Source of the DNA: Maridesulfovibrio salexigens DSM 2638
Lineage (GTDB): Bacteria > Desulfobacterota > Desulfovibrionia > Desulfovibrionales > Desulfovibrionaceae
Assembly (NCBI RefSeq): GCF_000023445.1
Contig: NC_012881.1
Coordinates: forward strand, 3,737,501-3,801,500
Direction of reading: 5' to 3'
DNA: 64,000 bases
In this document: positions 1 to 64,000 of the stretch, in pieces
Layout: every line of letters starts with the position of its first letter
How positions within the stretch are numbered: position 1 is the stretch's first letter
Made by a program: the position numbers and the translations under genes
Notes under the pieces: generated by a model
Databases searched by the model: none
Told to the model about the DNA's origin: nothing
Seen by the model: the letters and a program-made list of their open reading frames with translations, nothing else

Positions 1-537
1 ATCTAAACGGGGGATTTCACCTGCGTGTGCTATCGACTTCCCTCCAGAGGAAAGTGAGAGGCGTACCACAAACCAGCCCAGTAACAACATAAGTACTACC
101 AGCGGCAAAGCCCACTCAAACCAATTAAAGAAAGTTAGACCCATACGTCCCGGTATATCGAAGAGGTCAAGCGCGCCAATGAGCAGCAGGTTGGCAGGAC
201 TGCCGATAAGCGAGCCCATACCACCTATGTTTGCTCCATATATTATAGAAAGGGTAAGTGGAGTGGTCATGGATTCGAGTTCATCATCAAGCTTGCGGAT
301 GACCGGAATCATAGCCAGCACAGTGACTGCGTTAGGGATAAACATGGACAGCATTGCCGCAACGCCCATCAGTGAAAGCAGCAGATAATCCGTCCTTCCC
401 CTACTGAAACGCACCGCTCTGGCAGAAACATACTCAGGCAAGGCAGTAGAAGCGGTTACCCGGTAAAGGATATACCCGGTAACGAAAAGAAGGATCAAAG
501 GAAGCCTTCCATATATATAATTCACAGAGAGTTCCAT
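1..537 (-). CDS. SLC13/DASS-type anion permease, N-terminal part (runs off the left edge)
   Basis: The first 179 codons of a gene read leftward from an ATG at 537, with GGTGA about 8 bases upstream. The translation has several hydrophobic helices, the motif NAVTVLAMIPVI and then GANIGGMGSLIGSPAN. That Asn- and Ser/Gly-rich substrate loop is typical of the ion-transporter superfamily that includes SLC13/DASS and ArsB/NhaD carriers. The likely role is sodium- or proton-coupled uptake of a di- or tricarboxylate or an inorganic anion such as sulfate; the substrate cannot be told from this part. It is transcribed divergently from dnaE. The stop lies outside the window, so truncation cannot be judged. 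Confidence 0.75.
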   Translation of the reverse strand, partial: MELSVNYIYGRLPLILLFVTGYILYRVTASTALPEYVSARAVRFSRGRTDYLLLSLMGVAAMLSMFIPNAVTVLAMIPVIRKLDDELESMTTPLTLSIIYGANIGGMGSLIGSPANLLLIGALDLFDIPGRMGLTFFNWFEWALPLVVLMLLLGWFVVRLSLSSGGKSIAHAGEIPRLD

Positions 538-667
538 GTTCTGGTCACCACTTTTAGATATTCATAAAATTTCTTGCATGGGAGATCTGTTTCGTCAACG
601 GTCCGGGAATCCGAAATATTTTGCATACTCTTAGCTGACAAACAGTTTGTGAAGCCTTTCCCGCCTA

Positions 668-696
668 TTGCGTTTGACCCTAAAAATAAATACTAA
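668..696 (+). promoter_or_regulatory. Candidate sigma-70 promoter for dnaE
   Basis: TTGCGT at 668-673, a 17-base spacer and TACTAA at 691-696 give a reasonable -35/-10 pair. Transcription would start near 703, about 37 bases before the ATG at 740. This also argues against the TTG codon at 668 as the dnaE start. No experimental support. Confidence 0.4.
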
Positions 697-739
697 CTTC
701 CTTTACCTAGAATCTATTCCCCTATCAGGAACTATATAT

Positions 740-3700
740 ATGTCAGAATTTGTTCATCTGCACGTTCACACAGAATACAGTCTGCTGGACGGCGCCATCC
801 GCATTAAAGACCTTTGTCAGCAGGCAAAAGACTTCGGCATGCCTGCTGTCGCCATCACCGACCACGGCTCCATGTTCGGTGCTGTTACTTTTTATATGAC
901 TGCCATGGATATGGGCATCAAGCCCATCATCGGCTGCGAAGTCTATGTTGCGCCCGGAGATATTGATGATGAACTGGCCCACACACGCAAAGACAAAAAA
1001 GGCCGTTACCACCTCGTATTGCTGGCTAAGAACCAACAGGGCTACAAAAACATCATCAAACTCTGCTCCCTTGGTTTCCTTGAAGGTTTCCACTACAAGC
1101 CGCGAGTCAGCAAGTACCTGCTCAACAAATACAGCGAAGGGGTTATCGCCCTTTCAGCCTGTCTTGCAGGTGAGGTTCCCCGCGCCTTGATGAATGAAGG
1201 ACTCGATGCCGGGATTGAAATGGCCAAGACCTATGAATCCATTTTCCCCGGCAACTTCTATCTTGAGGTTCAGGCAAACGGGCTTAAAGAACAGGAAGAC
1301 CTCAACGAACTGATCTACAAGTGCGCCGAACAGACCGGACTGCCGCTTGTTGCTACAAACGACTGCCATTACCTGACCAAAGAAGACTACGAAGCACACG
1401 ACTTATTGCTCTGCATCCAGACCCAGACCACGGTTGATGCGGAGAAACGTTTCCGCATGGGTACTGACCAGCTTTACTTCAAGCCACAGGAAGAGTTTGA
1501 AGAATATTTCGCTCATGTGCCGGAAGCCATTGCCAACACCCAGAAGATTGCCGAGATGTGCAACCTTGAGATCGAGCTAGGCAACTACTACTTCCCGGAA
1601 TACGAACTTCCCGAGGGCATGACCATTGAGACCGAGTTTGTAAAGCTCTGCAAAGAAGGTCTACAGAAACGCATTGAGAACGCACCCTACGAAATTGATG
1701 AAGCAAAATACTGGGAGCGTCTTGATTACGAACTTGGCGTCATTAATGAAATGGGCTTCCCTGCATACTTCCTTATCGTTCAGGACTTCATTAACTGGGC
1801 AAAAGACAATAGGATTCCCGTTGGTCCGGGCCGTGGTTCGGCAGCGGGTTCTATCGTTGCATGGGCACTTCGAATCACCAACCTCGACCCCATCCCCTAT
1901 GACTTGCTCTTTGAAAGATTCCTGAACGTTGAGCGTGTCTCCATGCCTGATATCGATGTCGACTTCTGTGAACGACGTCGCCTCGAAGTAGTTAAATACT
2001 GCTCTGAAAAGTACGGCTGGGACCACGTAGCTCAGATTACCACCTACGGAACAATGAAAACCAAAGCGGTAATCAAAGACGTTGGTCGGGCGATGGGCAT
2101 GCATTTTTCCGAGACCGACCCCATCGCCAAGCTCGTTCCTGACGATCCCGCAGTCATCGCGCAGGGTCTGGGAGTAAAGAAGGCCAAAATCACCGTACCC
2201 AACGCGGTTGAGGCTATCCCGGAACTGAGCAACATGGTTGCCACCGATCCCAAGATCGCCAAGCTCATGGATATCGCCACCCGTCTGGAAGGCATGTCCC
2301 GCCATGCATCGACCCACGCGGCCGGGGTTGTTATCTCCGATAAGCCCATGACCGATTACCTGCCCCTTTACAAAGGTAAAAAGGGCGAAATCGTGACCCA
2401 GTACGACATGAAAAAGGTCGAAAAAGTCGGCCTGATCAAGTTCGACTTTCTGGGGCTGCGCACCATGACAGTTATCGAGGACTGCCTCGATATTATCCGC
2501 TTGCAGGGCAAGGAAGCGCCGGATCTGGACACCCTTACCCTTGATGACCAGGACACCTTCGATATTTTCTGTAAAGGGGACACCGACGGGGTCTTTCAGG
2601 TTGAATCTTCCGGTATGCGTAAATACCTGCGCATGCTCCGCCCCAGTTGCTTTGAAGACATCATCGCTATGCTCGCTCTGTACCGTCCGGGTCCGCTGGG
2701 TTCCGGTATGGTTGATGAATTCATTAAACGTAAGCACGGTGAAATCGAAGTAACCTATCTCTGGCCGACTCTTGAGCCGAGCCTTAAGCCGACTTACGGG
2801 GTTATCGTATATCAGGAACAGGTAATGGGCGCGGCAATGACCATCGCCAACTACTCACTCGGTGAGGGTGACCTGCTCCGCCGAGCCATGGGTAAGAAAA
2901 TTCCCGAAGAGATGGCCAAACACAGGGTCCGCTTTGTTGACGGTGCTAAGGAAAACAACATTCCGGAGCAGACCGCCAACGATATCTTCGACCTTATGGA
3001 GCAGTTCGCGGCCTACGGTTTCAACAAATCGCACTCCGCAGCATACGCACTGATTTCATACTACACAGCTTACCTCAAAGCACATTTCCCGGTGGAATTC
3101 ATGGCGGCACTCATGAGTACTGAAATGAACAACACCGAAAAGATCATCATGTACATTAACGCCTGCCGAGACATGGACGTTACTGTACGCCAGCCGGACA
3201 TCAACCTCGGTGTGGCGCGATTCTCGGTGTACGAAGGTGACATCATTTACGGTATGGCCGGGATCAAAAACGTAGGTGAAGAAGCGATTGATGAAATTGT
3301 TGAGGAACGCCAGAAAAACGGTCCTTTCAAAGATTTCATCGACTTCATAACCCGCGTTAACCTGCGCCGTGTTACCAAACGCGTCATTGAATACCTGATC
3401 CGGGCCGGGGCATTTGATTCCATGGGCTTAACCCGTTCCGGTCTGATTGCTTCTCTTGATAAGGCTGTTTCTTACGGTCAAAAGAAAAATAAAGAGAAAG
3501 AATCCGGCATGATCAATATGCTGGACATGCTCGGTGGAGGCGGTGAAGCTGAAGAGCCGGCAGTGGTCAGCTTTGAAGAATTCAACATGCCGGAAATGGA
3601 CGACAAGGAGATGCAGCGCCTTGAAAAAGAAGCACTCGGCTTCTACCTGACCTGCCATCCCCTGCTTTCTTACCGTAATGAAATGAGCAGACTAGGTCTT

Positions 3701-4267
3701 CAGACCATTGAAAACTGCCCGAATCTGGCTCACGAAGCTACGATTAAACTGGGTGCCATCATCACCGGATACAAAGAGATCATCACCAAAAAGTCCGGTA
3801 AAAAGATGGCCTTTGCCACCATCGAAGACATGACCGGTTCCGGAGAACTCATCATCTTCCCCAAAACCTACGAAGAGGTACACCAATACCTCGGACAGGA
3901 CATCCCCTTGTTGATCAAGGGTAAAGTGGACAACCCGCCGCCGGAAGAAGGTCAGGAAGAGGCTATGCCGGAATCCAAGGTCATGTGCGATGAAATTTCA
4001 CCCTTGGAAAATGCGCAGGCAGGTTGTCAGGAAGCAGTGCCGCTTTCCGTTCACCATTCCCTGTGCTCTGAGGAAGGCATAGCTGAACTGAAAGCGATAC
4101 TTGCAGGATATCCCGGCTCTGCACCTATAACCTTACAGATGTTTCTTCCCGATTCCATATGCACCTTGCGCCTCGGGCATACATACAACATCAAGCCCAA
4201 TGGGGATTTCTGGAAAGAATTCAACCTGTGGCGTAAAAATGGAAACGGCAAAGCAAAATTGCAATAG
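740..4267 (+). CDS. dnaE: DNA polymerase III subunit alpha
   Basis: Catalytic polymerase subunit of the replicative holoenzyme. The protein of about 1175 residues (E. coli DnaE has 1160) opens with the PHP-domain motif HLHVHTEYSLLDGA. The C-family polymerase core follows, with GPGRGSAAGSIVAWAL and the catalytic aspartates in PDIDVDF. Helix-hairpin-helix and OB-fold regions come last, the OB fold near residues 990-1080. The ATG at 740 has AGGA 10 bases upstream, and the family N-terminus begins there; the in-frame TTG at 668 would add 24 unrelated residues. It is followed by queD after about 60 bases. The stretch after the OB fold is less conserved, as usual for this family. Confidence 0.97.
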   Translation: MSEFVHLHVHTEYSLLDGAIRIKDLCQQAKDFGMPAVAITDHGSMFGAVTFYMTAMDMGIKPIIGCEVYVAPGDIDDELAHTRKDKKGRYHLVLLAKNQQGYKNIIKLCSLGFLEGFHYKPRVSKYLLNKYSEGVIALSACLAGEVPRALMNEGLDAGIEMAKTYESIFPGNFYLEVQANGLKEQEDLNELIYKCAEQTGLPLVATNDCHYLTKEDYEAHDLLLCIQTQTTVDAEKRFRMGTDQLYFKPQEEFEEYFAHVPEAIANTQKIAEMCNLEIELGNYYFPEYELPEGMTIETEFVKLCKEGLQKRIENAPYEIDEAKYWERLDYELGVINEMGFPAYFLIVQDFINWAKDNRIPVGPGRGSAAGSIVAWALRITNLDPIPYDLLFERFLNVERVSMPDIDVDFCERRRLEVVKYCSEKYGWDHVAQITTYGTMKTKAVIKDVGRAMGMHFSETDPIAKLVPDDPAVIAQGLGVKKAKITVPNAVEAIPELSNMVATDPKIAKLMDIATRLEGMSRHASTHAAGVVISDKPMTDYLPLYKGKKGEIVTQYDMKKVEKVGLIKFDFLGLRTMTVIEDCLDIIRLQGKEAPDLDTLTLDDQDTFDIFCKGDTDGVFQVESSGMRKYLRMLRPSCFEDIIAMLALYRPGPLGSGMVDEFIKRKHGEIEVTYLWPTLEPSLKPTYGVIVYQEQVMGAAMTIANYSLGEGDLLRRAMGKKIPEEMAKHRVRFVDGAKENNIPEQTANDIFDLMEQFAAYGFNKSHSAAYALISYYTAYLKAHFPVEFMAALMSTEMNNTEKIIMYINACRDMDVTVRQPDINLGVARFSVYEGDIIYGMAGIKNVGEEAIDEIVEERQKNGPFKDFIDFITRVNLRRVTKRVIEYLIRAGAFDSMGLTRSGLIASLDKAVSYGQKKNKEKESGMINMLDMLGGGGEAEEPAVVSFEEFNMPEMDDKEMQRLEKEALGFYLTCHPLLSYRNEMSRLGLQTIENCPNLAHEATIKLGAIITGYKEIITKKSGKKMAFATIEDMTGSGELIIFPKTYEEVHQYLGQDIPLLIKGKVDNPPPEEGQEEAMPESKVMCDEISPLENAQAGCQEAVPLSVHHSLCSEEGIAELKAILAGYPGSAPITLQMFLPDSICTLRLGHTYNIKPNGDFWKEFNLWRKNGNGKAKLQ

Positions 4268-4329
4268 AGGCATCTTTAAAAAAAGCGCGATAGCGCACCA
4301 AATTGATTTTACTCACAGGAGAGAAATAT

Positions 4330-4716
4330 ATGTCTAAAGGAAAATGGAGACTCAAGGTAAAGAAAGACTTCAGCTCAGCACATCAGCTTCGCAATTACGG
4401 CGGAAAGTGCGAGAACATGCACGGCCATAACTTCGGTGTTGAAGTAGAGATTGAAGGCGATCGTCTTGACCAGAAAGTTGAAATTCTCATGGACTTCAAA
4501 GAACTGAAGAAAGAGCTCAATGAAGTGCTGGACACTCTGGACCACAAACACCTGAACAGCCTGGAATATTTCGAGCACCGCAACCCTTCTTCTGAAAACA
4601 TTGCCCGTTACATCTACGAAGAAATGAAGAAACGCGTTGAGAACGAGCATGTGCGCATGGTGTTTGCTTCAGTTTCAGAAAAAGAAAGTTCCGTAGCAAC
4701 ATACTTCGAGGACTAG
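4330..4716 (+). CDS. queD: 6-carboxy-5,6,7,8-tetrahydropterin synthase (QueD/PTPS family)
   Basis: Converts 7,8-dihydroneopterin triphosphate to 6-carboxytetrahydropterin, the second step of queuosine/7-deazaguanine synthesis. Zinc ligands His18, His31 and His33 are visible (FSSAHQL and NMHGHNF), with the catalytic Cys27 just before them. The Asp-His pair is in TLDHKHLN and the substrate-binding Glu is in the SEKES segment near the C-terminus. The 128-residue length fits QueD. Start chosen at 4330 because AGGAGA lies 8 bases upstream; an earlier in-frame start at 4303 lacks a site. The next gene begins one base after the stop, so translation is probably coupled to dtd. No queC or queE is nearby. 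Confidence 0.92.
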
Positions 4717-4717
4717 A

Positions 4718-5185
4718 ATGAAGCTGGTCATTCAAAGAACAAGCGGCGGAAAAGTTGAAGTAGAAGGCAAAACCGTGGGCGAAATCGGCCCCGGTATCAT
4801 GGTGCTGGCCGGATTCGGCAAGGAAGACACGGAACAGCTTCCTGAATCCAAGGTCTGGAATACACTGATAGATAAGATGATCGGGCTGCGTATATTTGAA
4901 GATGAAGAAGGCCGCATGAACCGCTCTCTTGAGGACATTAAAGGCGACATCCTTCTGGTTTCCCAATTCACCCTTTATGCATCTTGCAAAAAAGGACGCA
5001 GACCGTCATTTACCGGAGCTGCCGCACCGCAACTGGCAAGCGACCTCTTTGACAGGCTGATTGCGGATGTTTCACAGAAAGCCCCTGCAAAAGTTGCGAC
5101 AGGACAGTTCGGAGCTATGATGAATGTTGATTTCGTCAACTGGGGCCCGGTCACAATTATTCTGGATTCCAAGGATTTTGTCTAA
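4718..5185 (+). CDS. dtd: D-aminoacyl-tRNA deacylase
   Basis: Cleaves D-amino acids and glycine mischarged on tRNA, a proofreading enzyme of 155 residues acting as a dimer. Two family motifs are present: SQFTLYA near residue 85 and the Gly-Pro motif GPVT near residue 146. The residue before the Gly-Pro motif is Trp (NWGPVT), where many bacterial enzymes have NDGPVT or NPGPVT. It starts one base after the queD stop. The 136 bases downstream separate it from the next operon. Confidence 0.93.
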
Positions 5186-5321
5186 ATTTTCAGGTTTTAC
5201 CTTGACTTCCTTTGCGAAAAAGGGAGGATTAGGTATATTAAAATTTATTAATTGTGGCATCCAGAAGTTGTAACGTCGGGCAAAGCACCTAATTACGTCT
5301 GACAATAAACATGGAGCAATC

Positions 5322-5750
5322 ATGCATCGCTTTGTGCTGGAAGCAATTCCGACCCCTGAAGAAAGCAGGGAAGTAGCCCGCAAGGCAATTATCATTCTTA
5401 AGGATTTTGTAGCGGATGAAAACCTCCTCCACGACATGGATCTTGTCCTTACAGAAGGTTGCTCCAATGTAGCCCGTCACGCCTATGACAAAATCGAAAA
5501 CTGCAACAAACTTGAACTGACCATTAAAGTACATCCCGGAGAGCATATCATATTTGAGATTGCAGACTGGGGAAAAGGACTCTGTTCAAAGTCCATCGAT
5601 TTTTCCATGCCTTCTCCGGAAGCAGTAGGCGGCCGGGGCATGTTCATCATGTCAGAACTAATGGATTCCTTCGAATTAATTAAAGAAAATGGCAAAAATA
5701 TAATTAAACTGACCCGCAAGTTAAAGGAAGATCAATGGCGGAAGAAGTAA
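5322..5750 (+). CDS. RsbW-like serine-kinase/anti-sigma-type ATPase
   Basis: A 142-residue GHKL (HATPase_c_2) domain protein. The N-box is LTEGCSNVARHAY, with Glu and Asn in place, and the ATP-lid motif is DWGKGL. Proteins of this family bind an anti-sigma-antagonist (STAS) partner and phosphorylate its serine. The next gene is exactly such a STAS protein and overlaps it by 16 bases, so the two form a partner-switching pair. A FapA protein and the flagellar stator genes follow on the same strand. No sigma factor lies nearby, so the target could be something other than a sigma factor; that is inference. Confidence 0.85.
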   Translation: MHRFVLEAIPTPEESREVARKAIIILKDFVADENLLHDMDLVLTEGCSNVARHAYDKIENCNKLELTIKVHPGEHIIFEIADWGKGLCSKSIDFSMPSPEAVGGRGMFIMSELMDSFELIKENGKNIIKLTRKLKEDQWRKK

Positions 5751-6064
5751 TCAAAATTCAAGATGGAATTATGACCTTGAAATGTGGAAAAGAGGTCACC
5801 ATTGAAACCATCTACGAATTCAAGGAGCAGGTAGAAAAGGCCAGTGAATCTTCTGAAGTTGAAGTTATTGTTGCCGACCTTTCAGAAGCTCTTTTTCTTG
5901 ATAGTTCAGGGATAGGCTTCCTTGTTTCGCTTAATTCAAGACTCAAGAGCAATAACAAGAATATGTATCTTCTGCGCCCCAGTGAACAGATCTGCAAAAC
6001 CCTTGAACTTGTAAGACTAATCTCCTTTTTCACTATCATTGAAGACGAAAGGGAAATCCCTTAA
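5735..6064 (+). CDS. STAS-domain anti-anti-sigma factor-like protein
   Basis: A 109-residue single STAS domain like SpoIIAA/RsbV. The expected phospho-acceptor serine lies in the conserved LDSSGIGFLVSL segment near residue 50. It overlaps the 3' end of the kinase gene by 16 bases, indicating translational coupling and roughly equal amounts. It is presumably phosphorylated by the upstream ATPase and dephosphorylated by a PP2C-type phosphatase not found in this window. The final codons are followed within 30 bases by the FapA gene. Confidence 0.88.
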   Translation: MAEEVIKIQDGIMTLKCGKEVTIETIYEFKEQVEKASESSEVEVIVADLSEALFLDSSGIGFLVSLNSRLKSNNKNMYLLRPSEQICKTLELVRLISFFTIIEDEREIP

Positions 6065-6092
6065 CCGTCCCCGCATTTACCGGAGCATCCGC

Positions 6093-7205
6093 ATGCCCTG
6101 TCTCAAGCACTATTTTGATCCAGACTTCGATTACACAGACCTTAAACCGGTAGAGAAGAACGATGGCAGCGTAGATTATTACAATATGGGCTATGTGCAG
6201 AGCGTCATCATCGGTCAGGTCCTTGCGCAATGGGAAGAACCGGATGAAGACGGGAAATGTCCTTTGGGACAGCGCCATTACCCTGAGAAAGAATTCCCGC
6301 GCGGTCCTAACACTAAAATCAATCCCGAAAACACAAATCAACTGATTGCCACTCGTAACGGCTATGTCTTTTACAATGAAGAAGGCTTGATTACTGTAAA
6401 AGAATTGCTCAATGTACGTGGAGACGTAAACCTTTCCACCGGAAACATCTTTTTTGTCGGCGACATGGTTGTTCACGGCTCAATCAAATCCGGCTTGGAT
6501 GTAAAAGCCAACAACATCAATGTCAAAGGGGTGATTGAACAGGCCAATGTGCATGCTGCAGGATTCCTCAAATGCGATGGAGGAATAAAAGGCAACACCA
6601 AAGGACTGATTGAATCCAAAGAAACACTACGAACAACCTTTTGCGAGAATGCAACACTTGTCAGCAGCGGCAACATTATCATTGATAAGAACTGCATGCA
6701 TACGACAGTATATTGCGAAGGTAAGTTCGCGGTAAAAGGTCGTTTTGCCGGCGGAAGGTGTTATAGTGACCAAATAGTATTTATTGGGGAACAATTGGGT
6801 GGCGGTCTAAGTGCTGCTTCGCAGATTATTGTAGGCTACAATCCACTGCTGCTTCTCCAGATAGACAAAATTTCTACTCAAATTTCTGTATTGGAAAATG
6901 ACGTAAAAGATCTGCAGAAAATTATGAGTAACGGCTCCTCAACCACTGCTGAATTCACGGGAAAAATCGAAAAATGCGAAATGAAGATTCGCTTTTTGAA
7001 GAACAAGAAGAAGCAGCTTTGGGGTAAAATCCAGCAGGCAGAAAAGCTGGAAAGTTGTAGAATTATGGTTCAGGGCATTGTAAAATCGGGAGTGGAGATC
7101 AGTATCGGTCCCGCATATATGCAGGTGAATGAACCTCTGGAAAATGTTTTTTTCTACTATGAAAACAACGAAATAAAAGTGGGCTCTCCCGCATTAAAGA
7201 AATAG
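6093..7205 (+). CDS. FapA-family (DUF342) protein
   Basis: A soluble protein of about 370 residues with a polymerisation-type right-handed beta-helix (roughly residues 115-240, repeats such as NVRGDVNLSTGNIFFVGDM). A coiled-coil segment follows near residues 265-330, with a short beta-rich tail. This is the DUF342/flagellar assembly protein A architecture, linked in other bacteria to flagellar placement or motor control. Start taken at ATG 6093 because GGAG lies 7 bases upstream; a longer in-frame form beginning at 6039 would sit inside the STAS gene without a good site. It lies between the partner-switching pair and the stator genes. Confidence 0.8.
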   Translation: MPCLKHYFDPDFDYTDLKPVEKNDGSVDYYNMGYVQSVIIGQVLAQWEEPDEDGKCPLGQRHYPEKEFPRGPNTKINPENTNQLIATRNGYVFYNEEGLITVKELLNVRGDVNLSTGNIFFVGDMVVHGSIKSGLDVKANNINVKGVIEQANVHAAGFLKCDGGIKGNTKGLIESKETLRTTFCENATLVSSGNIIIDKNCMHTTVYCEGKFAVKGRFAGGRCYSDQIVFIGEQLGGGLSAASQIIVGYNPLLLLQIDKISTQISVLENDVKDLQKIMSNGSSTTAEFTGKIEKCEMKIRFLKNKKKQLWGKIQQAEKLESCRIMVQGIVKSGVEISIGPAYMQVNEPLENVFFYYENNEIKVGSPALKK

Positions 7206-7212
7206 AGCAAAT

Positions 7213-7968
7213 ATGGATATTGCAACTTTAATAGGAATTGTAGGCGGTTTCGGTCTGATCGCGGCAACCATTGTCATGGGTGGTAATGCGGCCGGTTTTA
7301 TTGATCCTCCATCAATCGTTGTTGTTTTCGGGGGGACATTTGCCTCCTGCTTCATTATGTTTCCCATGGGGGTTGTACTTAAAGCATTCAAAATCGCTTT
7401 AAAAGGTTTCTTTGCCAAGTCCGAAGACCCCAAAATCATGATCGACCAGATCGTAGCTCTCGCTGAAACTGCTCGTAAAGAAAGCCTTGTAGCACTTGAA
7501 AAAGTTGCCATTGACGATGAGTACCTTAAGAAAGGGGTCATTCTTGTAGCCGACGGAACAGACGGGGATCTAGTCCGCTCAATTATGGAATTTGAAATTG
7601 ACGCCATGAAAAAACGTCATTTCCAAGGTCAGGCAGTCATGAAAGGAATGGGAGCCATGGCTCCGGCTTTCGGAATGATCGGTACGCTGATCGGTCTGGT
7701 ACAGATGCTTTCAAACCTCAGTGACCCTGACGCCATCGGCCCTGCAATGGCGGTTGCTTTGCTGACAACCCTTTACGGCTCTATTCTGGCCAACGTAATT
7801 TTTCTGCCTTTGGCTAAGAAGCTTGAAGAACGTTCTATTGAGGAAGCCTCATATATGGAAATTATGGTTGAAGGCGTTGTTGCTATTCAAAAAGGTGAAC
7901 ACCCCTCAATTGTTAAAGAAAAGCTGCAGGCATTCCTTTCCCCCGGTCTGCGTGATGCTACCGCATAA
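7213..7968 (+). CDS. motA: Flagellar motor stator protein MotA/PomA
   Basis: A 251-residue inner-membrane protein with four predicted helices. The first pair lies near residues 1-55. The pore pair lies near 145-205 and contains the conserved APAFGMIGTLIGLVQML and AVALLTTLYGSILAN segments. A cytoplasmic loop with charged residues for contact with the rotor lies between the pairs. With the next gene it forms the torque-generating ion channel. The sequence resembles the PomA branch, in line with the PomB-like partner. It starts 7 bases after the FapA gene. Confidence 0.93.
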   Translation: MDIATLIGIVGGFGLIAATIVMGGNAAGFIDPPSIVVVFGGTFASCFIMFPMGVVLKAFKIALKGFFAKSEDPKIMIDQIVALAETARKESLVALEKVAIDDEYLKKGVILVADGTDGDLVRSIMEFEIDAMKKRHFQGQAVMKGMGAMAPAFGMIGTLIGLVQMLSNLSDPDAIGPAMAVALLTTLYGSILANVIFLPLAKKLEERSIEEASYMEIMVEGVVAIQKGEHPSIVKEKLQAFLSPGLRDATA

Positions 7969-7983
7969 ACCTAAGAGCGCAGC

Positions 7984-8730
7984 ATGGCCAAAGTAGTAGT
8001 CATCAAACCGAAGAATAATGATCCGCCGCCGGAAGAAGGGCTTCCGCCGTGGATGGCTACATTCGCGGATATGGTAACTCTTCTGCTCTGCTTTTTTGTC
8101 CTTCTGTTGTCCTTCGCGAACAATGACCTTGCAAAGTTCAAGGAATTGCTCGGCTCACTCAAGGATGCTTTCGGGGTTCAGATGGAACGCAAGGAAGAAG
8201 ACAACCTTGCCCTGACCCCCTCAGACCTGAAGCGTAAAGAAGTCAAAATGGACAGCAACGACAAACGGTTGCTTGGTCTGGTCCTGCGGATCAAGGCTCT
8301 TCTGGATGAAGATGACGCTACCCGCAAGTCTTCCGGGGTAAAAGCCGATCAGGATGGTGTTGTGGTTAGTACGGATTCAGCGACTCTTTTTGAGCCGGGA
8401 TCGGCAACCCTCAGGCCAGAAGCACACAAGGTCTTGGACAAAGTTATCAGCATCTTGAAGGATCACAACTATAACCTTGTGGTCCGAGGACATACGGATA
8501 ATTCCGAAATACATTCCAGAAAATTTCCTACCAACTGGGAACTTTCGTCAGCTAGAGCTGCAAGTGCATTGCGCTATATTGTTGAACAGGGGGGGATAGC
8601 TCCTAAACGGCTGAAAGCCGTTGGCTATGCGGACACCCAGCCGTTGGTAAAAAATGACTCTCCTGCCAACAAGAGCAAAAACAGAAGGCTTGAATTCTTC
8701 TACCATAAACCGGCCCGTGACTCGTGGTAG
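7984..8730 (+). CDS. motB: Flagellar motor stator protein MotB/PomB, probably sodium-type
   Basis: A 248-residue protein with one transmembrane helix near residues 24-45 and a C-terminal OmpA-like peptidoglycan-binding domain (RGHTDNSEIHS, SSARAASALRYI, NRRLEFFY). The ion-carrying aspartate is Asp29 in WMATFADMVTLLLCFF. The surrounding segment and the stretch LLLSFANNDLAKFKELLGS read much closer to Vibrio PomB than to E. coli MotB. I therefore infer sodium as the coupling ion, which suits a marine host. It follows the motA stop by 15 bases. Confidence 0.92.
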   Translation: MAKVVVIKPKNNDPPPEEGLPPWMATFADMVTLLLCFFVLLLSFANNDLAKFKELLGSLKDAFGVQMERKEEDNLALTPSDLKRKEVKMDSNDKRLLGLVLRIKALLDEDDATRKSSGVKADQDGVVVSTDSATLFEPGSATLRPEAHKVLDKVISILKDHNYNLVVRGHTDNSEIHSRKFPTNWELSSARAASALRYIVEQGGIAPKRLKAVGYADTQPLVKNDSPANKSKNRRLEFFYHKPARDSW

Positions 8731-8739
8731 GTATCCTTG

Positions 8740-10410
8740 ATGAGTACACCTTACATTGCAGAAGCCATACAAGACGGAGAAATTCTTACTGATATACGCA
8801 TCACTGCTGACGGTAGGACAAAACATATGTGGGGCAAATACGGGCTGCGCCGGGAAGAAGAACTGGCCTCACAGCTTGATGACAACAAAATCCCCCTGCT
8901 GGTCGGTTGCGGCATCGGCGTAGCCGCTAAAGAACTTCTCAAACAAAATGACCGCCCCCTGCTCATTCTGGACTGCGAAAATGAAATACTCTCTGCCAGC
9001 GGTTTAAAAGAAGAGCTTCGAAAAGATTCCAGAGTAATCTGGATCAACACCAGTTCCCCGCAAAATGCGGCAGCGCACATCATGGAGTTGGAGTCTACAT
9101 CCGGCAAGAAAATCCAGCTGTTAAAAAATCCTTTTTACCTGCGTCTGTCTCCCTTCTATGCCCAAACAGAAAAGCTGCTCATCGAGCAGGAGGGCAGGAC
9201 AGTTGAGTTTCCAATCTGGCCCAAATTTCAAAATGAAAATCCGAGAATCCTACTCCTAACCAGCCAATATTTTCTCATGGGTGAAATCGTGGCCGCCTGC
9301 CAGCGTCAGGGTGTACCGCATATGTTTATCAACATGGACGCCAAAGAGATGGAGCTGGAGCAATTCGTTGCTAGAATCTCAGCAGCCATCAACACCTTCA
9401 GGCCCGACTTTGTACTCACAGTCAACCATCTTGGAGTTGATCAGGAAGGCGTCCTGAACACCCTGCTCCATAAATTTCAATTGCCGCTGGCATCATGGTT
9501 TGTTGACAATCCCCTATTGATTCTGCCCCTGTATCAGGCGCAGGCCAACGAGAACACAACCATTTTCACATGGGACGCAGACCGCATGGACTCTCTGCGG
9601 AAAATGGGCTTCAACAAAATATTCCACTTACCGCTAGGCACAGACCAAACCAGATTCCTACCCTCCAAGGGCTGCACGGAAAGTAAATGGGCGCAGGATA
9701 TTTCCTTTGTGGGCAACTCCATGGTCCACAAAACCGCCAGAAGAATGGAAGCAGCCAGAATTTCCGGACTGCTGGCTGAAAAGTATAAAGAAGTCGCCCA
9801 TACGTTTGGTGAAGGTAACGAACATTCAGTCGTAACTTTTCTGGAAAGCAACTACCCTGAGCTTGTCCCCGAATACGAGGGATTGGTGATTCCACACCGT
9901 AAACTTGCCTTTGAAACTCTGGTTATCTGGCAGGCAACTCTCGAATACCGCCTTTCCTGCGTAAAACAGACTCTGGGTTTCAACCCACTGATCGTGGGTG
10001 ATGACGGCTGGAAACAGCTACTGGCAAACGAATCCACATGGGAATACCACAGCGAGCTTTCCTACTACGATGACCTGCCTCGCTTTTATCCCTGCTCCAA
10101 AATCAACTTCAACTGTACCAGTCAGCAAATGAAAGGTGCCGTAAACCAGCGGGTCTTTGATGTTCCGGCCTGTAATGGATTTATCCTTACCGACCACCGC
10201 TATCAGATGGAAAAGTTGTTTGAACCGGGCAAGGAGATAGCCGTTTACAACTCGCTGGAAGAAATTCCGCAGCTCGTTGATAAATACCTGAATGATGAAG
10301 CTGCACGCAAAGAAATTGTTAAAGCCGCCCGCAAAAGAATACTGGCCGAGCACACCTATGACAGCCGAGTCAAAACGCTTATCAGCTGCATGCGCCAAGC
10401 ATACTGCTAA
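8740..10410 (+). CDS. CgeB-like glycosyltransferase
   Basis: A cytoplasmic protein of about 556 residues. The C-terminal third matches CgeB/GT-B glycosyltransferases: FTWDADRMDSLRKMGF, LPLGTDQTRFLP, CNGFILTDHR, EIAVYNSLEEIPQLV and the final helix HTYDSRVKTL. The N-terminal half is a less recognisable Rossmann-like domain. ATG at 8740 is preferred to the TTG immediately before it. It begins 9 bases after the stator gene, so it may be co-transcribed with the motility genes. A role in glycosylating flagellin or another surface structure is a guess from position. A strong terminator follows. Confidence 0.78.
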   Translation: MSTPYIAEAIQDGEILTDIRITADGRTKHMWGKYGLRREEELASQLDDNKIPLLVGCGIGVAAKELLKQNDRPLLILDCENEILSASGLKEELRKDSRVIWINTSSPQNAAAHIMELESTSGKKIQLLKNPFYLRLSPFYAQTEKLLIEQEGRTVEFPIWPKFQNENPRILLLTSQYFLMGEIVAACQRQGVPHMFINMDAKEMELEQFVARISAAINTFRPDFVLTVNHLGVDQEGVLNTLLHKFQLPLASWFVDNPLLILPLYQAQANENTTIFTWDADRMDSLRKMGFNKIFHLPLGTDQTRFLPSKGCTESKWAQDISFVGNSMVHKTARRMEAARISGLLAEKYKEVAHTFGEGNEHSVVTFLESNYPELVPEYEGLVIPHRKLAFETLVIWQATLEYRLSCVKQTLGFNPLIVGDDGWKQLLANESTWEYHSELSYYDDLPRFYPCSKINFNCTSQQMKGAVNQRVFDVPACNGFILTDHRYQMEKLFEPGKEIAVYNSLEEIPQLVDKYLNDEAARKEIVKAARKRILAEHTYDSRVKTLISCMRQAYC

Positions 10411-10420
10411 TTTTCCCAAA

Positions 10421-10456
10421 AAAAGTCCCCGATTCAAATGAATCGGGGACTTTTTT
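10421..10456. terminator. Bidirectional intrinsic terminator
   Basis: A perfect 12-bp stem (10424-10435 with 10440-10451) closes a 4-base loop and is flanked by A and T runs. It ends the plus-strand block and can also end the minus-strand fmdB transcript. Confidence 0.9.
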
Positions 10457-10488
10457 ATTACTCTTCCGACCGGAAGAAATTCTTAACC

Positions 10489-10698
10489 TCATGAAAATCC
10501 GGAACCGCCACAACCTCCGGATGGAGGAGCTGCCGGAACAGGATCGGCAAATGAAGCGCCGGAGCTGAACGAAGATAAGAGCTTTTCTGTGTCCGGACTT
10601 TTGCATTCAGGGCACTCAGGTGTTTCGGAACTGGAAGCAAACACCAATTCCTCAAATTCATGCCCGCAAACATTGCATTTATATTCATAGATAGGCAT
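10489..10698 (-). CDS. FmdB-family zinc-ribbon protein
   Basis: A 69-residue protein with the family opening MPIYEYKCNVCGHEFE and a second CPEC knuckle at about residues 29-32, so one four-cysteine zinc ribbon. A Gly-Cys-rich tail ends in GGCGGSGFS. Family members were named after a putative regulator of amide-degradation genes; the true function is unknown. The ATG lies only 3 bases after the stop of the UGA-containing small ORF. Its likely ribosome site is the G-run in that ORF's last codons, so FmdB translation may depend on ribosomes passing the UGA. Confidence 0.88.
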   Translation of the reverse strand: MPIYEYKCNVCGHEFEELVFASSSETPECPECKSPDTEKLLSSFSSGASFADPVPAAPPSGGCGGSGFS

Positions 10699-10701
10699 CT
10701 G

Positions 10702-10854
10702 TTATTTGCCCCCGCAGCCGCCGTTTTTATCGTTGGAACCCTCACGGGGCCCCTTACCGATCTGTCACGGCGCGATTCCCATTTTGGGGATCACCACTTT
10801 CACGATGATGAAAACGACTGCGAACACCGCAATCAATCCAAGTAAATCTGACAT
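10702..10854 (-). CDS. Candidate membrane-anchored small selenoprotein (in-frame UGA)
   Basis: Reading from ATG 10854 (GAGG 7 bases upstream), 29 codons give a protein with one transmembrane helix (residues 4-24). Codon 30 (10767-10765) is TGA. The frame continues for 20 more codons, giving a basic, Gly-rich tail with GGCGG, and stops at TAA 10702-10704. Read through, it is 50 residues with Sec30 and Cys47, C-terminus predicted cytoplasmic. Three points support recoding: a hairpin of bacterial SECIS geometry directly after the UGA, a tail that looks coding with a redox-type Cys, and a 3-base junction to fmdB. Against it: a 29-residue peptide ending at UGA is possible, and no homologue could be searched. 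No selenocysteine machinery gene lies in the window, though Desulfovibrionales commonly have it. Confidence 0.65.
10729..10767 (-). promoter_or_regulatory. Putative bacterial SECIS hairpin following UGA codon 30
   Basis: In the mRNA sense the UGA (10767-10765) is followed after CAG by AUCG (10761-10758). A bulge follows, then a 7-bp stem GGGGCCC/GGGUUCC (10753-10747 with 10741-10735, two G-U pairs) and the loop CGUGA (10746-10742). AUCG closes with CGAU (10732-10729). The apical loop begins 18 bases after the UGA and has G as its second base. Both fit the known bacterial SECIS pattern: G in the first two loop positions and a 16-37 base distance. Confidence 0.6.
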
Positions 10855-10959
10855 CTGAACCTCACAGGTTGTTTATCTACACTTCATTACCAGTTAAATC
10901 TTATATTGCCTGTGTCAATAACTAACCGCAAGAATAATCATGCCAATCAATACTTCAAT

Positions 10960-12666
10960 TTAAACACTGCCCAGATTTACATAAAAACGAAAAGTAGTTC
11001 CCTCTCCAACACTACTGCACACAAAAATTTCACCGCCCATCATGGATACCAACTTGCGAGAAATGGGCAAACCAAGACCCGTTCCTCCGTACTTGCGGGA
11101 AGTTGAGGAATCCGCCTGAGTAAAACTTTCGAATATATAGTTGATCTTATCTGCCGCAATCCCGATACCTTCATCCTTCACCGCAAAAATAAGCTTCTCG
11201 GCCTCCCAATAAATAGAGACAACTATTGTTCCTTCGCTGGTGAATTTTACAGCATTGCTGATCAGATTATTCAACACCTGCCTGATTCTGGTTGCATCTC
11301 CAACAACTTTATCCGGTACATTTTCATCAATATGACAAACCAACTTCAAGCCTTTACGAGCGGCATCCAAAGCAAAAACGCTTACAACTCTTTCGACCAT
11401 CTCTCGAAGTAAAAACTCATGCCTTTCTATCTGTAAATGTCCGGCTTCAATTTTCGAAATTTCAAGGACATCATTGATTATCTCAAGCAGACTTTCCCCG
11501 GCTGTCCCCGCGATATTTAAGAATTCCCGCTGCTCTTCATCGACATTAGTTTCTTTGAGCAACTCCACCATTCCTAAAATAGAATGCATAGGAGTTCGAA
11601 TCTCATGGCTCATGTTGGCCAGAAATTCAGTTTTCACCTTACTGGCAGTTTCAGCCTTTGCTTTTTCTTCCTGTAACAACACCAAGATATCATTTATTGA
11701 TTCTGACAAATCACTAAGTTCATCATTCCCACTCAAACGAACTGTCCTTTGCTCAGGACCGGTAAAATACTCACCCCTCAATTGCTCCTGCACCCTTTTC
11801 ACCCGGGAAACAAAGTACCTATTGAGCACAAAAGTAACAGCAACCCCGAGCAGCAAAAGAGCGGTGCACATGAAAAATAGAAAAACCTTAAACATGGAGC
11901 TTCCTACTTCGTAGGCATCACGGTCCATACCTAAACCTAAAAGCACCAGAGGTTTCTCGAAAACATCCCGCAGAACCATATAACCCTTAAGCTTATCCTC
12001 TCCACTCACCGGTGGATCAAAAAAAACATCCGCACCAGGAACATCTTTTAATTCTCTAAAAAATAGATCCATCTGCAAAGCATTGCCCAGCTTTTCCAGA
12101 TGCCGATCTCCAAAATAACGGCCCATGATCATAACGCCCGCAGGAGTCCCCTCTAAATCACTCTTTAGAACCTTTTGAACGCTAATCTGCATCAGTCTGT
12201 GATCGATTCTGACAAGACCGGTCAAACCTTTATCACCGCATTTACGGATTATTTCATTTCCCTGACATCCTTCGGTAGTAAAGCAGAGTTCTACAGAGTC
12301 AGTTCCTTCTGCGGAGTGTGAAAAATAATATTTGCCCTCATTGTCAAAAAACATGATTAAATCAAGATCAAGGTTAACCAGAACCTCCGGGGTCAAGTTT
12401 GAAATCACATACTGTTCATTGAATTTTTTTAAAAATGAGAATGTATCATCCCACCATGCCCAGTCACGGCAAAGACTTTTCAAAGCCTGGGAATTTTCAT
12501 TAACTGCAAATTCGGCGCGGCTGAGATTTTCTTCTACGAGCACTTTCTCAACCTTGGATATGGCGCGGCTGTTAAGCTTATATACCAGCAGTACACTGCC
12601 CACAAAAACCAGCAGGCAAATCAAAGAGACAATTAAATAGCTTTTACCCTTCAATCCAATTCGCAT
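10960..12666 (-). CDS. CHASE4-HAMP sensor histidine kinase
   Basis: A membrane kinase of about 568 residues. It has a first helix (residues 9-30), a periplasmic CHASE4-type sensor with the hallmark [11 protein letters not shown] near residue 63, and a second helix near 255-280. A HAMP segment, a HisKA domain with [16 protein letters not shown] and a HATPase domain ([31 protein letters not shown]) follow. It has no receiver domain and no response regulator gene adjacent, so its partner is elsewhere. The ATG at 12666 sits behind GGGG; a GTG two codons earlier is also possible. The signal is unknown. A terminator separates it from the cysS unit upstream. Confidence 0.9.
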
Positions 12667-12713
12667 GTACACCCCAAAAAAGATTAGATTTTCATTTATC
12701 TTACCCCTTTAAC

Positions 12714-12755
12714 AAAAAAAAAGAAACCGGATCGAAATCCGGTTTCTTAAAAAAA
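12714..12755. terminator. Intrinsic terminator downstream of cysS
   Basis: A perfect 12-bp stem (12721-12732 with 12737-12748) with loop CGAA and flanking A/T runs. It lies just past the cysS stop on the minus strand. Confidence 0.88.
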
Positions 12756-12775
12756 TGCATTTTGAAGAATAAAGA

Positions 12776-14233
12776 TTAAATCACGGACCAGACCGCTCCC
12801 TGCGGGGTGTCCTTAACTTCCACGCCGAGTTCAATCAGTTCATCCCTGATTTCATCGGAACGGGCAAAATCCTTGTTCTTACGTGCTTCCTGACGGGCGG
12901 CAACCAGCTCTTCAACTTTTGCCACTTCAATTCCTTTCCGTTCAAGCATGCAAAGCTTTAATTCTTCGAGGAATTCCTTGGGATCACGGGTGAAAATACC
13001 GAGCACTTCGCCCCATTTTTTCATGTCTTCAAGGATGCGAATCCATGCATCACGTCCACCTTCGGACTTACGCCATGATTTCTCTTCACCGATACGTCCG
13101 GCCAGACGGATCAGAGTGAACATATGGCCCATTGCTCCGGCAGTGTTCATGTCATCTTCCATGGCATCAGCCCAGCCCTTTTCAGCATCTTCGATTTCAG
13201 CCAGAACCTCTTCGGGAAGAGCTGCCTTGGACCATTTGGATTTATTCAGGGCTTCAGCGGTCTGTTCCAAAGCGGAATATACGCGACGGATACCTTTTTC
13301 AGCTTCCTCAAGAGCTTCAAATGAAAAGTCGAGGGGGCTGCGGTAATGCATGGTCAGCAGGAAATAACGCAGAGTTTCGGGCATGAACTTATCAAGGATA
13401 TCCCGAATGGTGAAAAAGTTGCCCAGAGACTTGGACATTTTTTCGGAGTTAATCTGCACAAAACCGTTGTGAACCCAGAAACGAGCCATTTCTTTTCCGG
13501 TAGCAGCTTCACTCTGGGCAATTTCATTTTCATGGTGGGGAAAACTAAGGTCCTGTCCGCCGCCGTGAATATCGAAAGGGAGTTCGAAATATTTTTCACT
13601 CATGGCAGAACATTCAAGGTGCCAACCGGGACGACCCTGCCCCCAAGGACTTTCCCAAGAAGGTTCACCGGGCTTGGCAGCTTTCCAGAGAGCGAAATCA
13701 AGAGGATCCTGTTTTTCTTCACCGGGCTGAATACGCGCACCGGACTGCAAGTCTTCGATATTTCTACCGGAAAGTTTTCCGTAGTCATCAAAAGAGCGGA
13801 CTTTGAAATAAACATCACCGGACGGAGTTGCGTAAGCGTGATCCTTCTCGATCAGAGTCTGGGTCAACTCGATCATTTCGGGAATATGCTCAGTACACTT
13901 GGGCTCGATATCTGCGCGAAGGATATTCAGCTTATCCATATCCACGTAGAATTCACCGATAAATTTCTCAGCCAGTTCGGTGGAGGTCACTCCGGTTTCA
14001 TTGGCCCGATTGATGATCTTGTCATCAATATCAGTGAAGTTACGCACGAAAGTCACATCGTAACCCTTGAAACGCAGGTAACGGACCAGAATATCAAAAA
14101 CAACGGAAGAGCGTGCATGGCCGATATGACAGAGGTCGTAGGCGGTGATACCGCAGGCGTAAAGATTAACTTTGTTGCCGTTTAAAGGTACGAACTCTTC
14201 CTTCTTCCGATTGAGTGTATTGTAAAGGCGCAT
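12776..14233 (-). CDS. cysS: Cysteinyl-tRNA synthetase
   Basis: Class I synthetase of about 485 residues that charges tRNA-Cys. It shows the HIGH-type motif [12 protein letters not shown] near residue 37 and the KMSKS-type motif [11 protein letters not shown] near 265. Zinc ligands include the Cys of [15 protein letters not shown] and the His of HHENE. The C-terminal helical anticodon-binding part is present. ATG 14233 is preferred because AGGAG lies 5 bases upstream; the GTG two codons earlier overlaps that site. The upstream neighbour ends 9 bases before, consistent with an ispDF-unknown-cysS operon. Confidence 0.96.
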
Positions 14234-14242
14234 AGCCACTCC

Positions 14243-15130
14243 TTATTTTCGTGAATAAAAATTTGCCTCGACCGTAATCCCGTAAAGGTCAAGCATTTCT
14301 TCAAAACTGCGTCCCATAAACATATAAATCAGGGGCACAGGTTCGGTCGGTTCAACCCGGACAACCAACCTCTCGGGATTCTCAATAAATTTTATAAGCT
14401 CGGCATAAAAATTCTCAGCATAGCCATTGCCGAGACTTCTCGCCTCCTGCATTTCCAACTGCAGTGATTCTCGCAGCCTGTCACGATAAGCTTCAATTCC
14501 GACTCCTTCACTCTCTGCTGAAAGAGCCACAATTTTATTTGTAAGGGACAAATCCTGCCAGACAAGCGAACCGTCAAGCATGCTGGTCCCGATAAATCCA
14601 CCGATTCCCGGGCCTCGTAGACTCACATCACCGAGACTGAAGCCAGCACTTACCCGGCAAATATCCGGGCCGTCAAAATTTATCGACTTAACTGAAAGCC
14701 GTTTGGTTTCGTCTTCATAGCTGTAGTCGGCAAAGAGGTCAAAATCCAGCTTTTCATAACCCATTTTCCAAAAATCGCGGGCAAGAGTTCCCATATTTAT
14801 GAACTCCACCGGAATGGAAACACCATGAACCCTGCCCCGAAAAAAACGAGGCGGATTATGTTCATGATCAAAAGAATCAACTTCCAGCTTCCGAACGGAG
14901 CAGCCTGCTCCAGTGGCTAGGCGGCAATCAAGCCCCCAGACATGCAATGACTTGTCAAAAGGATTGAATAAAGCCCGCTCAAAATCAACCCGGACCAGAT
15001 CAGCATGACGATCCAAGGACTCACGGACCTTGGCAGCGGAAAACTCCTCCAGCTTGAAATATCCTCCGGCAGCAACTGCAACCAGCAAAACCAATGTCAG
15101 GAATAATTTCAAAAAGGATTTTCCGCTCAT
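14243..15130 (-). CDS. Uncharacterised membrane-anchored periplasmic protein
   Basis: I do not recognise this 295-residue protein. It has an N-terminal hydrophobic helix (about residues 7-23) that looks like an uncleaved anchor. The rest is a soluble, beta-rich extracytoplasmic body with several alternating-hydrophobic strands, for example around residues 55-100 and 130-190. A short helical region follows near 225-260. The layout recalls AsmA/DUF748-like envelope proteins but no motif fixes this. It is sandwiched between ispDF and cysS with gaps of 9 bases on each side, so it is surely co-expressed with them. Confidence 0.7.
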   Translation of the reverse strand: MSGKSFLKLFLTLVLLVAVAAGGYFKLEEFSAAKVRESLDRHADLVRVDFERALFNPFDKSLHVWGLDCRLATGAGCSVRKLEVDSFDHEHNPPRFFRGRVHGVSIPVEFINMGTLARDFWKMGYEKLDFDLFADYSYEDETKRLSVKSINFDGPDICRVSAGFSLGDVSLRGPGIGGFIGTSMLDGSLVWQDLSLTNKIVALSAESEGVGIEAYRDRLRESLQLEMQEARSLGNGYAENFYAELIKFIENPERLVVRVEPTEPVPLIYMFMGRSFEEMLDLYGITVEANFYSRK

Positions 15131-15139
15131 GCCTTGAAC

Positions 15140-16330
15140 CTAAATCTTTTTAAGGCCGGTTACTGCGGCCACAGCTTTAATGCCCTTTTTCTCTCCGGTA
15201 AATCCGAGTTTTTCCTCAGTAGTTGCTTTCACATTCACCTGAGCTTTATCCAAGCCCATGACTGAAGCAACATTTTTACGGATCAGCTCCCTATGCGGGG
15301 AAAGTTTGGGAATCTGGCTTATCACAGTCAGGTCTACGTGGACGATCTCCACACCGGCTTCTTCAGCTTTAGCCATTACCTCTTTTACAATAATCCCGCT
15401 GGACATGTTTTCGCAGGCATCAGAGGTATCAGGAAAGTGGTGGCCGATATCGCCGCCGCCGAAAAGTCCCAGAATGGCATCAGCCAGAGCATGAAGCAGC
15501 ACATCGCCGTCGGAATGTGCAATTACTTCCGGTCCGCCGGGAATGGGAACACCGCCCAGCACCATAGGACGGCCCTCGCCGAATTTATGGACATCGTAAC
15601 CCCATCCCACGCAGGGAATGGTTCGTTTGTCTTCTTCGATTTTTTTCAAGTCTTCGGGGTTGGTCATCTTAATGTTACCTTCTTCTCCCTCACAAATATG
15701 AACATCCTTCCCGGCCATTTCCACCATGGAAGCATCATCGGTCACATCCCAGCCCTCTTCTTCTGCCTGTTTGTGAGCAGCATGAAGAGTGGACAACGCA
15801 AAGCCCTGCGGAGTCTGTACCGCTTTCAAGCGGGAACGAGTCAGCGTTCTTTCAACAATCCCGTCTTCCACTTCCTTAATTGTATCGGTCACATCAATTG
15901 CCGGGATGACAGCTTCGTCGCCAGCCTGCAACCGATCAATAATACCGCTGATCATTTTCACCGAAGCAAATGGGCGCGCGGAATCATGAACCAGCACATG
16001 GGTACACCTTGAAGGAAGTTCATTCAAGCCGTTGAATACGGAATCCTGTCTGCGTTTTCCCCCGGCAGTTACCTTGAAGCGCATGCCAAGTGAATCTGCA
16101 CCGTCAAGCTTGGCCACAACCTCTTTCATTTCCTCAACCTGATCAGGAGGAAAAACAAAGATTATGCCGGAGACAGCAGGGGTATTGGAAAAAGTAATTG
16201 CGGAATGCCAGAAGAGCGGGAAGCCCTTCCATTCAAGGAATTGTTTTTTGACCCCGCCAACAGCATTCGCCAGACGGGTGCCGCTGCCTGCAGCCAGCAG
16301 AACAGCCCACACTTCACCGGATGTACTCAT
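15140..16330 (-). CDS. ispDF: Bifunctional IspD-IspF enzyme of the MEP pathway
   Basis: A fusion of about 396 residues that performs two isoprenoid-precursor steps. The N-terminal 230 residues are the CTP:MEP cytidylyltransferase (AAGSGTRL nucleotide loop, VLVHDSARPF, AVQTPQGF). The C-terminal 160 residues are MECDP synthase, with metal ligands in GYDVHKF and the SDGDVLLHALADAILG segment and the motif FTGEKKGIKA. The ispE step lies elsewhere. ATG 16330 is chosen because the catalytic domain begins there; an upstream start at 16363 adds residues from the terminator. Such fusions are known in delta- and alphaproteobacteria. Confidence 0.95.
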   Translation of the reverse strand: MSTSGEVWAVLLAAGSGTRLANAVGGVKKQFLEWKGFPLFWHSAITFSNTPAVSGIIFVFPPDQVEEMKEVVAKLDGADSLGMRFKVTAGGKRRQDSVFNGLNELPSRCTHVLVHDSARPFASVKMISGIIDRLQAGDEAVIPAIDVTDTIKEVEDGIVERTLTRSRLKAVQTPQGFALSTLHAAHKQAEEEGWDVTDDASMVEMAGKDVHICEGEEGNIKMTNPEDLKKIEEDKRTIPCVGWGYDVHKFGEGRPMVLGGVPIPGGPEVIAHSDGDVLLHALADAILGLFGGGDIGHHFPDTSDACENMSSGIIVKEVMAKAEEAGVEIVHVDLTVISQIPKLSPHRELIRKNVASVMGLDKAQVNVKATTEEKLGFTGEKKGIKAVAAVTGLKKI

Positions 16331-16343
16331 GATTAAATCCCTA

Positions 16344-16378
16344 TAAAAAAAGGGGCAGCCCAAAGGCTGCCCCTTTTT
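16344..16378. terminator. Intrinsic terminator downstream of rnpB
   Basis: A perfect 12-bp GC-rich stem (16349-16360 with 16365-16376) with loop CAAA and A/T runs on both sides. It lies 18 bases past the mature 3' end of RNase P RNA on the minus strand and just before the ispDF start. Confidence 0.88.
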
Positions 16379-16395
16379 AATCTATACAAATAAAA

Positions 16396-16762
16396 GAGGA
16401 GTCGGACTATAAGCCGGGTCCTGTATCTGCCTTGCGGCAGACGATCATCATTCCTCTAGGATGCATGTTACCATACACCTCAAGCAACCTACCCGAAAGC
16501 TCGGCCGGGCCGGCCTCAAACACTTCCCTATTTGGTCTTGCTCCGGACGGGGTTTACCTGGCCGGATATGTCACCATACCCGCCGGTGGGCTCTTACCCC
16601 ACCGTTTCACCCTTACTCCGATGAATAAACATCGGAGCGGTCTGTTTTCTGTGGCACTTTCCCGGAATCACTTCCGCTGGGAGTTACCCAGCGTCCTGCC
16701 CTTCGGAGCCCGGACTTTCCTCCCCGGCATAAAGCCGCGGCGATGATCCGTCCAACTCCTGA
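16396..16762 (-). ncRNA. rnpB: RNase P RNA, bacterial class A
   Basis: The catalytic RNA that matures tRNA 5' ends. In the minus sense it starts near 16762 with GGAGTTGGACGG. It contains the conserved core GAGGAAAGTCCGGGCTCC, the GGGTAACTCCCAG region and AGGGTGAAACGGTGGGGTAAGAG-type segments (parts only quoted). The conserved 3' block ends with GACCCGGCTTATAGTCC near 16400. Both halves of the P4 core helix are recognisable. The length of about 367 nt is normal for class A. Ends are placed by the terminal pairing and are accurate to a few bases. Confidence 0.95.
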
Positions 16763-16821
16763 TATTTCCAGCTCGCTTTTAGCAAGCCAAGCCCCGACAA
16801 AAAAGCCGGAGACATTAAAAA

Positions 16822-17577
16822 CTATTTTTCGTCTTTCTGGAGAGCTTTAGGCTTTGCAGCTTCGGGAATGTGCTCAATCCAGTAGATGAGGCGCTGGCAG
16901 TTGGGGCAGCTGAGAATCTGCTTGCCTTCCTGCAGCACGTTGTATTCCTGCGGCGGAATCATAATGTTACAGCCGGTGCACACTGCATCTTCAACAGGCA
17001 CGATAACCGGATGAGCAAGACGAGAGCGGATGAACTCGTAACGCCCAAGAATAGGCTTGGGAACAACTTCACCGGCCTTGTTACGACGCTTGTTGAGTTT
17101 ATCCAATTCACCGTTGGCAGCATCAAGTTTTTCCTTGAGACCGGCGCGCTTTTCAGTAAGCTCTTCGTTCAGTTCCTTGATTTTACCTTCAATGTCAGCC
17201 ATCAGTTCGGTCTGACGTTCGGTCTCTTCAAGAACGGTGATCTTTTCTTCTTCACGAAGTCTGTTCAGCTTTTCAAGGCTGTCCATCTCACGCATCATGG
17301 CGTGGTATTCCTTGGTGGTACCAACCAGCATCAGCTTGCTCTTGCTCTTTTTTACCTTAACGGAATCTTCTTCGATTTCGTGTTCGAGCTTTTTCTTCTG
17401 CTCGGCAAGCAGATCAAGCTTTTCAGTCAGCTGCTGTTTACGCTTTTCAAGGGATTCCTTGCGGGATTCAAGGGCAGCCACATCTTTGGGCGCCTGATCG
17501 ATTTCCGCTTCAAGAAGGATGATTTCGTCGTCAACCTTCTGCAAAACAACAAGCTGTTCTATCTGTTTTTCATACAT
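16822..17577 (-). CDS. Coiled-coil zinc-ribbon protein (C4-type, CT398-like)
   Basis: A 251-residue soluble protein. A long antiparallel coiled coil (residues about 5-190, very rich in Glu, Lys and Leu) is followed by a four-cysteine zinc ribbon, CTGC and CPNC, near residues 205-235. This is the widespread C4-type zinc-ribbon/CT398 family found next to nif3 genes; its biochemical role is unsettled (suggested nucleic-acid or translocation partners). ATG 17577 sits behind GGGGA. The upstream gene on the same strand is a NIF3 protein, the usual neighbour. Confidence 0.88.
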   Translation of the reverse strand: MYEKQIEQLVVLQKVDDEIILLEAEIDQAPKDVAALESRKESLEKRKQQLTEKLDLLAEQKKKLEHEIEEDSVKVKKSKSKLMLVGTTKEYHAMMREMDSLEKLNRLREEEKITVLEETERQTELMADIEGKIKELNEELTEKRAGLKEKLDAANGELDKLNKRRNKAGEVVPKPILGRYEFIRSRLAHPVIVPVEDAVCTGCNIMIPPQEYNVLQEGKQILSCPNCQRLIYWIEHIPEAAKPKALQKDEK

Positions 17578-17704
17578 TATTGGGTCCCCTTTTGCGGACG
17601 GCCTTATCAGGGCCTCCGCCACATCGATGTTCGGAAACTTAAATACAATCCCGTAAGGCCTCTACGGAACTGTTAATTCTCTTTTGTCATGACAGCCCGT
17701 TATT

Positions 17705-18514
17705 TCAGGGCCTGCGCACGCCTTCCCCCTGCACATGATAAGCGAAGGGATTGCGTCCGCTGAAAAATTTCACTTCTACTTCCTTTCCGAGATCTTCTCC
17801 GAGAAGAACGGAAAAACGGCGCATCATTTCCTCTTCCAAGGAAAAATGCCCCACATCAAGTACTGCGCCTACACTTTCCTGTGCAGGATGGTACTTCACA
17901 TCCCCGGTAATGAATACATCCGCTCCAAGGCCGAAAGCCTTATCCATGAACGAAGATCCCGAACCGGGACACATGGCTACACAGCCGACCTTTTCAGGTT
18001 CCGGACCGCACAGGGCCACAACCCCGCAACCGGAAAGCTGCGAAACACGCTCTACAAAATCTGCGAAAACAACCGGAGTAGAATATTCTCCAATACAACC
18101 GTATCCGAGTATATCACCGGCCTCGTTTTCCGCAACCTGATCAAGCACACGCAGATTTTCAAGCTCAAGCTCCCGCCCGAGCCATGATACAGCACCCTTG
18201 AACTGCACATCCAAAGAGGTGTGCGAAGCAAAAAGGGTCACATCCGCGCAAAAGACCTGCTTCATAACATCATGAAACCAGTCCAGCTTTGCAGGCAGCT
18301 TTGCTTCAATAGCCAGCGGATGGTGGGTCAGCACAAACTGCGCCCCCCATTCAAGGGCTGAAGAAACAACCTGCGGCAACGGATCAAGGGCCACAGCTAC
18401 TTTGGTAACATCCCTTTCCGATCCCGCGATTTGAACACCGCAATTATCCCACGGGGCAGCAAACCCCGAAGGAACAAGTGACTCGATCCTGCTGATAACT
18501 TCTGCTGTCTTCAT
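17705..18514 (-). CDS. NIF3/DUF34 family dinuclear-metal protein
   Basis: A protein of about 269 residues with the metal-site motifs of the NIF3 family: WDNCGVQIAG near the N-terminus, FVLTHHPLA with the paired histidines, SHTSLDV, and a C-terminal GHFSLEEEM-type segment. Members form hexameric toroids and have been proposed as GTP cyclohydrolase-like or metal-handling enzymes; the true activity is unresolved. Start chosen at ATG 18514, where the family N-terminus begins. An extra in-frame stretch up to 18559 looks non-coding. It is followed by the zinc-ribbon partner 127 bases downstream. Confidence 0.9.
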   Translation of the reverse strand: MKTAEVISRIESLVPSGFAAPWDNCGVQIAGSERDVTKVAVALDPLPQVVSSALEWGAQFVLTHHPLAIEAKLPAKLDWFHDVMKQVFCADVTLFASHTSLDVQFKGAVSWLGRELELENLRVLDQVAENEAGDILGYGCIGEYSTPVVFADFVERVSQLSGCGVVALCGPEPEKVGCVAMCPGSGSSFMDKAFGLGADVFITGDVKYHPAQESVGAVLDVGHFSLEEEMMRRFSVLLGEDLGKEVEVKFFSGRNPFAYHVQGEGVRRP

Positions 18515-18609
18515 AACGGCCACCATTTGCCATGCACACGGCTGCTCATTGCCATGCAAGGAAGATGTTCAATTATTTCCGCTCGTAATCAAATTCAACA
18601 CATCAAAAT

Positions 18610-18654
18610 ACAATAAAATAATATGCTCCCGCAAGGGCTGTCCCCCGGGAGCAC
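18610..18654 (-). terminator. Intrinsic terminator after the CAU tRNA
   Basis: In the minus sense GCTCCCG (18652-18646) pairs with CGGGAGC (18631-18625) around a 14-base loop. An AT-rich tail follows. It lies about 70 bases past the tRNA 3' end. Confidence 0.65.
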
Positions 18655-18724
18655 AACAGCTTTCGAATGTTAGAAAGCAGAAAGAATTTGGATTGTATTT
18701 TGATTTGTATCCATATGAAATAAG

Positions 18725-18800
18725 TGGTGGGCCAACCAGGATTCGAACCTGGGACCATCCGGTTATGAGCCGGGGGCTCTGCCAACTGAGCTATTGGCCC
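18725..18800 (-). tRNA. tRNA with anticodon CAU (probably elongator Met)
   Basis: A complete 76-nt cloverleaf. It has acceptor stem GGGCCAA/TTGGCCC, D-arm with AGCTCAGTTGGCAGAGC, and a 5-bp anticodon stem around loop CTCATAA (anticodon CAT). The T-arm contains GGTTCGAATCC, the discriminator base is A and CCA is encoded. It lacks the three G-C pairs and mismatched first acceptor pair of initiator tRNA. It could instead be tRNA-Ile2, whose CAU is modified to lysidine; the body cannot settle this by eye. Confidence 0.95.
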
Positions 18801-18934
18801 GTTTCGCCAAGCGAGTCGAGCTTAATAGCCCAACATCCATCGACTTGTCAAGGGTAAAACAAAACACAATTCTTCAAACTAGATAATAACTTCTAGCATA
18901 AAAATAAAGCATTTAAAACCAAAGGCAACCTGAA

Positions 18935-19441
18935 CTATTCGATTTCATTCTCGCGAATGTGACGAATCACCCCGGTAGTGGAATATCCGGGCAATAGCGG
19001 CAAGGAAAGCACTTCACCGCCACGTCCTTCGACAATATCCCGACCCACAATATTATCCACGGTCCAATCGCCACCCTTGATCAACACATCCGGCTGGACC
19101 TTATTGATCAGGTTGTACGGAGTGTCTTCATCAAAGAAAATTACGTAGTCAATACAGGCCAGCCCTGCGAGAACAAAAGCTCTCTGTTGCTGTCCGGTAA
19201 CCGGACGTTTTTCCCCCTTAATGGAACGCACGGATTTATCGCTGTTCAGGCCCAGCACCAGCAAATCGCCCTGCTCACGGGCACGGGAAAGCAGGTCCAC
19301 ATGTCCGGCATGCAGGATATCGAAGCAGCCGTTAGTAAAAACAATCTTTTTCTCAGCCGGGAAATCCGCCCTGATCTTTGCAAATTCGTCCGCAGAGAGT
19401 ATCTTGGGGCTATTCAGTTCTATATTTAATTGTTCAGACAA
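18935..19441 (-). CDS. rfaE2: D-glycero-beta-D-manno-heptose 1-phosphate adenylyltransferase
   Basis: A 168-residue nucleotidyltransferase equal to the C-terminal half of HldE. It makes ADP-heptose for lipopolysaccharide inner core. The cytidylyltransferase-like motif is FTNGCFDILHAGHVDLL (His-x-Gly-His), and IKGGDWT and STTGVI match the family. The start codon is TTG at 19441 with GGAGA 7 bases upstream. The separate kinase half (rfaE1) and the other heptose genes are not nearby. Confidence 0.93.
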   Translation of the reverse strand: MSEQLNIELNSPKILSADEFAKIRADFPAEKKIVFTNGCFDILHAGHVDLLSRAREQGDLLVLGLNSDKSVRSIKGEKRPVTGQQQRAFVLAGLACIDYVIFFDEDTPYNLINKVQPDVLIKGGDWTVDNIVGRDIVEGRGGEVLSLPLLPGYSTTGVIRHIRENEIE

Positions 19442-19460
19442 GATTATATCTCCAATTTAT

Positions 19461-19572
19461 TTGAGGCGCTTCGCGCTTTTTGATGAAAAGGATTCGCCTC
19501 CGGCGGCCAAAGAAACTTTTTGGAAAAAGTTTCTCTGGACTCTTCAAAAACTTTCAATTTGGCTTCGCCGCT
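19461..19572. repeat. Candidate dispersed palindromic repeat element
   Basis: About 110 bases built of short inverted repeats: AAGCGCGAAGCGCC-like sequence, GCCTCCGGCGGC, and GAAACTTTTTGGAAAAAGTTTC (two 10-base arms). It ends in TTTGGCTTCGCCG. From memory, very similar strings are scattered between genes in Desulfovibrio-type genomes, which would make it a REP/MITE-like element. Only one copy was noticed in this window. It sits in the gap between rfaE2 and a divergently oriented protease-like gene. Confidence 0.5.
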
Positions 19573-19633
19573 CTATACGCACAAACCGTCATAAATTTAA
19601 TCAGCAATCCGCTATTGGCAAGGAGTAATCAGC

Positions 19634-20284
19634 GTGATCAACAATAAAACCACAATCCTTTTTCTCGCCGCCCTGCCATTCTACCTCAATGACTTCAACA
19701 ACATCTTCATTAAACACGAACTGCTCTGGCTGGCAATTGACTACGGAGCAAAAATCATCCCGCTGGGATTTCTGTATTATCTACTGAGAAGAGGGGAACT
19801 TAATCGAGCGGACCTCGGCCTTGTACCGCTGCCGATGAAACAGTTAATCCTCTGGACAATAGGAATTAGCGTGCTCGGCCTCTGCCTTGATGAACCGGGA
19901 TTTGCGCTCTGGTCCAAGGTGCTGCCATCCATGCGGCTGGGTTCCATTCCCATCGGAACAGACTCGCCACTCTACATGCTGGACATGACTTTCGGATTGG
20001 CACTGGTCGCTATCTCCGAAGAAGCCATCTTTCGCGGACTTACCTTCACTGCGCTGAAGGATCGCAGCTATTCCATACCCAAAATATTCCTCATCTCCGC
20101 AATTATCTTCGGCCTGATCCACTGGTCACAAGGCCCAGTAGCAGTCATAGCAACAGCAATAACCGGATCAGGGCTCATGGTCTGCATGTACTCAACAAGA
20201 TCAATATACCCGACCATAATCGCGCACTACGTGATTAATTATCTATCGTTTTCTGGGAAGGCTGTGGAATTTTGGGGATTGTAG
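19634..20284 (+). CDS. CPBP-family intramembrane metalloprotease-like protein
   Basis: A 216-residue integral membrane protein with about six to seven helices. The CPBP/CAAX-protease motifs are in order: EEAIFRG (EExxxR) near residue 132, a His in FGLIHWS near 161, and HYVINYLSF near 198. The catalytic residues thus look intact. Family members process prenylated proteins or act in bacteriocin self-immunity; the substrate here is unknown. The start is GTG at 19634 with AGGAG 9 bases upstream. It stands alone. Confidence 0.82.
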   Translation: MINNKTTILFLAALPFYLNDFNNIFIKHELLWLAIDYGAKIIPLGFLYYLLRRGELNRADLGLVPLPMKQLILWTIGISVLGLCLDEPGFALWSKVLPSMRLGSIPIGTDSPLYMLDMTFGLALVAISEEAIFRGLTFTALKDRSYSIPKIFLISAIIFGLIHWSQGPVAVIATAITGSGLMVCMYSTRSIYPTIIAHYVINYLSFSGKAVEFWGL

Positions 20285-20287
20285 ACA

Positions 20288-20470
20288 CTAAATGACGCTT
20301 GCTTGCAGAAGGCCACACCTCTGTTCAATCCCGGCACTATCTAAACTAGGTGGCTGGATAAATAATACTAATAAGATAAGAAAAGTTCCTACAAATTCAG
20401 AAACAGAAGTGGAGCTGAAAAGGAGAATTGCAGTTCCAACAACAGAACAAGTATAAGATATGAATTTCAT
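20288..20470 (-). CDS. Small hypothetical membrane protein
   Basis: About 60 residues from ATG 20470 (another ATG lies at 20473). Two hydrophobic stretches, about residues 5-22 and 27-40, suggest one or two membrane helices, followed by a polar tail. I do not recognise it. Support comes from a G5 ribosome site 4-7 bases upstream and a plausible promoter and leader above it. Length and composition alone would not prove it is real. Confidence 0.4.
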   Translation of the reverse strand: MKFISYTCSVVGTAILLFSSTSVSEFVGTFLILLVLFIQPPSLDSAGIEQRCGLLQASVI

Positions 20471-20473
20471 CAT

Positions 20474-20586
20474 AGCACCCCCATTAACATTAAACTGATT
20501 TCTATTTTCTTTTGTAGATATGGGGGATATCAACAGAGGCGTATGGTCCGCCTTCATGGAAGCGTGGGCTCCTGCAAGCAAACGTC
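20474..20586 (-). promoter_or_regulatory. Structured leader that can sequester the ribosome site
   Basis: In the minus-strand transcript CCCCCAT (20526-20520) is perfectly complementary to ATGGGGG (20484-20478), which contains the likely Shine-Dalgarno sequence of the small membrane protein. Upstream are a 5-bp hairpin (20553-20549 with 20541-20537) and a CTTC/GAAG hairpin. The layout is that of a translational switch, but I cannot match it to a known riboswitch class. Confidence 0.4.
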
Positions 20587-20592
20587 TATTAT

Positions 20593-20621
20593 TCAATATA
20601 CAACAAAGACACTATTGTCAA
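20593..20621 (-). promoter_or_regulatory. Candidate sigma-70 promoter
   Basis: Minus-strand TTGACA (20621-20616) matches the -35 consensus. TATATT (20600-20595) or TATTGA two bases on lies 15-17 bases downstream. Transcription would begin near 20586 and read through the leader into the small membrane protein. Confidence 0.5.
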
Positions 20622-20625
20622 GCTT

Positions 20626-20656
20626 AGGACCTAGTTAGTACTCCTAACTAGGCCCT
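20626..20656. terminator. Hairpin between the YkgJ-type gene and the small-protein promoter
   Basis: A perfect 9-bp inverted repeat CCTAGTTAG/CTAACTAGG (20630-20638 with 20644-20652), extended by G-C pairs, with loop TACTC. It lies just past the YkgJ-type stop but lacks a clear T-run, so it is either a weak terminator or an operator for the adjacent promoter. Confidence 0.45.
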
Positions 20657-20673
20657 AAAACAATATGTTTACC

Positions 20674-21444
20674 TTACTTCTTAGGCTGCAAATTTTCAGA
20701 AGAACCGAGCACAATCAGCTCAACCCAATCGAGGGCGAAGCTGAGGCATTCTTCTTCGTCATTGAGGATAGCCTGCTGGCGCTCCTCGGAAATATCAAGA
20801 CGGGAGAACACGTTCATGTCTTTGATAAAATTAATGAAGTTATCTACCTGATAGAGGGCGAGAAAAGCCATATTCAGCTTGCGTTCATCAAGGACAACAC
20901 CAGCTTTATGGGCGCGGTTCATGATACGCATATAGCGGTCATTAACTTCGTTGTACGGTTCGAGTCCCTGATCTTTCAGCCATTCATCGCTGGTCCAAGC
21001 CTTGTCTTCTTCAAATCCACGACAGTGAGGTTCCTGAACGATGAAAAACTGTTCGATGGTCTCGCCGTTCTCGTCCATACGGGAAGCACGCCCAAGGGGG
21101 TAAGTGCGGCAGGCACCAGGACGGTTTTCATAGATAGAACAACCTTCTTCACGCACGAAAGGACAACTGCGCTTAGCATTGTCGAGCATACGCAGTTTGC
21201 ACATGGGAAAACCGGTTCCAGGAGTACGGGTAATATCCGCATGGTTGTGGATGAATTTCTTGCTGTCGTGCCCCAAACCCTTGCGCAAACGAAGAACATC
21301 GTAAGGGGTGAGCATGAGGTTAAGGTCACCGCAGCAGGCGTTGAAGCAACGCACTTCGGGATGACAGGCAAAACCGAAAGTCTTACCGGGTTCCAGCTCT
21401 GGCAGGTTATTCAGAAATTCCTGAGTTTGATCATGGTCGGACAT
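20674..21444 (-). CDS. YkgJ-family cysteine-cluster (zinc/iron-chelating) protein
   Basis: A 256-residue cytoplasmic protein with eight or more conserved cysteines: the CFNACCGD cluster near residue 33, CKLRML, CPFV, CSIY and CRTYP between residues 80 and 115. This pattern is that of the YkgJ/UPF0153 family, thought to bind zinc or an iron-sulfur cluster; no activity is established. GGGAGAG precedes the ATG. It lies just downstream of a GT2 protein on the same strand with a 20-base gap, so the two are likely co-transcribed. Confidence 0.87.
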   Translation of the reverse strand: MSDHDQTQEFLNNLPELEPGKTFGFACHPEVRCFNACCGDLNLMLTPYDVLRLRKGLGHDSKKFIHNHADITRTPGTGFPMCKLRMLDNAKRSCPFVREEGCSIYENRPGACRTYPLGRASRMDENGETIEQFFIVQEPHCRGFEEDKAWTSDEWLKDQGLEPYNEVNDRYMRIMNRAHKAGVVLDERKLNMAFLALYQVDNFINFIKDMNVFSRLDISEERQQAILNDEEECLSFALDWVELIVLGSSENLQPKK

Positions 21445-21464
21445 GGCACTCTCCCTGTATTTGG

Positions 21465-23123
21465 CTATCCGGCCAGAATCCCCTTCCGCACCAGATACTG
21501 CATCTTTTTCTCAAGGTCGGACTGAAGAAGCCTTTCTTCATCAGCCATTATCTGCAGTATTTCGCTACGCGGATGCATGGCCTGCATCTTATATTTGTTA
21601 CCCAGCGCATTGCCTTCCTGTGCGGCATTGGTATGGCTGGCAAATCCGGTCCGCTTACGGTGCAGGATACGCAAATGCCCCTGATAAACAGGAAAATCAC
21701 CTTTCAGGCAACTGCGCAAATCATGCTCCAGATCGTCATACTGCGAGGGAGAAAGGAACAGGGAAAAGCCTCCGTTGTCAAGCAGCTTCTGTGTCCTGAA
21801 CAGATGACAACACCCGGTAACAGAACCGCAAGGGCGCATGAAATCGAAATATCCACTGTCTAAAAGATAGAGATGTAGATCCGAACACCGGAAAGGGTTT
21901 GGTGCGATCTTGGACAAATCCACTTCAGGCCCGTCGCCTTCATCACCCACGGGCTGAATGATGTGCAGGTCCACGGACTGCATGACTGAGGGAGCGGCAT
22001 GATCCAAAACCTTGCAGCCCCAGACTCCGGCTTCGGGATAGGCTTCGACCGCTGCGCCGAAACGGGAAATCCAGTCCGGCTCAACTTCCACATCGTCATC
22101 AAGGTAGACCGCAAAATCGGATTCCATAACCTGTGATTCCTTCATCAACCAGTTGCGGGCAGCGGCAGCTCCTACGTTTACGGGCAGATCAATGCGCACC
22201 ATCTGCTCCCCGAACTCACTCTGCCACTTGTTGATGACCTCGGCAGTGCCATCAGAAGAACCGTTATCGAGCATAAAAATCTTGGCCCCGTGCAGTTCGG
22301 AGCGATGCAGGGAACTGAGCGTTGCTTCCAGCTCTTCAGCCTTGTTGAAACAGTAGAGAAGAATGGCCAGACTTCCGGGCAACGGAGAAGTCTTTTCATC
22401 CAATCCGCAAGCCAGATCATAGACGCGCATAGCTTCGGAAGTTCTCCAAGGTTGTGCCCCCACAGCCCCGGCAAGGATAGAAATGGCGGTTTCGCGTTCC
22501 CCAAGCTTCAAAGATACGGATGCAACAAGCTGAGCCATGTTATTCAGTCCGAAAACGTCAGAAGCGGACATAAGTAGAGGAAATGCTTCTGCCGCATTTT
22601 CACTCATATAGTGTAAAAAGGCTCTGGAGCAGTTAATTGCCGGAAGAATTTCAGCGGAGAACTCTCCTGACAATATTTCCAACCCGAATCCAAAATCGGC
22701 AAAAGCCCCGGCATGTACCATACCCTGCTGTATCCAGAAGAGATTACCCGGTTCTTTTTCAAGAGAAGAAAGGATATATTTCTTGACCTTGTCAGCATCA
22801 CGCTTACCTGTAATGCGCAAAAAATATGAAAGGTTTTCCGGCTGCTTCCAATTGGCAGCAACTCCCTTAAGGCAGGATACTACAGAAGAAGGGAAAAGCG
22901 GCAACAAGCCTTCTATCCGGCTAAGCTGTGCTGCGGTATTGCCATCTAAAGGGTTGGAGCTATAGGCCGCAAGCAACAATTCAACACCCAACTGCGGGTC
23001 TGATTCCAAAGCATGTGCCCCGACATCAAAAAGATGCTTCGCCCCCACGGACCCCATCAAGAGTTTGCGGCGAACGGGTTCGTGCATATCAGACCAATAA
23101 GTATCGCTGTAGAGTTTGCCCAT
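21465..23123 (-). CDS. Family 2 glycosyltransferase with helical N-terminal repeats
   Basis: A 552-residue protein. The first 240 residues are alpha-helical and TPR-like (pairs of short helices, for example around GVELLLAAYSSNP). Residues about 250-480 are a GT-A domain with DNGSSDGTAEVI, NVGAAAARN and the metal-binding LDDDVEVEPDW; a basic helical tail follows. Such proteins transfer a sugar to a surface glycan or protein; the acceptor is unknown. GGGAA precedes the ATG. It is the second of three sugar-transferase-type genes in the first 27 kb, but they are not clustered into one locus. Confidence 0.85.
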   Translation of the reverse strand: MGKLYSDTYWSDMHEPVRRKLLMGSVGAKHLFDVGAHALESDPQLGVELLLAAYSSNPLDGNTAAQLSRIEGLLPLFPSSVVSCLKGVAANWKQPENLSYFLRITGKRDADKVKKYILSSLEKEPGNLFWIQQGMVHAGAFADFGFGLEILSGEFSAEILPAINCSRAFLHYMSENAAEAFPLLMSASDVFGLNNMAQLVASVSLKLGERETAISILAGAVGAQPWRTSEAMRVYDLACGLDEKTSPLPGSLAILLYCFNKAEELEATLSSLHRSELHGAKIFMLDNGSSDGTAEVINKWQSEFGEQMVRIDLPVNVGAAAARNWLMKESQVMESDFAVYLDDDVEVEPDWISRFGAAVEAYPEAGVWGCKVLDHAAPSVMQSVDLHIIQPVGDEGDGPEVDLSKIAPNPFRCSDLHLYLLDSGYFDFMRPCGSVTGCCHLFRTQKLLDNGGFSLFLSPSQYDDLEHDLRSCLKGDFPVYQGHLRILHRKRTGFASHTNAAQEGNALGNKYKMQAMHPRSEILQIMADEERLLQSDLEKKMQYLVRKGILAG

Positions 23124-23202
23124 TTATATTCCCTTCTGATTAACGGATGGATTATTCAAACCCACGTTAACCAAAAGAAATCCCCTCCACAACTCTTCTT
23201 GT

Positions 23203-23242
23203 AAAAACAAAAATGGAGAAGAGTTCTTCGACCCTTCTCCAT
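23203..23242 (-). terminator. Intrinsic terminator of the PACE efflux gene
   Basis: In the minus sense ATGGAGAAG (23242-23234) pairs with CTTCTCCAT (23221-23213), followed by TTTTTGTTTTT. It lies about 80 bases past the efflux gene stop. Confidence 0.85.
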
Positions 23243-23317
23243 AAATCTCTTGTGCTGGAACCAATGGTCAAGCCCCCCACAGTATACAGAGGAGACTCCA
23301 GTGCCACAAATTGCAGT

Positions 23318-23809
23318 TTACCGATCAACAGACCAAACACTGCATTGGACAGGCTCGCGCAACGCAGCCTGTCTTTTAGGGATGCATTTTAAATGCTCCT
23401 GAGAATCAAAAGCCCTGTTCATGAAGAGATTGTAAGCACCTGCAAGCATAGCCATAAACAATCCTAAAGCCAAAGCCTTGCCGCCCCCGACACCCAGCAC
23501 GCGTATAGCAGTGAGCACGACAACAGGCAGCATAATCGATTCAAGCAGCAAAGAATGTAACAGCCTCAGCCCGAGACTGCGCTCATAGAGATCCCTACCT
23601 TGCCGAAGCATCGTATGATCAAACACCAATGTATAAATATAGTTAACCGGAATAGTCATAAGTGAGACCATCACCATGAACCGTCCGGTAATATCGGAAT
23701 TCTGCCAAAGGACTAACGACAAAATCGGCGTCATTAAAACCATCAGCGAAAGATCAATCACTAAAACAAAAATAGCCCGAAATACGGGTGAACGTAATGT
23801 TGTTTGCAC
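23318..23809 (-). CDS. PACE-family multidrug efflux transporter (AceI-like)
   Basis: A 163-residue inner-membrane protein made of two tandem bacterial-transmembrane-pair units, four helices in all (about residues 12-32, 42-64, 83-105, 110-130). The first unit ends with NYIYTLVFD and the second with YNLFMNRAFD, the paired motif of the chlorhexidine-efflux PACE family. It likely exports a cationic biocide or polyamine-like compound by proton antiport. The start is GTG 23809 with GGAGAG 8 bases upstream. The divergent neighbour is a LysR regulator, the arrangement known for aceI/aceR. Confidence 0.82.
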   Translation of the reverse strand: MQTTLRSPVFRAIFVLVIDLSLMVLMTPILSLVLWQNSDITGRFMVMVSLMTIPVNYIYTLVFDHTMLRQGRDLYERSLGLRLLHSLLLESIMLPVVVLTAIRVLGVGGGKALALGLFMAMLAGAYNLFMNRAFDSQEHLKCIPKRQAALREPVQCSVWSVDR

Positions 23810-23862
23810 AGCTTCTCTCCTTTCTTGTTTTTTATTTCTTTCAATCTTTTATTCAGTTTGGT

Positions 23863-23880
23863 AAAGATAGAAACAATCTT
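23863..23880. promoter_or_regulatory. Candidate LysR operator between the efflux gene and its regulator
   Basis: The inverted repeat AAGAT-N7-ATCTT (23864-23868 and 23876-23880) lies in the 94-base divergent intergenic region. LysR regulators usually bind a T-N11-A palindrome near their own promoter; this 5-7-5 repeat fits that size. Confidence 0.45.
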
Positions 23881-23903
23881 AAAACAAGATAGGTTATATC
23901 AAC

Positions 23904-24800
23904 ATGAGATTTTCCATTGAGCACATAGAAGCATTTGTCACGGTAGTCGATACGGGATCATTTTCCGCCGCTGCCCGGAGCCTAGGCAAAGTTCAAAGCC
24001 AGATAAGCACAGCCATTGCGAATCTGGAAGATGATCTTGGAATCACCCTTTTTGACCGGAGCGGAAAATATCCACAGATTACGCAGAAAGGAGAAGAGCT
24101 TCTTTTTAAATCCCGCAAACTTTTGCGCCAATCAGAAAAATTGATCAAACATGCCGACCGCCTCGCCTTAGGCGAACAGACATTGCTGCGCCTTGCACTG
24201 GACGAGTATATGCCCCTGCATATTACAACTCAGGTCCTTAATTCTTTCCAAGAGAGATTTCCGACCATTGACTTAGAAGTACTCTGGGGGGCTGTGGGCA
24301 ATGTGCAAAAAAATGTAAGTTCGGGACAAGCGGACGTTGGAATAGATGTCCCAGTGGACAATATTGCATCATCCGGACTTTCTTTTAAAAAGTTGTCTCT
24401 TATGGAATTCTGTGCTGTGGCTGCACCAAACCATCCCTTGGCAGACATGAAAGCACTGACCAAAGAGACACTGCAATCATATAGACAAGCAATGGGCATG
24501 AGCCAGCACGGTTCCCGGCTCCCGGATTCATTCAAAAAAAGCGATCAGGTATGGCTGTTTGAGGACAGCCGGTTAATCCACCGTCTGGTTCTGGCCGGAA
24601 CAGTCTGGGCAGGATTGCCCCGCAATATGGTTGCGGAGGACCTTCTATCCGGTAAACTGGTAGAACTTCCCATAAAGCTAGCTGAAAATGAACTGAAAGG
24701 AATCTTCTACTACGTCTGGAATGTTGCGCATGAGCTGACCCCGGCAGAACAATGGCTCTGCGAAAATTTCGGTAAGAAACTTCGCGACGCTATTTCTTAA
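23904..24800 (+). CDS. LysR-family transcriptional regulator
   Basis: A 298-residue regulator. The N-terminal winged helix-turn-helix (FVTVVDTGSFSAAARSLGK, residues 11-29, then IANLEDDLGITLFDR) is followed by a periplasmic-binding-protein-like effector domain (residues about 90-290). It is divergent from the PACE efflux gene with 94 bases between, so it most likely controls that gene in response to the exported compound, as AceR does for AceI. The 3' end overlaps the convergent deacetylase-glycosyltransferase gene by 11 bases. Confidence 0.92.
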   Translation: MRFSIEHIEAFVTVVDTGSFSAAARSLGKVQSQISTAIANLEDDLGITLFDRSGKYPQITQKGEELLFKSRKLLRQSEKLIKHADRLALGEQTLLRLALDEYMPLHITTQVLNSFQERFPTIDLEVLWGAVGNVQKNVSSGQADVGIDVPVDNIASSGLSFKKLSLMEFCAVAAPNHPLADMKALTKETLQSYRQAMGMSQHGSRLPDSFKKSDQVWLFEDSRLIHRLVLAGTVWAGLPRNMVAEDLLSGKLVELPIKLAENELKGIFYYVWNVAHELTPAEQWLCENFGKKLRDAIS

Positions 24801-26865
24801 TCAGCCGGTCAATGTCCGGCAGTGCAGTCTGAGGCTTATCTCCGGGCAATGAGGAATACACGGTCAGAAGCGATTGCGCTTTTGCTGTGGTAGACATGAA
24901 AGAACGCACGATCCTGCGATTCAAACGTCCCATTTCACTACGCAACTCACCGTCTTCGATGAGTCTTTTCATGGACGTGGCGAGAGCTTCGGTGTCTTCC
25001 ACTTCGCAGAGCAGTCCGTTGACTCCGTCGCGGATCAGCTCAGCAGTGCCCCCTGCCTTGGTGCAAATGGCTGCCAAGCCGCACTCGAAAGCTTCAAGCA
25101 GGGTGTTGGGCATGGATTCCTGACGTGAACTCATGACGTAAATATGCGAGGTCGCCAGCAGCTTAACAACTTCCTCATGGGGGATATAGCCGGGGCACTC
25201 AATACGCTCCAACGTTGCCGGAGAAGCAACATCCCGATATGCGGAAAGGTCTTCCATTCCCACGGCAATAAAACGAACGCCTTCGCATTTGTCCTGCGCC
25301 AGCAAACGGTCCACCGCCTTGATATATACATCAGGACCTTTGGCGTGACCCTCGTTACCTACGTAAATAATGGAAGTTTCCGCAGCGCGCTTGGGCTTGC
25401 GCCCTCCGCCCACAAAAGAGTTGTAGACCACCTGCGCACGCTTGGGCAGCACAAAATGTTTGAGCAGGACTTCACGGCTCTTGGCAGAGTTGCAAATGTA
25501 ACCGTTACCGATAAGCGAAAAGAGCGGCGCCAGCGGATTAGGTTTGTAGATAACACCACGGTTAAAGAAAAGTTTGAACTTGCGCCCGCCAAGCAAGGAA
25601 AGTCCCTTGGCAATGCAACCGATTTTGACCGCACGGTTGTGATAGGTATGAACCACATCCACCTGGTGCTCTTCGATCACATGGGAAAGGAACCCAGCAG
25701 CAGCGAGCATATTCTTGAAGTCATCCAGAACAATAACTTCAACACCCAATTCTTCCAGTTCCGGAATAAGCTTAGAGCCGGGTTTGAGCACGGCCACTAC
25801 ACCGAGTCCGGCATGAATCATGGCTCTGGCACTGTTGATCAGCTGCCTGCTGCCGCCGGAAAGCTTTTCGGTATCGGTGATATAGAGGACCTTGCCGATA
25901 TCATTGCGCTTGGTGAAAAATTTGAAGCAAAGCATGGCTGAGGCTTCATTGGAATACATATGCAACCGCTGCTTGATCCATGCAGCATCTTTGCTGGTGC
26001 CAACCCCGATTCGGTTGATACGCATAGGATCGGTGCCGAGCATATTAGCAGAACGCTCAAGGGTGAAAGTTCCGCAGAATCCGGCTGCTGCAGCCTCCTG
26101 CATACCGATGACATCGAAATCTCCCCAAGGCCAACAGAAGAATTGACGGCGCGCACCATTGATCTTCTTGATTTTTTCAAGGCAGGTTTTGAAATCTTCG
26201 CGAATAAATTTGCGTCTTTCATCATCGGAGCGACGCTTGAAGGTTACCTTGCCCTTACGGAACTGAGGCCAGAGCCCATTGTAGGCAAAAGCACTGCCAT
26301 AATCATAGGTCGGCAGCTCAGAATCAAATTTACGATACACACCCCATGTAGACCAATGGGAGTCTGCAGAAAAATTACCTTTGAAACGGAAATCCTTGAA
26401 GCAACCCTGATGACGGCAGGTGTGGGCGTAAACTTCCATACCTTTGTCATGAACCAGCGATTTCAGTTCCGCTTCATTCATGAACTGGGAATTGTCGTTT
26501 TCAGAGAGAGCCTTGATGAAGGACTCACGCATGGAGAGCATCTGCGGAACATCCGCCCTGCTCCTGATCTTTCCCTGACCGATAAAATCACTGACCGCAA
26601 AAAAGACCCCGGTCATACCCCGCTCTTCAAGCATGGGCACAACATTGATCCAGTTGCTGATATGGCAATCATCAAAGGTGAGCACCACATATTTATCGTC
26701 AATGGGCTTGCGACCCATGCAGATTTCATAAAGATGGTCGGCAGTAATGGTCTTGAATCCCATCTCCTGAATCATATCAAGATGGGAAGCAAAAGTGGCG
26801 GGGGAATGACCGTCCTCTTCACAGACGGCGTGATAACAAAAAACAGGAACACTCTTACCGAGCAT
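24790..26865 (-). CDS. Fusion of polysaccharide deacetylase and GT4 glycosyltransferase
   Basis: A 691-residue two-domain protein. Residues 1-300 are a NodB-type deacetylase: an Asp pair in LTFDDCH near residue 63 and the metal motif HTCRH near 145. Residues about 330-690 are a GT-B, family 4 transferase (ITDTEKLSGGSRQLI, YVGNEGHAKGPDVYI, SSRQESMPNTLLEAFECG). No signal peptide is visible, so the deacetylase would act in the cytoplasm on a precursor. A likely task is making and trimming an N-acetylated surface sugar. CGGAG precedes the ATG. The gene converges on the LysR gene with an 11-base overlap. Confidence 0.85.
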   Translation of the reverse strand: MLGKSVPVFCYHAVCEEDGHSPATFASHLDMIQEMGFKTITADHLYEICMGRKPIDDKYVVLTFDDCHISNWINVVPMLEERGMTGVFFAVSDFIGQGKIRSRADVPQMLSMRESFIKALSENDNSQFMNEAELKSLVHDKGMEVYAHTCRHQGCFKDFRFKGNFSADSHWSTWGVYRKFDSELPTYDYGSAFAYNGLWPQFRKGKVTFKRRSDDERRKFIREDFKTCLEKIKKINGARRQFFCWPWGDFDVIGMQEAAAAGFCGTFTLERSANMLGTDPMRINRIGVGTSKDAAWIKQRLHMYSNEASAMLCFKFFTKRNDIGKVLYITDTEKLSGGSRQLINSARAMIHAGLGVVAVLKPGSKLIPELEELGVEVIVLDDFKNMLAAAGFLSHVIEEHQVDVVHTYHNRAVKIGCIAKGLSLLGGRKFKLFFNRGVIYKPNPLAPLFSLIGNGYICNSAKSREVLLKHFVLPKRAQVVYNSFVGGGRKPKRAAETSIIYVGNEGHAKGPDVYIKAVDRLLAQDKCEGVRFIAVGMEDLSAYRDVASPATLERIECPGYIPHEEVVKLLATSHIYVMSSRQESMPNTLLEAFECGLAAICTKAGGTAELIRDGVNGLLCEVEDTEALATSMKRLIEDGELRSEMGRLNRRIVRSFMSTTAKAQSLLTVYSSLPGDKPQTALPDIDRLIKK

Positions 26866-26897
26866 GCGACAACTCCGAAACGCTTCGATGTCAAAAG

Positions 26898-26935
26898 CCC
26901 TCCCCCCGTAAAATTATACTTAAACGGGGGGAGGG
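26898..26935 (-). terminator. GC-rich terminator of the amino-acid ABC operon
   Basis: CCCTCCCCCCGT (26898-26909) pairs perfectly with ACGGGGGGAGGG (26924-26935) around a 14-base AT-rich loop. It lies 8 bases past the permease stop; the T-run after it on the minus strand is short. Confidence 0.7.
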
Positions 26936-26942
26936 AAATCAA

Positions 26943-28724
26943 TTACATTTGCAGACGGAAAGTTTCGGTTGAAAGCTTCCGTTCGAGTCGTCTTGCCACG
27001 AGACTCATCAGGTAGCAACAAATAAAGTACAAAAATGCTACGGTAGTATAAATTTCAAAGGGATAGATCATCAGCCTGTTGTTGAGACCCTGAGCAACAA
27101 AGGTAAGCTCGAGAACTCCGATAACAAAAGCCAGAGAGGTGTCTTTGAAAATCGCAATAAACTGTCCCACAATAGCCGGAAGCATCTGCTTCAATGCCTG
27201 CGGAAGGATAACTTTACGCATGGCCTGCCAGTAAGTCAGCCCGGTAGAAACCGCAGCTTCAAACTGTCCGGGGGGCAGGTTCTGGATACCGGAACGGACA
27301 ATCTCAGCCAGATATGCCCCGGTAAATACGGTCAAAGCAATAGTCGCCGACCAGAAAACGTTCAGGAACTGCCCGGTCAGAATCGGGATAAAGAAATAGA
27401 TCCAAAAAATAACCATAATCAGCGGGTTACCGCGAATAAGCTCAATGTACAAAGTGGACGGGATCAGGAAAAGCTTGTTCTTGGAAGTACGCCCGATACC
27501 TACGATCAAACCGATGAAGAAGCTGACAGAAATAGCAATCACCGACATGATAATGGAGAAAGACAGACCGCCCAGTCCCCAAAGAATTTCATTAGGATCA
27601 CCTTCGGGAAATCTCCACCAAAGCATCGTTCCGATATTCTCGCGAATAACTTCAAAGTTAAATTTGGAGACACCGTAAAGCGCGGACACAACCAGAAAGC
27701 CCAGACAAGCCAGAAAAGTACCCTTCCAGATAAGTCCAAGCACCTTGGACAGTTTAGCAATAAACGCCTTGCGCGCAGCCTGTGCGCTGGAAAGGCTGAA
27801 GTCATCCTGACGTCTGCGTTTTATACGGCGGTGCATTTTGGCAATGAAAGCAAATGGAGCTTCAAAGGGCCAGAAAAGCATATGCGCAAACTTGTGCCCC
27901 AGAGTACGGTCCTTGACCGGAACAATCTGCAGCTTCCAGTTAACCAAAGTAAGGATACCGGCGATGGTCAGGGAGAGGGAAAGATATATTACTGTGGCGG
28001 CTGTGGTGGCCTCGAATCCCTTAAAAGTCATACCTTCGATCTGCTGGGAGGCCCAACAGATTTCCGGCACACCTACAACCATAGCCAGCGAAGAGTTCTT
28101 CATGTTGTTCAGGAACTCACTGCCCAGCGGCGGAATGATGGCCCGGAAAGCGAGCGGAAGAATAATCTTGGTCAGAGTCTGAAAAGGAGTCAGCCCTGAT
28201 GAATACGCCGCTTCCAGCAGCCCCTTGGGAATGGACTGGATACCGGCACGAATGACCTCTGCCATAAAGGAACTGGTGTAGATACCAAGCCCAACTGTGG
28301 CGGAGAGCATTTCAAAATTCTGATCAAAGAGAAAATTACGGGCTGCTTCCGGTAAGCCCATGGGCAGAGCGAAATACCAGAAGAAAAGCTGCACCAGCAG
28401 CGGGGTGTTTCTGAAAAATTCAACGTAACAGGTACAAAAATAATATACCGGCTTGAACTGAGAAAGCCTGCCCAGCCCGAAAAGAATACCGAGGCCCAGC
28501 GCAATTGCCGAACTCATAAGCGAAATACTGATGGTCAGGTTTAGACCGGTGACGAGCATTCCGCCCAGCACTTCACCGTAAGAAGGATCTTCTTTGTATA
28601 ATACCGACCAATCGAATTTGTAGCCGAAGTCGAAGACCCAGCCAAAATAGTAGACCAGTATGGCGGTCACAGTGGCGAGGCATAGATACTGAACCCAAGT
28701 TTTTTCCAGATAGCGATTGATCAT
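26943..28724 (-). CDS. Polar amino-acid ABC transporter permease, two permease domains fused
   Basis: A 593-residue inner-membrane protein. It contains two complete HisM/GlnP-type permease domains (about residues 55-290 and 370-590), each with its EAA loop (EAAYSSGLTPFQTL and EAAVSTGLTYWQAM). A charged linker near residues 295-330 joins them. Most such transporters use two genes or a homodimer; here one polypeptide makes the whole channel. It is the last gene of the ATPase-binding protein-permease operon. The ribosome site before ATG 28724 is weak (AGAAAG). Confidence 0.9.
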   Translation of the reverse strand: MINRYLEKTWVQYLCLATVTAILVYYFGWVFDFGYKFDWSVLYKEDPSYGEVLGGMLVTGLNLTISISLMSSAIALGLGILFGLGRLSQFKPVYYFCTCYVEFFRNTPLLVQLFFWYFALPMGLPEAARNFLFDQNFEMLSATVGLGIYTSSFMAEVIRAGIQSIPKGLLEAAYSSGLTPFQTLTKIILPLAFRAIIPPLGSEFLNNMKNSSLAMVVGVPEICWASQQIEGMTFKGFEATTAATVIYLSLSLTIAGILTLVNWKLQIVPVKDRTLGHKFAHMLFWPFEAPFAFIAKMHRRIKRRRQDDFSLSSAQAARKAFIAKLSKVLGLIWKGTFLACLGFLVVSALYGVSKFNFEVIRENIGTMLWWRFPEGDPNEILWGLGGLSFSIIMSVIAISVSFFIGLIVGIGRTSKNKLFLIPSTLYIELIRGNPLIMVIFWIYFFIPILTGQFLNVFWSATIALTVFTGAYLAEIVRSGIQNLPPGQFEAAVSTGLTYWQAMRKVILPQALKQMLPAIVGQFIAIFKDTSLAFVIGVLELTFVAQGLNNRLMIYPFEIYTTVAFLYFICCYLMSLVARRLERKLSTETFRLQM

Positions 28725-28760
28725 TGCAGAAACTTTCTCTTTGTCTTCAATTTAAAAAGT

Positions 28761-28782
28761 GGCGGGGCCACGGGACCCCGCC
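28761..28782 (-). promoter_or_regulatory. Intercistronic stabiliser/attenuator hairpin
   Basis: GGCGGGG (28761-28767) pairs with CCCCGCC (28776-28782) around an 8-base loop, between the binding-protein stop and the permease start. A strong hairpin here commonly protects the binding-protein mRNA or dampens permease expression. Confidence 0.6.
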
Positions 28783-28804
28783 TGTCTAGCAAATCAAATG
28801 AAGC

Positions 28805-29626
28805 CTAGGGCCACATTTCAATTTTTTCAGTAAGGGGGAAGTAGTATTTGGTGTCAGGACCGTACCACTTGTTGTAGATCTTTTCGTAGGTACCGTCTTT
28901 CCACATATCCTGCAGTGCAAAGTTAACGGCGTCACGAAGCTTGGAATCATCTTCAACCAGACCGATGCCGTAAGGCTCGTTGGAGAAGAAGTCGCCAACC
29001 AGTTCGTATTTACCGGGAACCTGTGCAGCGTAGCCGAGCAGGATGGTGGAGTCGGTAGACCATGCATCTACGCGGCCCATCTGCAGTGCCTGAAAGCACT
29101 CAGATTCTTTCTGGTAAGAGATAACTTTGGGAGCAGCATCGCCGAGGCTCTTGAGCAGGTTCTTAACGTTCAGCTCAGAGGTGGTACCCTGCATAACAGC
29201 AACTTTTTTACCTACGAAGTCCTTGAGAGTGGAGAACTTGCCTTTGGGAGCAAGCATCTTCTGACCGTCAAAGAAGTAAGTGATGGAAAAATCGATGGAT
29301 TTGTCACGGGAACGCTTGTGAGTCATGTTGGAAACGGAAGCGTCAATGCGGCCCTGCTGGAGGAAACCGATACGGGTTTTGTTGTTAACGGGAACCTGAT
29401 CGATTTTAACGCCCAAGCGTTTTGCTATTTCGTTAGCAATATCAACATCAAATCCAACCCATTCTTTCTTGGCGTTGTAGAAAGCGCCGGGAATGGAGTC
29501 AGTCATGATACCGACACGGATAACCTTGTCTTTCATGATTCTGTCATAGGTGGCACCTGCAAATGCAGTTGCAGCAAAAGCCATAACCAGAGCGGCTGCG
29601 AGAGCCAGAGTCATAAACCTTTTCAT
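28805..29626 (-). CDS. Periplasmic amino-acid-binding protein of an ABC transporter
   Basis: A 273-residue family 3 solute-binding protein. A signal peptide (about residues 1-23, ending AFAG) precedes the typical RVGIMTDSIPGAFYN, GFDVDIANEIAKRLGV and VAVMQGTTSELN segments; Arg and Asp ligands of the amino-acid carboxyl/amino groups are expected around them. It probably binds a polar amino acid; which one cannot be told. ATG 29626 has AGGAGG 6 bases upstream, the strongest ribosome site of the operon, in line with the high amounts such proteins need. A hairpin lies after its stop. Confidence 0.93.
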   Translation of the reverse strand: MKRFMTLALAAALVMAFAATAFAGATYDRIMKDKVIRVGIMTDSIPGAFYNAKKEWVGFDVDIANEIAKRLGVKIDQVPVNNKTRIGFLQQGRIDASVSNMTHKRSRDKSIDFSITYFFDGQKMLAPKGKFSTLKDFVGKKVAVMQGTTSELNVKNLLKSLGDAAPKVISYQKESECFQALQMGRVDAWSTDSTILLGYAAQVPGKYELVGDFFSNEPYGIGLVEDDSKLRDAVNFALQDMWKDGTYEKIYNKWYGPDTKYYFPLTEKIEMWP

Positions 29627-29787
29627 TCTTTCCTCCTGCGTGGAAATAGACAAAGAGTATACAAAAGAGCGATCCCCGACACCGGAAACCGCGAGCTTCC
29701 TGATACTGAGCCTGTAAAAATTAATTTACAAGCAATTACCTCACCTCACTATTTACACCCATCATATATAATAGATGGGGAATTCCC

Positions 29788-30516
29788 CTAATGTGAAAGG
29801 ATCTTGCTCAAGAAGAGCTTGGAACGTTCATGCTGCGGGTTGTGGAAAAATTCATCGGGAGTGTTTTCCTCAATGAGAGTTCCCTCATCCATAAATATAA
29901 CCCTGTCCGCAACCTCACGGGCAAAGCCCATTTCATGGGTTACGCAAACCATGGTCATACCTTCACGGGCCAGAGCCTTCATTACGTCCAGCACCTCGTT
30001 GATCATTTCCGGATCAAGGGCGGAAGTAGGCTCGTCGAAAAGCATGATATTGGGGCGCATAGCCAGACCGCGGGCAATTGCCACACGCTGCTGCTGACCG
30101 CCGGAAAGCTGGGAGGGATAATCCCCGGCCTTGTCCGGGATGTTGACCTTGGAAAGGAGTTCCATGGCCAGATCTTCAGCATCCTTGCGTTTCATATTCC
30201 GAACCATTGTCGGGGCAAGGATGATATTTTCCAAAACCGTCATATGCGGATAGAGGTTAAAAGACTGAAATACGAATCCGATCTCCGCCCGCAGCAGGGG
30301 CAGGTTAACCCTCGGACCGTTCACATCCATATCTTCTACAATAATTTCACCTTCCTGAATGGGCTCAAGACGGTTAATGCAACGGATCATGGTACTTTTA
30401 CCAGATCCGGAAGGCCCGCATACAACAACCACTTCGCCTTTTTTAATATGGAGGTTAAGATCCCTCAGGGCGTGGTAGTCACCGTAGTATTTATTGACAT
30501 TGTTAAATTTTATCAC
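29788..30516 (-). CDS. Amino-acid ABC transporter ATP-binding protein (GlnQ/HisP-like)
   Basis: A protein of about 242 residues with Walker [10 protein letters not shown], signature [16 protein letters not shown], Walker [14 protein letters not shown] and H-loop VTHEMGFA. It powers the adjacent amino-acid transporter. The start is uncertain: GTG 30516 gives the family N-terminus ([11 protein letters not shown]) but has only a weak upstream site, and an in-frame extension to 30579 has no better one. It is the first gene of the operon and is divergent from the NtrC-like regulator. Confidence 0.92.
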
Positions 30517-30978
30517 TTTTGTACAAATCCCGTAAAAAATTGTTCTTAGCTCGAAAAAAACGGGTACCAAATGGAACAAAATTCGGCAAGTCCATCTCTA
30601 TTTTGGATGAACACTTCTTTTTTTAGCGTTTCGCGAATTATCTATCTTATGAAAAATCATTTTTGTTAAAATCACCCCTTATTTTTCCTGCAAAAGACAA
30701 CTCCACACAATATTGTTGATTTCGTAAATCGAAATTATTTTTAACTTTCTTGCGTTTTGATCATAAATTTTCCTTTCTAATCAATATGAAAGAAAGCCCA
30801 AAAATACGCAGTGCAGAACTTAAGCGGGTATTATACAAAAGAATTTCATACATTTTCAACATAAACCCGCCTGCAAAAAGGGATATTCTGCTCGTATTTT
30901 AAGATTTTCCCTTAATTAATCAGCCTTAATAATATATATGGAGTTGAAAAGGTTCTCACTTAGAGATATGGAATCTAC
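30517..30978. promoter_or_regulatory. Divergent regulatory region, no gene
   Basis: 462 AT-rich bases between the amino-acid ABC operon and the NtrC-like regulator. Two palindromes stand out: TTCGCGAA (30630-30637) and ATTTCG-TAAAT-CGAAAT (30719-30735). Both could be operators. I looked for a -24/-12 sigma-54 promoter (GG-N10-GC) and found no convincing one on either strand. No open frame here looks coding. Confidence 0.4.
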
Positions 30979-32406
30979 ATGCCTGAGAGTACATTACTAT
31001 TCATAGCCGAACCCCAATCCGTGACATCCGTGTTTTCCCCGCTCAAAGAAGCGGGTTTTCAAGCCGGACTGGCCGACAACCTTGCCGGGGCCATCAATTT
31101 CATTAAAAAGTCAAAACCGTGCCTTATTTTCACCAGGCCGGTCATGCAGGGCTATTCTGCTCAGGCACTTCTGGCCGAAGCCGTAAATATTGAAAATTTC
31201 CCTCCGGTAGTGGTTTTTTCCCGCAACGGTTCTGCCGATGAAGCCCAGAGATTCATGGAACTGGGAGCCCGCGATTACTGGCTGGAACCGCTTTCATGGG
31301 AGAAGATCAAACTTATGCTTCCTGATGAAAAGCCTTCCTCCATGCCCTCAGCGGATCAGCTGGGAACAGCGGACAAACCTGCCGCACCGGAACAAAAAGG
31401 CACACAGGGCCGCTATCAGATCATCGGACAGCACCCGGCTATGGCCCGCGTTCTGGGCCTTGCAAAACAGGTAGCCAAGTCAAAAGCGACAGTACTTATT
31501 TCAGGTGAATCAGGAACAGGTAAGGAAATGTTCGCCCGCTTCCTGCATCACCATTCAGACCGCAACGACAAGCCTTTCGTGGCTATCAACTGCGCCGCCC
31601 TGCCCGAGCATCTGCTGGAATCAGAACTTTTCGGACATGAGAAAGGCGCATTTACCGGAGCCATCAACCGCAAACTCGGTAAGTTTGAACTGGCTTCCGG
31701 CGGAACAATCCTTCTTGATGAAATCACTGAAATGGAGCTGGGCTTACAGGCCAAGCTGCTCAGAGTTTTACAGGAAGGAGAAATCGACCGAGTCGGCGGA
31801 GTGGAAACCGTAAAAGTTGACGTACGCGTTCTGGCTACAACCAACCGGGCAATTGAAGAAACAGTAAAGGAAGGCAAATTCAGGCAGGACCTTTTCTACC
31901 GCTTGAACGTCATTCCGCTCAAACTTCCCGCCCTTGCGCAGCGCGGGGAAGATATTCTGCTGCTGGCGAAATTTTTCGTTAATAAATACTGCACTGAATA
32001 CGGACTGTCCCCTCTGGCTTTTTCCGAGGAAGCAACAAACTGGCTGCTGGGTTACGAATGGCCCGGTAACGTACGTGAGTTGCAAAACCTCATGGAAAGA
32101 GCGGTCTTGCTGGCTGGTGCAGGCCCCATTGAATCCAAGCATTTCCTTAACGACCCCGATGCATGGATGCCGGATGAAGCACACACCGAAGGTGCTGCTC
32201 CTACTGAAGAGCAGACTGCAAATGCTGACGGCGTAGCAGCAGAATTCGCAGTAATGCCCATTTCCGAAATGGAAAAGAAACTGATCATTAAAAGTCTGGA
32301 CCAGACTTCCGGCAACCGCACCAAGGCCGCAGAGCTACTGGGTATCTCAGTTCGAACACTGCGCAACAAGCTTAATGATTATAAGAAACAGGGTTTGGAT
32401 TTATAA
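30979..32406 (+). CDS. NtrC-type sigma-54 activator with degenerate receiver
   Basis: A 475-residue enhancer-binding protein. Its AAA+ domain (about residues 145-385) has Walker A GESGTGKE, the sigma-54-contact loop GAFTGA and Walker B GGTILLDEI. A Fis-type helix-turn-helix follows (GNRTKAAELLGISVRTLRNKL). The N-terminal 115 residues have the receiver fold, but the phospho-acceptor Asp is replaced (segment LIFTRPVMQG), the acidic pocket is reduced to AEP, and the conserved Lys is Glu (WLEP). It is therefore unlikely to be switched by phosphorylation. It is divergent from the amino-acid transporter, a possible target. Confidence 0.92.
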   Translation: MPESTLLFIAEPQSVTSVFSPLKEAGFQAGLADNLAGAINFIKKSKPCLIFTRPVMQGYSAQALLAEAVNIENFPPVVVFSRNGSADEAQRFMELGARDYWLEPLSWEKIKLMLPDEKPSSMPSADQLGTADKPAAPEQKGTQGRYQIIGQHPAMARVLGLAKQVAKSKATVLISGESGTGKEMFARFLHHHSDRNDKPFVAINCAALPEHLLESELFGHEKGAFTGAINRKLGKFELASGGTILLDEITEMELGLQAKLLRVLQEGEIDRVGGVETVKVDVRVLATTNRAIEETVKEGKFRQDLFYRLNVIPLKLPALAQRGEDILLLAKFFVNKYCTEYGLSPLAFSEEATNWLLGYEWPGNVRELQNLMERAVLLAGAGPIESKHFLNDPDAWMPDEAHTEGAAPTEEQTANADGVAAEFAVMPISEMEKKLIIKSLDQTSGNRTKAAELLGISVRTLRNKLNDYKKQGLDL

Positions 32407-32427
32407 TTTTTCCGCTGAATCAAAAAG

Positions 32428-32462
32428 AAAAGGGGTTACCGAAAATCGGCAACCCCTTTTTT
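32428..32462. terminator. Bidirectional intrinsic terminator
   Basis: A stem of 10 plus 4 bp with one mismatch (32428-32442 with 32446-32460), loop AAA, then a T-run. It separates the convergent NtrC-like and iron-type ATPase genes. Confidence 0.88.
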
Positions 32463-32480
32463 AATGACTCAATACTGACC

Positions 32481-33536
32481 TCACCCGATAAACCAGCCGT
32501 CTATAATTTCCACTTTTATCTGTGTCCCCGCCTGCATATGGGCAAATCCGGGTAGGCACAGATTCACGGACTCCGAAAGCTCTCCAAGACAATCCACCTG
32601 CAATTCCACATGGGTCTGTCCGCCGGTATAAATACTACGTTTGGCTGTACATGAAAGTCCATTCTCCCCCGGTCTTACCCAGCCGCACTTAAGCGCACAA
32701 AACCCCTTCTGCCCTGCTTCGGCTCCGCTATGACGAGCCGTGAAACAGTAATCGTCAATGCAAAGCTCGCATTCTGCGGCACCGGATTTTTGAACCTCAA
32801 CCGGAAGTACCGACCCATTTCCTACAAATCGAGCCACTCCCACTGTTGCCGGACAATCATAAAGTTCCTGCGGAGTTGAAAACTGCACAATATTCCCATG
32901 ATCCATAACTGCGATGCGGTCAGCAATAGCCATGGCCTCGGACTGATCGTGAGTTACGAAAAGCATGGTTGCTTTAGTCTTTTCATGAAAAGATTTAAAT
33001 TCCATGAGCATGGATTCACGCAGATGCACATCAAGGTTAGCCAGCGGTTCGTCCAGCAAAACAACATCCGGAGCCATAATCAGACAACGGGCCAATGCCA
33101 CCCTTTGGCGCTGTCCTCCGGAAAGATCCGCCGGGTTACGGTCCCCCATACCGGAAAGCCCCACGGATTCAAGGGCATCACGCACAGCCAACTTAAGCGC
33201 TTGTCCGTTCCTGCCTTTAATTTTTAGTGGATAGCCGATGTTTTCAGCTACATTCATATGCGGCCAGAGGGCGTAGGACTGGAAAACCACCCCCACATTA
33301 CGGTTCTCCGGGCTGACATGAGTTGTGCCGGAAGAAAAAACATACTCCCCGGCCCGGACCAGACCGGAATCAATTTCCTCAAATCCTGCCAGAACCCGCA
33401 GCAAGGTGGTCTTTCCGCAGCCGGATGCACCAAGCACGGAGACCAGCTCCCCGTCATTTATGTTCAGGGAAACGTGATCAAGAGCCACTGTTTCGCCATA
33501 ACTTTTCACAATATTTTCAATTACAACTTCAGCCAT
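32481..33536 (-). CDS. ABC transporter ATP-binding protein (FbpC/PotA-like)
   Basis: A 351-residue ATPase of the iron(III)/spermidine/phosphonate import class. It has Walker A GASGCGKTT, signature LSGGQRQRVALARCL, Walker B VVLLDEPLANLD and H-loop FVTHDQSEAM. A C-terminal TOBE-type regulatory domain occupies about residues 235-351. CGGAAG precedes ATG 33536. It is the last gene of a binding protein-permease-ATPase operon with short gaps. Confidence 0.92.
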   Translation of the reverse strand: MAEVVIENIVKSYGETVALDHVSLNINDGELVSVLGASGCGKTTLLRVLAGFEEIDSGLVRAGEYVFSSGTTHVSPENRNVGVVFQSYALWPHMNVAENIGYPLKIKGRNGQALKLAVRDALESVGLSGMGDRNPADLSGGQRQRVALARCLIMAPDVVLLDEPLANLDVHLRESMLMEFKSFHEKTKATMLFVTHDQSEAMAIADRIAVMDHGNIVQFSTPQELYDCPATVGVARFVGNGSVLPVEVQKSGAAECELCIDDYCFTARHSGAEAGQKGFCALKCGWVRPGENGLSCTAKRSIYTGGQTHVELQVDCLGELSESVNLCLPGFAHMQAGTQIKVEIIDGWFIG

Positions 33537-33565
33537 TTAATCTTCCGCAAATAGTAAAAATTTCA

Positions 33566-35281
33566 TCAGCCCTGCCATGGAATCACACCCTTAGGTGCCT
33601 TTCGCCCAAGAAAAGAAAGTACGGTCATCAAGAGCAGAACAGCCACAATGACCAAAATGGATACAGCCGATGCAAGCACGGCATTTCCGCTCTCATCGAG
33701 GTTAAAGATAACCACGCCCAATGTTTCTGAGCCGGAGCTCCAAAGCAGCACCGAAACGGTCAGCTCATTGAAAGCAGCAAGAAAAATAAACAAGCCTCCG
33801 GTGGCTGCGGCGGGCATGATCAAAGGAACAATGATGTCCTTCATGCGTCGGAAGAAACCGGCTCCGCACATCTGGGCAGCCTCTTCCAATACCCGGTCGG
33901 TCTGGGTGAAACCGCCTATTACCGGACGCAGTCCCATAGGTAAAAAACGAGCCAGATAAGCCACAAGGATGATCCAGACCGTACCATAAATACTTACTCC
34001 GAAGACCGGTTTAAGGAAAAGCAGAATGCACCCGATAGCCAGCACCACTCCGGGAAGAGCATACGGCAACTCCATAAGCGGACTCATAAAGCGGAGCAAA
34101 GAATTCTTCTGCCAGACCAGAAAATAGCCCAAAGGGATACCGACCAGGCAGAGAATCAAGGCCGCTCCCCCGGCAAGAGAGAAGCTGTTGATAAACGCCC
34201 TTGTGGTTGCGTCATGCTTGAAAAGCACATTGAAGTAGTTGGAAAAGGTCATGGTCTCAGCATTCAACTCCACCCCGAAGGAAGGAATTAATGATGAAAA
34301 AAACAGGGCACAGAGAGGAATAACCAACACCAGCAGGATAACCATCCAGCTCGCGAACTCGGCCAGTGAACGTAATTTGCCGAGACGGTATTTAAGCAGT
34401 TCAGAAGGAGCACCCACCAAACGGTAGTCCCTACGATTAAGCATGTAGGACTGGAGCAGGATGCCGAATAAGGCAAGCATGCTGATCAATACTGAAAGAG
34501 ATGCTGCCTCAGCAATAACTTCAGGACCGAACATGGCCAACCGCTGATATATTAATGTAGTCAGAACCGTATAACCGGCAGGAATACCGAGCATAGCCGG
34601 AATACCGAAATTACCAATACAGGAGACAAAAGCGAGTGCCATCCCGGCTGTCAGGGCCGGAGTCATCAAAGGCAGCACGATATCACGCAACACTCGACTA
34701 TTACCAGCACCGCAAACCCGGGCGGCCTCGACCATTTCCCGAGGCATAGCCGCAAGCCCTGCCTTAAGGGAAAGAAATATAAGCGGGGCCTGTTGAATCC
34801 CCAAAAGCAGAATTATCCCAAATGGAGAGTACATGGGGTGAGGCGTTCCCGGAGCCGGGGCAATACCCAAAAAATTCAATAACACGCTGGAAGGTCCGAA
34901 AAGCTGAATCCATGACAAAGCCGTAATCTGCGGCGGGATCATCATAGGCATCATGAAACAGAAAGTCAGAGCCTTGCGAAAGCGGATGTCAGTCAATCCC
35001 ACCAGCAATCCCATGGCAGAACCTAACAGAGTCGCCAGCATGGTGGCGCAGCCCCCTACAAAAATAGTATGCCGAAAAGCTTTCCAAGTACCGGATTCAT
35101 CCATGATTTCACGCAATATCTCAAGGCTGAAGGTCCCATCAGGAACCACGGACTCCACCAGCAAACGAATGGTAGGCATCACGGAAAGAATGCACACCGA
35201 GAGAAAAACCGGAAGGAAAATTGCGAGACCGCTATCCCGGGCCGGGATAACCCCGGCCCGGACGGCTTTATTTAAAAACAT
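33566..35281 (-). CDS. ABC transporter permease, two fused domains (FbpB-like)
   Basis: A 571-residue inner-membrane protein with about twelve helices. Two permease domains each carry an EAA-type loop, near residue 190 (EAARVCGAGNSRVL) and near residue 475 (EEAAQMCGAGFFRRM). The FbpB/AfuB family typically has this two-in-one layout. It begins 3 bases after the binding-protein stop, with its ribosome site (GGCGG) inside that gene's end, so translation is probably coupled. Confidence 0.92.
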   Translation of the reverse strand: MFLNKAVRAGVIPARDSGLAIFLPVFLSVCILSVMPTIRLLVESVVPDGTFSLEILREIMDESGTWKAFRHTIFVGGCATMLATLLGSAMGLLVGLTDIRFRKALTFCFMMPMMIPPQITALSWIQLFGPSSVLLNFLGIAPAPGTPHPMYSPFGIILLLGIQQAPLIFLSLKAGLAAMPREMVEAARVCGAGNSRVLRDIVLPLMTPALTAGMALAFVSCIGNFGIPAMLGIPAGYTVLTTLIYQRLAMFGPEVIAEAASLSVLISMLALFGILLQSYMLNRRDYRLVGAPSELLKYRLGKLRSLAEFASWMVILLVLVIPLCALFFSSLIPSFGVELNAETMTFSNYFNVLFKHDATTRAFINSFSLAGGAALILCLVGIPLGYFLVWQKNSLLRFMSPLMELPYALPGVVLAIGCILLFLKPVFGVSIYGTVWIILVAYLARFLPMGLRPVIGGFTQTDRVLEEAAQMCGAGFFRRMKDIIVPLIMPAAATGGLFIFLAAFNELTVSVLLWSSGSETLGVVIFNLDESGNAVLASAVSILVIVAVLLLMTVLSFLGRKAPKGVIPWQG

Positions 35282-35284
35282 AGA

Positions 35285-36253
35285 TTAACCGCCGAAAACC
35301 TTGACGAATTTTCTTTTGCTCTTTTTATCCTGAGCAAGAGCCTTGGAGGTATCTAGGTTCATAAGCTTTATCTTTGCAGGAAAGCCCTCGGGCGGAGTAA
35401 TGCCTGCTTTAGCAGGCATAAAACCCTGAGCGGAAGCGAGCTTCTGGCCCTCATCTGAAAGCAGAAAATCTACAAATTTTTTCGCGCCGGTAGGGTTCTT
35501 GGCAGTGGAAAGGATAGCCACAGGTTCCGTTACAGCACTGGCTCCCTCTTCAGGAATGATGAAAGTTACAGGAGAACCTTTGAGCTTGTTACGAATTGGC
35601 AGGTAGTCGATACAAAAACCGTAGAGTTTTTCACCACTGGCTACAGCCTTGAAGGTTCCGCCGTTACCTTTACTGTTTACTGCGCCATTCTCAGCCAGTT
35701 TTTTATATACATCCCAGCCGAGAGCGGAATCCTGAGTCAGTGTATGCATATGCACAGCAGCAGCTCCAGAATAAAGGGGACTGGGCATGATCAAAAGATT
35801 CTTTGCCTCAGGACGCTCAAGATCCTTGATCGATTTAGGTTTGAACGGAGCCTTATCATTGTAAATGATTCCGGTACTGATGATCTTTGTGCTGAAAAAT
35901 TCCCCATCCTTATCGTAAAGGTTCTGATCATAGCCTTTAGTCGGGGCAGCTTTATAAGCCATGAGGCGCCCTTCTTTCTTCAACCCTTCCATGGTCACCA
36001 TATCAGCAATAAGAATTACATCAGGGCGAGGACTACCCGCTGCAAATTCAGCACGCAATTTATTCATCAGCGCAGTAGTACCTGTACGGGTCCACTCAAC
36101 ATCAATACCGGGATTGGATTTCTTGAAAGCTTCAACGGTCTGCTGGGCATCCTGCTCAAGCTGAGAAGTATAAATCACAATTTTTTCATCCGCATTTACA
36201 AAAGAACAAACGCAAAATACGGCAACAAGGGCCATTAGTACGATTTTCTTCAT
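35285..36253 (-). CDS. ABC transporter substrate-binding protein, iron(III)/phosphonate class
   Basis: A 322-residue periplasmic protein with a signal peptide (about residues 1-21, ending VNA). The family 1 extracellular binding fold is seen in IVIYTSQLEQDAQQTVEAF and RPDVILIADMVTMEGL. This class includes FbpA (ferric iron) and 2-aminoethylphosphonate-binding proteins. The paired tyrosines that bind iron in FbpA are not obvious, so the substrate is left open. AGGAG precedes the ATG. It is the first gene of the operon. Confidence 0.88.
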   Translation of the reverse strand: MKKIVLMALVAVFCVCSFVNADEKIVIYTSQLEQDAQQTVEAFKKSNPGIDVEWTRTGTTALMNKLRAEFAAGSPRPDVILIADMVTMEGLKKEGRLMAYKAAPTKGYDQNLYDKDGEFFSTKIISTGIIYNDKAPFKPKSIKDLERPEAKNLLIMPSPLYSGAAAVHMHTLTQDSALGWDVYKKLAENGAVNSKGNGGTFKAVASGEKLYGFCIDYLPIRNKLKGSPVTFIIPEEGASAVTEPVAILSTAKNPTGAKKFVDFLLSDEGQKLASAQGFMPAKAGITPPEGFPAKIKLMNLDTSKALAQDKKSKRKFVKVFGG

Positions 36254-36750
36254 TACTCACTCCTAAAACTGAATTTTAAATAAAAGAAATACATCTCATC
36301 TAGATCAGAATTTGCCACAGCGAGTGTCACGATATAGAACCATTACTGAAACATCAATGTGTCATTTTGATAATAAAAACAATAAAATAATTCAGACCTC
36401 ACAAATCGGAAATAGAAAAAAACTATTCATCCAAGGACTGTTTTGCTCTATTTCAAAACATTTTTCCGAGAAATATGCTTAGCCATTGATGTTCATTCCC
36501 GTCACACAAACCAAACATTTATTAACATTATGTCATATAAAAGTATGATGTCTTTCATCTTATAGATGTTAATCTCATTCCAGAGGTTAATTGAATCCGC
36601 TGGAATTATTTCACGACTATAGGTTGATATTGATAACCTTTTGCAATACTATTAAGTCTAACAAGCTAACTTCTCTTTGCGATATCCCCCCAAAAGAATT
36701 CTTCCAATCGAAAGAGATCAGACCCACTCATTACATTAGGGAGAGGAAAA
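36254..36750. other. Divergent intergenic region without a gene
   Basis: 497 AT-rich bases between the ABC operon and the chemoreceptor. They must hold both promoters. A weak Fur-like AT-rich stretch (TTGATATTGATAAC near 36623) was noticed but is too degenerate to call. No convincing coding frame or RNA fold was found. Confidence 0.5.
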
Positions 36751-38553
36751 GTGACCAAACTTTCCATTCGCGGCAAACTTGCCGTTCTTTTCTGCATTGC
36801 AATTTTCACCTCGCTGATCACCATAGGACTCAGCGCATATTCTTCATATGAACTCACAGAACTTGAGGCTCAAAAGGCACAGGAAATAATGCTCGATGGC
36901 CAGAAGGAAAAACTCAAATCCGCAGTATCATCAATGGCAGCGGCTCTTTCCGGCGCAGTTGCAAACTTAGGAGACGAGCAGGAGCAGCTTAAGCTGATGC
37001 GTACCATGATCAAGGACGCATTCTATGAAGATGATTCCTCCGGCTACTACTTTATCTACAAAGACACGGTTAACGTTGCCCATCCGGTAAAGCCCTCACT
37101 GCATGGCAAGGACCTCGACAATCTTGTAGGCAAAGACGGCATTTATTCCGTACGGGAACTGGCCCGCGCAGCCCGCAACGGCGGAGACTTCGTACATTTC
37201 ACATGGGATAAGCCCGGATATGATAAACCCATGCCAAAGCTGGGCTACGCAGCGATGATTCCGGGCACCGACTTCTGGATCGGAACCGGAGTATACATCG
37301 ACAACATCAAACGTCAGGCGGCACTCATAAGGACTGAAATGGAAGAACAGAACTTCACTGCCATCCTGATCCAAAGCGGAATTTCCGCCGGTCTTTTACT
37401 GCTCATTCTCCTTCCGGCAGGAATCATCATGGGTAAAGGAATCATTAAACCCATCATTGAAATCAAGGAAGAAGCACGCAAAATAGCATCCGGCAACTTT
37501 GACACTAACCTGACCGTCACCAGCAAAGATGAAATTGGCGAACTGCAGGTCGCTCTTTCCGAAATGGCAGATTCCTTACAGGAAAATATTACTGAAATTA
37601 CCCGCAAAGAACAGGAAGCCGCATACAAAGCAGAAGAAGCTCTACGAGCAAGCGCCGAGGCCAAAGCCGCCAACGATCTGGCCGAAACCAAGGCCGCAGA
37701 ACTTCTCGAAGCCGCTATTCAACTTGATAATGTAGTTGATTCCGTATCCGCCGCATCCGAAAACCTGATGGTACAGATTGAACAATCCAGCGCCGGAGCC
37801 ACTGAACAGGCCAGCCGCGTTGAAGAGACTGCCAGCGCCATGGAAGAGATGAACGCTACAGTGATGGAAGTGGCCCGAAACGCTGCCAGTGCAGCTGAGG
37901 ACGTAGACAAAGCCCGCAACATGGCCGAAGAAGGCGCAAAAGTTGTTTTCCGCGCAGTAGGCGGTATCGAAACAGTGTCCACGCAATCCAAAGTCCTCAT
38001 GGAAGACATGACCACCCTCGGCAATCAGGCTGAAGGCATCGGCGAAGTCATCAATGTAATTAACGATATTGCAGACCAGACCAACCTGCTGGCGCTCAAC
38101 GCTGCAATTGAAGCGGCACGGGCCGGGGAAGCTGGCCGTGGATTCGCTGTTGTTGCGGATGAAGTGCGTAAACTGGCTGAAAAAACAATGGCCGCCACCA
38201 ACGATGTTTCCAATGCAGTGAAGAGTATTCAGGACGAAGCACGCAAGAACATCGATAACACGGTGAAATCTGTAGAGACAATCACCGAGGTAACCGAACT
38301 TGCTACCGCTTCCGGTGAGTCCCTGCGTGAGATAGTTACACTGGTCAATGCTGCTACTGCACAGGTGCAGTCTATTGCCACCGCAGCTGACCAGCAGAGT
38401 GCCGCCAGTGACGAAATAAACCGTTCCATCACCGGAATCAGCGAGATTTCCATAGAAACCTCTGATGCCATGACCCTATCCAGAAACGTAGTCAGCGACC
38501 TTTCCGTCCAGATCAAAACCCTGAACAGCATGACCGAGCGCATGAAAGGTTAA
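36751..38553 (+). CDS. Methyl-accepting chemotaxis protein with a single Cache sensor
   Basis: A 600-residue receptor. It has a helix at about residues 10-30, a periplasmic sCache domain ([33 protein letters not shown]), a second helix at about 205-230 and a HAMP domain. A long cytoplasmic coiled coil carries the signalling tip ([20 protein letters not shown] near residue 440). No C-terminal CheR-binding pentapeptide is seen. The start is GTG 36751 with GGGAGAGGA just upstream. Such Cache sensors usually detect small organic acids or amino acids; the ligand is unknown. Confidence 0.94.
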
Positions 38554-38574
38554 AACCCACCCCGCTTAGACAAA

Positions 38575-38606
38575 AAAAGGGCAGTCCGTCACCGGACTGC
38601 CCTTTT
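38575..38606. terminator. Bidirectional intrinsic terminator
   Basis: A perfect 14-bp stem (38575-38588 with 38593-38606), loop TCAC, ending in A and T runs. It separates the convergent chemoreceptor and serS genes. Confidence 0.92.
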
Positions 38607-38627
38607 CTATTTCATTTCTATCTGTGA

Positions 38628-39905
38628 TTACTCAGCGGTAATTACTTCCAATCCGCCCATGTAAGGACGCAGTGCTTCGGGAATCACAATGGAGCCGTCT
38701 TTCTGCTGGTAGTTTTCAACTACAGCAACAAAAGTACGACCTACAGCAAGACCAGAACCGTTCAATGTGTGTACGAACTGTTTCTTTTTGCTGTCTTTGG
38801 GCTGAAACTTAATGTTGGCACGGCGAGCCTGAAAGTCCACGCAGTTGGAGCAGGAAGAAATCTCACGGTATTTATCCTGTCCGGGCAGCCATACTTCAAT
38901 GTCGTAAGTTTTAGCGGAACCAAAACCCATGTCACCGGTACACAGGGTAATAACCCGGTAGTGCAGGCCGAGACGCTTGAGGATTTCCTCAGCATGTCCG
39001 GTCATCTTTTCGAGATCTTCGAAACTTTTGTCCGGGTGTGCAAAGCGAACCATCTCTACTTTGTGGAACTGATGCTGACGGATAAGGCCTTTGGTGTCCT
39101 TACCGTAAGAACCGGCTTCGGAACGGAAGCAGGGAGTCGGTGCGCAGTAGGCAATGGAAAGATCATCTTCACTAAGCACTTCATCACGGTGCAGGTTGGT
39201 CAACGGAACTTCCGCAGTGGGGATCATGTAGTATTCCCAGTTCTTCAGCTTGAAAAGGTCCTCTTCAAACTTAGGCAGCTGACCGGTACCAAACAGGGAA
39301 TCGCGGTTAACGATGTACGGGGGAATAACTTCGGTGTAACCGTGGTCCATAGTCTGAACATCGACCATGAAAGAAGTCAGTGCGCGTTCCAGACGTGCAC
39401 CCCATTTCTTAAGCACTACAAAACGCGCTCCGGTAAGTTTGGCTGCACGTTCAAAATCAACACCGCCAAGTTCAACGGCCAGATCCCAGTGCTCACGGGG
39501 AGTGAAATCAAACTCAGGCTTCTCGCCCCAATGACGGATCACCGGGTTATCGTCCTCGGTTTTACCGAAAGGCACGGACTCGTCAGGCATGTTGGGAACG
39601 GAGCTGAGCCATTCGCGCTCTGCGGCTTCAATATCTTTAAGGTCTTCATCAAGGGCCTTGATTTTGCCTGAGACTTCACCCATGCGAGCGATGATCTCGG
39701 AAGCATCGCCCCCTTCTCTCTTTATCTTTGCAATCTCGCCAGAGGTGGAGTTACGCTCGGCCTTGAGGGATTCCACTTCCTGCAGCAGGGACTTACGGCG
39801 GGAATCCAAATCGCTGAATTCATTAACATCAAGTTTAGAACCTCTTTTTTCGAGGCTTTCGCGAACTACATCCAGATTGTTCTGTACAAATTTCAAATCG
39901 AGCAT
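38628..39905 (-). CDS. serS: Seryl-tRNA synthetase
   Basis: A 425-residue class II synthetase that charges tRNA-Ser (and tRNA-Sec, if present). The N-terminal long coiled-coil arm (about residues 25-105) contacts the tRNA. Motif 2 is [15 protein letters not shown] near residue 255 and motif 3 [18 protein letters not shown] near 385. AGGAG precedes the ATG. It appears to be a single-gene unit with a strong terminator. Confidence 0.97.
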
Positions 39906-40019
39906 TTCATTCTCCTGATATCATCTATATAAAAAGGCTAGTCTCAAGCCACTGCAATGCTAGTAGCGAATCTAAGCGCACTAATAAAGGGTATTCTTGC
40001 ATCAATTTACATAAAATAC

Positions 40020-40427
40020 CTACAAATCATCGATTCCCATGCGCTTATTTCCATAAACACAGGCGATATTGGCATAAATTCCAATCAGAAGCAGCAAAGC
40101 CATGAGACTCTCAAACCAGCAAGCAAAAAAAACATATACCACGCTGGCGGACATGCCGAAACCCTGCAAACCTTTTTTCCAGCTCCAAGGAGATTCCAGC
40201 CAATTGCGTTCATGCTCAAGAACTTTATCAATTACAGCAAAGGGCGGCGCAGGCTCTGGCAATTCCATCATGGCTGCCCCGACCCCGGCAATAAAAGCCA
40301 AACCCAGAAAAACAGATTTTGTCCACAAAGCCATAAGCAACACGCACAGGGAACCGAGCATCATAATCCAGTTCCAATGATTCTGGTGTCTTTTCCAGAT
40401 AAGACCGCTGATATTCTTAAGAGCCAT
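40020..40427 (-). CDS. Uncharacterised small membrane protein
   Basis: A 135-residue protein with about four hydrophobic stretches: two near residues 18-50, and two near 90-125 around FGMSASVVYVFFACWF. A short soluble loop contains PEPAPPF. I do not recognise the family. No good ribosome site precedes ATG 40427, so the start is uncertain. The region between its start and pncC (about 90 bases) must hold two divergent promoters. Confidence 0.65.
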   Translation of the reverse strand: MALKNISGLIWKRHQNHWNWIMMLGSLCVLLMALWTKSVFLGLAFIAGVGAAMMELPEPAPPFAVIDKVLEHERNWLESPWSWKKGLQGFGMSASVVYVFFACWFESLMALLLLIGIYANIACVYGNKRMGIDDL

Positions 40428-40514
40428 GACGGAAGAGTATCATTTCACCCTGCACTAAACAATATGCCGCAACTGCCCCTTTAAATATTGCCTGAATCGG
40501 TATACCGTACCTGC

Positions 40515-40994
40515 ATGATTGAAAACATTGTACCATCTATCGGAAAAATTCTCGTTGAAAAAGGCTGGACCATGTCCACCGCAGAGTCCTGCACCGGAGG
40601 TCTTGTCGCCGCAACCCTGACCGACTTCTCCGGCAGTTCCGCATGGTTCTCCGGCGCTGTGGTTGCATACTCCAATGAAGTGAAGATGTCTCAGCTGCAT
40701 GTCCCTGAGCAGGAGATAATCGATCACGGAGCGGTCAGTGAACCGGTTGTCCGGGCCATGGCGGAAGGTGTCTGCAAAACGCTTAACGTGGATGTAGGCA
40801 TATCACTTTCCGGAATTGCCGGACCAACAGGCGGTACCCCGGATAAACCCGTGGGCACGGTCTGGATGGGCTGGCATGTAAATGGGAAAACCTATGCTGA
40901 AAAATATATCTTCAACGGTGACCGCAAAAGTGTAAAAGATCAAAGCCTGCAAACCGTACTGGAAAAGCTGCACCAATTTCTTAAAGAGAGTTAA
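40515..40994 (+). CDS. pncC: Nicotinamide-nucleotide amidase (CinA C-terminal domain)
   Basis: A 159-residue stand-alone CinA-C domain that deamidates NMN in NAD recycling. The family motifs TAESCTGGLVAATLTD (with the catalytic Ser in ESCTGG), GAVVAYSNEVK and SGIAGPTGGTPDKPVG are all present. ATG 40515 is preferred; a TTG at 40488 is the only longer option. The N-terminal competence-damage domain is absent. The frame ends 5 bases before the porin gene start. Confidence 0.93.
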   Translation: MIENIVPSIGKILVEKGWTMSTAESCTGGLVAATLTDFSGSSAWFSGAVVAYSNEVKMSQLHVPEQEIIDHGAVSEPVVRAMAEGVCKTLNVDVGISLSGIAGPTGGTPDKPVGTVWMGWHVNGKTYAEKYIFNGDRKSVKDQSLQTVLEKLHQFLKES

Positions 40995-40999
40995 TCCCC

Positions 41000-42275
41000 A
41001 TGAAAAAGACGCTGGCCCTGCTTCTCCTCTTTGTTTTCTGCTGTGCGACAAATGGAATCTGCCGCGACTCCCTGCGCAAATCACTGAACCTGCATGGACA
41101 GGCAGAAGAACGCCAATCTGAATTGCTGAAGGATTTCCAGCAATCCTGGGATGAAGTGCAGAAGACTACCGGCCCCCTGACTATTGAAGGGGACGTGCTC
41201 GGCTATATTCAGGCATACGGGGACAGCAACATTGACGGGGAAACTCAGGACGGCAACGAATACGGAGCATTTAAAGCCCGGCTGAGGCTGCACTGGGAGC
41301 CAATTGAGGACGGAAAATTCTTCTTTCAATTTCAGGGCGGTGTTTCAGACAAGCACAGTAACCCTTCCAGCCGCGGAATGGTTCTTTCCCCCCTGAACTC
41401 TCAGGCATCACGGACCAGCCCCGGCGGACAGGCTTCTATTTCAGATGTGCTTTACACCCAGCACTTTGCAGACAAAAAAATGTTTGTATCCCTAGGCTGG
41501 ACCGACCCGGAATCCTTTATGGATGAAAACCGCTTTGCCGGAAACGGACGAATCCAGTTTGTTAACTCCATGTTCAACAACGAACCTATCTTTGACGGAA
41601 TTGATACCAACCTGCCAATCGTTGCTGTCGGTTTCAACCCGGAAGAGCAATTCAAATTCACAATGCTGGCTCAGGCCTCAACTTATGCAGGAAGGCCGGG
41701 AGATCAACGTAAAGGAGACTTTGAAGACATCGCCGACAGCCCGCTCATCGGAGGACAGCTGACATATTCCCCCAGCTTTGGTAAACTGAAGGGTAACTAC
41801 CGCGTCTTCGGCTGGACTAACACATATGACCAGCCGCGCATTGACGGAAGTGAAGAATCAACCAACTGGGGTATCGCCTTTAACATGGATCAGGACATCA
41901 CCGAAAATTTCGGAATATTCGCAAGGCTTGGAAAAGGCAACAGCGCAATAAATGACATCAGCTGGACAAGGCAACAGCGCAATAAATGACATCAGCTGGA
42001 CATGGTCGACCGGTACCCACTGGCAAGGCCCGATACCCGGAAGGGAGCAGGATGTCTGGGGTGTTGCCGCAGGTGGTGTACAAGGCAACAAACATACGGA
42101 CAACAAGGACATGGAGTTCCATTACGAGACTTACTATCAGATCAAGTTAACCGACAATTTTTCAATTGTCCCGGACCTGACCTACGTAAACAACTCCAAT
42201 GCCAACAGTAATAATGATGATATAATGTTCGGAATGTTGAAATTCTTCTTCACTTTTTCCACACCCGGTTCATAA
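41000..42275 (+). pseudogene. Outer-membrane porin (OprB-like), frameshifted by a 34-bp tandem duplication
   Basis: A porin with a signal peptide (residues 1-21). The mature protein has alternating beta strands in the style of carbohydrate-selective OprB porins: GYIQAYGDSNIDG, ARLRLHWEPIEDG, DVLYTQHFADKK, GWTDPESFMDENRF. The frame breaks after residue 329 at a perfect tandem copy of 34 bases (41934-41967 and 41968-42001). Removing one copy restores a continuous protein of about 413 residues whose tail (FGMLKFFFTF) is a proper C-terminal strand. As it stands a truncated protein lacking its last strands would be made. The change is recent or reversible, or an assembly error. It sits between pncC and thpR. 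Confidence 0.85.
41934..42001 (+). repeat. Perfect 34-bp tandem duplication inside the porin gene
   Basis: Copies at 41934-41967 and 41968-42001 are identical. The unit is not a multiple of three, so the second copy shifts the frame and creates a stop at 41989. Confidence 0.95.
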
Positions 42276-42298
42276 ACACCTTAACAGGTTGGGATAAT

Positions 42299-42853
42299 AT
42301 GAAAAAGATACGCACATTTATTGCACACCCCGTACCAGAAGAATGGAAAGAAATAATCGGAGAAGCTTACGGCAGCCTGCGCGAAGGGCTGGAATCAAAA
42401 ATCGCATGGGTTAAGCCTGAGAATATGCATTTCACCCTGAAATTTCTCGGTCCTATAGAGGAGTCCAAACTTGCCGAGGTGCAGGAAGTACTGAAAAATA
42501 TCCCCGTTGTAAACTTTAAAATTTCAACAGCTGGAGCCGGATTCTTTCCGGCACTAGAAAAGCCGCATGTAATCTGGATCGGGCTTGAACAGGGAGCCAA
42601 GGAATTCTGCTCAACGGCGGCAACAATTGAATCAGAAATGGCAAAGCTGGACTTTAAGGAAAACCGCAAATCCTGCCATGCCCATCTCACTCTGGGGCGG
42701 GTAAAGAAAATTGCCGAGGACGATTGGACCGTACTGGCAGAAAAGATAAACAGTATTAAGTTACCGGAAACGGAAGTAAACGGATTCACACTCTACAAAA
42801 GCGTGCTTACACCGGACGGACCGATTTACTCCGTAATTAAAGAGTATAGGTAG
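42299..42853 (+). CDS. thpR: RNA 2',3'-cyclic phosphodiesterase
   Basis: A 184-residue 2H-phosphoesterase of the ThpR/LigT family. The two catalytic HxT motifs are present: HFTLKFLG near residue 44 and HAHLTLGR near residue 125. Such enzymes open 2',3'-cyclic phosphates in tRNA halves or ligate them. GGGAT precedes the ATG. A terminator follows within 45 bases. Confidence 0.92.
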   Translation: MKKIRTFIAHPVPEEWKEIIGEAYGSLREGLESKIAWVKPENMHFTLKFLGPIEESKLAEVQEVLKNIPVVNFKISTAGAGFFPALEKPHVIWIGLEQGAKEFCSTAATIESEMAKLDFKENRKSCHAHLTLGRVKKIAEDDWTVLAEKINSIKLPETEVNGFTLYKSVLTPDGPIYSVIKEYR

Positions 42854-42854
42854 A

Positions 42855-42897
42855 AAAAAGGCGGGCAATCCACTTTGGAATGCCCGCCTTTAATTTT
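42855..42897. terminator. Bidirectional intrinsic terminator
   Basis: A 10-bp GC-rich stem (42858-42867 with 42881-42890), extended by A-T pairs and a T-rich tail. It separates the convergent thpR and htrA-like genes. Confidence 0.85.
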
Positions 42898-42912
42898 ATA
42901 TTCAAAACTGCT

Positions 42913-44262
42913 CTAGCTATTTAATTTAACGTAATAAAAATTACGTCCGCGCTGTACCTTGAGCATAACTTTATTGTTCATCCGGTAGCGCAGGAAGGAA
43001 TCAAGGAAATCCTTTTGCGAATCCACCCGATGGTTACCGATCTGATGAATCTTGTCACCGGGTTGCAGGCCGAGCCTTGCTGCAGCACTGTTTGTGCGCA
43101 CCTTGCTGACCAGCATGCCTCGCCCGCGTGAATCCTTATCCACAACCATGCCCCAACGGGACCATGCCTGAGACCGGACCTGCTGCGATTCTAAGGATTG
43201 CGGACGGACCACAATGTTTCGCACCTTGCCATCGTGGAGCACTTCAAGATCAACATCCTCACTGCGGGTCTGCACCCGGAGTAAAGCGAGGTATCCGGCC
43301 TTATCTTCAACCTCAATACCGTTCATCTTCAGGATAATATCACCGGGTTTTAAGCCCGCGTAGGCAGCCGGGGTATCCTTATGAACATCGGTGACCAGCA
43401 TTCCGTAAACACGTGACATTCCGAAATAGCTTGCCGAACCCTGATCAAGATCCTGACCGCTCAGCCCCAGCCAGACCGGAGAAACCTTGCCGGATTCGAG
43501 CAGTTCCTTAACCACCCGTTTGGCACGGTTGATGGGAATGGCAAAACCGATCCCCTCGGCCCGGGCCTGAATAGCTGTGTTGATACCGATCAGATCACCC
43601 ATGATATTAAGCAGCGGACCACCGCTGTTACCGGGGTTAATAGCTGCATCGGTCTGGATGAAATCCGTATAGGCACCCTCTTTTGACTTAACAGTACGCT
43701 TAAGCGCGGAAACCACTCCGGTAGTAACCGTGTGGGTGTAACCAAAGGGATTACCGATGGCGATGACAGTCTCACCGATATAAATATCCGATGAGTCACC
43801 CATAGCAACCTGCGGCAAATTGCCCGCACCTTTTATTTTAAGTACTGCAATATCAAAATCTGCATCAGAGCCGACAATCTCGGCAGTATACTCCTCACCG
43901 TTGATCATTCTGACCTTGATATCACTTCCGCCGGACAGCACATGGGCATTAGTCAGCACCAACCCGCGGCGACCATTGATAATCACCCCGGACCCGGTGG
44001 ACTGTGAACGGTATCTGCGTTTCTGGGTCGGTAAATTGTCAAAGAACAGCTCAAAGCCCTGCCCCCCGAACATCTCACCGAACGGAGAAACTCCACGTTC
44101 CACAATGCGGGTAACACTGATATTCACAACCGCCGGAGCAGTTTTCTGCACCGCCCGAACAACAGGTGTCACGCGCAAGGAATCATCCCGAGCAGCAAGG
44201 GCCGGCTGTGTCATAACGACAGCGAGCAATGCAAGTATGATACTTTTTAACGCGCGATTCAT
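42913..44262 (-). CDS. DegP/HtrA-family periplasmic serine protease
   Basis: A 449-residue protease with a signal peptide (about residues 1-23, ending ALA). The trypsin-like domain shows the triad: His in LTNAHVL, Asp in FDIAVLK and Ser in NPGNSGGPL. Two PDZ domains follow (about residues 255-345 and 360-449). It degrades or refolds damaged envelope proteins. ATG 44262 lies 5 bases after the htpX stop, so the pair is translated from one mRNA and may be a membrane-stress unit. The longer frame to 44334 overlaps htpX and is rejected. Confidence 0.94.
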   Translation of the reverse strand: MNRALKSIILALLAVVMTQPALAARDDSLRVTPVVRAVQKTAPAVVNISVTRIVERGVSPFGEMFGGQGFELFFDNLPTQKRRYRSQSTGSGVIINGRRGLVLTNAHVLSGGSDIKVRMINGEEYTAEIVGSDADFDIAVLKIKGAGNLPQVAMGDSSDIYIGETVIAIGNPFGYTHTVTTGVVSALKRTVKSKEGAYTDFIQTDAAINPGNSGGPLLNIMGDLIGINTAIQARAEGIGFAIPINRAKRVVKELLESGKVSPVWLGLSGQDLDQGSASYFGMSRVYGMLVTDVHKDTPAAYAGLKPGDIILKMNGIEVEDKAGYLALLRVQTRSEDVDLEVLHDGKVRNIVVRPQSLESQQVRSQAWSRWGMVVDKDSRGRGMLVSKVRTNSAAARLGLQPGDKIHQIGNHRVDSQKDFLDSFLRYRMNNKVMLKVQRGRNFYYVKLNS

Positions 44263-44267
44263 ATTAA

Positions 44268-45116
44268 TTATCTTCCAGCCATGGACATAAGTCTGGCAAT
44301 GCGATCCTCGGTAGAAGGATGTGTGCTGAACCATTTAGCCATGTTTCCGCCGCTGAAGGGGTTGACGATGAACATGTTTTCAGTTGCCGGGTTTGCATCC
44401 ATGGGAATGTTACGTGCATTTGCATCCAGCTTGTAAAGAGCGGAAGCCAATGCCTTGGGATCATTTGAAATCTGCGCTCCGGTGGAATCAGCAAGATACT
44501 CACGGGAACGGGAGATTGCCATCTGAATCAGAGATGCTGCCAGGGGTGCGAGGATTGCCACAAGAATGGCAGCAAAAGGGTTGGTTCCGCCTTCCTCGTC
44601 ATCTCCGCCGAAACCGAAAATTGCAGCCCACTGCATCATGTTGGCTACCATCATAATCACCCCGGCCAGAACAGCGGCAACAGACTGAATCAGGATATCG
44701 CGGTTGGCGATATGCCCAATCTCATGTGCAATAACACCGCGCAGTTCCTCAGGAGTCAAGATACGCATGATCCCGCTGGTCACTGCTACTACGGCATTCT
44801 CAGGGTTACGGCCGGTCGCGAATGCGTTAGGGGCATCCTGATCCACCACGTAAAGACGCGGAGTGGGAATTCCGGCATTAGCAGCCAGCTCTTCAACCAT
44901 AGCGTGCACCTGAGGTGCATCGTTAGGAGAAAGCTGACGGGCTTTATACATGGAAAGAACGATTTTATCGGAATACCAGTAACTGCCCACGTTCATGAAC
45001 ATGGCAAATACAAAGGCAATGACAAGCCCGGTCCGTCCCCCCATCAATCCTCCGAGAAAGAGAACGATAGCCGTAAGCGCGGCGAGCAGGAAAAAAGTCT
45101 TGATCTGACTGGTCAT
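44268..45116 (-). CDS. htpX: HtpX-family membrane zinc metalloprotease
   Basis: A 282-residue M48 peptidase with two N-terminal helices (about residues 5-50) and two more near 140-200. The zinc motif is HEIGH near residue 130 and the third ligand Glu is in the SREYLAD segment. It degrades misfolded inner-membrane proteins. AGGAG lies 9 bases before the ATG. The gene overlaps nothing but is only 35 bases from a terminator upstream, so its own promoter must be compressed into, or overlap, that hairpin. Confidence 0.94.
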   Translation of the reverse strand: MTSQIKTFFLLAALTAIVLFLGGLMGGRTGLVIAFVFAMFMNVGSYWYSDKIVLSMYKARQLSPNDAPQVHAMVEELAANAGIPTPRLYVVDQDAPNAFATGRNPENAVVAVTSGIMRILTPEELRGVIAHEIGHIANRDILIQSVAAVLAGVIMMVANMMQWAAIFGFGGDDEEGGTNPFAAILVAILAPLAASLIQMAISRSREYLADSTGAQISNDPKALASALYKLDANARNIPMDANPATENMFIVNPFSGGNMAKWFSTHPSTEDRIARLMSMAGR

Positions 45117-45145
45117 ATTAAAATCTCCTGTGTTTTTATCTTGAT

Positions 45146-45177
45146 AGAAAAATACCGCATCGAAAGCGATGCGGTAT
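45146..45177 (-). terminator. Intrinsic terminator of the PAS histidine kinase gene
   Basis: A perfect 11-bp stem (45152-45162 with 45167-45177), loop AAAG, followed on the minus strand by TTTTT. It lies between the kinase stop and htpX. Confidence 0.9.
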
Positions 45178-45229
45178 ATGAAAGATAGGATTTAATATCA
45201 TTCAGTCAAGCGATCGTAAATCAATAAAA

Positions 45230-47551
45230 TCAGTCTTCAACAATAGTATCCTTGGGCAGGACAATAGTAAAAGCAGTACCCTGACCTTCAACACTGGAAC
45301 AGTTGATAGTTCCGCCAAGCCTAGTGTTGACCAGATTATAAACGATGCTCATACCCAATCCTGTTCCACCAGCTCCACGCTTTGTGGTGAAAAATGGTTC
45401 AAAAATCTTATTAACATTGGCCTGACTCATTCCCCGTCCATCGTCAGTGTAACGGATAACAATACCGTCATCGGAAACCTCTACTCCGATATCTATATTT
45501 CCAGCCTCAACCCCCTCAAATCCATGAATCAGAGTGTTTATGATAAGGTTGGAAAAAATCTGCATAAAAGCGCCGGGATAAGTGTTCAGAATCAAATCAT
45601 CGGCACAATGTATATTGATCTTATGTTGAGTCCGCTTGTACTTGGAACGCAGGCTAAGCAGAATTTCATCAATATATTCACGGAAATTAATCATCCTTTT
45701 CTGACCGGAAGCCTGATCCGCTGCCACCTGCTTGAAAGTACCGATCAATTCTGCGGCCCTATGCAGATTAAGCATGCTGGACTGCGTAGCTTCGCTGGCG
45801 ACAGATATAAACTTATCAAAATCAGACTTACGCAACTGCCCTGAATCAAGTTTCTTTGATATCTCCTTCAGCTTCTCTTCCATAAAGCTGATACTGGTCA
45901 CGCTAATGCCAACCGGAGTGTTAATTTCATGAGCAACTCCGGCCACAAGGTCGCCCAGAGCGGCCATTTTTTCAGACTGAATAAGCTGATTCTGGGCACT
46001 TTCGAGACGTTCCACAGAACTGCGCAACTCGGCTGTACGCTCCTCAACCTTCTGTTCAAGATCACGGTTTAACGTACTCAACTGATCCTGAACAGAACGC
46101 AACTCAGAAATATCCCTGCCCTCAGCAAGCAGAAAGAGCATTTTCCCCTCGGCATCAAAGGCAGGCTTCAGGGAGAAATCAACATACCGGGAACCGCCAT
46201 CAGGAAGGTTTGTCTTCACTTCCCTACGTATAATATGTCCGTTCGCGGCATTTTTAATGTCTTCTTTTAAATCATCCCGCAATGAAGGCGGATCCTGCCA
46301 CCATGGGCCTTCCCAGAAAGGACGTTCCAGTACATCCTCGACATCAACTTCTCTTATATCAAGAGCTGCCTTGTTCACTTCCCTGAGAGTTCCATCCAGA
46401 TCAACTACACCCATGAACTGAAGAGACTGGCTAAACACCCCTCTGAACATGGCTTCACTAAGTGCAATCTGTTCCTGAGCTTCCTTAAGCTCTGTGACAT
46501 TGTGGCCCTCTACGATCAGGAATAAAACTTTTCCATTATCATCGACTACCGGTTTTGCGGAAAAATCGACATAAATAAACTGCCCATCGAGCCCTTCATG
46601 CTTAAAAATCCCCTTGCCCACACCACCAAACGAAGCAACCTGAATTAACTCCTTGAGTTCCCGCTGTGCTGCCAGAGAATCTTCCCACCACGGGGTTTCC
46701 CAAAAATAATGCCCGATAACCCTGTCATTTTCGCTACCAATAAAATCCAATGAAGCCTGATTTGCAAGCAACAGAACTCCTTCAGGACTGAGCACTCCCA
46801 TAAACTGCTGGCTATGGTTGAAAATACCCTTAAAAAGGGCTTCGCTTTCCTGAATATCTTTCCCGGCTCTTCTGCTTTGAATGATGGTGTAAAAAGAAAG
46901 AAGTGAAATAAGTCCCAGAATCCCCATAGTCATCATGATCAATTCACGATTCCGGGCGGCAGCCTCGGACTCAAGATCATCGAGATACAGCCCGGTTCCC
47001 ACTATCCACTTCCATGGATGAAACCTCTGCACATAGGAAACTTTAGGGACTACCTTATTGGGCTGATCCTGCCATTGCCAATAATAGTCAACGAACGCGG
47101 AACCATCTTTTTCCGTAGCGTTGATCATATCAAGAATAAGCAACTTGCCCTTAAAGTCGGCAAACTTCGACATATCCCGGCCATCCAACTCCGGCATATA
47201 CGGATGCATTATCATTTTGGCATTTAAATCATTAATCCAGAAGTAATCCTTATTATCCGGTCCGAAGCGCATCATCCCGATCATTTCGGCACCTTTTCTG
47301 CGTGCCTCCCCGGAAGAGATAAGGCCTTTAAGCTCTTGATCACGAAGTTGATCAAGAACCCCGACGGCAACCTGAGTCATATGCTTTAAGGATTCTTTAC
47401 GCTGGGCAAGCAGGGCATCACGGACCGCAGGCATATGAATGGCAAAGATAACAATGATAAAAAGCAATAAAGAAGCCACCGTAGGGACGGCAACCCTTAA
47501 CCAGACAGGACTCCTTCTTCCTATTCCCTTGCTTTTTTCAAAAACACCCAT
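45230..47551 (-). CDS. Cache-PAS-PAS sensor histidine kinase
   Basis: A 773-residue membrane kinase. It has a helix at about residues 22-42, a periplasmic single Cache domain (DYFWINDLNAKMIMHPYMPE, WKWIVGTGLYLDDL) and a helix near 205-225. Two tandem PAS domains follow (about 235-355 and 360-485), each with the ALFKGIFNHSQQFMGV-type opening. Then come a coiled coil, a HisKA-like segment with the phospho-His in GDLVAGVAHEINTPVG near residue 560, and a HATPase domain (DDGRGM, GGTGLGMSIV). There is no receiver and no adjacent response regulator. GGAGAAATGC precedes the ATG. It is divergent from the RTX gene. Confidence 0.92.
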   Translation of the reverse strand: MGVFEKSKGIGRRSPVWLRVAVPTVASLLLFIIVIFAIHMPAVRDALLAQRKESLKHMTQVAVGVLDQLRDQELKGLISSGEARRKGAEMIGMMRFGPDNKDYFWINDLNAKMIMHPYMPELDGRDMSKFADFKGKLLILDMINATEKDGSAFVDYYWQWQDQPNKVVPKVSYVQRFHPWKWIVGTGLYLDDLESEAAARNRELIMMTMGILGLISLLSFYTIIQSRRAGKDIQESEALFKGIFNHSQQFMGVLSPEGVLLLANQASLDFIGSENDRVIGHYFWETPWWEDSLAAQRELKELIQVASFGGVGKGIFKHEGLDGQFIYVDFSAKPVVDDNGKVLFLIVEGHNVTELKEAQEQIALSEAMFRGVFSQSLQFMGVVDLDGTLREVNKAALDIREVDVEDVLERPFWEGPWWQDPPSLRDDLKEDIKNAANGHIIRREVKTNLPDGGSRYVDFSLKPAFDAEGKMLFLLAEGRDISELRSVQDQLSTLNRDLEQKVEERTAELRSSVERLESAQNQLIQSEKMAALGDLVAGVAHEINTPVGISVTSISFMEEKLKEISKKLDSGQLRKSDFDKFISVASEATQSSMLNLHRAAELIGTFKQVAADQASGQKRMINFREYIDEILLSLRSKYKRTQHKINIHCADDLILNTYPGAFMQIFSNLIINTLIHGFEGVEAGNIDIGVEVSDDGIVIRYTDDGRGMSQANVNKIFEPFFTTKRGAGGTGLGMSIVYNLVNTRLGGTINCSSVEGQGTAFTIVLPKDTIVED

Positions 47552-47800
47552 GCATTTCTCCGGACTGTACGAGGAATATATATTAGTTCTGCAAAGTTAA
47601 GTGTACACTATATGACAGCTAGAATACAACTTCTAAATTCAGCGCCGAAACACCTTAGTGCCCCCCTGATCTGCAACAAACGATTACTCCCGATATCACT
47701 TGCCCGCTTTGTATTTTTATTTTAAAAATATAAATTCTTGGTTTACCTTTATCTAAGACAATTTTTTTTTCACAAAAATACATAAACAACAAAGAGCACA

Positions 47801-50800
47801 ATGCCTGTTGAACAAAACAATCCTAATGAAATCGGAGTTGTCACCGGTGTATCCGGTGAAGCATACGCTCAAACCGCTTCCGGAACACGTACCCTTGAAC
47901 CGGGAAGCCCTATCTATCAGGGCGAAGAATTGGTCACCGGAGGAAACGGTAATGTTGAGGTGCGTTTTGTTGACGACACCCTGATTTCACAAGGTGCCAA
48001 CTCCCGCATTGCCCTCGATGACTACGTTTATGATCCCGATGGCGGGGAATCCAGTTTTCTGGGTGACATAGCCGAAGGTACCTTCCGTACAGTTACAGGC
48101 AAAATTGCCGAACAGAACCCGGACCGTTTCAAGCTAGGTTCACCTCTGGCAACCATTGGTATCCGCGGCACCATTATTCTCAGCGAAGTTACCGGTGACG
48201 GCGAAAAGCACGGTGTTGAGCAGCTCCATGCCGGTAAAGCCATGCTCCTGCAGAGTAAAGCAACCGGACAAGTCCAGCAGCTTCGAACCGGGCAGATGCT
48301 GGATATCAGTAAAACAGGTTTATTCAACCCCATACGTCCTATAACCATGCAGGAATTGACCTCCTTCCGCGACCTTGCGCCCTCCAACATCCGTCAGGAA
48401 CAGGAAATCCAGAAGCAGCGCGAAGAGGAAGAACAGCAGAACGATCCCAACGACGAGCAGAAAAACGAACAACAGGATGAACAGCAGGACGGCACCAAAG
48501 ATGAACTTCCCGGCGATGTTGATCCCGGAGGAGGGACTCCCGGAGAAGACACCGGAGAAGAGGGTGGAGCTTTGCACGCCAACAAAGGTGTCTTTGAGAA
48601 TGAAGAAAAAGGTCTTTCCGACCAAAAAAGATTTGAGCCTGACAAATTAGGTAAAAAGCCCGAACCTAACGATAAACCTGAAATAAAAGACGAAGAAAAA
48701 AGATCAAAGGACCAAGGTGAAGAAGAAAAGGGAAAGGGAGAAGAACCTGAAAATTCTCAAGATAAAGGCGAAATTCAAGACGAAAATGAAAAGCAAGTCC
48801 CAGTAACATCTGAAGAAGAAACTGGTGATGAAGAACAAAATGAAAGCGAGAATGATACTGATGACTCAGACGATTCAGGATCAGAGACCAATGAACACGA
48901 CAAACACGGCAGCGGGCTGATCAAAGGAACTGCTGCGAATGAAACGATTACCGGTAGCTCTTCCCAAGACACTATTTATGGTGAAGGCGGCAACGACACC
49001 CTCTACGGGGAAGCCGGGGATGATGAACTTTTCGGCGGAACCGGAAATGACTCCATGTTCGGCGGTGCGGGCGAAGACATGCTCAACGGCGGAGCAGGAA
49101 ATAACTACCTTGATGGCGGTTCCGGAGAAGCGCATGAAACAGATTTCGCATCATTTGACGGGCTGGAGCATGGAGTAAACGTAGATCTCAGCAACAAAAA
49201 TGATGCTGGCGAAGTCATTGTTATAACAGATGACGATGACAACACACAGGATGTGCTGGTCAATATCGAAGGTGTGATCGGGACCGCCCATAAGGACACT
49301 CTGACCGGGGATGATGGCGTAAACAGGTTCGCTCCGGGATTGAACGAAGAGTACGAATCGTCCGGTGCGGAAAGCGTGGAAGGCGGAGACGGCAAGGATT
49401 GGATACAGTTTGAGACTTTGGATAGCAAATTCTACGTTAATATGGATTTATCTGATGGCTTAGCAGAAATTCATGACTCCACAAAATCATCCGATTCCAG
49501 CAGGGTGAACGAAATAAACATTAGTAGCATTGAAAACATTATCGGTTCTTCCGGCAATGACAAATTGCGGGGCGACGAATCTGTAAACAACACCATCCTC
49601 GGCGGTAAAGGCAATGACTTAATCGACGGTAAAGGAGCAAGTAATATCCTCAAAGGCGAGGATGGTAATGACTCAATTATCGGAGGATCAGGTGACGACA
49701 ACATTGACGGCGGGTCAGGAGATGATTCCATAAAGGCTGGAAAAGGAACCAACGTCATCAATGGCGGCAGCGGAATAGACAGCCTGACTTATAGTAATTC
49801 GGACACCTCTGTTACGATAGATATGAATGGCAACGGCTCTGGTGTAGCCAACAGCGCTGATACATATATTTCCGACACTTTCAGTGAAGTTGAAAAAATA
49901 AAAGGCTCAACCCACGACGACACATTTAATGGTAGTGCTTACGCCGACACCTTTGACGGAAATGACGGTGCTGACGTGATTAAAGGCCTGGATGGAGCTG
50001 ATGTATTATCCGGTGGAGAAGGTAATGACACCATCTACGGCGGAGCAGGAAACGACATCATAAACGGTGGATTGGGACAGAACAATCTATATGGCGGCAC
50101 AGCTGCCGGTACAGACATGGGTTTGGATACTCTTTCATACGCTGGGGCCAGCCAAGTCACAATCGACATGCAGCTAGGCAAAGCTTTTCACGACTCCACC
50201 TACGATCATTTTTATGATTTCGACACTTTTATAGGCTCTGACGGCGAAGATATTTTTACCGGCCACGGCACAGCCGTAGACATCTTTTTCGGTGGTAAAG
50301 GCAACGACACCTTCACCGGTAAAGATGGAAACGATACTTTTGACGGCGGAACCGGAACAGACACAATATCTTTTATCGGTCTTACCGGTGCCACAGGTGT
50401 AGTTGTGAATGCATGCAGCACAGGTTATGGAACCGCCACTCACCTGAATAGCTCAAACGCCACAACCGAAACCGACAAATTTACCAATGTGGAATCATTC
50501 GTAGGTACCGATTATGTTGATACGTTTAACGGTTGTTCCAATAACGAAACATTCCTTGGTGGAAAAGGTGCTGATGTATTCGATGGCGGCGGCGGGCATG
50601 ACACACTTGACTATAGCGACTTTGAAGCCGGAGTAACAATTACTGTCAACGCAGACGGAGACGGACAAGCGGAACGTACTGTAGAAACAGTCTTTGAAAG
50701 AGACACATTCACAGACATAGATGAATTTTTCGGATCAATGGCGGGTGACACATTCATTGGCGGAACCGGCGATATAGACCAAACTTTTTGCGGAAACAGC

Positions 50801-51364
50801 GGCACCGACAGCATGGACGGCGGAGGAGGTACGGACTTTATCAGTTTTGAGAGCCCTAGTATTTCAACCGGCGTAACAATTGACCTTGCCGACAACGCAG
50901 ACGGAATCACATGTACAGCTTCCGGAGGCTCGGACGATTCTTTCACGAACATTGAAGGTGTCATCGGCTCCAGCTACTCGGACACGATCACAGCAAGTTC
51001 AGTGGGCGCTTCTACCATTCAAGGCGGTGGAGGAGCGGACACGATAAATCTTGTAAACGGTAAAGCCACTGAACTGGCCTACACTTCACTTTCAGAAGGT
51101 GGTGATACCATCAACGACTTCAAATCCGGAGAGGACTATTTCTATTTCGGTGATTCCGATCTAGACAGTTCCGCTGAATTTTATACTTTTTCAGGCAGTT
51201 ATGACGGAGAAGCCGACAAAGGGACTGACGACGCCTACTTTATCTTCGATGACAACAACAAACTCTGGTATGACTCCAACGGAGACCAAGTTGGAGGGCA
51301 AACCATGATAGCCCAGATAGCCAGTGGAGACGATGTCAATTCAGATGACATCAGTTTTGCTTAA
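47801..51364 (+). CDS. Giant FecR-domain RTX (calcium-binding repeat) protein
   Basis: A 1187-residue acidic protein in three parts. Residues about 10-150 are a FecR-like domain (GDDTLISQG-type strands, EGTFRTVTGKI, LATIGIRGTIILSEV). Residues 200-370 are a low-complexity Glu/Gln/Asn/Asp-rich linker. From about 375 to 1090 there are clusters of GGxGxDxxx RTX nonapeptides (for example YGEGGNDTL, FGGTGNDSM) separated by spacer domains. The end is a non-repeat tail, the usual type I secretion signal region. It is presumably secreted and calcium-folded, as an adhesin or surface-layer protein; no exporter genes are adjacent. The ribosome site is weak (AAAGAG). It has no cleaved signal peptide. Confidence 0.9.
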   Translation: MPVEQNNPNEIGVVTGVSGEAYAQTASGTRTLEPGSPIYQGEELVTGGNGNVEVRFVDDTLISQGANSRIALDDYVYDPDGGESSFLGDIAEGTFRTVTGKIAEQNPDRFKLGSPLATIGIRGTIILSEVTGDGEKHGVEQLHAGKAMLLQSKATGQVQQLRTGQMLDISKTGLFNPIRPITMQELTSFRDLAPSNIRQEQEIQKQREEEEQQNDPNDEQKNEQQDEQQDGTKDELPGDVDPGGGTPGEDTGEEGGALHANKGVFENEEKGLSDQKRFEPDKLGKKPEPNDKPEIKDEEKRSKDQGEEEKGKGEEPENSQDKGEIQDENEKQVPVTSEEETGDEEQNESENDTDDSDDSGSETNEHDKHGSGLIKGTAANETITGSSSQDTIYGEGGNDTLYGEAGDDELFGGTGNDSMFGGAGEDMLNGGAGNNYLDGGSGEAHETDFASFDGLEHGVNVDLSNKNDAGEVIVITDDDDNTQDVLVNIEGVIGTAHKDTLTGDDGVNRFAPGLNEEYESSGAESVEGGDGKDWIQFETLDSKFYVNMDLSDGLAEIHDSTKSSDSSRVNEINISSIENIIGSSGNDKLRGDESVNNTILGGKGNDLIDGKGASNILKGEDGNDSIIGGSGDDNIDGGSGDDSIKAGKGTNVINGGSGIDSLTYSNSDTSVTIDMNGNGSGVANSADTYISDTFSEVEKIKGSTHDDTFNGSAYADTFDGNDGADVIKGLDGADVLSGGEGNDTIYGGAGNDIINGGLGQNNLYGGTAAGTDMGLDTLSYAGASQVTIDMQLGKAFHDSTYDHFYDFDTFIGSDGEDIFTGHGTAVDIFFGGKGNDTFTGKDGNDTFDGGTGTDTISFIGLTGATGVVVNACSTGYGTATHLNSSNATTETDKFTNVESFVGTDYVDTFNGCSNNETFLGGKGADVFDGGGGHDTLDYSDFEAGVTITVNADGDGQAERTVETVFERDTFTDIDEFFGSMAGDTFIGGTGDIDQTFCGNSGTDSMDGGGGTDFISFESPSISTGVTIDLADNADGITCTASGGSDDSFTNIEGVIGSSYSDTITASSVGASTIQGGGGADTINLVNGKATELAYTSLSEGGDTINDFKSGEDYFYFGDSDLDSSAEFYTFSGSYDGEADKGTDDAYFIFDDNNKLWYDSNGDQVGGQTMIAQIASGDDVNSDDISFA

Positions 51365-51365
51365 T

Positions 51366-51403
51366 AAAAAAGAGCCCTATCTTCTTGGAAGATAGGGCTC
51401 TTA
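51366..51403. terminator. Bidirectional intrinsic terminator
   Basis: A perfect 15-bp stem (51370-51384 with 51388-51402), loop TTG, with A and T runs. It ends both the RTX gene and the convergent rpsA operon. Confidence 0.92.
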
Positions 51404-51407
51404 ACTT

Positions 51408-51668
51408 TTATCCATTTAAATTCTGTTCGCCGCCTTTCATGTGGGCATCCCCAACCATATTCTCATAGGTGGTTATCTGATTCTTGACCCTTCGTAACTT
51501 TATCAAAGCTTTCTTCTGCTCGGCCATAGCCCTTTCGTGACGACTGCGCAAACTAGCTTCCTCAGCCTTGAAAGCTTTAATTGTATCTTTATGCCAGCTG
51601 GTAATCATCCGGTTTATGACCAGTGCAGAGAGCATAATCGCTGCGCATATACCCAACATCAAAATCAT
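51408..51668 (-). CDS. Small membrane-anchored coiled-coil protein (downstream of the pair)
   Basis: An 86-residue protein with one N-terminal helix (about residues 2-20) followed by a charged coiled coil rich in Lys, Arg and Glu (residues 30-70). I do not recognise it. It overlaps the preceding gene by 4 bases (ATGA), a strong sign of translational coupling with it. The layout resembles PspB-like stress proteins, but no family motif is visible. It is the last gene of the rpsA operon. Confidence 0.65.
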   Translation of the reverse strand: MILMLGICAAIMLSALVINRMITSWHKDTIKAFKAEEASLRSRHERAMAEQKKALIKLRRVKNQITTYENMVGDAHMKGGEQNLNG

Positions 51669-51910
51669 TTTTTGCTCCTTGCATCATTCAAACTGCTCTT
51701 CAGATCATCAAGATTTCTGGTGGCATCAGCAATTTCCCGGTTAATCTGGGTTGTGCCCTTTTTTAACCTGCCGACCTTGAACTCAACTTCATCACGTAAA
51801 TTATCAATTTGAATTCTTCGTTGACCTATATTTCCGCTAACATTCATATAGCGACCATAAAGAATCATAAAGATAAGAAACCCAAAGACAAGTGAGATTA
51901 AAAAATACAT
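51665..51910 (-). CDS. Small membrane-anchored coiled-coil protein (upstream of the pair)
   Basis: An 81-residue protein with an N-terminal hydrophobic helix (residues 2-19) and a basic-acidic coiled coil (25-80). Its layout parallels the next gene, with which it overlaps by 4 bases, so the two may pair with each other at the membrane. I do not recognise it. The ATG has AGGAAAG 9 bases upstream. The preceding TPR gene ends 31 bases before. Confidence 0.65.
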   Translation of the reverse strand: MYFLISLVFGFLIFMILYGRYMNVSGNIGQRRIQIDNLRDEVEFKVGRLKKGTTQINREIADATRNLDDLKSSLNDARSKK

Positions 51911-51941
51911 GAACTTTCCTGATAGTAACTGAAGAGTCAGA

Positions 51942-53279
51942 CTAACCCTGCGGCGGTTCGCTCTTTTTAAGTAGAGTCTTCAACTTGTCATCGTCCGGGA
52001 ATTCGGTGAGAGCCTCCCCAAGGACAACACGGGCTTCGTCATTCATGCCGACCTTGAGAAAAATTCCGGCAATGTTTCGAGCTACGGACACTGCACTTTT
52101 ATGGATCATTCCATCCGAGCGCACCGCACGTTTAAAATACTTTGCACACTTGGCATACTCTTTACCATCGCTGTAGGCCAAACCGATATTATAAAACAGC
52201 CCCGGCTCATTCGGAGCAACTTTAAGCGCAGACTGATAGTTTTCCACTGCCTGCTGCCATTTTCCCTGCTTACGAAGGGCAATGCCGAGCTTGTTGTATG
52301 TTTCCAAATCGTCTGCACTCAAACTTGAAGACTTAACTTTCAACAGCTTGGAATAATATTTTTCGGCTTTATCCGGGGCAACCTCAAAAAGAGATTCCGC
52401 AATTCCGCTCATTACCTGCGACAGATAATTATGAGCTTCCTTTACTGCACACTTAACAGCATCATCAAAATATACTTCAGCCTCCTCAAGCTCCTCGCGC
52501 TCAAGATGGACGCGTCCGATCTCGCACTTACGTTCTGTATTAAGAGGACTGATGGAATCAAGCTTCTTCAAATAATGCAGGTACTGATCGTTGTCATTAC
52601 CCTTATAGAACTCGGCCAATTTCTTGATCGGCTCCATGAATACCTTGGACTGCTCATGGGCCTGCAAATATGATTTCAGAGCCTCTTCACGCTGCCCCAT
52701 GCCGGACTGGGCATCCCCCTGCAACATCAAAGCAGCAGGACTGTCAGGCTTGATCTCAAGGATCTTTGCACTGACCACTAAAACCTTGTCCAGTTCACCT
52801 TTGCGCAGAAAGGTCTTCCCGGCTTCGACCAATTGAGCAAGCTTACCCTGCGGCTGAATCGTAAAGGCCAGTTTCTGGACCAGACTGTCCACGGAAACTG
52901 GCTTGGTGATAATGTTGTTTGCTCCGAGTTCATGGAGGAAAATAAGCTCTTCCTGACTGGTTTCATCAGTTAGGACCACTACCTTAATTTCAGGAAACAA
53001 CCTGCGGATGTTCAAAATAAAATCAGCAGTAGGTTTACCCCTGACCAGCCTTTCTACAAAAACAAGTACTGGCTGTTTAGCACCGATCTTATCCTTGATC
53101 TCAGATAAACACGGAGCCTGTTCCTGATAATAAGCCAGACAATCCCGGCGGATAGCCAAAATTTTATGCAGGGTGCCGCGCAACAGTTTGTAGAACGAAG
53201 GTTCATCACTAAGCAGAACAGTAAAACCAGCCTGTTCTTCATAAAATTCGCGCACTATCTTATCATATTTAGTTGCCAC
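51942..53279 (-). CDS. TPR protein with a Glu-substituted receiver-like domain
   Basis: A 445-residue cytoplasmic protein. Residues about 17-140 have receiver layout: acidic pair Asp25-Glu26 (LLSDEPSF), Thr104 and Lys126 (ITKPVS) are kept. The phospho-acceptor Asp is Glu76 (LVFVERLVRG), which may mimic the phosphorylated state. Residues about 150-445 are tetratricopeptide repeats (for example GKWQQAVENYQSALKVAPNEP), a protein-binding scaffold. The start is GTG 53279 with GAGG 5 bases upstream. It follows the metallo-beta-lactamase gene closely. Confidence 0.8.
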   Translation of the reverse strand: MATKYDKIVREFYEEQAGFTVLLSDEPSFYKLLRGTLHKILAIRRDCLAYYQEQAPCLSEIKDKIGAKQPVLVFVERLVRGKPTADFILNIRRLFPEIKVVVLTDETSQEELIFLHELGANNIITKPVSVDSLVQKLAFTIQPQGKLAQLVEAGKTFLRKGELDKVLVVSAKILEIKPDSPAALMLQGDAQSGMGQREEALKSYLQAHEQSKVFMEPIKKLAEFYKGNDNDQYLHYLKKLDSISPLNTERKCEIGRVHLEREELEEAEVYFDDAVKCAVKEAHNYLSQVMSGIAESLFEVAPDKAEKYYSKLLKVKSSSLSADDLETYNKLGIALRKQGKWQQAVENYQSALKVAPNEPGLFYNIGLAYSDGKEYAKCAKYFKRAVRSDGMIHKSAVSVARNIAGIFLKVGMNDEARVVLGEALTEFPDDDKLKTLLKKSEPPQG

Positions 53280-53314
53280 TTTAGCCTCACTGCGATGCAA
53301 TAATAATGTCGAAC

Positions 53315-54070
53315 TCAGCAAAGATCGACACAACACCCTTCTTTAGGCAAATACATTTCAAACTCATCAACCTGTGCGAACATTTCCGTAATCTGTACAC
53401 TACAATAGGTTCGCACAAAAGGCTCCAAGTGCACAAGGGCTACTTTTCCCATTTCTGCAGAATGTGCAAACTCAATACATTCAGCAACACTGGAATGACC
53501 TTTGACAGACTCGTCCAACCCATAAGATTCAAGTATTCCAAGATCAACATTTCGTCCAACACTCAGGCAATCTTCAGTCAGACTTCCGTCTCCACTATAA
53601 AAGACGGTTTTTCCGGCACACTCTAAACGTAATCCCTGAGCGGACTCAGAATGATCCATAGCGCAGGTTCGCAAATTGAATCCCGCAACACTGCCCTCTT
53701 CTCCCGGACAGCACTCATGGAAGACAACATCAAACCCAAGCTTTGCCCGCATGGTGGGATAGGCGAGGTCTATGATCTGAACAACCTTACCCTCAATCCC
53801 CTGCGGTCCGCAAATGTGGATTTCCTTTGAACGCCCAGCCGTAAGACAAGAGCCGAAGATAAAGGGCAGCCCGAAAAAATGATCACCATGAAAATGAGAA
53901 ATCCAGACCGCATCAAGCAAGGATGGGTCTTGGAGCTCACGTATACACTTATGTCCGGCATTGAAACCGCAATCGAGCAGGAAGTTTCGTCCTTCAGCAT
54001 TCACTAAAACGGAAACATTGGTCTGCTTTGCGTCAAATGCGGAGCCCACGCCCAGAAAAGTGCACTTCAT
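53315..54070 (-). CDS. Metallo-beta-lactamase-fold hydrolase (RNase Z-like)
   Basis: A 251-residue protein with the zinc-binding signature SHFHGDHFFG near residue 60, further ligands in MDHSE and SGDG, and a final histidine in HLEPF near 217. The layout fits the RNase Z/phosphodiesterase branch, but the flexible arm typical of tRNase Z is absent, so the substrate is uncertain. It lies between sppA and the TPR gene in the rpsA operon. Confidence 0.85.
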   Translation of the reverse strand: MKCTFLGVGSAFDAKQTNVSVLVNAEGRNFLLDCGFNAGHKCIRELQDPSLLDAVWISHFHGDHFFGLPFIFGSCLTAGRSKEIHICGPQGIEGKVVQIIDLAYPTMRAKLGFDVVFHECCPGEEGSVAGFNLRTCAMDHSESAQGLRLECAGKTVFYSGDGSLTEDCLSVGRNVDLGILESYGLDESVKGHSSVAECIEFAHSAEMGKVALVHLEPFVRTYCSVQITEMFAQVDEFEMYLPKEGCCVDLC

Positions 54071-54090
54071 AAATCTGCTGCCCTGCTTAA

Positions 54091-54972
54091 TTAATATGAA
54101 AAGATCAGCCCGTCTCCGGTAGCGGAACCTTCAGGGACAATTCCCAAATACCCCAGAATTTCCTTAAGCAACGGCTTTTCCTCTTCCGGACCTTCTATGA
54201 CCTTTACATCACCTTCAATGTTGCAAAGAGCCTTGAGAACTGTCACAGAATCTTCAAAACCGCCGATGCGATCAACTAACCCGAGCTCTTTGGCTTCACG
54301 TCCGGTGATGGCTCGTCCGTCAGCAATCTTTTCAACCTGTTCACGGTCCAGCTTGCGCGCAGAAGCGACATCATCCACAAACTGATTATGCATATCCATA
54401 ATCAACGCGGTCAGGTATTCTCGCTGTTCCGGGGTCAGCTCTGTAAAAGGGGAACCGGCAGCCTTCATCTTACCGCTTGTGATAATGACCGGTTTGACTC
54501 CGATCTTCTCCATAAGCTGGTGGAAATTGGCGTATTCGGCCTTAACTCCGATGGAACCGGTTATGGAACCGGAACTGGCCATAATCTTGGTCGCCGGAGC
54601 CGCAGCGTAGTACCCGCCGGAAGCCGCAACTGTGCCGAATGAGGCAACAATGGGTTTAACCTCGGCAAGCCGTTTAACGGCATGGTAGAGTTCCTGAGAA
54701 GGAGCAATAGTACCGCCCGGTGAATTAACCCGCAGCAGAACACCCTTCACAGAATCATCCCGGCGCAGATCACGCAGAAATTTTACCGTAGGCAATGAAT
54801 TGGTTATGGTTCCCTGTACATTGACCACCCCGATCTTCCCGGCACTGAACAAGTCCACTTTTCCATGAAAAAAGGCTGCGGCTCCCCATAGGAGAGCCAC
54901 AGCCATTAATAGCAGACTGAAACCGAATAGAAACGGATGTCTGACAGAGAAACCTTTCTTAGGATTCTTCAT
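54091..54972 (-). CDS. sppA: Signal peptide peptidase SppA (short, 36-kDa type)
   Basis: A protein of about 293 residues: one N-terminal membrane helix (about residues 15-37), then a periplasmic protease domain that degrades cleaved signal peptides. Family motifs LLRVNSPGGTIAPSQELY, TVAASGGYYAA and SGSITGSIGV (with the catalytic Ser) are present; the Lys of the dyad is expected in ITSGKMK. The start is uncertain. ATG 54972 overlaps the end of rpsA by 14 bases and has GAGG directly against it; ATG 54996 or the in-frame start at 55011 would overlap more. Confidence 0.9.
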   Translation of the reverse strand: MKNPKKGFSVRHPFLFGFSLLLMAVALLWGAAAFFHGKVDLFSAGKIGVVNVQGTITNSLPTVKFLRDLRRDDSVKGVLLRVNSPGGTIAPSQELYHAVKRLAEVKPIVASFGTVAASGGYYAAAPATKIMASSGSITGSIGVKAEYANFHQLMEKIGVKPVIITSGKMKAAGSPFTELTPEQREYLTALIMDMHNQFVDDVASARKLDREQVEKIADGRAITGREAKELGLVDRIGGFEDSVTVLKALCNIEGDVKVIEGPEEEKPLLKEILGYLGIVPEGSATGDGLIFSY

Positions 54973-56704
54973 CCTCAGTCTCTGCTGCAGCTGCATCAGC
55001 TGCGTCAGCAAGTTTCTGCTTCAGCAGTTCGCCCAGAGTGTTACCGCTGTCGGCAGGACCGGAACGGAATTCTTTGGGCTGACGTTTTTCAGTGTCTTCC
55101 TTGAGCTGCTTGATGGAGAGGCCGAGACGACGCTCATCAGCAGATACGTGGATGACTTTAGCCTGAATGGTAACGCCTTCTTTGAACATCTCGGAGGGAT
55201 TCTTGATCTTCTTGTGGGAGATTTCAGAAACGTGAACGAGACCTTCAATACCTTCTTCAACTTCTACGAAGAGGCCGAAGTCGGTGATGTTGGTAACGAG
55301 ACCTTCAAGGGTGCAGCCAACGGGGTACTTAGTGGGTACCTGAGACCAGGGGTCTTCGGAAAGCTGTTTAACACCGAGGGTGAACTTCTCGTTTTCTTTA
55401 TCAACAGTGAGGACTTTAGCCTGTACGGAGTCACCCACAGCGTATACTTCTGAAGGATGGCGAACCTTGCGGGTCCAGGAGATATCGGAAACGTGAATCA
55501 GGCCGTCAATGCCGTCTTCGATGCCGATGAACACACCGAATTCGGTGATGTTCTTGATCTGGCCTTCAAGGATAGTACCTTCGGGGAATTTCTCAGCAAC
55601 AACATCCCAGGGGTTCGGCTTAACCTGTTTCATACCGAGGGAGATGCGCTTCTTGTCGGGGTCAACACCCAGAACAACTACGTCGACTTCGTCGCCAACG
55701 CGTACCATCTGGGAGGGGTGACGCAGCTTGCGGGTCCAGGACATTTCAGAAATGTGAACCAGACCTTCAACGCCAGCTTCCAACTCAACGAATGCACCGT
55801 AGTCAGCGAGGTTGGTAACCTTACCGGTGTACTTAGCACCTTCGGGGTATTTGCCGGAGATATCTTCCCACGGATCGGGAACGAGCTGTTTGAGACCGAG
55901 AGAAACTTTCTGGCCTTCTTTGTCGAAGTTCAGAACTTTCAGTTCAAGCTCATCACCGAGTGCGACCATTTCCTTAGGATGCTTGATGCGCTTCCAGGAC
56001 ATGTCTGTGATATGCAGAAGTCCGTCGAGACCGCCGAGGTCAATGAATACACCGTATTCGGTGATGTTCTTGACTTTACCTTTAACGGTCTGCTCTTCTT
56101 CAAGAGTTTCAAGCAGCTGGGAACGCATTTCGTTGCGCTGTTCTTCGAGAAGAACACGGCGGGAAACGATAACGTTGCTGCGACGACGGTTGATTTTGAG
56201 GATTTTGAATTCGTAGGTCTGATCCACGAGAGCGTCCATATCGGGAACGGGGCGCAGATCGACGTGAGAACCGGGCAGGAATGCTTCAACGCCACCGAGA
56301 TCAACGGTGTAACCACCTTTGATGCGGCGAATGATTCTGCCTTCGACAACGCCTTCTTTTTCCTGCACTTCTTCGAGTTTATCGAAGAGCTGCATGCGTT
56401 TGGCTTTGTCGCGGGAAAGGTGGATGGTGCCTTCGTTTTCGTTTTTGTTAGCAACAAAAACGTCTACTTTATCACCAACAGCAACAGTCATGTTGCCGTC
56501 TGCATCCAAAAATTCAGATACTGCAATCTGGCCTTCGGACTTGAAGTTAACGTCGATAAGAACGAAGTCCTTGTCTACTTTAACTACTTCACCGGAAACG
56601 ATGCTTCCTTCGTCCAGATTTCCGAAATCGGCGTTAAGATAGTCTTCAAGGGCAGCCTCAAAGTCCATTTCCATTTCGGCGTTCATGTTTTCATTGTTTT
56701 CCAT
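54959..56704 (-). CDS. rpsA: 30S ribosomal protein S1
   Basis: A 581-residue protein with six S1-type RNA-binding motifs (for example TEYGVFIDLGGLDGLLHITDM, TDFGLFVEVEEGIEGLVHVSE). It helps the 30S subunit capture mRNA. GGAGG lies 7 bases before the ATG. The C-terminal tail is Ala/Asp-rich. It heads an operon with sppA, a metallo-beta-lactamase protein, a TPR protein and two small membrane proteins. cmk, its usual neighbour in enterics, is missing. Confidence 0.96.
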   Translation of the reverse strand: MENNENMNAEMEMDFEAALEDYLNADFGNLDEGSIVSGEVVKVDKDFVLIDVNFKSEGQIAVSEFLDADGNMTVAVGDKVDVFVANKNENEGTIHLSRDKAKRMQLFDKLEEVQEKEGVVEGRIIRRIKGGYTVDLGGVEAFLPGSHVDLRPVPDMDALVDQTYEFKILKINRRRSNVIVSRRVLLEEQRNEMRSQLLETLEEEQTVKGKVKNITEYGVFIDLGGLDGLLHITDMSWKRIKHPKEMVALGDELELKVLNFDKEGQKVSLGLKQLVPDPWEDISGKYPEGAKYTGKVTNLADYGAFVELEAGVEGLVHISEMSWTRKLRHPSQMVRVGDEVDVVVLGVDPDKKRISLGMKQVKPNPWDVVAEKFPEGTILEGQIKNITEFGVFIGIEDGIDGLIHVSDISWTRKVRHPSEVYAVGDSVQAKVLTVDKENEKFTLGVKQLSEDPWSQVPTKYPVGCTLEGLVTNITDFGLFVEVEEGIEGLVHVSEISHKKIKNPSEMFKEGVTIQAKVIHVSADERRLGLSIKQLKEDTEKRQPKEFRSGPADSGNTLGELLKQKLADAADAAAAETEDEES

Positions 56705-56749
56705 GGGTTACCTCCAACAACGATGTCCTCGGACAAAATTTTGGCATAT

Positions 56750-56778
56750 ATATTATGGGAGAAGCGCATTGGATTCAA
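56750..56778 (-). promoter_or_regulatory. Candidate sigma-70 promoter of rpsA
   Basis: Minus-strand TTGAAT (56778-56773), a 17-base spacer and TAATAT (56755-56750). Transcription would start near 56743 and give a leader of about 40 bases. Confidence 0.5.
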
Positions 56779-56994
56779 CCTGCTCACGCGTTCCGAGGCA
56801 GCCGATGCCCAGATTGTCCGTTGACCCGAGGGGCCACACTTCAATCCCTAATGCCCGTTAAGGGACAATTCCCAGCGGGGATTAAACCCTACTGAGATTA
56901 AGAGAACTGCTTCTATCCTAAAAAAGGACATATGTAAACCTAATTCAATAGCCCCCAGGACCTGAAATCGTTTGCATTCAAAGCTTAAAACAAA
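56779..56994. other. Intergenic stretch upstream of rpsA, no gene called
   Basis: The segment is GC-richer than the other gaps and contains inverted repeats (AATCCC with GGGATT, and a CCC-TTAA-CGGG-like hairpin around 56850-56900). It could be a structured RNA or the remnant of an older 3' end. I saw no convincing reading frame. Confidence 0.4.
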
Positions 56995-57022
56995 AAAAGA
57001 GCCGGAGAAATCCGACTCTTTT
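56995..57022 (-). terminator. Intrinsic terminator of phoU
   Basis: AAAAGAG-C-CGGA pairs with TCCG-A-CTCTTTT with a single mismatch and loop GAAA (56995-57006 with 57011-57022). It lies 37 bases past the phoU stop. Confidence 0.85.
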
Positions 57023-57058
57023 AGTTAATTTTCCTATCCAGAAAATAAAGGCTACTGC

Positions 57059-57724
57059 CTAGCCCTTACATTGGTGCTTGATGTTTACACCCTTGGTAAT
57101 GAAAATTACTGACTCGGCAATGTTTGTTGCCTGATCTGCAATACGTTCAAGATGACTGGCAGCCATAATCAGATGCACTCCTCGCTCAACAATCCTTGTC
57201 TCGGAAACCATATTCTCAATTAGTCCTTTAAGGATTCTGACATTCAGGGCATCTGCTTCGTTATCCATGCCGCAGACCTGAGCCGCAAGCTCATGATCCT
57301 CATCTGCAAAAGCCTTGACCGCTTTGCTGACCATATCTGATGCCACTGTGCAGATCTGATCGAGCTGCTGATTGAAAGGCAGCGGCGGACGGGTACTCAA
57401 AAACACAGCTCGATGGGCAAGGTTCACAGCCTGATCGCCGATTCGCTCAAGGTTGCTGCTAATGCGCATGGCTCCGACAATAAAGCGTAGATCTCTCGCC
57501 ATAGGCTGATCCAGAGCCAGTAGGCTCAAGTTATGTTCATCAAGCTCACATTCAAGTTCATTAATCTTGATGTCATTCATAATGACATCTTCAGCAAGCT
57601 CGGCATTGCACTCAGCCAAAGCCTTTACGGAATTATGCATGGCTGTCTCCGCCATGCTCGACATCCTCAAAACCTGAACCTTCAAATCATCCATTTTTTT
57701 TATAAAATGAGCACGTTGCTCCAT
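57059..57724 (-). CDS. phoU: Phosphate-signalling protein PhoU
   Basis: A 221-residue all-helical protein of two three-helix bundles, with the metal-site motifs LRFIVGAMRISSNLERIGDQA (partly quoted) and HLERIADQATNIAE. It connects the Pst transporter to the PhoR/PhoB system and limits phosphate uptake. GAGGAG lies 10 bases before the ATG. It is 57 bases downstream of pstB. Confidence 0.95.
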   Translation of the reverse strand: MEQRAHFIKKMDDLKVQVLRMSSMAETAMHNSVKALAECNAELAEDVIMNDIKINELECELDEHNLSLLALDQPMARDLRFIVGAMRISSNLERIGDQAVNLAHRAVFLSTRPPLPFNQQLDQICTVASDMVSKAVKAFADEDHELAAQVCGMDNEADALNVRILKGLIENMVSETRIVERGVHLIMAASHLERIADQATNIAESVIFITKGVNIKHQCKG

Positions 57725-57781
57725 AAAAAAACACTCCTCAGCAGCCCATTAACCGGACCTCAACTATAATTCAAAATCGAC

Positions 57782-58543
57782 TTAACCAAAACGACCGGTG
57801 ATATAATCTTCAGTCTGTTTATTCTTTGGCTTCGTAAACATGGTTTCAGTTTTGCCTGTTTCAATAAGACGGCCCATATAAAAAAATGCGGTCTGATCGG
57901 AAACTCGCGCAGCCTGCTGCATGGAATGAGTAACAATGATGATGGTGAAATTCTTTTTGAGCTCGTGAATCAGGTCTTCGATCTTCTGGGTTGCGATGGG
58001 ATCTAAAGCAGAGGCAGGCTCATCCATAAGCAGAACTTCAGGCTCAACAGCCAGAGCACGGGCAATACAAAGACGCTGCTGCTGCCCACCGGAAAGTCCG
58101 AGAGCAGAGGAATGCAAGCGGTCCTTAACTTCATCCCAGAGCGCTCCGCCTTTGAGACTGTCTTCCACTTTGTGAGCAATAAATTCCTTGTCCTGAATGC
58201 CGTTCACACGCAGGCCGTAAGCAACATTTTCAAATATGGATTTAGGAAAAGGGTTTGGCTTCTGAAAGACCATGCCCACGCGCCTTCTCAGGGTAACCAC
58301 ATCAAGCCCCTGAGCATAAATATTTTCCTCATCCAGAGTCAGGTCACCGTCAACACGGGTTCCGGGAATAAGGTCGTTCATCCTGTTCAGGCAGCGCAGA
58401 AAAGTACTCTTACCGCAACCGGAAGGTCCAATAAGCGCGGTAACCCTGTTTTCCTCAAAATCCATGGAGATATCCTCAAGAGCCTTGAAGTCCCCATAAT
58501 AAAAATCCAAATTTTTAGAAGCGATCTTAACAGCTTGCCCCAT
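57782..58543 (-). CDS. pstB: Phosphate ABC transporter ATP-binding protein
   Basis: A 253-residue ATPase with Walker [10 protein letters not shown], signature [16 protein letters not shown], Walker [13 protein letters not shown] and the PstB-specific [21 protein letters not shown] lies about 10 bases before the ATG. It powers high-affinity phosphate import with PstSCA, none of which is adjacent here. Only phoU follows, so the Pst operon is split in this genome. Confidence 0.95.
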
Positions 58544-58853
58544 TACATTGTCTCCATAATTATATAAAAATAAAATAGGATCAGGCTCAACCGATCCCTG
58601 ATCTTACTTGATACTCACCAAATAGTGGTCAGTCAGCATCAGCTGACACAAACTAACTATCCGGCACGGGTTACAGAGCAATGACTCGGCTGTTACGTTT
58701 ATGTTACGCAAAAAAAGACAACCAAAAGGTTGTGAGCTCTTTGTTCGGCACTCTTAAAAGCTTTCTCGTGCATGCTATTTAAAAACGCGAAGAGATCCAC
58801 AGAGTGACCGCCCCCTTCTTCACAGCTTCAGGTGGATGGTGTACATGTCATAA
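58544..58853. promoter_or_regulatory. Divergent region with a Pho-box-like direct repeat
   Basis: 310 bases between pstB and the DUF202-like gene. TGTTACG-TTTA-TGTTACG at 58691-58708 is a 7-base direct repeat with a 4-base AT-rich spacer, exactly the layout (11-base period) of a Pho box, though the half-site differs from the enteric CTGTCAT. It could serve either gene. No reading frame here looks coding. Confidence 0.5.
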
Positions 58854-59201
58854 ATGAGTAAAGAAGCCCCAAATTCAATCCCGCCTGCTGTTTTTCAAAG
58901 AACAATGTTGCTGCTGGCAGAAAAACGTACAGCCATGACCACGCTGCGGACAGGTGCCGCCATCAGTCTAATCCCTTTATCCATCCTATCTTTTCTTGTA
59001 GCCATGATGGAAAAGTTGGATTTACACGCCGATCCGATTTTGTTGGGGATCACCTTGGCAGGTAATGCGGTATTAGTGGGTTTTGGGTTGTATCTCATTC
59101 GACGCGGATTAATCCGCATGCGTTTCCATGATCGCAAGCTGGATGAACTCAAGGAGCAATACCCCGAACTGCAAGAGTTGTTTTATCAAAATCCAGTTTA
59201 A
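58854..59201 (+). CDS. DUF202 (YidH)-like small membrane protein
   Basis: A 115-residue protein with two hydrophobic helices (about residues 35-53 and 63-83). The family-style motif EKRTAMTTLRTGAAIS lies before the first, as in DUF202/YidH proteins. The tail is basic then acidic. Such proteins are linked to membrane stress and, in eukaryotes, to polyphosphate-synthesis subunits (VTC). The position facing pstB and a Pho-box-like repeat makes a phosphate link possible, but this is inference. It starts a three-gene plus-strand group. Confidence 0.7.
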   Translation: MSKEAPNSIPPAVFQRTMLLLAEKRTAMTTLRTGAAISLIPLSILSFLVAMMEKLDLHADPILLGITLAGNAVLVGFGLYLIRRGLIRMRFHDRKLDELKEQYPELQELFYQNPV

Positions 59202-59234
59202 CTTTAAGAAATGTGCCCCAGATGAGGAGATATC

Positions 59235-59576
59235 ATGAACTATAATGTAGTATTTCACTTTGACCACGATCCCCAAGCTCTGGAGATAGCGTTCAGTAAC
59301 ATAAAAAATTACATGACTTTTTTTGACAAAAACAAGACCTCGGTTGCCTTAGTGGTCAATGGCCCGGGCGCAAAACTCATGGTAAAATCAGGTGAATACA
59401 CCGAGCAACTCCGCGAGATATCGCAACTCGGCGCCGCGATAAAAGTTTGCAACAATGCGCTTCATCATTTCAATATCGATCCCGAGCAACTATGCCCGGA
59501 GTGCGTCGTTGTCCCTGCCGGGATTGTTGAGATAGTAGAGTTGCAAAACAAGGGTTTCTCTTATGTAAAACCATGA
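59235..59576 (+). CDS. DsrE-family (sulfur-transferase-like) protein
   Basis: A 113-residue protein with the DsrE/DsrF-like fold outline (VVFHFDHDPQALEIAF, VALVVNGPGAKLMV) and the conserved Cys in KVCNNAL near residue 75. A second Cys pair lies in LCPECVV. Relatives move sulfane sulfur between proteins. GAGGAGAT lies just before the ATG. It follows the DUF202-like gene by 33 bases. Confidence 0.8.
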   Translation: MNYNVVFHFDHDPQALEIAFSNIKNYMTFFDKNKTSVALVVNGPGAKLMVKSGEYTEQLREISQLGAAIKVCNNALHHFNIDPEQLCPECVVVPAGIVEIVELQNKGFSYVKP

Positions 59577-59660
59577 TGTGACACAAAGTTTATGCCAAAT
59601 CATCACCGTTAGTTTTTCAACAAGATACTAATTGAGCATTGATCAGAGAGAGGCGAAAGA

Positions 59661-60038
59661 ATGTCAGAAAGTAAAGGGTACGACCTGCAGGAGCTTGCAG
59701 AAGAGTTTCTACATTTTGAACCGGACAATCAATTTTCATCCATTGACTGCGAACCATTCGTACAAGCTATGGCCGACCCTGAGCCTGAATTTGTAATCCC
59801 ATTTATAAAAAAAAGGATCGAAAAGGGGAGCGACAAAAAGACAGCCATACGTGATTTGTACGCTTTCTTTCTTGATAAGCGTTATTATTCACGGATGAAC
59901 TTTTTATTTTTTGCATTTGATGTTTTTTGTAGCAAAGTCGATCTTCCCGCTGAAATTCTCGAGATTACGCCTTTACCCCATGAAGAAGGAGTCCCTTCTT
60001 TCAAGCACAAATTATCGCCTGGCTATAAAGTTGAGTGA
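59661..60038 (+). CDS. Hypothetical protein
   Basis: A 125-residue soluble protein, mostly helical, with paired acidic patches and a hydrophobic centre (RMNFLFFAFDVF). I do not recognise it. GAGAGAGGCGAAAG precedes the ATG, so it is likely expressed. It ends 23 bases before the convergent AMIN-domain gene. Confidence 0.65.
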   Translation: MSESKGYDLQELAEEFLHFEPDNQFSSIDCEPFVQAMADPEPEFVIPFIKKRIEKGSDKKTAIRDLYAFFLDKRYYSRMNFLFFAFDVFCSKVDLPAEILEITPLPHEEGVPSFKHKLSPGYKVE

Positions 60039-60061
60039 ATATCACAAATCAAAAAATATAA

Positions 60062-60808
60062 TTAAAATCCTAAATCAAATGACAGCCCTTTATCGTGCTT
60101 ACGCACTACCGGTTTTATTTTCGCGGGAGCAGCTTTCTCATCAAGGTAAACAACTACACGAATTTTATCCGGATGTTCGCCAAGTATAATCTTCTGAACC
60201 GGGCAGTCTTTCAAGCGGTAAAGCGATTTAGCCTTATTCTGCCATTTACCGTGAAGATCAAGAACCAGACGGCGCGGTTTTGCAAGATTAAACCAGCTGA
60301 CTTTTCCGGGAGCAGCAGAAAGAGCAACATCGACAGAAGCTTTGGAAGATTCACAAGCAAAGCTCACTTTTGAGACTATCCTTTTAGAAACAGAAGACTT
60401 AGATACCTTTTTGGTCACTTTTTTCTGTTCCGCAACCTTTGATTCAGCGACCTTAGGTTCTGGAGCCTTAGTCTTTTCAACAGGCTTTTCAGCAACGGAG
60501 ACAGCTTCCGCTTTCTTCTCCACCACAGGAGACGGCTGAGCAACAGAAGATTCCTTTCCACTGATATCAGCTTCATTCAACTCTTCTGCTACATCAGGCG
60601 CAGTGGACTTCTCGGAATCAAGAGGTAAAACCATCTTTGTTACCTCCCGGCGCACAACAGGACCTTCCCCTTCCTGCTGCCGGGTTACTTCCACTTTTTC
60701 AGCAAAAAAAGCATCAAAGAAGCCCATATGGAAGAGAGCTGTGCAAACTCCTACCAACAACATAAGGACCAGTAACAGGGCTGTAAAAGGACGAAATTTC
60801 ATTTTCAT
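60062..60808 (-). CDS. AMIN-domain envelope protein
   Basis: A 248-residue protein: an N-terminal membrane anchor (about residues 9-30), and a Lys/Pro/Val/Ala-rich periplasmic linker (45-145) with repeats of the VAE-K kind. A C-terminal AMIN domain (about 150-248) has LAKPRRLVLDLHGKW and DKIRVVVYLDEK. AMIN domains bind peptidoglycan and bring amidases or secretins to division sites or secretion pores; the partner is unknown. AGGA precedes the ATG. Confidence 0.82.
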   Translation of the reverse strand: MKMKFRPFTALLLVLMLLVGVCTALFHMGFFDAFFAEKVEVTRQQEGEGPVVRREVTKMVLPLDSEKSTAPDVAEELNEADISGKESSVAQPSPVVEKKAEAVSVAEKPVEKTKAPEPKVAESKVAEQKKVTKKVSKSSVSKRIVSKVSFACESSKASVDVALSAAPGKVSWFNLAKPRRLVLDLHGKWQNKAKSLYRLKDCPVQKIILGEHPDKIRVVVYLDEKAAPAKIKPVVRKHDKGLSFDLGF

Positions 60809-60911
60809 TATCTGTAATCCTTTTTTGTTATCATTTCAGAGGCGATAATATAAGAGAATTTCCAGCTTAAGGCAAAGCCGCCCTCACCCCGCTAACTACA
60901 TAGGCTGACAC

Positions 60912-60953
60912 AAAAGCATATCCGCCTGCCCTCAATGAAGACAGACGGATATG
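60912..60953 (-). terminator. Intrinsic terminator of glgP
   Basis: A 12-bp stem with one mismatch (60917-60928 with 60942-60953) around a 13-base loop, followed on the minus strand by CTTTTG. It lies about 25 bases past the glgP stop. Confidence 0.7.
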
Positions 60954-60978
60954 TTAATTGTTCGCAAAAATAATAAAA

Positions 60979-63459
60979 TTATTTGTCCATTTTCATAGGC
61001 CGCACTCCCCAGATGTTTCGTGCATAATCCATAATAGCCCGGTCACTGGAGAAATGCCCAGAGCCGGCAGTGTTGAGAATTGAACTGCGCAACCATTTCT
61101 TGCAATCCATCCACAATTCATCCACACGATCCTGCGCATCTACATAACTGCGGTAATCGGCAAGGACCATATACTGATCACCGCCGTTAAACAAAGTATC
61201 AAGAATCGGCCTGAACAATTCCCGGTCCCCTTCAGAGAAAGTACCGTCACCAATGTAATGCAGGGCCTCGGCCAACTCCTGATCCGTAGAAGCTATTTCT
61301 GAGGGATTATAGCCATTGTGCCTGCGCGCGCCCACTTCATCGGCATCCATACCGAAGATAAACATATGTTCACGGCCCACCTCTTCCATTATCTCAATAT
61401 TAGCTCCATCAAGGGTGCCGATGGTCAAAGCACCGTTCAAGGCGAACTTCATATTTCCGGTCCCCGAAGCCTCGGTACCTGCAAGAGAGATCTGCTCCGA
61501 AAGATCAGTAGCCGGAATAATACGCTCTGCCTGCGAAACCCGGTAGTTGGGCATAAAGGCAATGCGTAACTTATGGTTTACAGCAGAATCGGAGTTCACC
61601 ACCGCTCCCACGGAGTTGATCAGCCGGATGATACGCTTGGCTATGAAATAGCCCGGAGCGGCCTTACCTGCAAAAATCTTCAAACGTGGAACAGTAACAC
61701 TATTGGGGTCTTTCTTTAGACGGCAATAAAGAGTCACAGCATGGAGAACATTGAGCAATTGTCTCTTGTACTCATGAATACGTTTTACATGTACATCATA
61801 CATCCAGTCCGCAGGCAGGTAGAGCCCGTATTCACTGCGAGCATATTCCACCAGCCGCTGCTTTTCCTTGAGTTTGCATTTATACCAGCGATCCTGAAAC
61901 TCCGGATCTTCAGCCAGAGGCTCAAGCTTACGTAACTGAGCAAGGTCGGTAACCCAATCTTCACCTATCTTTTCAGTGATAAGCTCGGATAAAGGCTGAT
62001 TGCATTGGCGTAACCATCTGCGTGGAGTAATACCGTTTGTAACCGAGGTGAAGCGGCCCGGGTACATTTCCACAAAATCCTGAAAGATGCTCTTCTTAAT
62101 CAATTCTCCATGCAGAGCTGAGACCCCGTTCACAATGAAGCTGCCCACAACAGCCAGCCATGCCATACGCACCTGCGGAGAATCACTGTCCTCGACTATG
62201 GACATGCGCTTAAGCCTATTCTCATCGCCGGGAAAGCGACTCTTCACATCTTCCATGAAACGGCGGTTGATCTCGAAAATTATGGAGACATGCCGGGGCA
62301 GGACCTTGCGCATCATGTCCAGCGGCCATGTTTCAAGGGCTTCCGGCATGACAGTATGGTTGGTGTAAGCAAAAGTGCGGCGGCAAATGCGCCATGCCAC
62401 ATCCCAGTTCAGCATATGCTCATCAATCAGGATACGCATGAGTTCCGGAATAGCGATTGCTGGGTGGGTTTCGTTAAGCTGGACTACAGCCCGGTTGGGA
62501 AGTTCGGAAAAATCGAGCTTAAGCTTCATAAAACGGCGCATCATATCCTGAATAGTTGCCGAGACAAAAAAGTACTGCTGCACAAGACGCAACTCGCGCC
62601 CTTCACTTAACCTGTCATTGGGATAAAGCACCTTGGAAATGGTCTGTGAACGGACAGCATCTTCCATGGAACGGATGTAGTCACCACTGTTAAACAGATC
62701 AAAATTAAACCGTCTTGCAGGCTGCGCTTCCCAGAGGCGCATGTTAATAACATTTCCATTCCTGTATCCCGGGATAAGCATATCAACAGGCACTGCCATA
62801 ACCTTTGCGCTGTCCGCCCAGCGATGGCGTACCGAACCGTCCTCATGCGTATACTGCTCTTCGCGTCCGTAAAGACGGACAGTAAACATAAAACCTTTGC
62901 GGTTGAATTCCCATGGATTACCACTATGCAGCCAGTCGTCCGGGGCTTCAACCTGTTCGCCGTTTTCAATGGCCTGTTTGAATATTCCGTACTCATACCT
63001 GATTCCATATCCGTATCCGGGAATGCCGAGACTCGCCATAGAATCGAGGAAACATGAAGCGAGCCTCCCCAACCCGCCGTTCCCCAGTCCGGCATCAGCT
63101 TCGGCACCTTCAGCCTCATCAAGGGTAACACCGAATTTTTCCAAGACCTCGGTTACTTCCTTTTCCACCCCGAGGCTTATGGTGTTGCTTGCCAGCGACT
63201 TTCCAGTCAGGAACTCCAAAGAAAGATAATAAACACTTTTGGCCCGCTGATTGTAGTAGGAACGCTGGGTTTTTATCCAGTTTCCTACAAGCCGGTCACG
63301 CAATGTGTATGCAAGCGATTGATAAAGCGAAAACAGGTCGGTACGGCCATAATCACGGCCCAAATACGACAGGTGATGCCGGCAGACACAATTAACAAGG
63401 GATTCAACGTCCATTCCCCCAATCTCTTCCAGAAACTCAGCAATATCCTTTTTAGGCAT
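60979..63459 (-). CDS. glgP: Glycogen/starch phosphorylase
   Basis: An 826-residue GT35 enzyme that releases glucose 1-phosphate from glycogen. The pyridoxal-phosphate lysine is in EASGTGNMKFALNGALTIGT near residue 655. The N-terminal GNGGLGRLASCFLDSM and the glucan-site FTNHTVMPEALE-like segment (AYTNHTVMPEALETW) are present. Length is normal for the family. GAGGAAGC precedes the ATG. It is a single-gene unit with its own terminator; other glycogen genes are not nearby. Confidence 0.96.
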   Translation of the reverse strand: MPKKDIAEFLEEIGGMDVESLVNCVCRHHLSYLGRDYGRTDLFSLYQSLAYTLRDRLVGNWIKTQRSYYNQRAKSVYYLSLEFLTGKSLASNTISLGVEKEVTEVLEKFGVTLDEAEGAEADAGLGNGGLGRLASCFLDSMASLGIPGYGYGIRYEYGIFKQAIENGEQVEAPDDWLHSGNPWEFNRKGFMFTVRLYGREEQYTHEDGSVRHRWADSAKVMAVPVDMLIPGYRNGNVINMRLWEAQPARRFNFDLFNSGDYIRSMEDAVRSQTISKVLYPNDRLSEGRELRLVQQYFFVSATIQDMMRRFMKLKLDFSELPNRAVVQLNETHPAIAIPELMRILIDEHMLNWDVAWRICRRTFAYTNHTVMPEALETWPLDMMRKVLPRHVSIIFEINRRFMEDVKSRFPGDENRLKRMSIVEDSDSPQVRMAWLAVVGSFIVNGVSALHGELIKKSIFQDFVEMYPGRFTSVTNGITPRRWLRQCNQPLSELITEKIGEDWVTDLAQLRKLEPLAEDPEFQDRWYKCKLKEKQRLVEYARSEYGLYLPADWMYDVHVKRIHEYKRQLLNVLHAVTLYCRLKKDPNSVTVPRLKIFAGKAAPGYFIAKRIIRLINSVGAVVNSDSAVNHKLRIAFMPNYRVSQAERIIPATDLSEQISLAGTEASGTGNMKFALNGALTIGTLDGANIEIMEEVGREHMFIFGMDADEVGARRHNGYNPSEIASTDQELAEALHYIGDGTFSEGDRELFRPILDTLFNGGDQYMVLADYRSYVDAQDRVDELWMDCKKWLRSSILNTAGSGHFSSDRAIMDYARNIWGVRPMKMDK

Positions 63460-63933
63460 AGCTTCCTCTCTATCTATTCGAAATTGATATCTTTAAATCC
63501 ACACGTATCAAAACAAAAACCAACACTGCCTCACAAAAATAAGTTCTACATAGTTATTATACATCAACTCACCAAAAAAAGTAACGCAAACATATTTTTT
63601 TGATTGCAACAAAAGACAACTGCCAGACATATAGAAATCAAACTGAATTACTAAATCCCTAAGCAGTTGGTTAAACCATACTAAATTCGGCAAGTTATTA
63701 TATGTTGCACATCAGACTTCTAAAAAAGTAGAAAGTTTTTTAATATTCTACTTCACCTTTATATGCATATAATGCTATTCATGGTTAGTCTTAGTTGATT
63801 AAATTTTCTAAGAGGATATTCACTTTAATCTAAAGTTTATACACCAAACACAATACGTTCCTACATCAACAGACTAAAAAATATTTAATACATAAATTAT
63901 ACGGCAACCGTAAAACATGGGAAGGGAGAGAAT
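63460..63933. other. AT-rich intergenic region, no gene seen
   Basis: 474 bases that must hold the promoters of glgP (leftward) and of the regulator gene at the right edge. Very AT-rich with many short T and A runs; I could not single out one promoter with confidence, and no coding frame or stable fold was found. Confidence 0.5.
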
Positions 63934-64000
63934 ATGGAAGATCATCTTAAAGAAGCACTTGAAATAGTAAAAGCACAGGCCAGTGTTAGAACCATGACTG
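63934..64000 (+). CDS. Start of a MucR/Ros-like regulator gene (runs off the right edge)
   Basis: Only 22 codons are inside the window, from ATG 63934 with GGGAGAG 7 bases upstream. The peptide opening (DHLKEALEIVKAQASV, then RTMT) matches my memory of the N-termini of MucR-family zinc-finger regulators in Desulfovibrio, whose zinc finger lies farther on. The identification is tentative because the DNA-binding part is not visible. Confidence 0.55.
   Translation, partial: MEDHLKEALEIVKAQASVRTMT

Follow-up and report, generated by a model that had tools for sequence, protein, structure and literature searches.

We report here a short gene of Maridesulfovibrio salexigens DSM 2638 which most likely encodes a selenoprotein and founds a family of mini membrane selenoproteins, a reading to which we give a probability of roughly 0.9 on the basis of sequence comparison. 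An in-frame UGA in this gene is almost certainly recoded, with a SECIS-like hairpin behind it and a protein that would continue for about 20 residues beyond. The call rises above chance because of the comparison with relatives: TGA occupies the equivalent site in each of the 17 genus genomes and in 278 of the 281 homologues that were read. All positions refer to the window, i.e., the whole stretch of 64,000 nucleotides that was analysed, and the features discussed are the following.

10702..10854, minus strand: candidate selenoprotein ORF of 50 residues with Sec at position 30, TAA included (translation with TGA read as U; TGA at the equivalent site in 17 of 17 genus genomes)
10765..10767, minus strand: in-frame UGA, codon 30, read as selenocysteine (TGA in 278 of 281 homologues)
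10735..10753, minus strand: SECIS-like hairpin, 7-bp stem GGGGCCC/GGGTTCC with two G-U pairs, 5-nt loop CGTGA with G at position 2 (folding energy and covariation in relatives)
10789..10845, minus strand: hydrophobic stretch, codons 4-22, followed by the conserved PKxG; putative single membrane helix, judged by eye from the sequence
10860..10863, minus strand: Shine-Dalgarno-like GAGG, 5 nt 5′ of the ATG (sequence)
10489..10698, minus strand: fmdB-type zinc-ribbon gene, its ATG 3 nt (CAG between) past the TAA of the selenoprotein ORF (Pfam and NCBIfam models, adjacency elsewhere)
10960..12672, minus strand: CHASE4/HisKA/HATPase histidine kinase, the upstream neighbour, ending 105 nt before the ATG of the selenoprotein ORF, to which we assign no role (ORF list; Pfam domains on part of the gene)

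The reading frame is laid out as the first-pass annotation had described it, with ATG (at 10854), 29 sense codons, TGA, 20 sense codons, TAA (10704-10702) and then the ATG of fmdB; it runs on the minus strand, which that annotation had left unstated. With TGA read as U the product is MSDLLGLIAVFAVVFIIVKVVIPKMGIAP-U-QIGKGPREGSNDKNGGCGGK* (window:10702-10854:-), and the translation of the frame 5′ of the start resembles that of close relatives. The hairpin likewise has exactly the form given earlier, a 7-bp stem and a 5-base loop that starts 18 nt past the UGA and has G as its second base. The downstream gene matches TIGR02605 (7.6e-18, 64.3 bits against a cut-off of 31.3) and Pfam PF09723 (7e-17, 61.6 bits against a cut-off of 34.4). 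The window also carries, on the minus strand, a class A RNase P RNA at 16394-16759 and a tRNA-Met at 18725-18800.

A protein search gave homologues in all 17 genus genomes searched, and every one of them contains a single internal TGA. For wider searches the profiles A1, A2 and A3 were built stepwise; P23, G26 and C(U)30 are invariant in all 51 rows of alignment A3. Profile matches were obtained in 47 of 149 genomes of the family, two of which (L300 with E 0.002 and L301 with E 0.004) were later judged to be chance matches and set aside, and in at least 170 of 395 genomes of the home phylum, representing 113 of 246 genera, a lower bound set by scoring at most 16 candidates per genome. Further matches came from 29 of 148 genomes of the Nitrospirota-type phylum and from 53 of 82 genomes of the KSB1-type phylum. 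Each of these two phyla is named here after a bin that belongs to it, labelled Nitrospirae and KSB1, respectively; the sampling thus covers three phyla. The genomes are related, and the homologue counts are therefore not independent events.

We first read 265 loci, 183 from the home phylum (among the matches listed, with about 20 of the 170 genomes left out), 29 of Nitrospirota type and 53 of KSB1 type. Eighteen loci were added later (L045, at a contig end, and 17 matches from the family search); 16 of these are homologues, all with TGA, which brings the total to 281. This count leaves out the locus L058, which has TGA, and a weak additional match in G037 (E 0.004). A locus was extracted if it had U or C at the site, preceded by P..G; the sole failure among the 265 loci, L285, was read by hand. 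The neighbour, hairpin and codon-position counts given below refer to the 264 extracted loci or to their 262 TGA genes, without the later 16. Two matches per genome occur in G173, G245, G273, G300, G329 and G525, possibly representing selenoprotein paralogues.

Among the 281 homologues the codon at the Sec site is TGA in 278 cases, TGC (Cys) in two and TAA in one. Were the UGA an ordinary stop, a conserved membrane peptide of 29 residues would end there and the rest would be the untranslated leader of fmdB. The data from this one genome allow for it, as 5 of 60 synonymous-codon shuffles match the hairpin and the open frame past the UGA is no longer than chance; its length is uninformative, with a median of 22 codons against 20 after a true stop. 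The homologues make an ordinary stop hardly credible. Because all three stop codons serve as true stops in these genes (TAA 96, TGA 87 and TAG 80 in 263 of 264 genes, the remaining gene being cut by a contig end), TAA or TAG would be expected at the site in about two thirds of the homologues and is seen in 1 of 281. The search was not blind to such alternatives, since the profile had Cys at the Sec column and the TAA form did turn up. Third codon positions take 46.6% of the changes in the tail, 56.9% of those on the 5′ side of the UGA and 34.1% of those in the 30 nt past the true stop (96 pairs, 95 genes), and the frame past the UGA therefore behaves as protein-coding. The tail mostly holds a Cys and is also kept in genes without a downstream fmdB, and in the two Cys forms (L046 in G051 and L125 in G729) the frame runs through the site and the second Cys is retained. 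On the codon counts and the codon-position bias of the tail we rejected the plain stop codon.

Sec/Cys pairs, which these two Cys forms provide, thus exist among the homologues and are unusually rare; G079, from the same genus as G051, has the Sec form. The single TAA form, L285 in the KSB1-type genome G742, is followed by a family-like tail with Cys, and its genome has SelB; a recent loss of function or an error in the sequence probably accounts for the TAA. Our expectation that the genomes with a Cys form would be without SelB failed, as G051 and G729, and also the TAA-form genome G742, all have SelB.

The hairpin of the window has a folding energy of -9.7 kcal/mol. Taken alone it is weak evidence, since 5 of 60 synonymous-codon shuffles fold equally well. 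The bacterial SECIS plan as set out in section 5 of PMC13188914 has a loop of 3-9 nt, a stem of at least 4 bp, G in the first two loop positions and a distance of 16-37 nt from the UGA, with an energy bound of -7.5 kcal/mol, which the window hairpin passes. In each gene we selected the most stable hairpin whose loop has G at its first or second base and lies 16-37 nt from the UGA, and compared it with 60 synonymous-codon shuffles. The mean energy of the best hairpin was -7.55 kcal/mol in 182 home-phylum genes (-1.68 in the shuffles), -5.68 in 29 Nitrospirota-type genes (-0.90) and -5.96 in 51 KSB1-type genes (-1.71). At most 3 of 60 shuffles reached the real value in 126, 22 and 30 of these genes, respectively, and more than three did so in 84 of the 262. 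When only contiguous stems were scored, a G-loop hairpin was found at -3 kcal/mol or below in 238 of the 262 genes, at -5 or below in 198 and at -7.5 or below in 110.

Base pairing was also followed across relatives at a fixed geometry, which in both successful tests was the commonest one and hence is not independent of the data. In 48 KSB1-type genes positions 2-6 of the stem are paired in 85-96%, and positions 2, 3, 5 and 6 beat all 500 shuffles, unlike positions 1, 4, 7 and 8. Pair 5 is compensatory (CG 25, GC 12, TA 4, GT 1), with 42 of 48 genes paired against a shuffle maximum of 31. In the home phylum (112 sequences) positions 2, 3, 5, 6 and 7 beat all shuffles and positions 1, 4 and 8 do not. 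The subgroup with U-x5-C (40 genes), in which the loop position varies, gave no pairing excess at the fixed geometry tried.

The genome of the window, a single contig of 4,289,847 bases, contains tRNA-Sec (82.5 bits, cut-off 47), SelA (615.3 bits), SelB (384.6 bits) and SelD (337.9 bits), the last carrying one in-frame TGA itself. SelB lies above cut-off in 353 of 395 home-phylum genomes, and the selenoprotein gene is commoner in these (162 of 353) than in the genomes without SelB above cut-off (8 of 42; Fisher p = 8e-4). With SelB above cut-off in so many genomes this co-occurrence is a blunt test. The eight genomes which have the gene without SelB above cut-off are drafts of 40-520 contigs, 76-98% complete. 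Conversely, 191 of the 225 home-phylum genomes without a match possess SelB above cut-off, the absence of the gene being a soft one with at most 16 candidates scored per genome. The genome of the window has another FmdB-type gene about 1.7 kb from selD (G000:C1:696728-699478).

These observations also bear on recoding without selenium, that is, near-cognate read-through with Trp or another residue, or a regulatory pause, with the hairpin as stimulator. A downstream hairpin could indeed be used by read-through as well. We nevertheless consider this very improbable: the hairpin follows the bacterial SECIS plan of PMC13188914 at -3 kcal/mol or below in 238 of 262 genes, the replacement is always Cys (2 of 2 sense codons), the home genome carries tRNA-Sec, SelA, SelB and SelD, and genomes with SelB above cut-off have the gene more often. 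The reading as a selenoprotein, which the first-pass annotation had put forward as a candidate, is thus supported by codon conservation, hairpin, machinery and the comparison across three phyla. That annotation had asked for Cys or TGA at codon 30 and for a conserved stem in relatives, and it had named homologues ending at the UGA, or a genome lacking selB, selC or selD, as observations that would speak against it. We found TGA at this site in all 17 genus genomes and in nearly all homologues, a hairpin in 238 of 262 genes with compensatory pairs at several positions, and the frame, mostly the tail Cys and the SECIS-like hairpin kept across the three phyla; the home genome is equipped with the genes in question.

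The consensus of the family consists of one N-terminal hydrophobic stretch, the motif LP[K/R]xGxxTU, usually a Cys 4-5 residues further on, and a basic tail. Around the Sec of the 262 genes, P is found at -7 and G at -4 in 259 each (both partly by construction), K/R at -6 in 255, V/I at -3 in 243, T at -1 in 205, M at +1 in 132, S at +2 in 120, and Cys at +5 in 161 and at +6 in 42. A Cys anywhere past the Sec is present in 250 of 262 genes; it is absent in the remaining 12 and also in L298 and L299, and the Sec-Cys pair is therefore not universal. Some members of the window's genus have lost the near Cys and carry one in a GGCGG-type tail instead. From their sequences the members are very probably single-pass membrane proteins of roughly 45-60 residues. 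By net charge the members average -0.62 in their first four residues and +2.12 between PKxG and the C-terminus; under the positive-inside rule this would place the tail in the cytoplasm.

With the N-terminus outside and the basic Sec/Cys tail in the cytoplasm, the Sec selenolate and the tail Cys could form a reversible selenenylsulfide. Tethered to the membrane, the protein might then serve as a selenol/thiol relay or sensor in redox reactions, or as a soft-metal ligand, and it may frequently act together with the cysteine-paired zinc ribbon of an adjacent FmdB. A function of the cytoplasmic Sec/Cys tail as redox relay, redox sensor or soft-metal ligand is a tentative proposal of ours, with the odds somewhat against it; for a specific partnership with FmdB they seem even to us.

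An FmdB-type gene is adjacent in 38 of 52 KSB1-type and 48 of 183 home-phylum loci, counts which are lower bounds as a strict motif was used. In the KSB1-type loci it lies downstream on the same strand, at an offset of -14 to +133 nt in 38 of 52 and of -14 to +20 nt in 33 of 52. In the genus fmdB starts 3-4 nt past the stop of the selenoprotein gene in 11 of 17 genomes. The home-phylum genes lie downstream on the same strand in 25 of 183 loci, 14 of these at a distance of 109-231 nt, and upstream in 23, ending 43-239 nt before the start of the selenoprotein gene. Ten genomes checked have 3 to 7 FmdB-type genes each, so that by our own estimate chance adjacency would be well below 1%. The FmdB neighbourhood pointed out in the first-pass annotation thus recurs in the KSB1-type and home phyla; it does not hold throughout, as FmdB stands beside 0 of 29 Nitrospirota-type loci and two genus genomes retain just a stub at this place. 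In these two (L021 and L023) the intact selenoprotein gene is followed at once by a five-codon remnant of fmdB, its ATG and four more codons, and the selenoprotein is therefore kept without FmdB beside it; their genomes, G005 and G008, have four other FmdB-type genes each.

The close spacing in 11 of 17 genus genomes and in 33 of 52 KSB1-type loci would suit a selenium-gated switch, in which the UGA mainly couples FmdB translation to selenium and the start of fmdB is reached only upon Sec insertion. Such a switch appears improbable: in the other home-phylum loci with FmdB, 14 have it downstream at 109-231 nt and 23 have it upstream, it is not beside any of the 29 Nitrospirota-type loci, and conservation of the Sec/Cys motif points to a role for the protein itself. 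A wider proposal, that a Sec-obligate class found across phyla senses both selenium and redox state and that UGA decoding gates translation of an adjacent downstream FmdB, is a long shot; if it were true, one gene pair would report selenium supply and membrane redox state together.

Neighbouring proteins were also scanned with Pfam in the home phylum and in the KSB1-type loci, in scans which miss ORFs under 55-60 residues. For the home phylum, where 167 of 183 loci were used (16 of the genus's 17 were left out), Zn_ribbon_8 was the most frequent family upstream (12 of 110 proteins) and tied for first place downstream (6 of 68). Among 127 KSB1-type proteins we counted DUF72 14 times, DUF6132 11 times, cytochrome c554 and thioredoxin 10 times each and Zn_ribbon_8/FmdB 9 times, the low rank of FmdB being due in part to the filtering of short ORFs. 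The neighbours include FmdB, thioredoxin folds, cytochromes c, DUF6132 and DsbD-like proteins. A DUF6132 small membrane protein with a GCxSGxC-like motif lies beside the selenoprotein gene at L273, as do ten further such KSB1-type neighbour proteins. By sequence clustering the largest neighbour cluster is a histidine kinase from 40 genomes in mixed positions, which we take as generic. At the Nitrospirota-type loci (L096-L124) the gene follows two neighbour clusters, present in 21 and 18 genomes, which from their sequences we take to be rpoA and rplQ.

Metal handling is a serious rival to the redox reading, even if on balance it seems unlikely to us. The Sec/Cys tail would bind Hg, As, Cu or Zn at the membrane and pass it to a zinc ribbon or to efflux. 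According to PMC13188914, several selenoproteins may use Sec to bind a metal; FmdB belongs to a zinc-ribbon family, and 2 of the 127 KSB1-type neighbour proteins are cation-efflux proteins. Against this, the top 25 neighbour families listed contain no consistent metal-resistance neighbourhood, and redox families are commoner among them.

The eukaryotic selenoproteins SelK and SelS have one N-terminal membrane helix, Sec near the C-terminal end and a Gly-rich or basic tail. The likeness of the new family to them would be one of plan only, whereas kingdom, motif and SECIS type differ. With the known prokaryotic selenoproteins it shares the in-frame UGA, a downstream bSECIS-type hairpin, a Cys near the Sec and the Sec machinery. 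None of the 119 prokaryotic selenoprotein families and subfamilies in Table 1 of PMC13188914 is listed with the motif LPKxGxxTU or TUMS or as a mini protein with one helix; as the entries consist of names, motifs and domain ids and carry no lengths, short proteins could still be among them. For 51 diverse members, no NCBIfam selenoprotein model matched at E<=1 (the best match of any kind was ATP synthase subunit B at 0.003) and Pfam gave no relevant match (best 0.012, DUF5337), and the profile matched no PDB chain at E<=1. In searches of CC-licensed PMC papers, none of the titles and abstract starts that were listed describes such a family.

According to PMC12013277, which presents deep-Sep, Cys-containing homologues seem to exist for every known bacterial selenoprotein, and the method of that paper may miss selenoproteins without them. 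The new family differs from these known selenoproteins in being nearly Sec-only, with 278 Sec to 2 Cys forms. Its members are very short, 278 of 281 have Sec, and the plain ORF ends at 29 residues, and the family is therefore expected to escape such methods. The hypothetical selenoproteins DG, DW and DF of the same paper likewise have no known domain and occur in Desulfobacterota; all three have Cys homologues there, and for DF no other TGA homologue is given. The table of PMC13188914 lists them under NCBIfam ids, with GUxG, GxU and no motif, respectively, and no member of the new family matches those models. FmdB has been linked with selenium before, since PMC2398784 reports two Sec-containing FmdB family sequences from the GOS metagenome; there the Sec is in FmdB itself, whereas here it is in a separate membrane protein beside FmdB. 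Selenoproteins as a kind are known, and it is the architecture and the Sec/Cys ratio of this family that appear to be new.

To sum up, a family that would be expected to escape detection is present in at least 170 of 395 sampled genomes of one phylum, which suggests that the selenoproteomes of the sampled phyla are under-counted. It would give FmdB a recurrent partner and add a selenoprotein in which no recognised enzyme domain explains the use of selenium.
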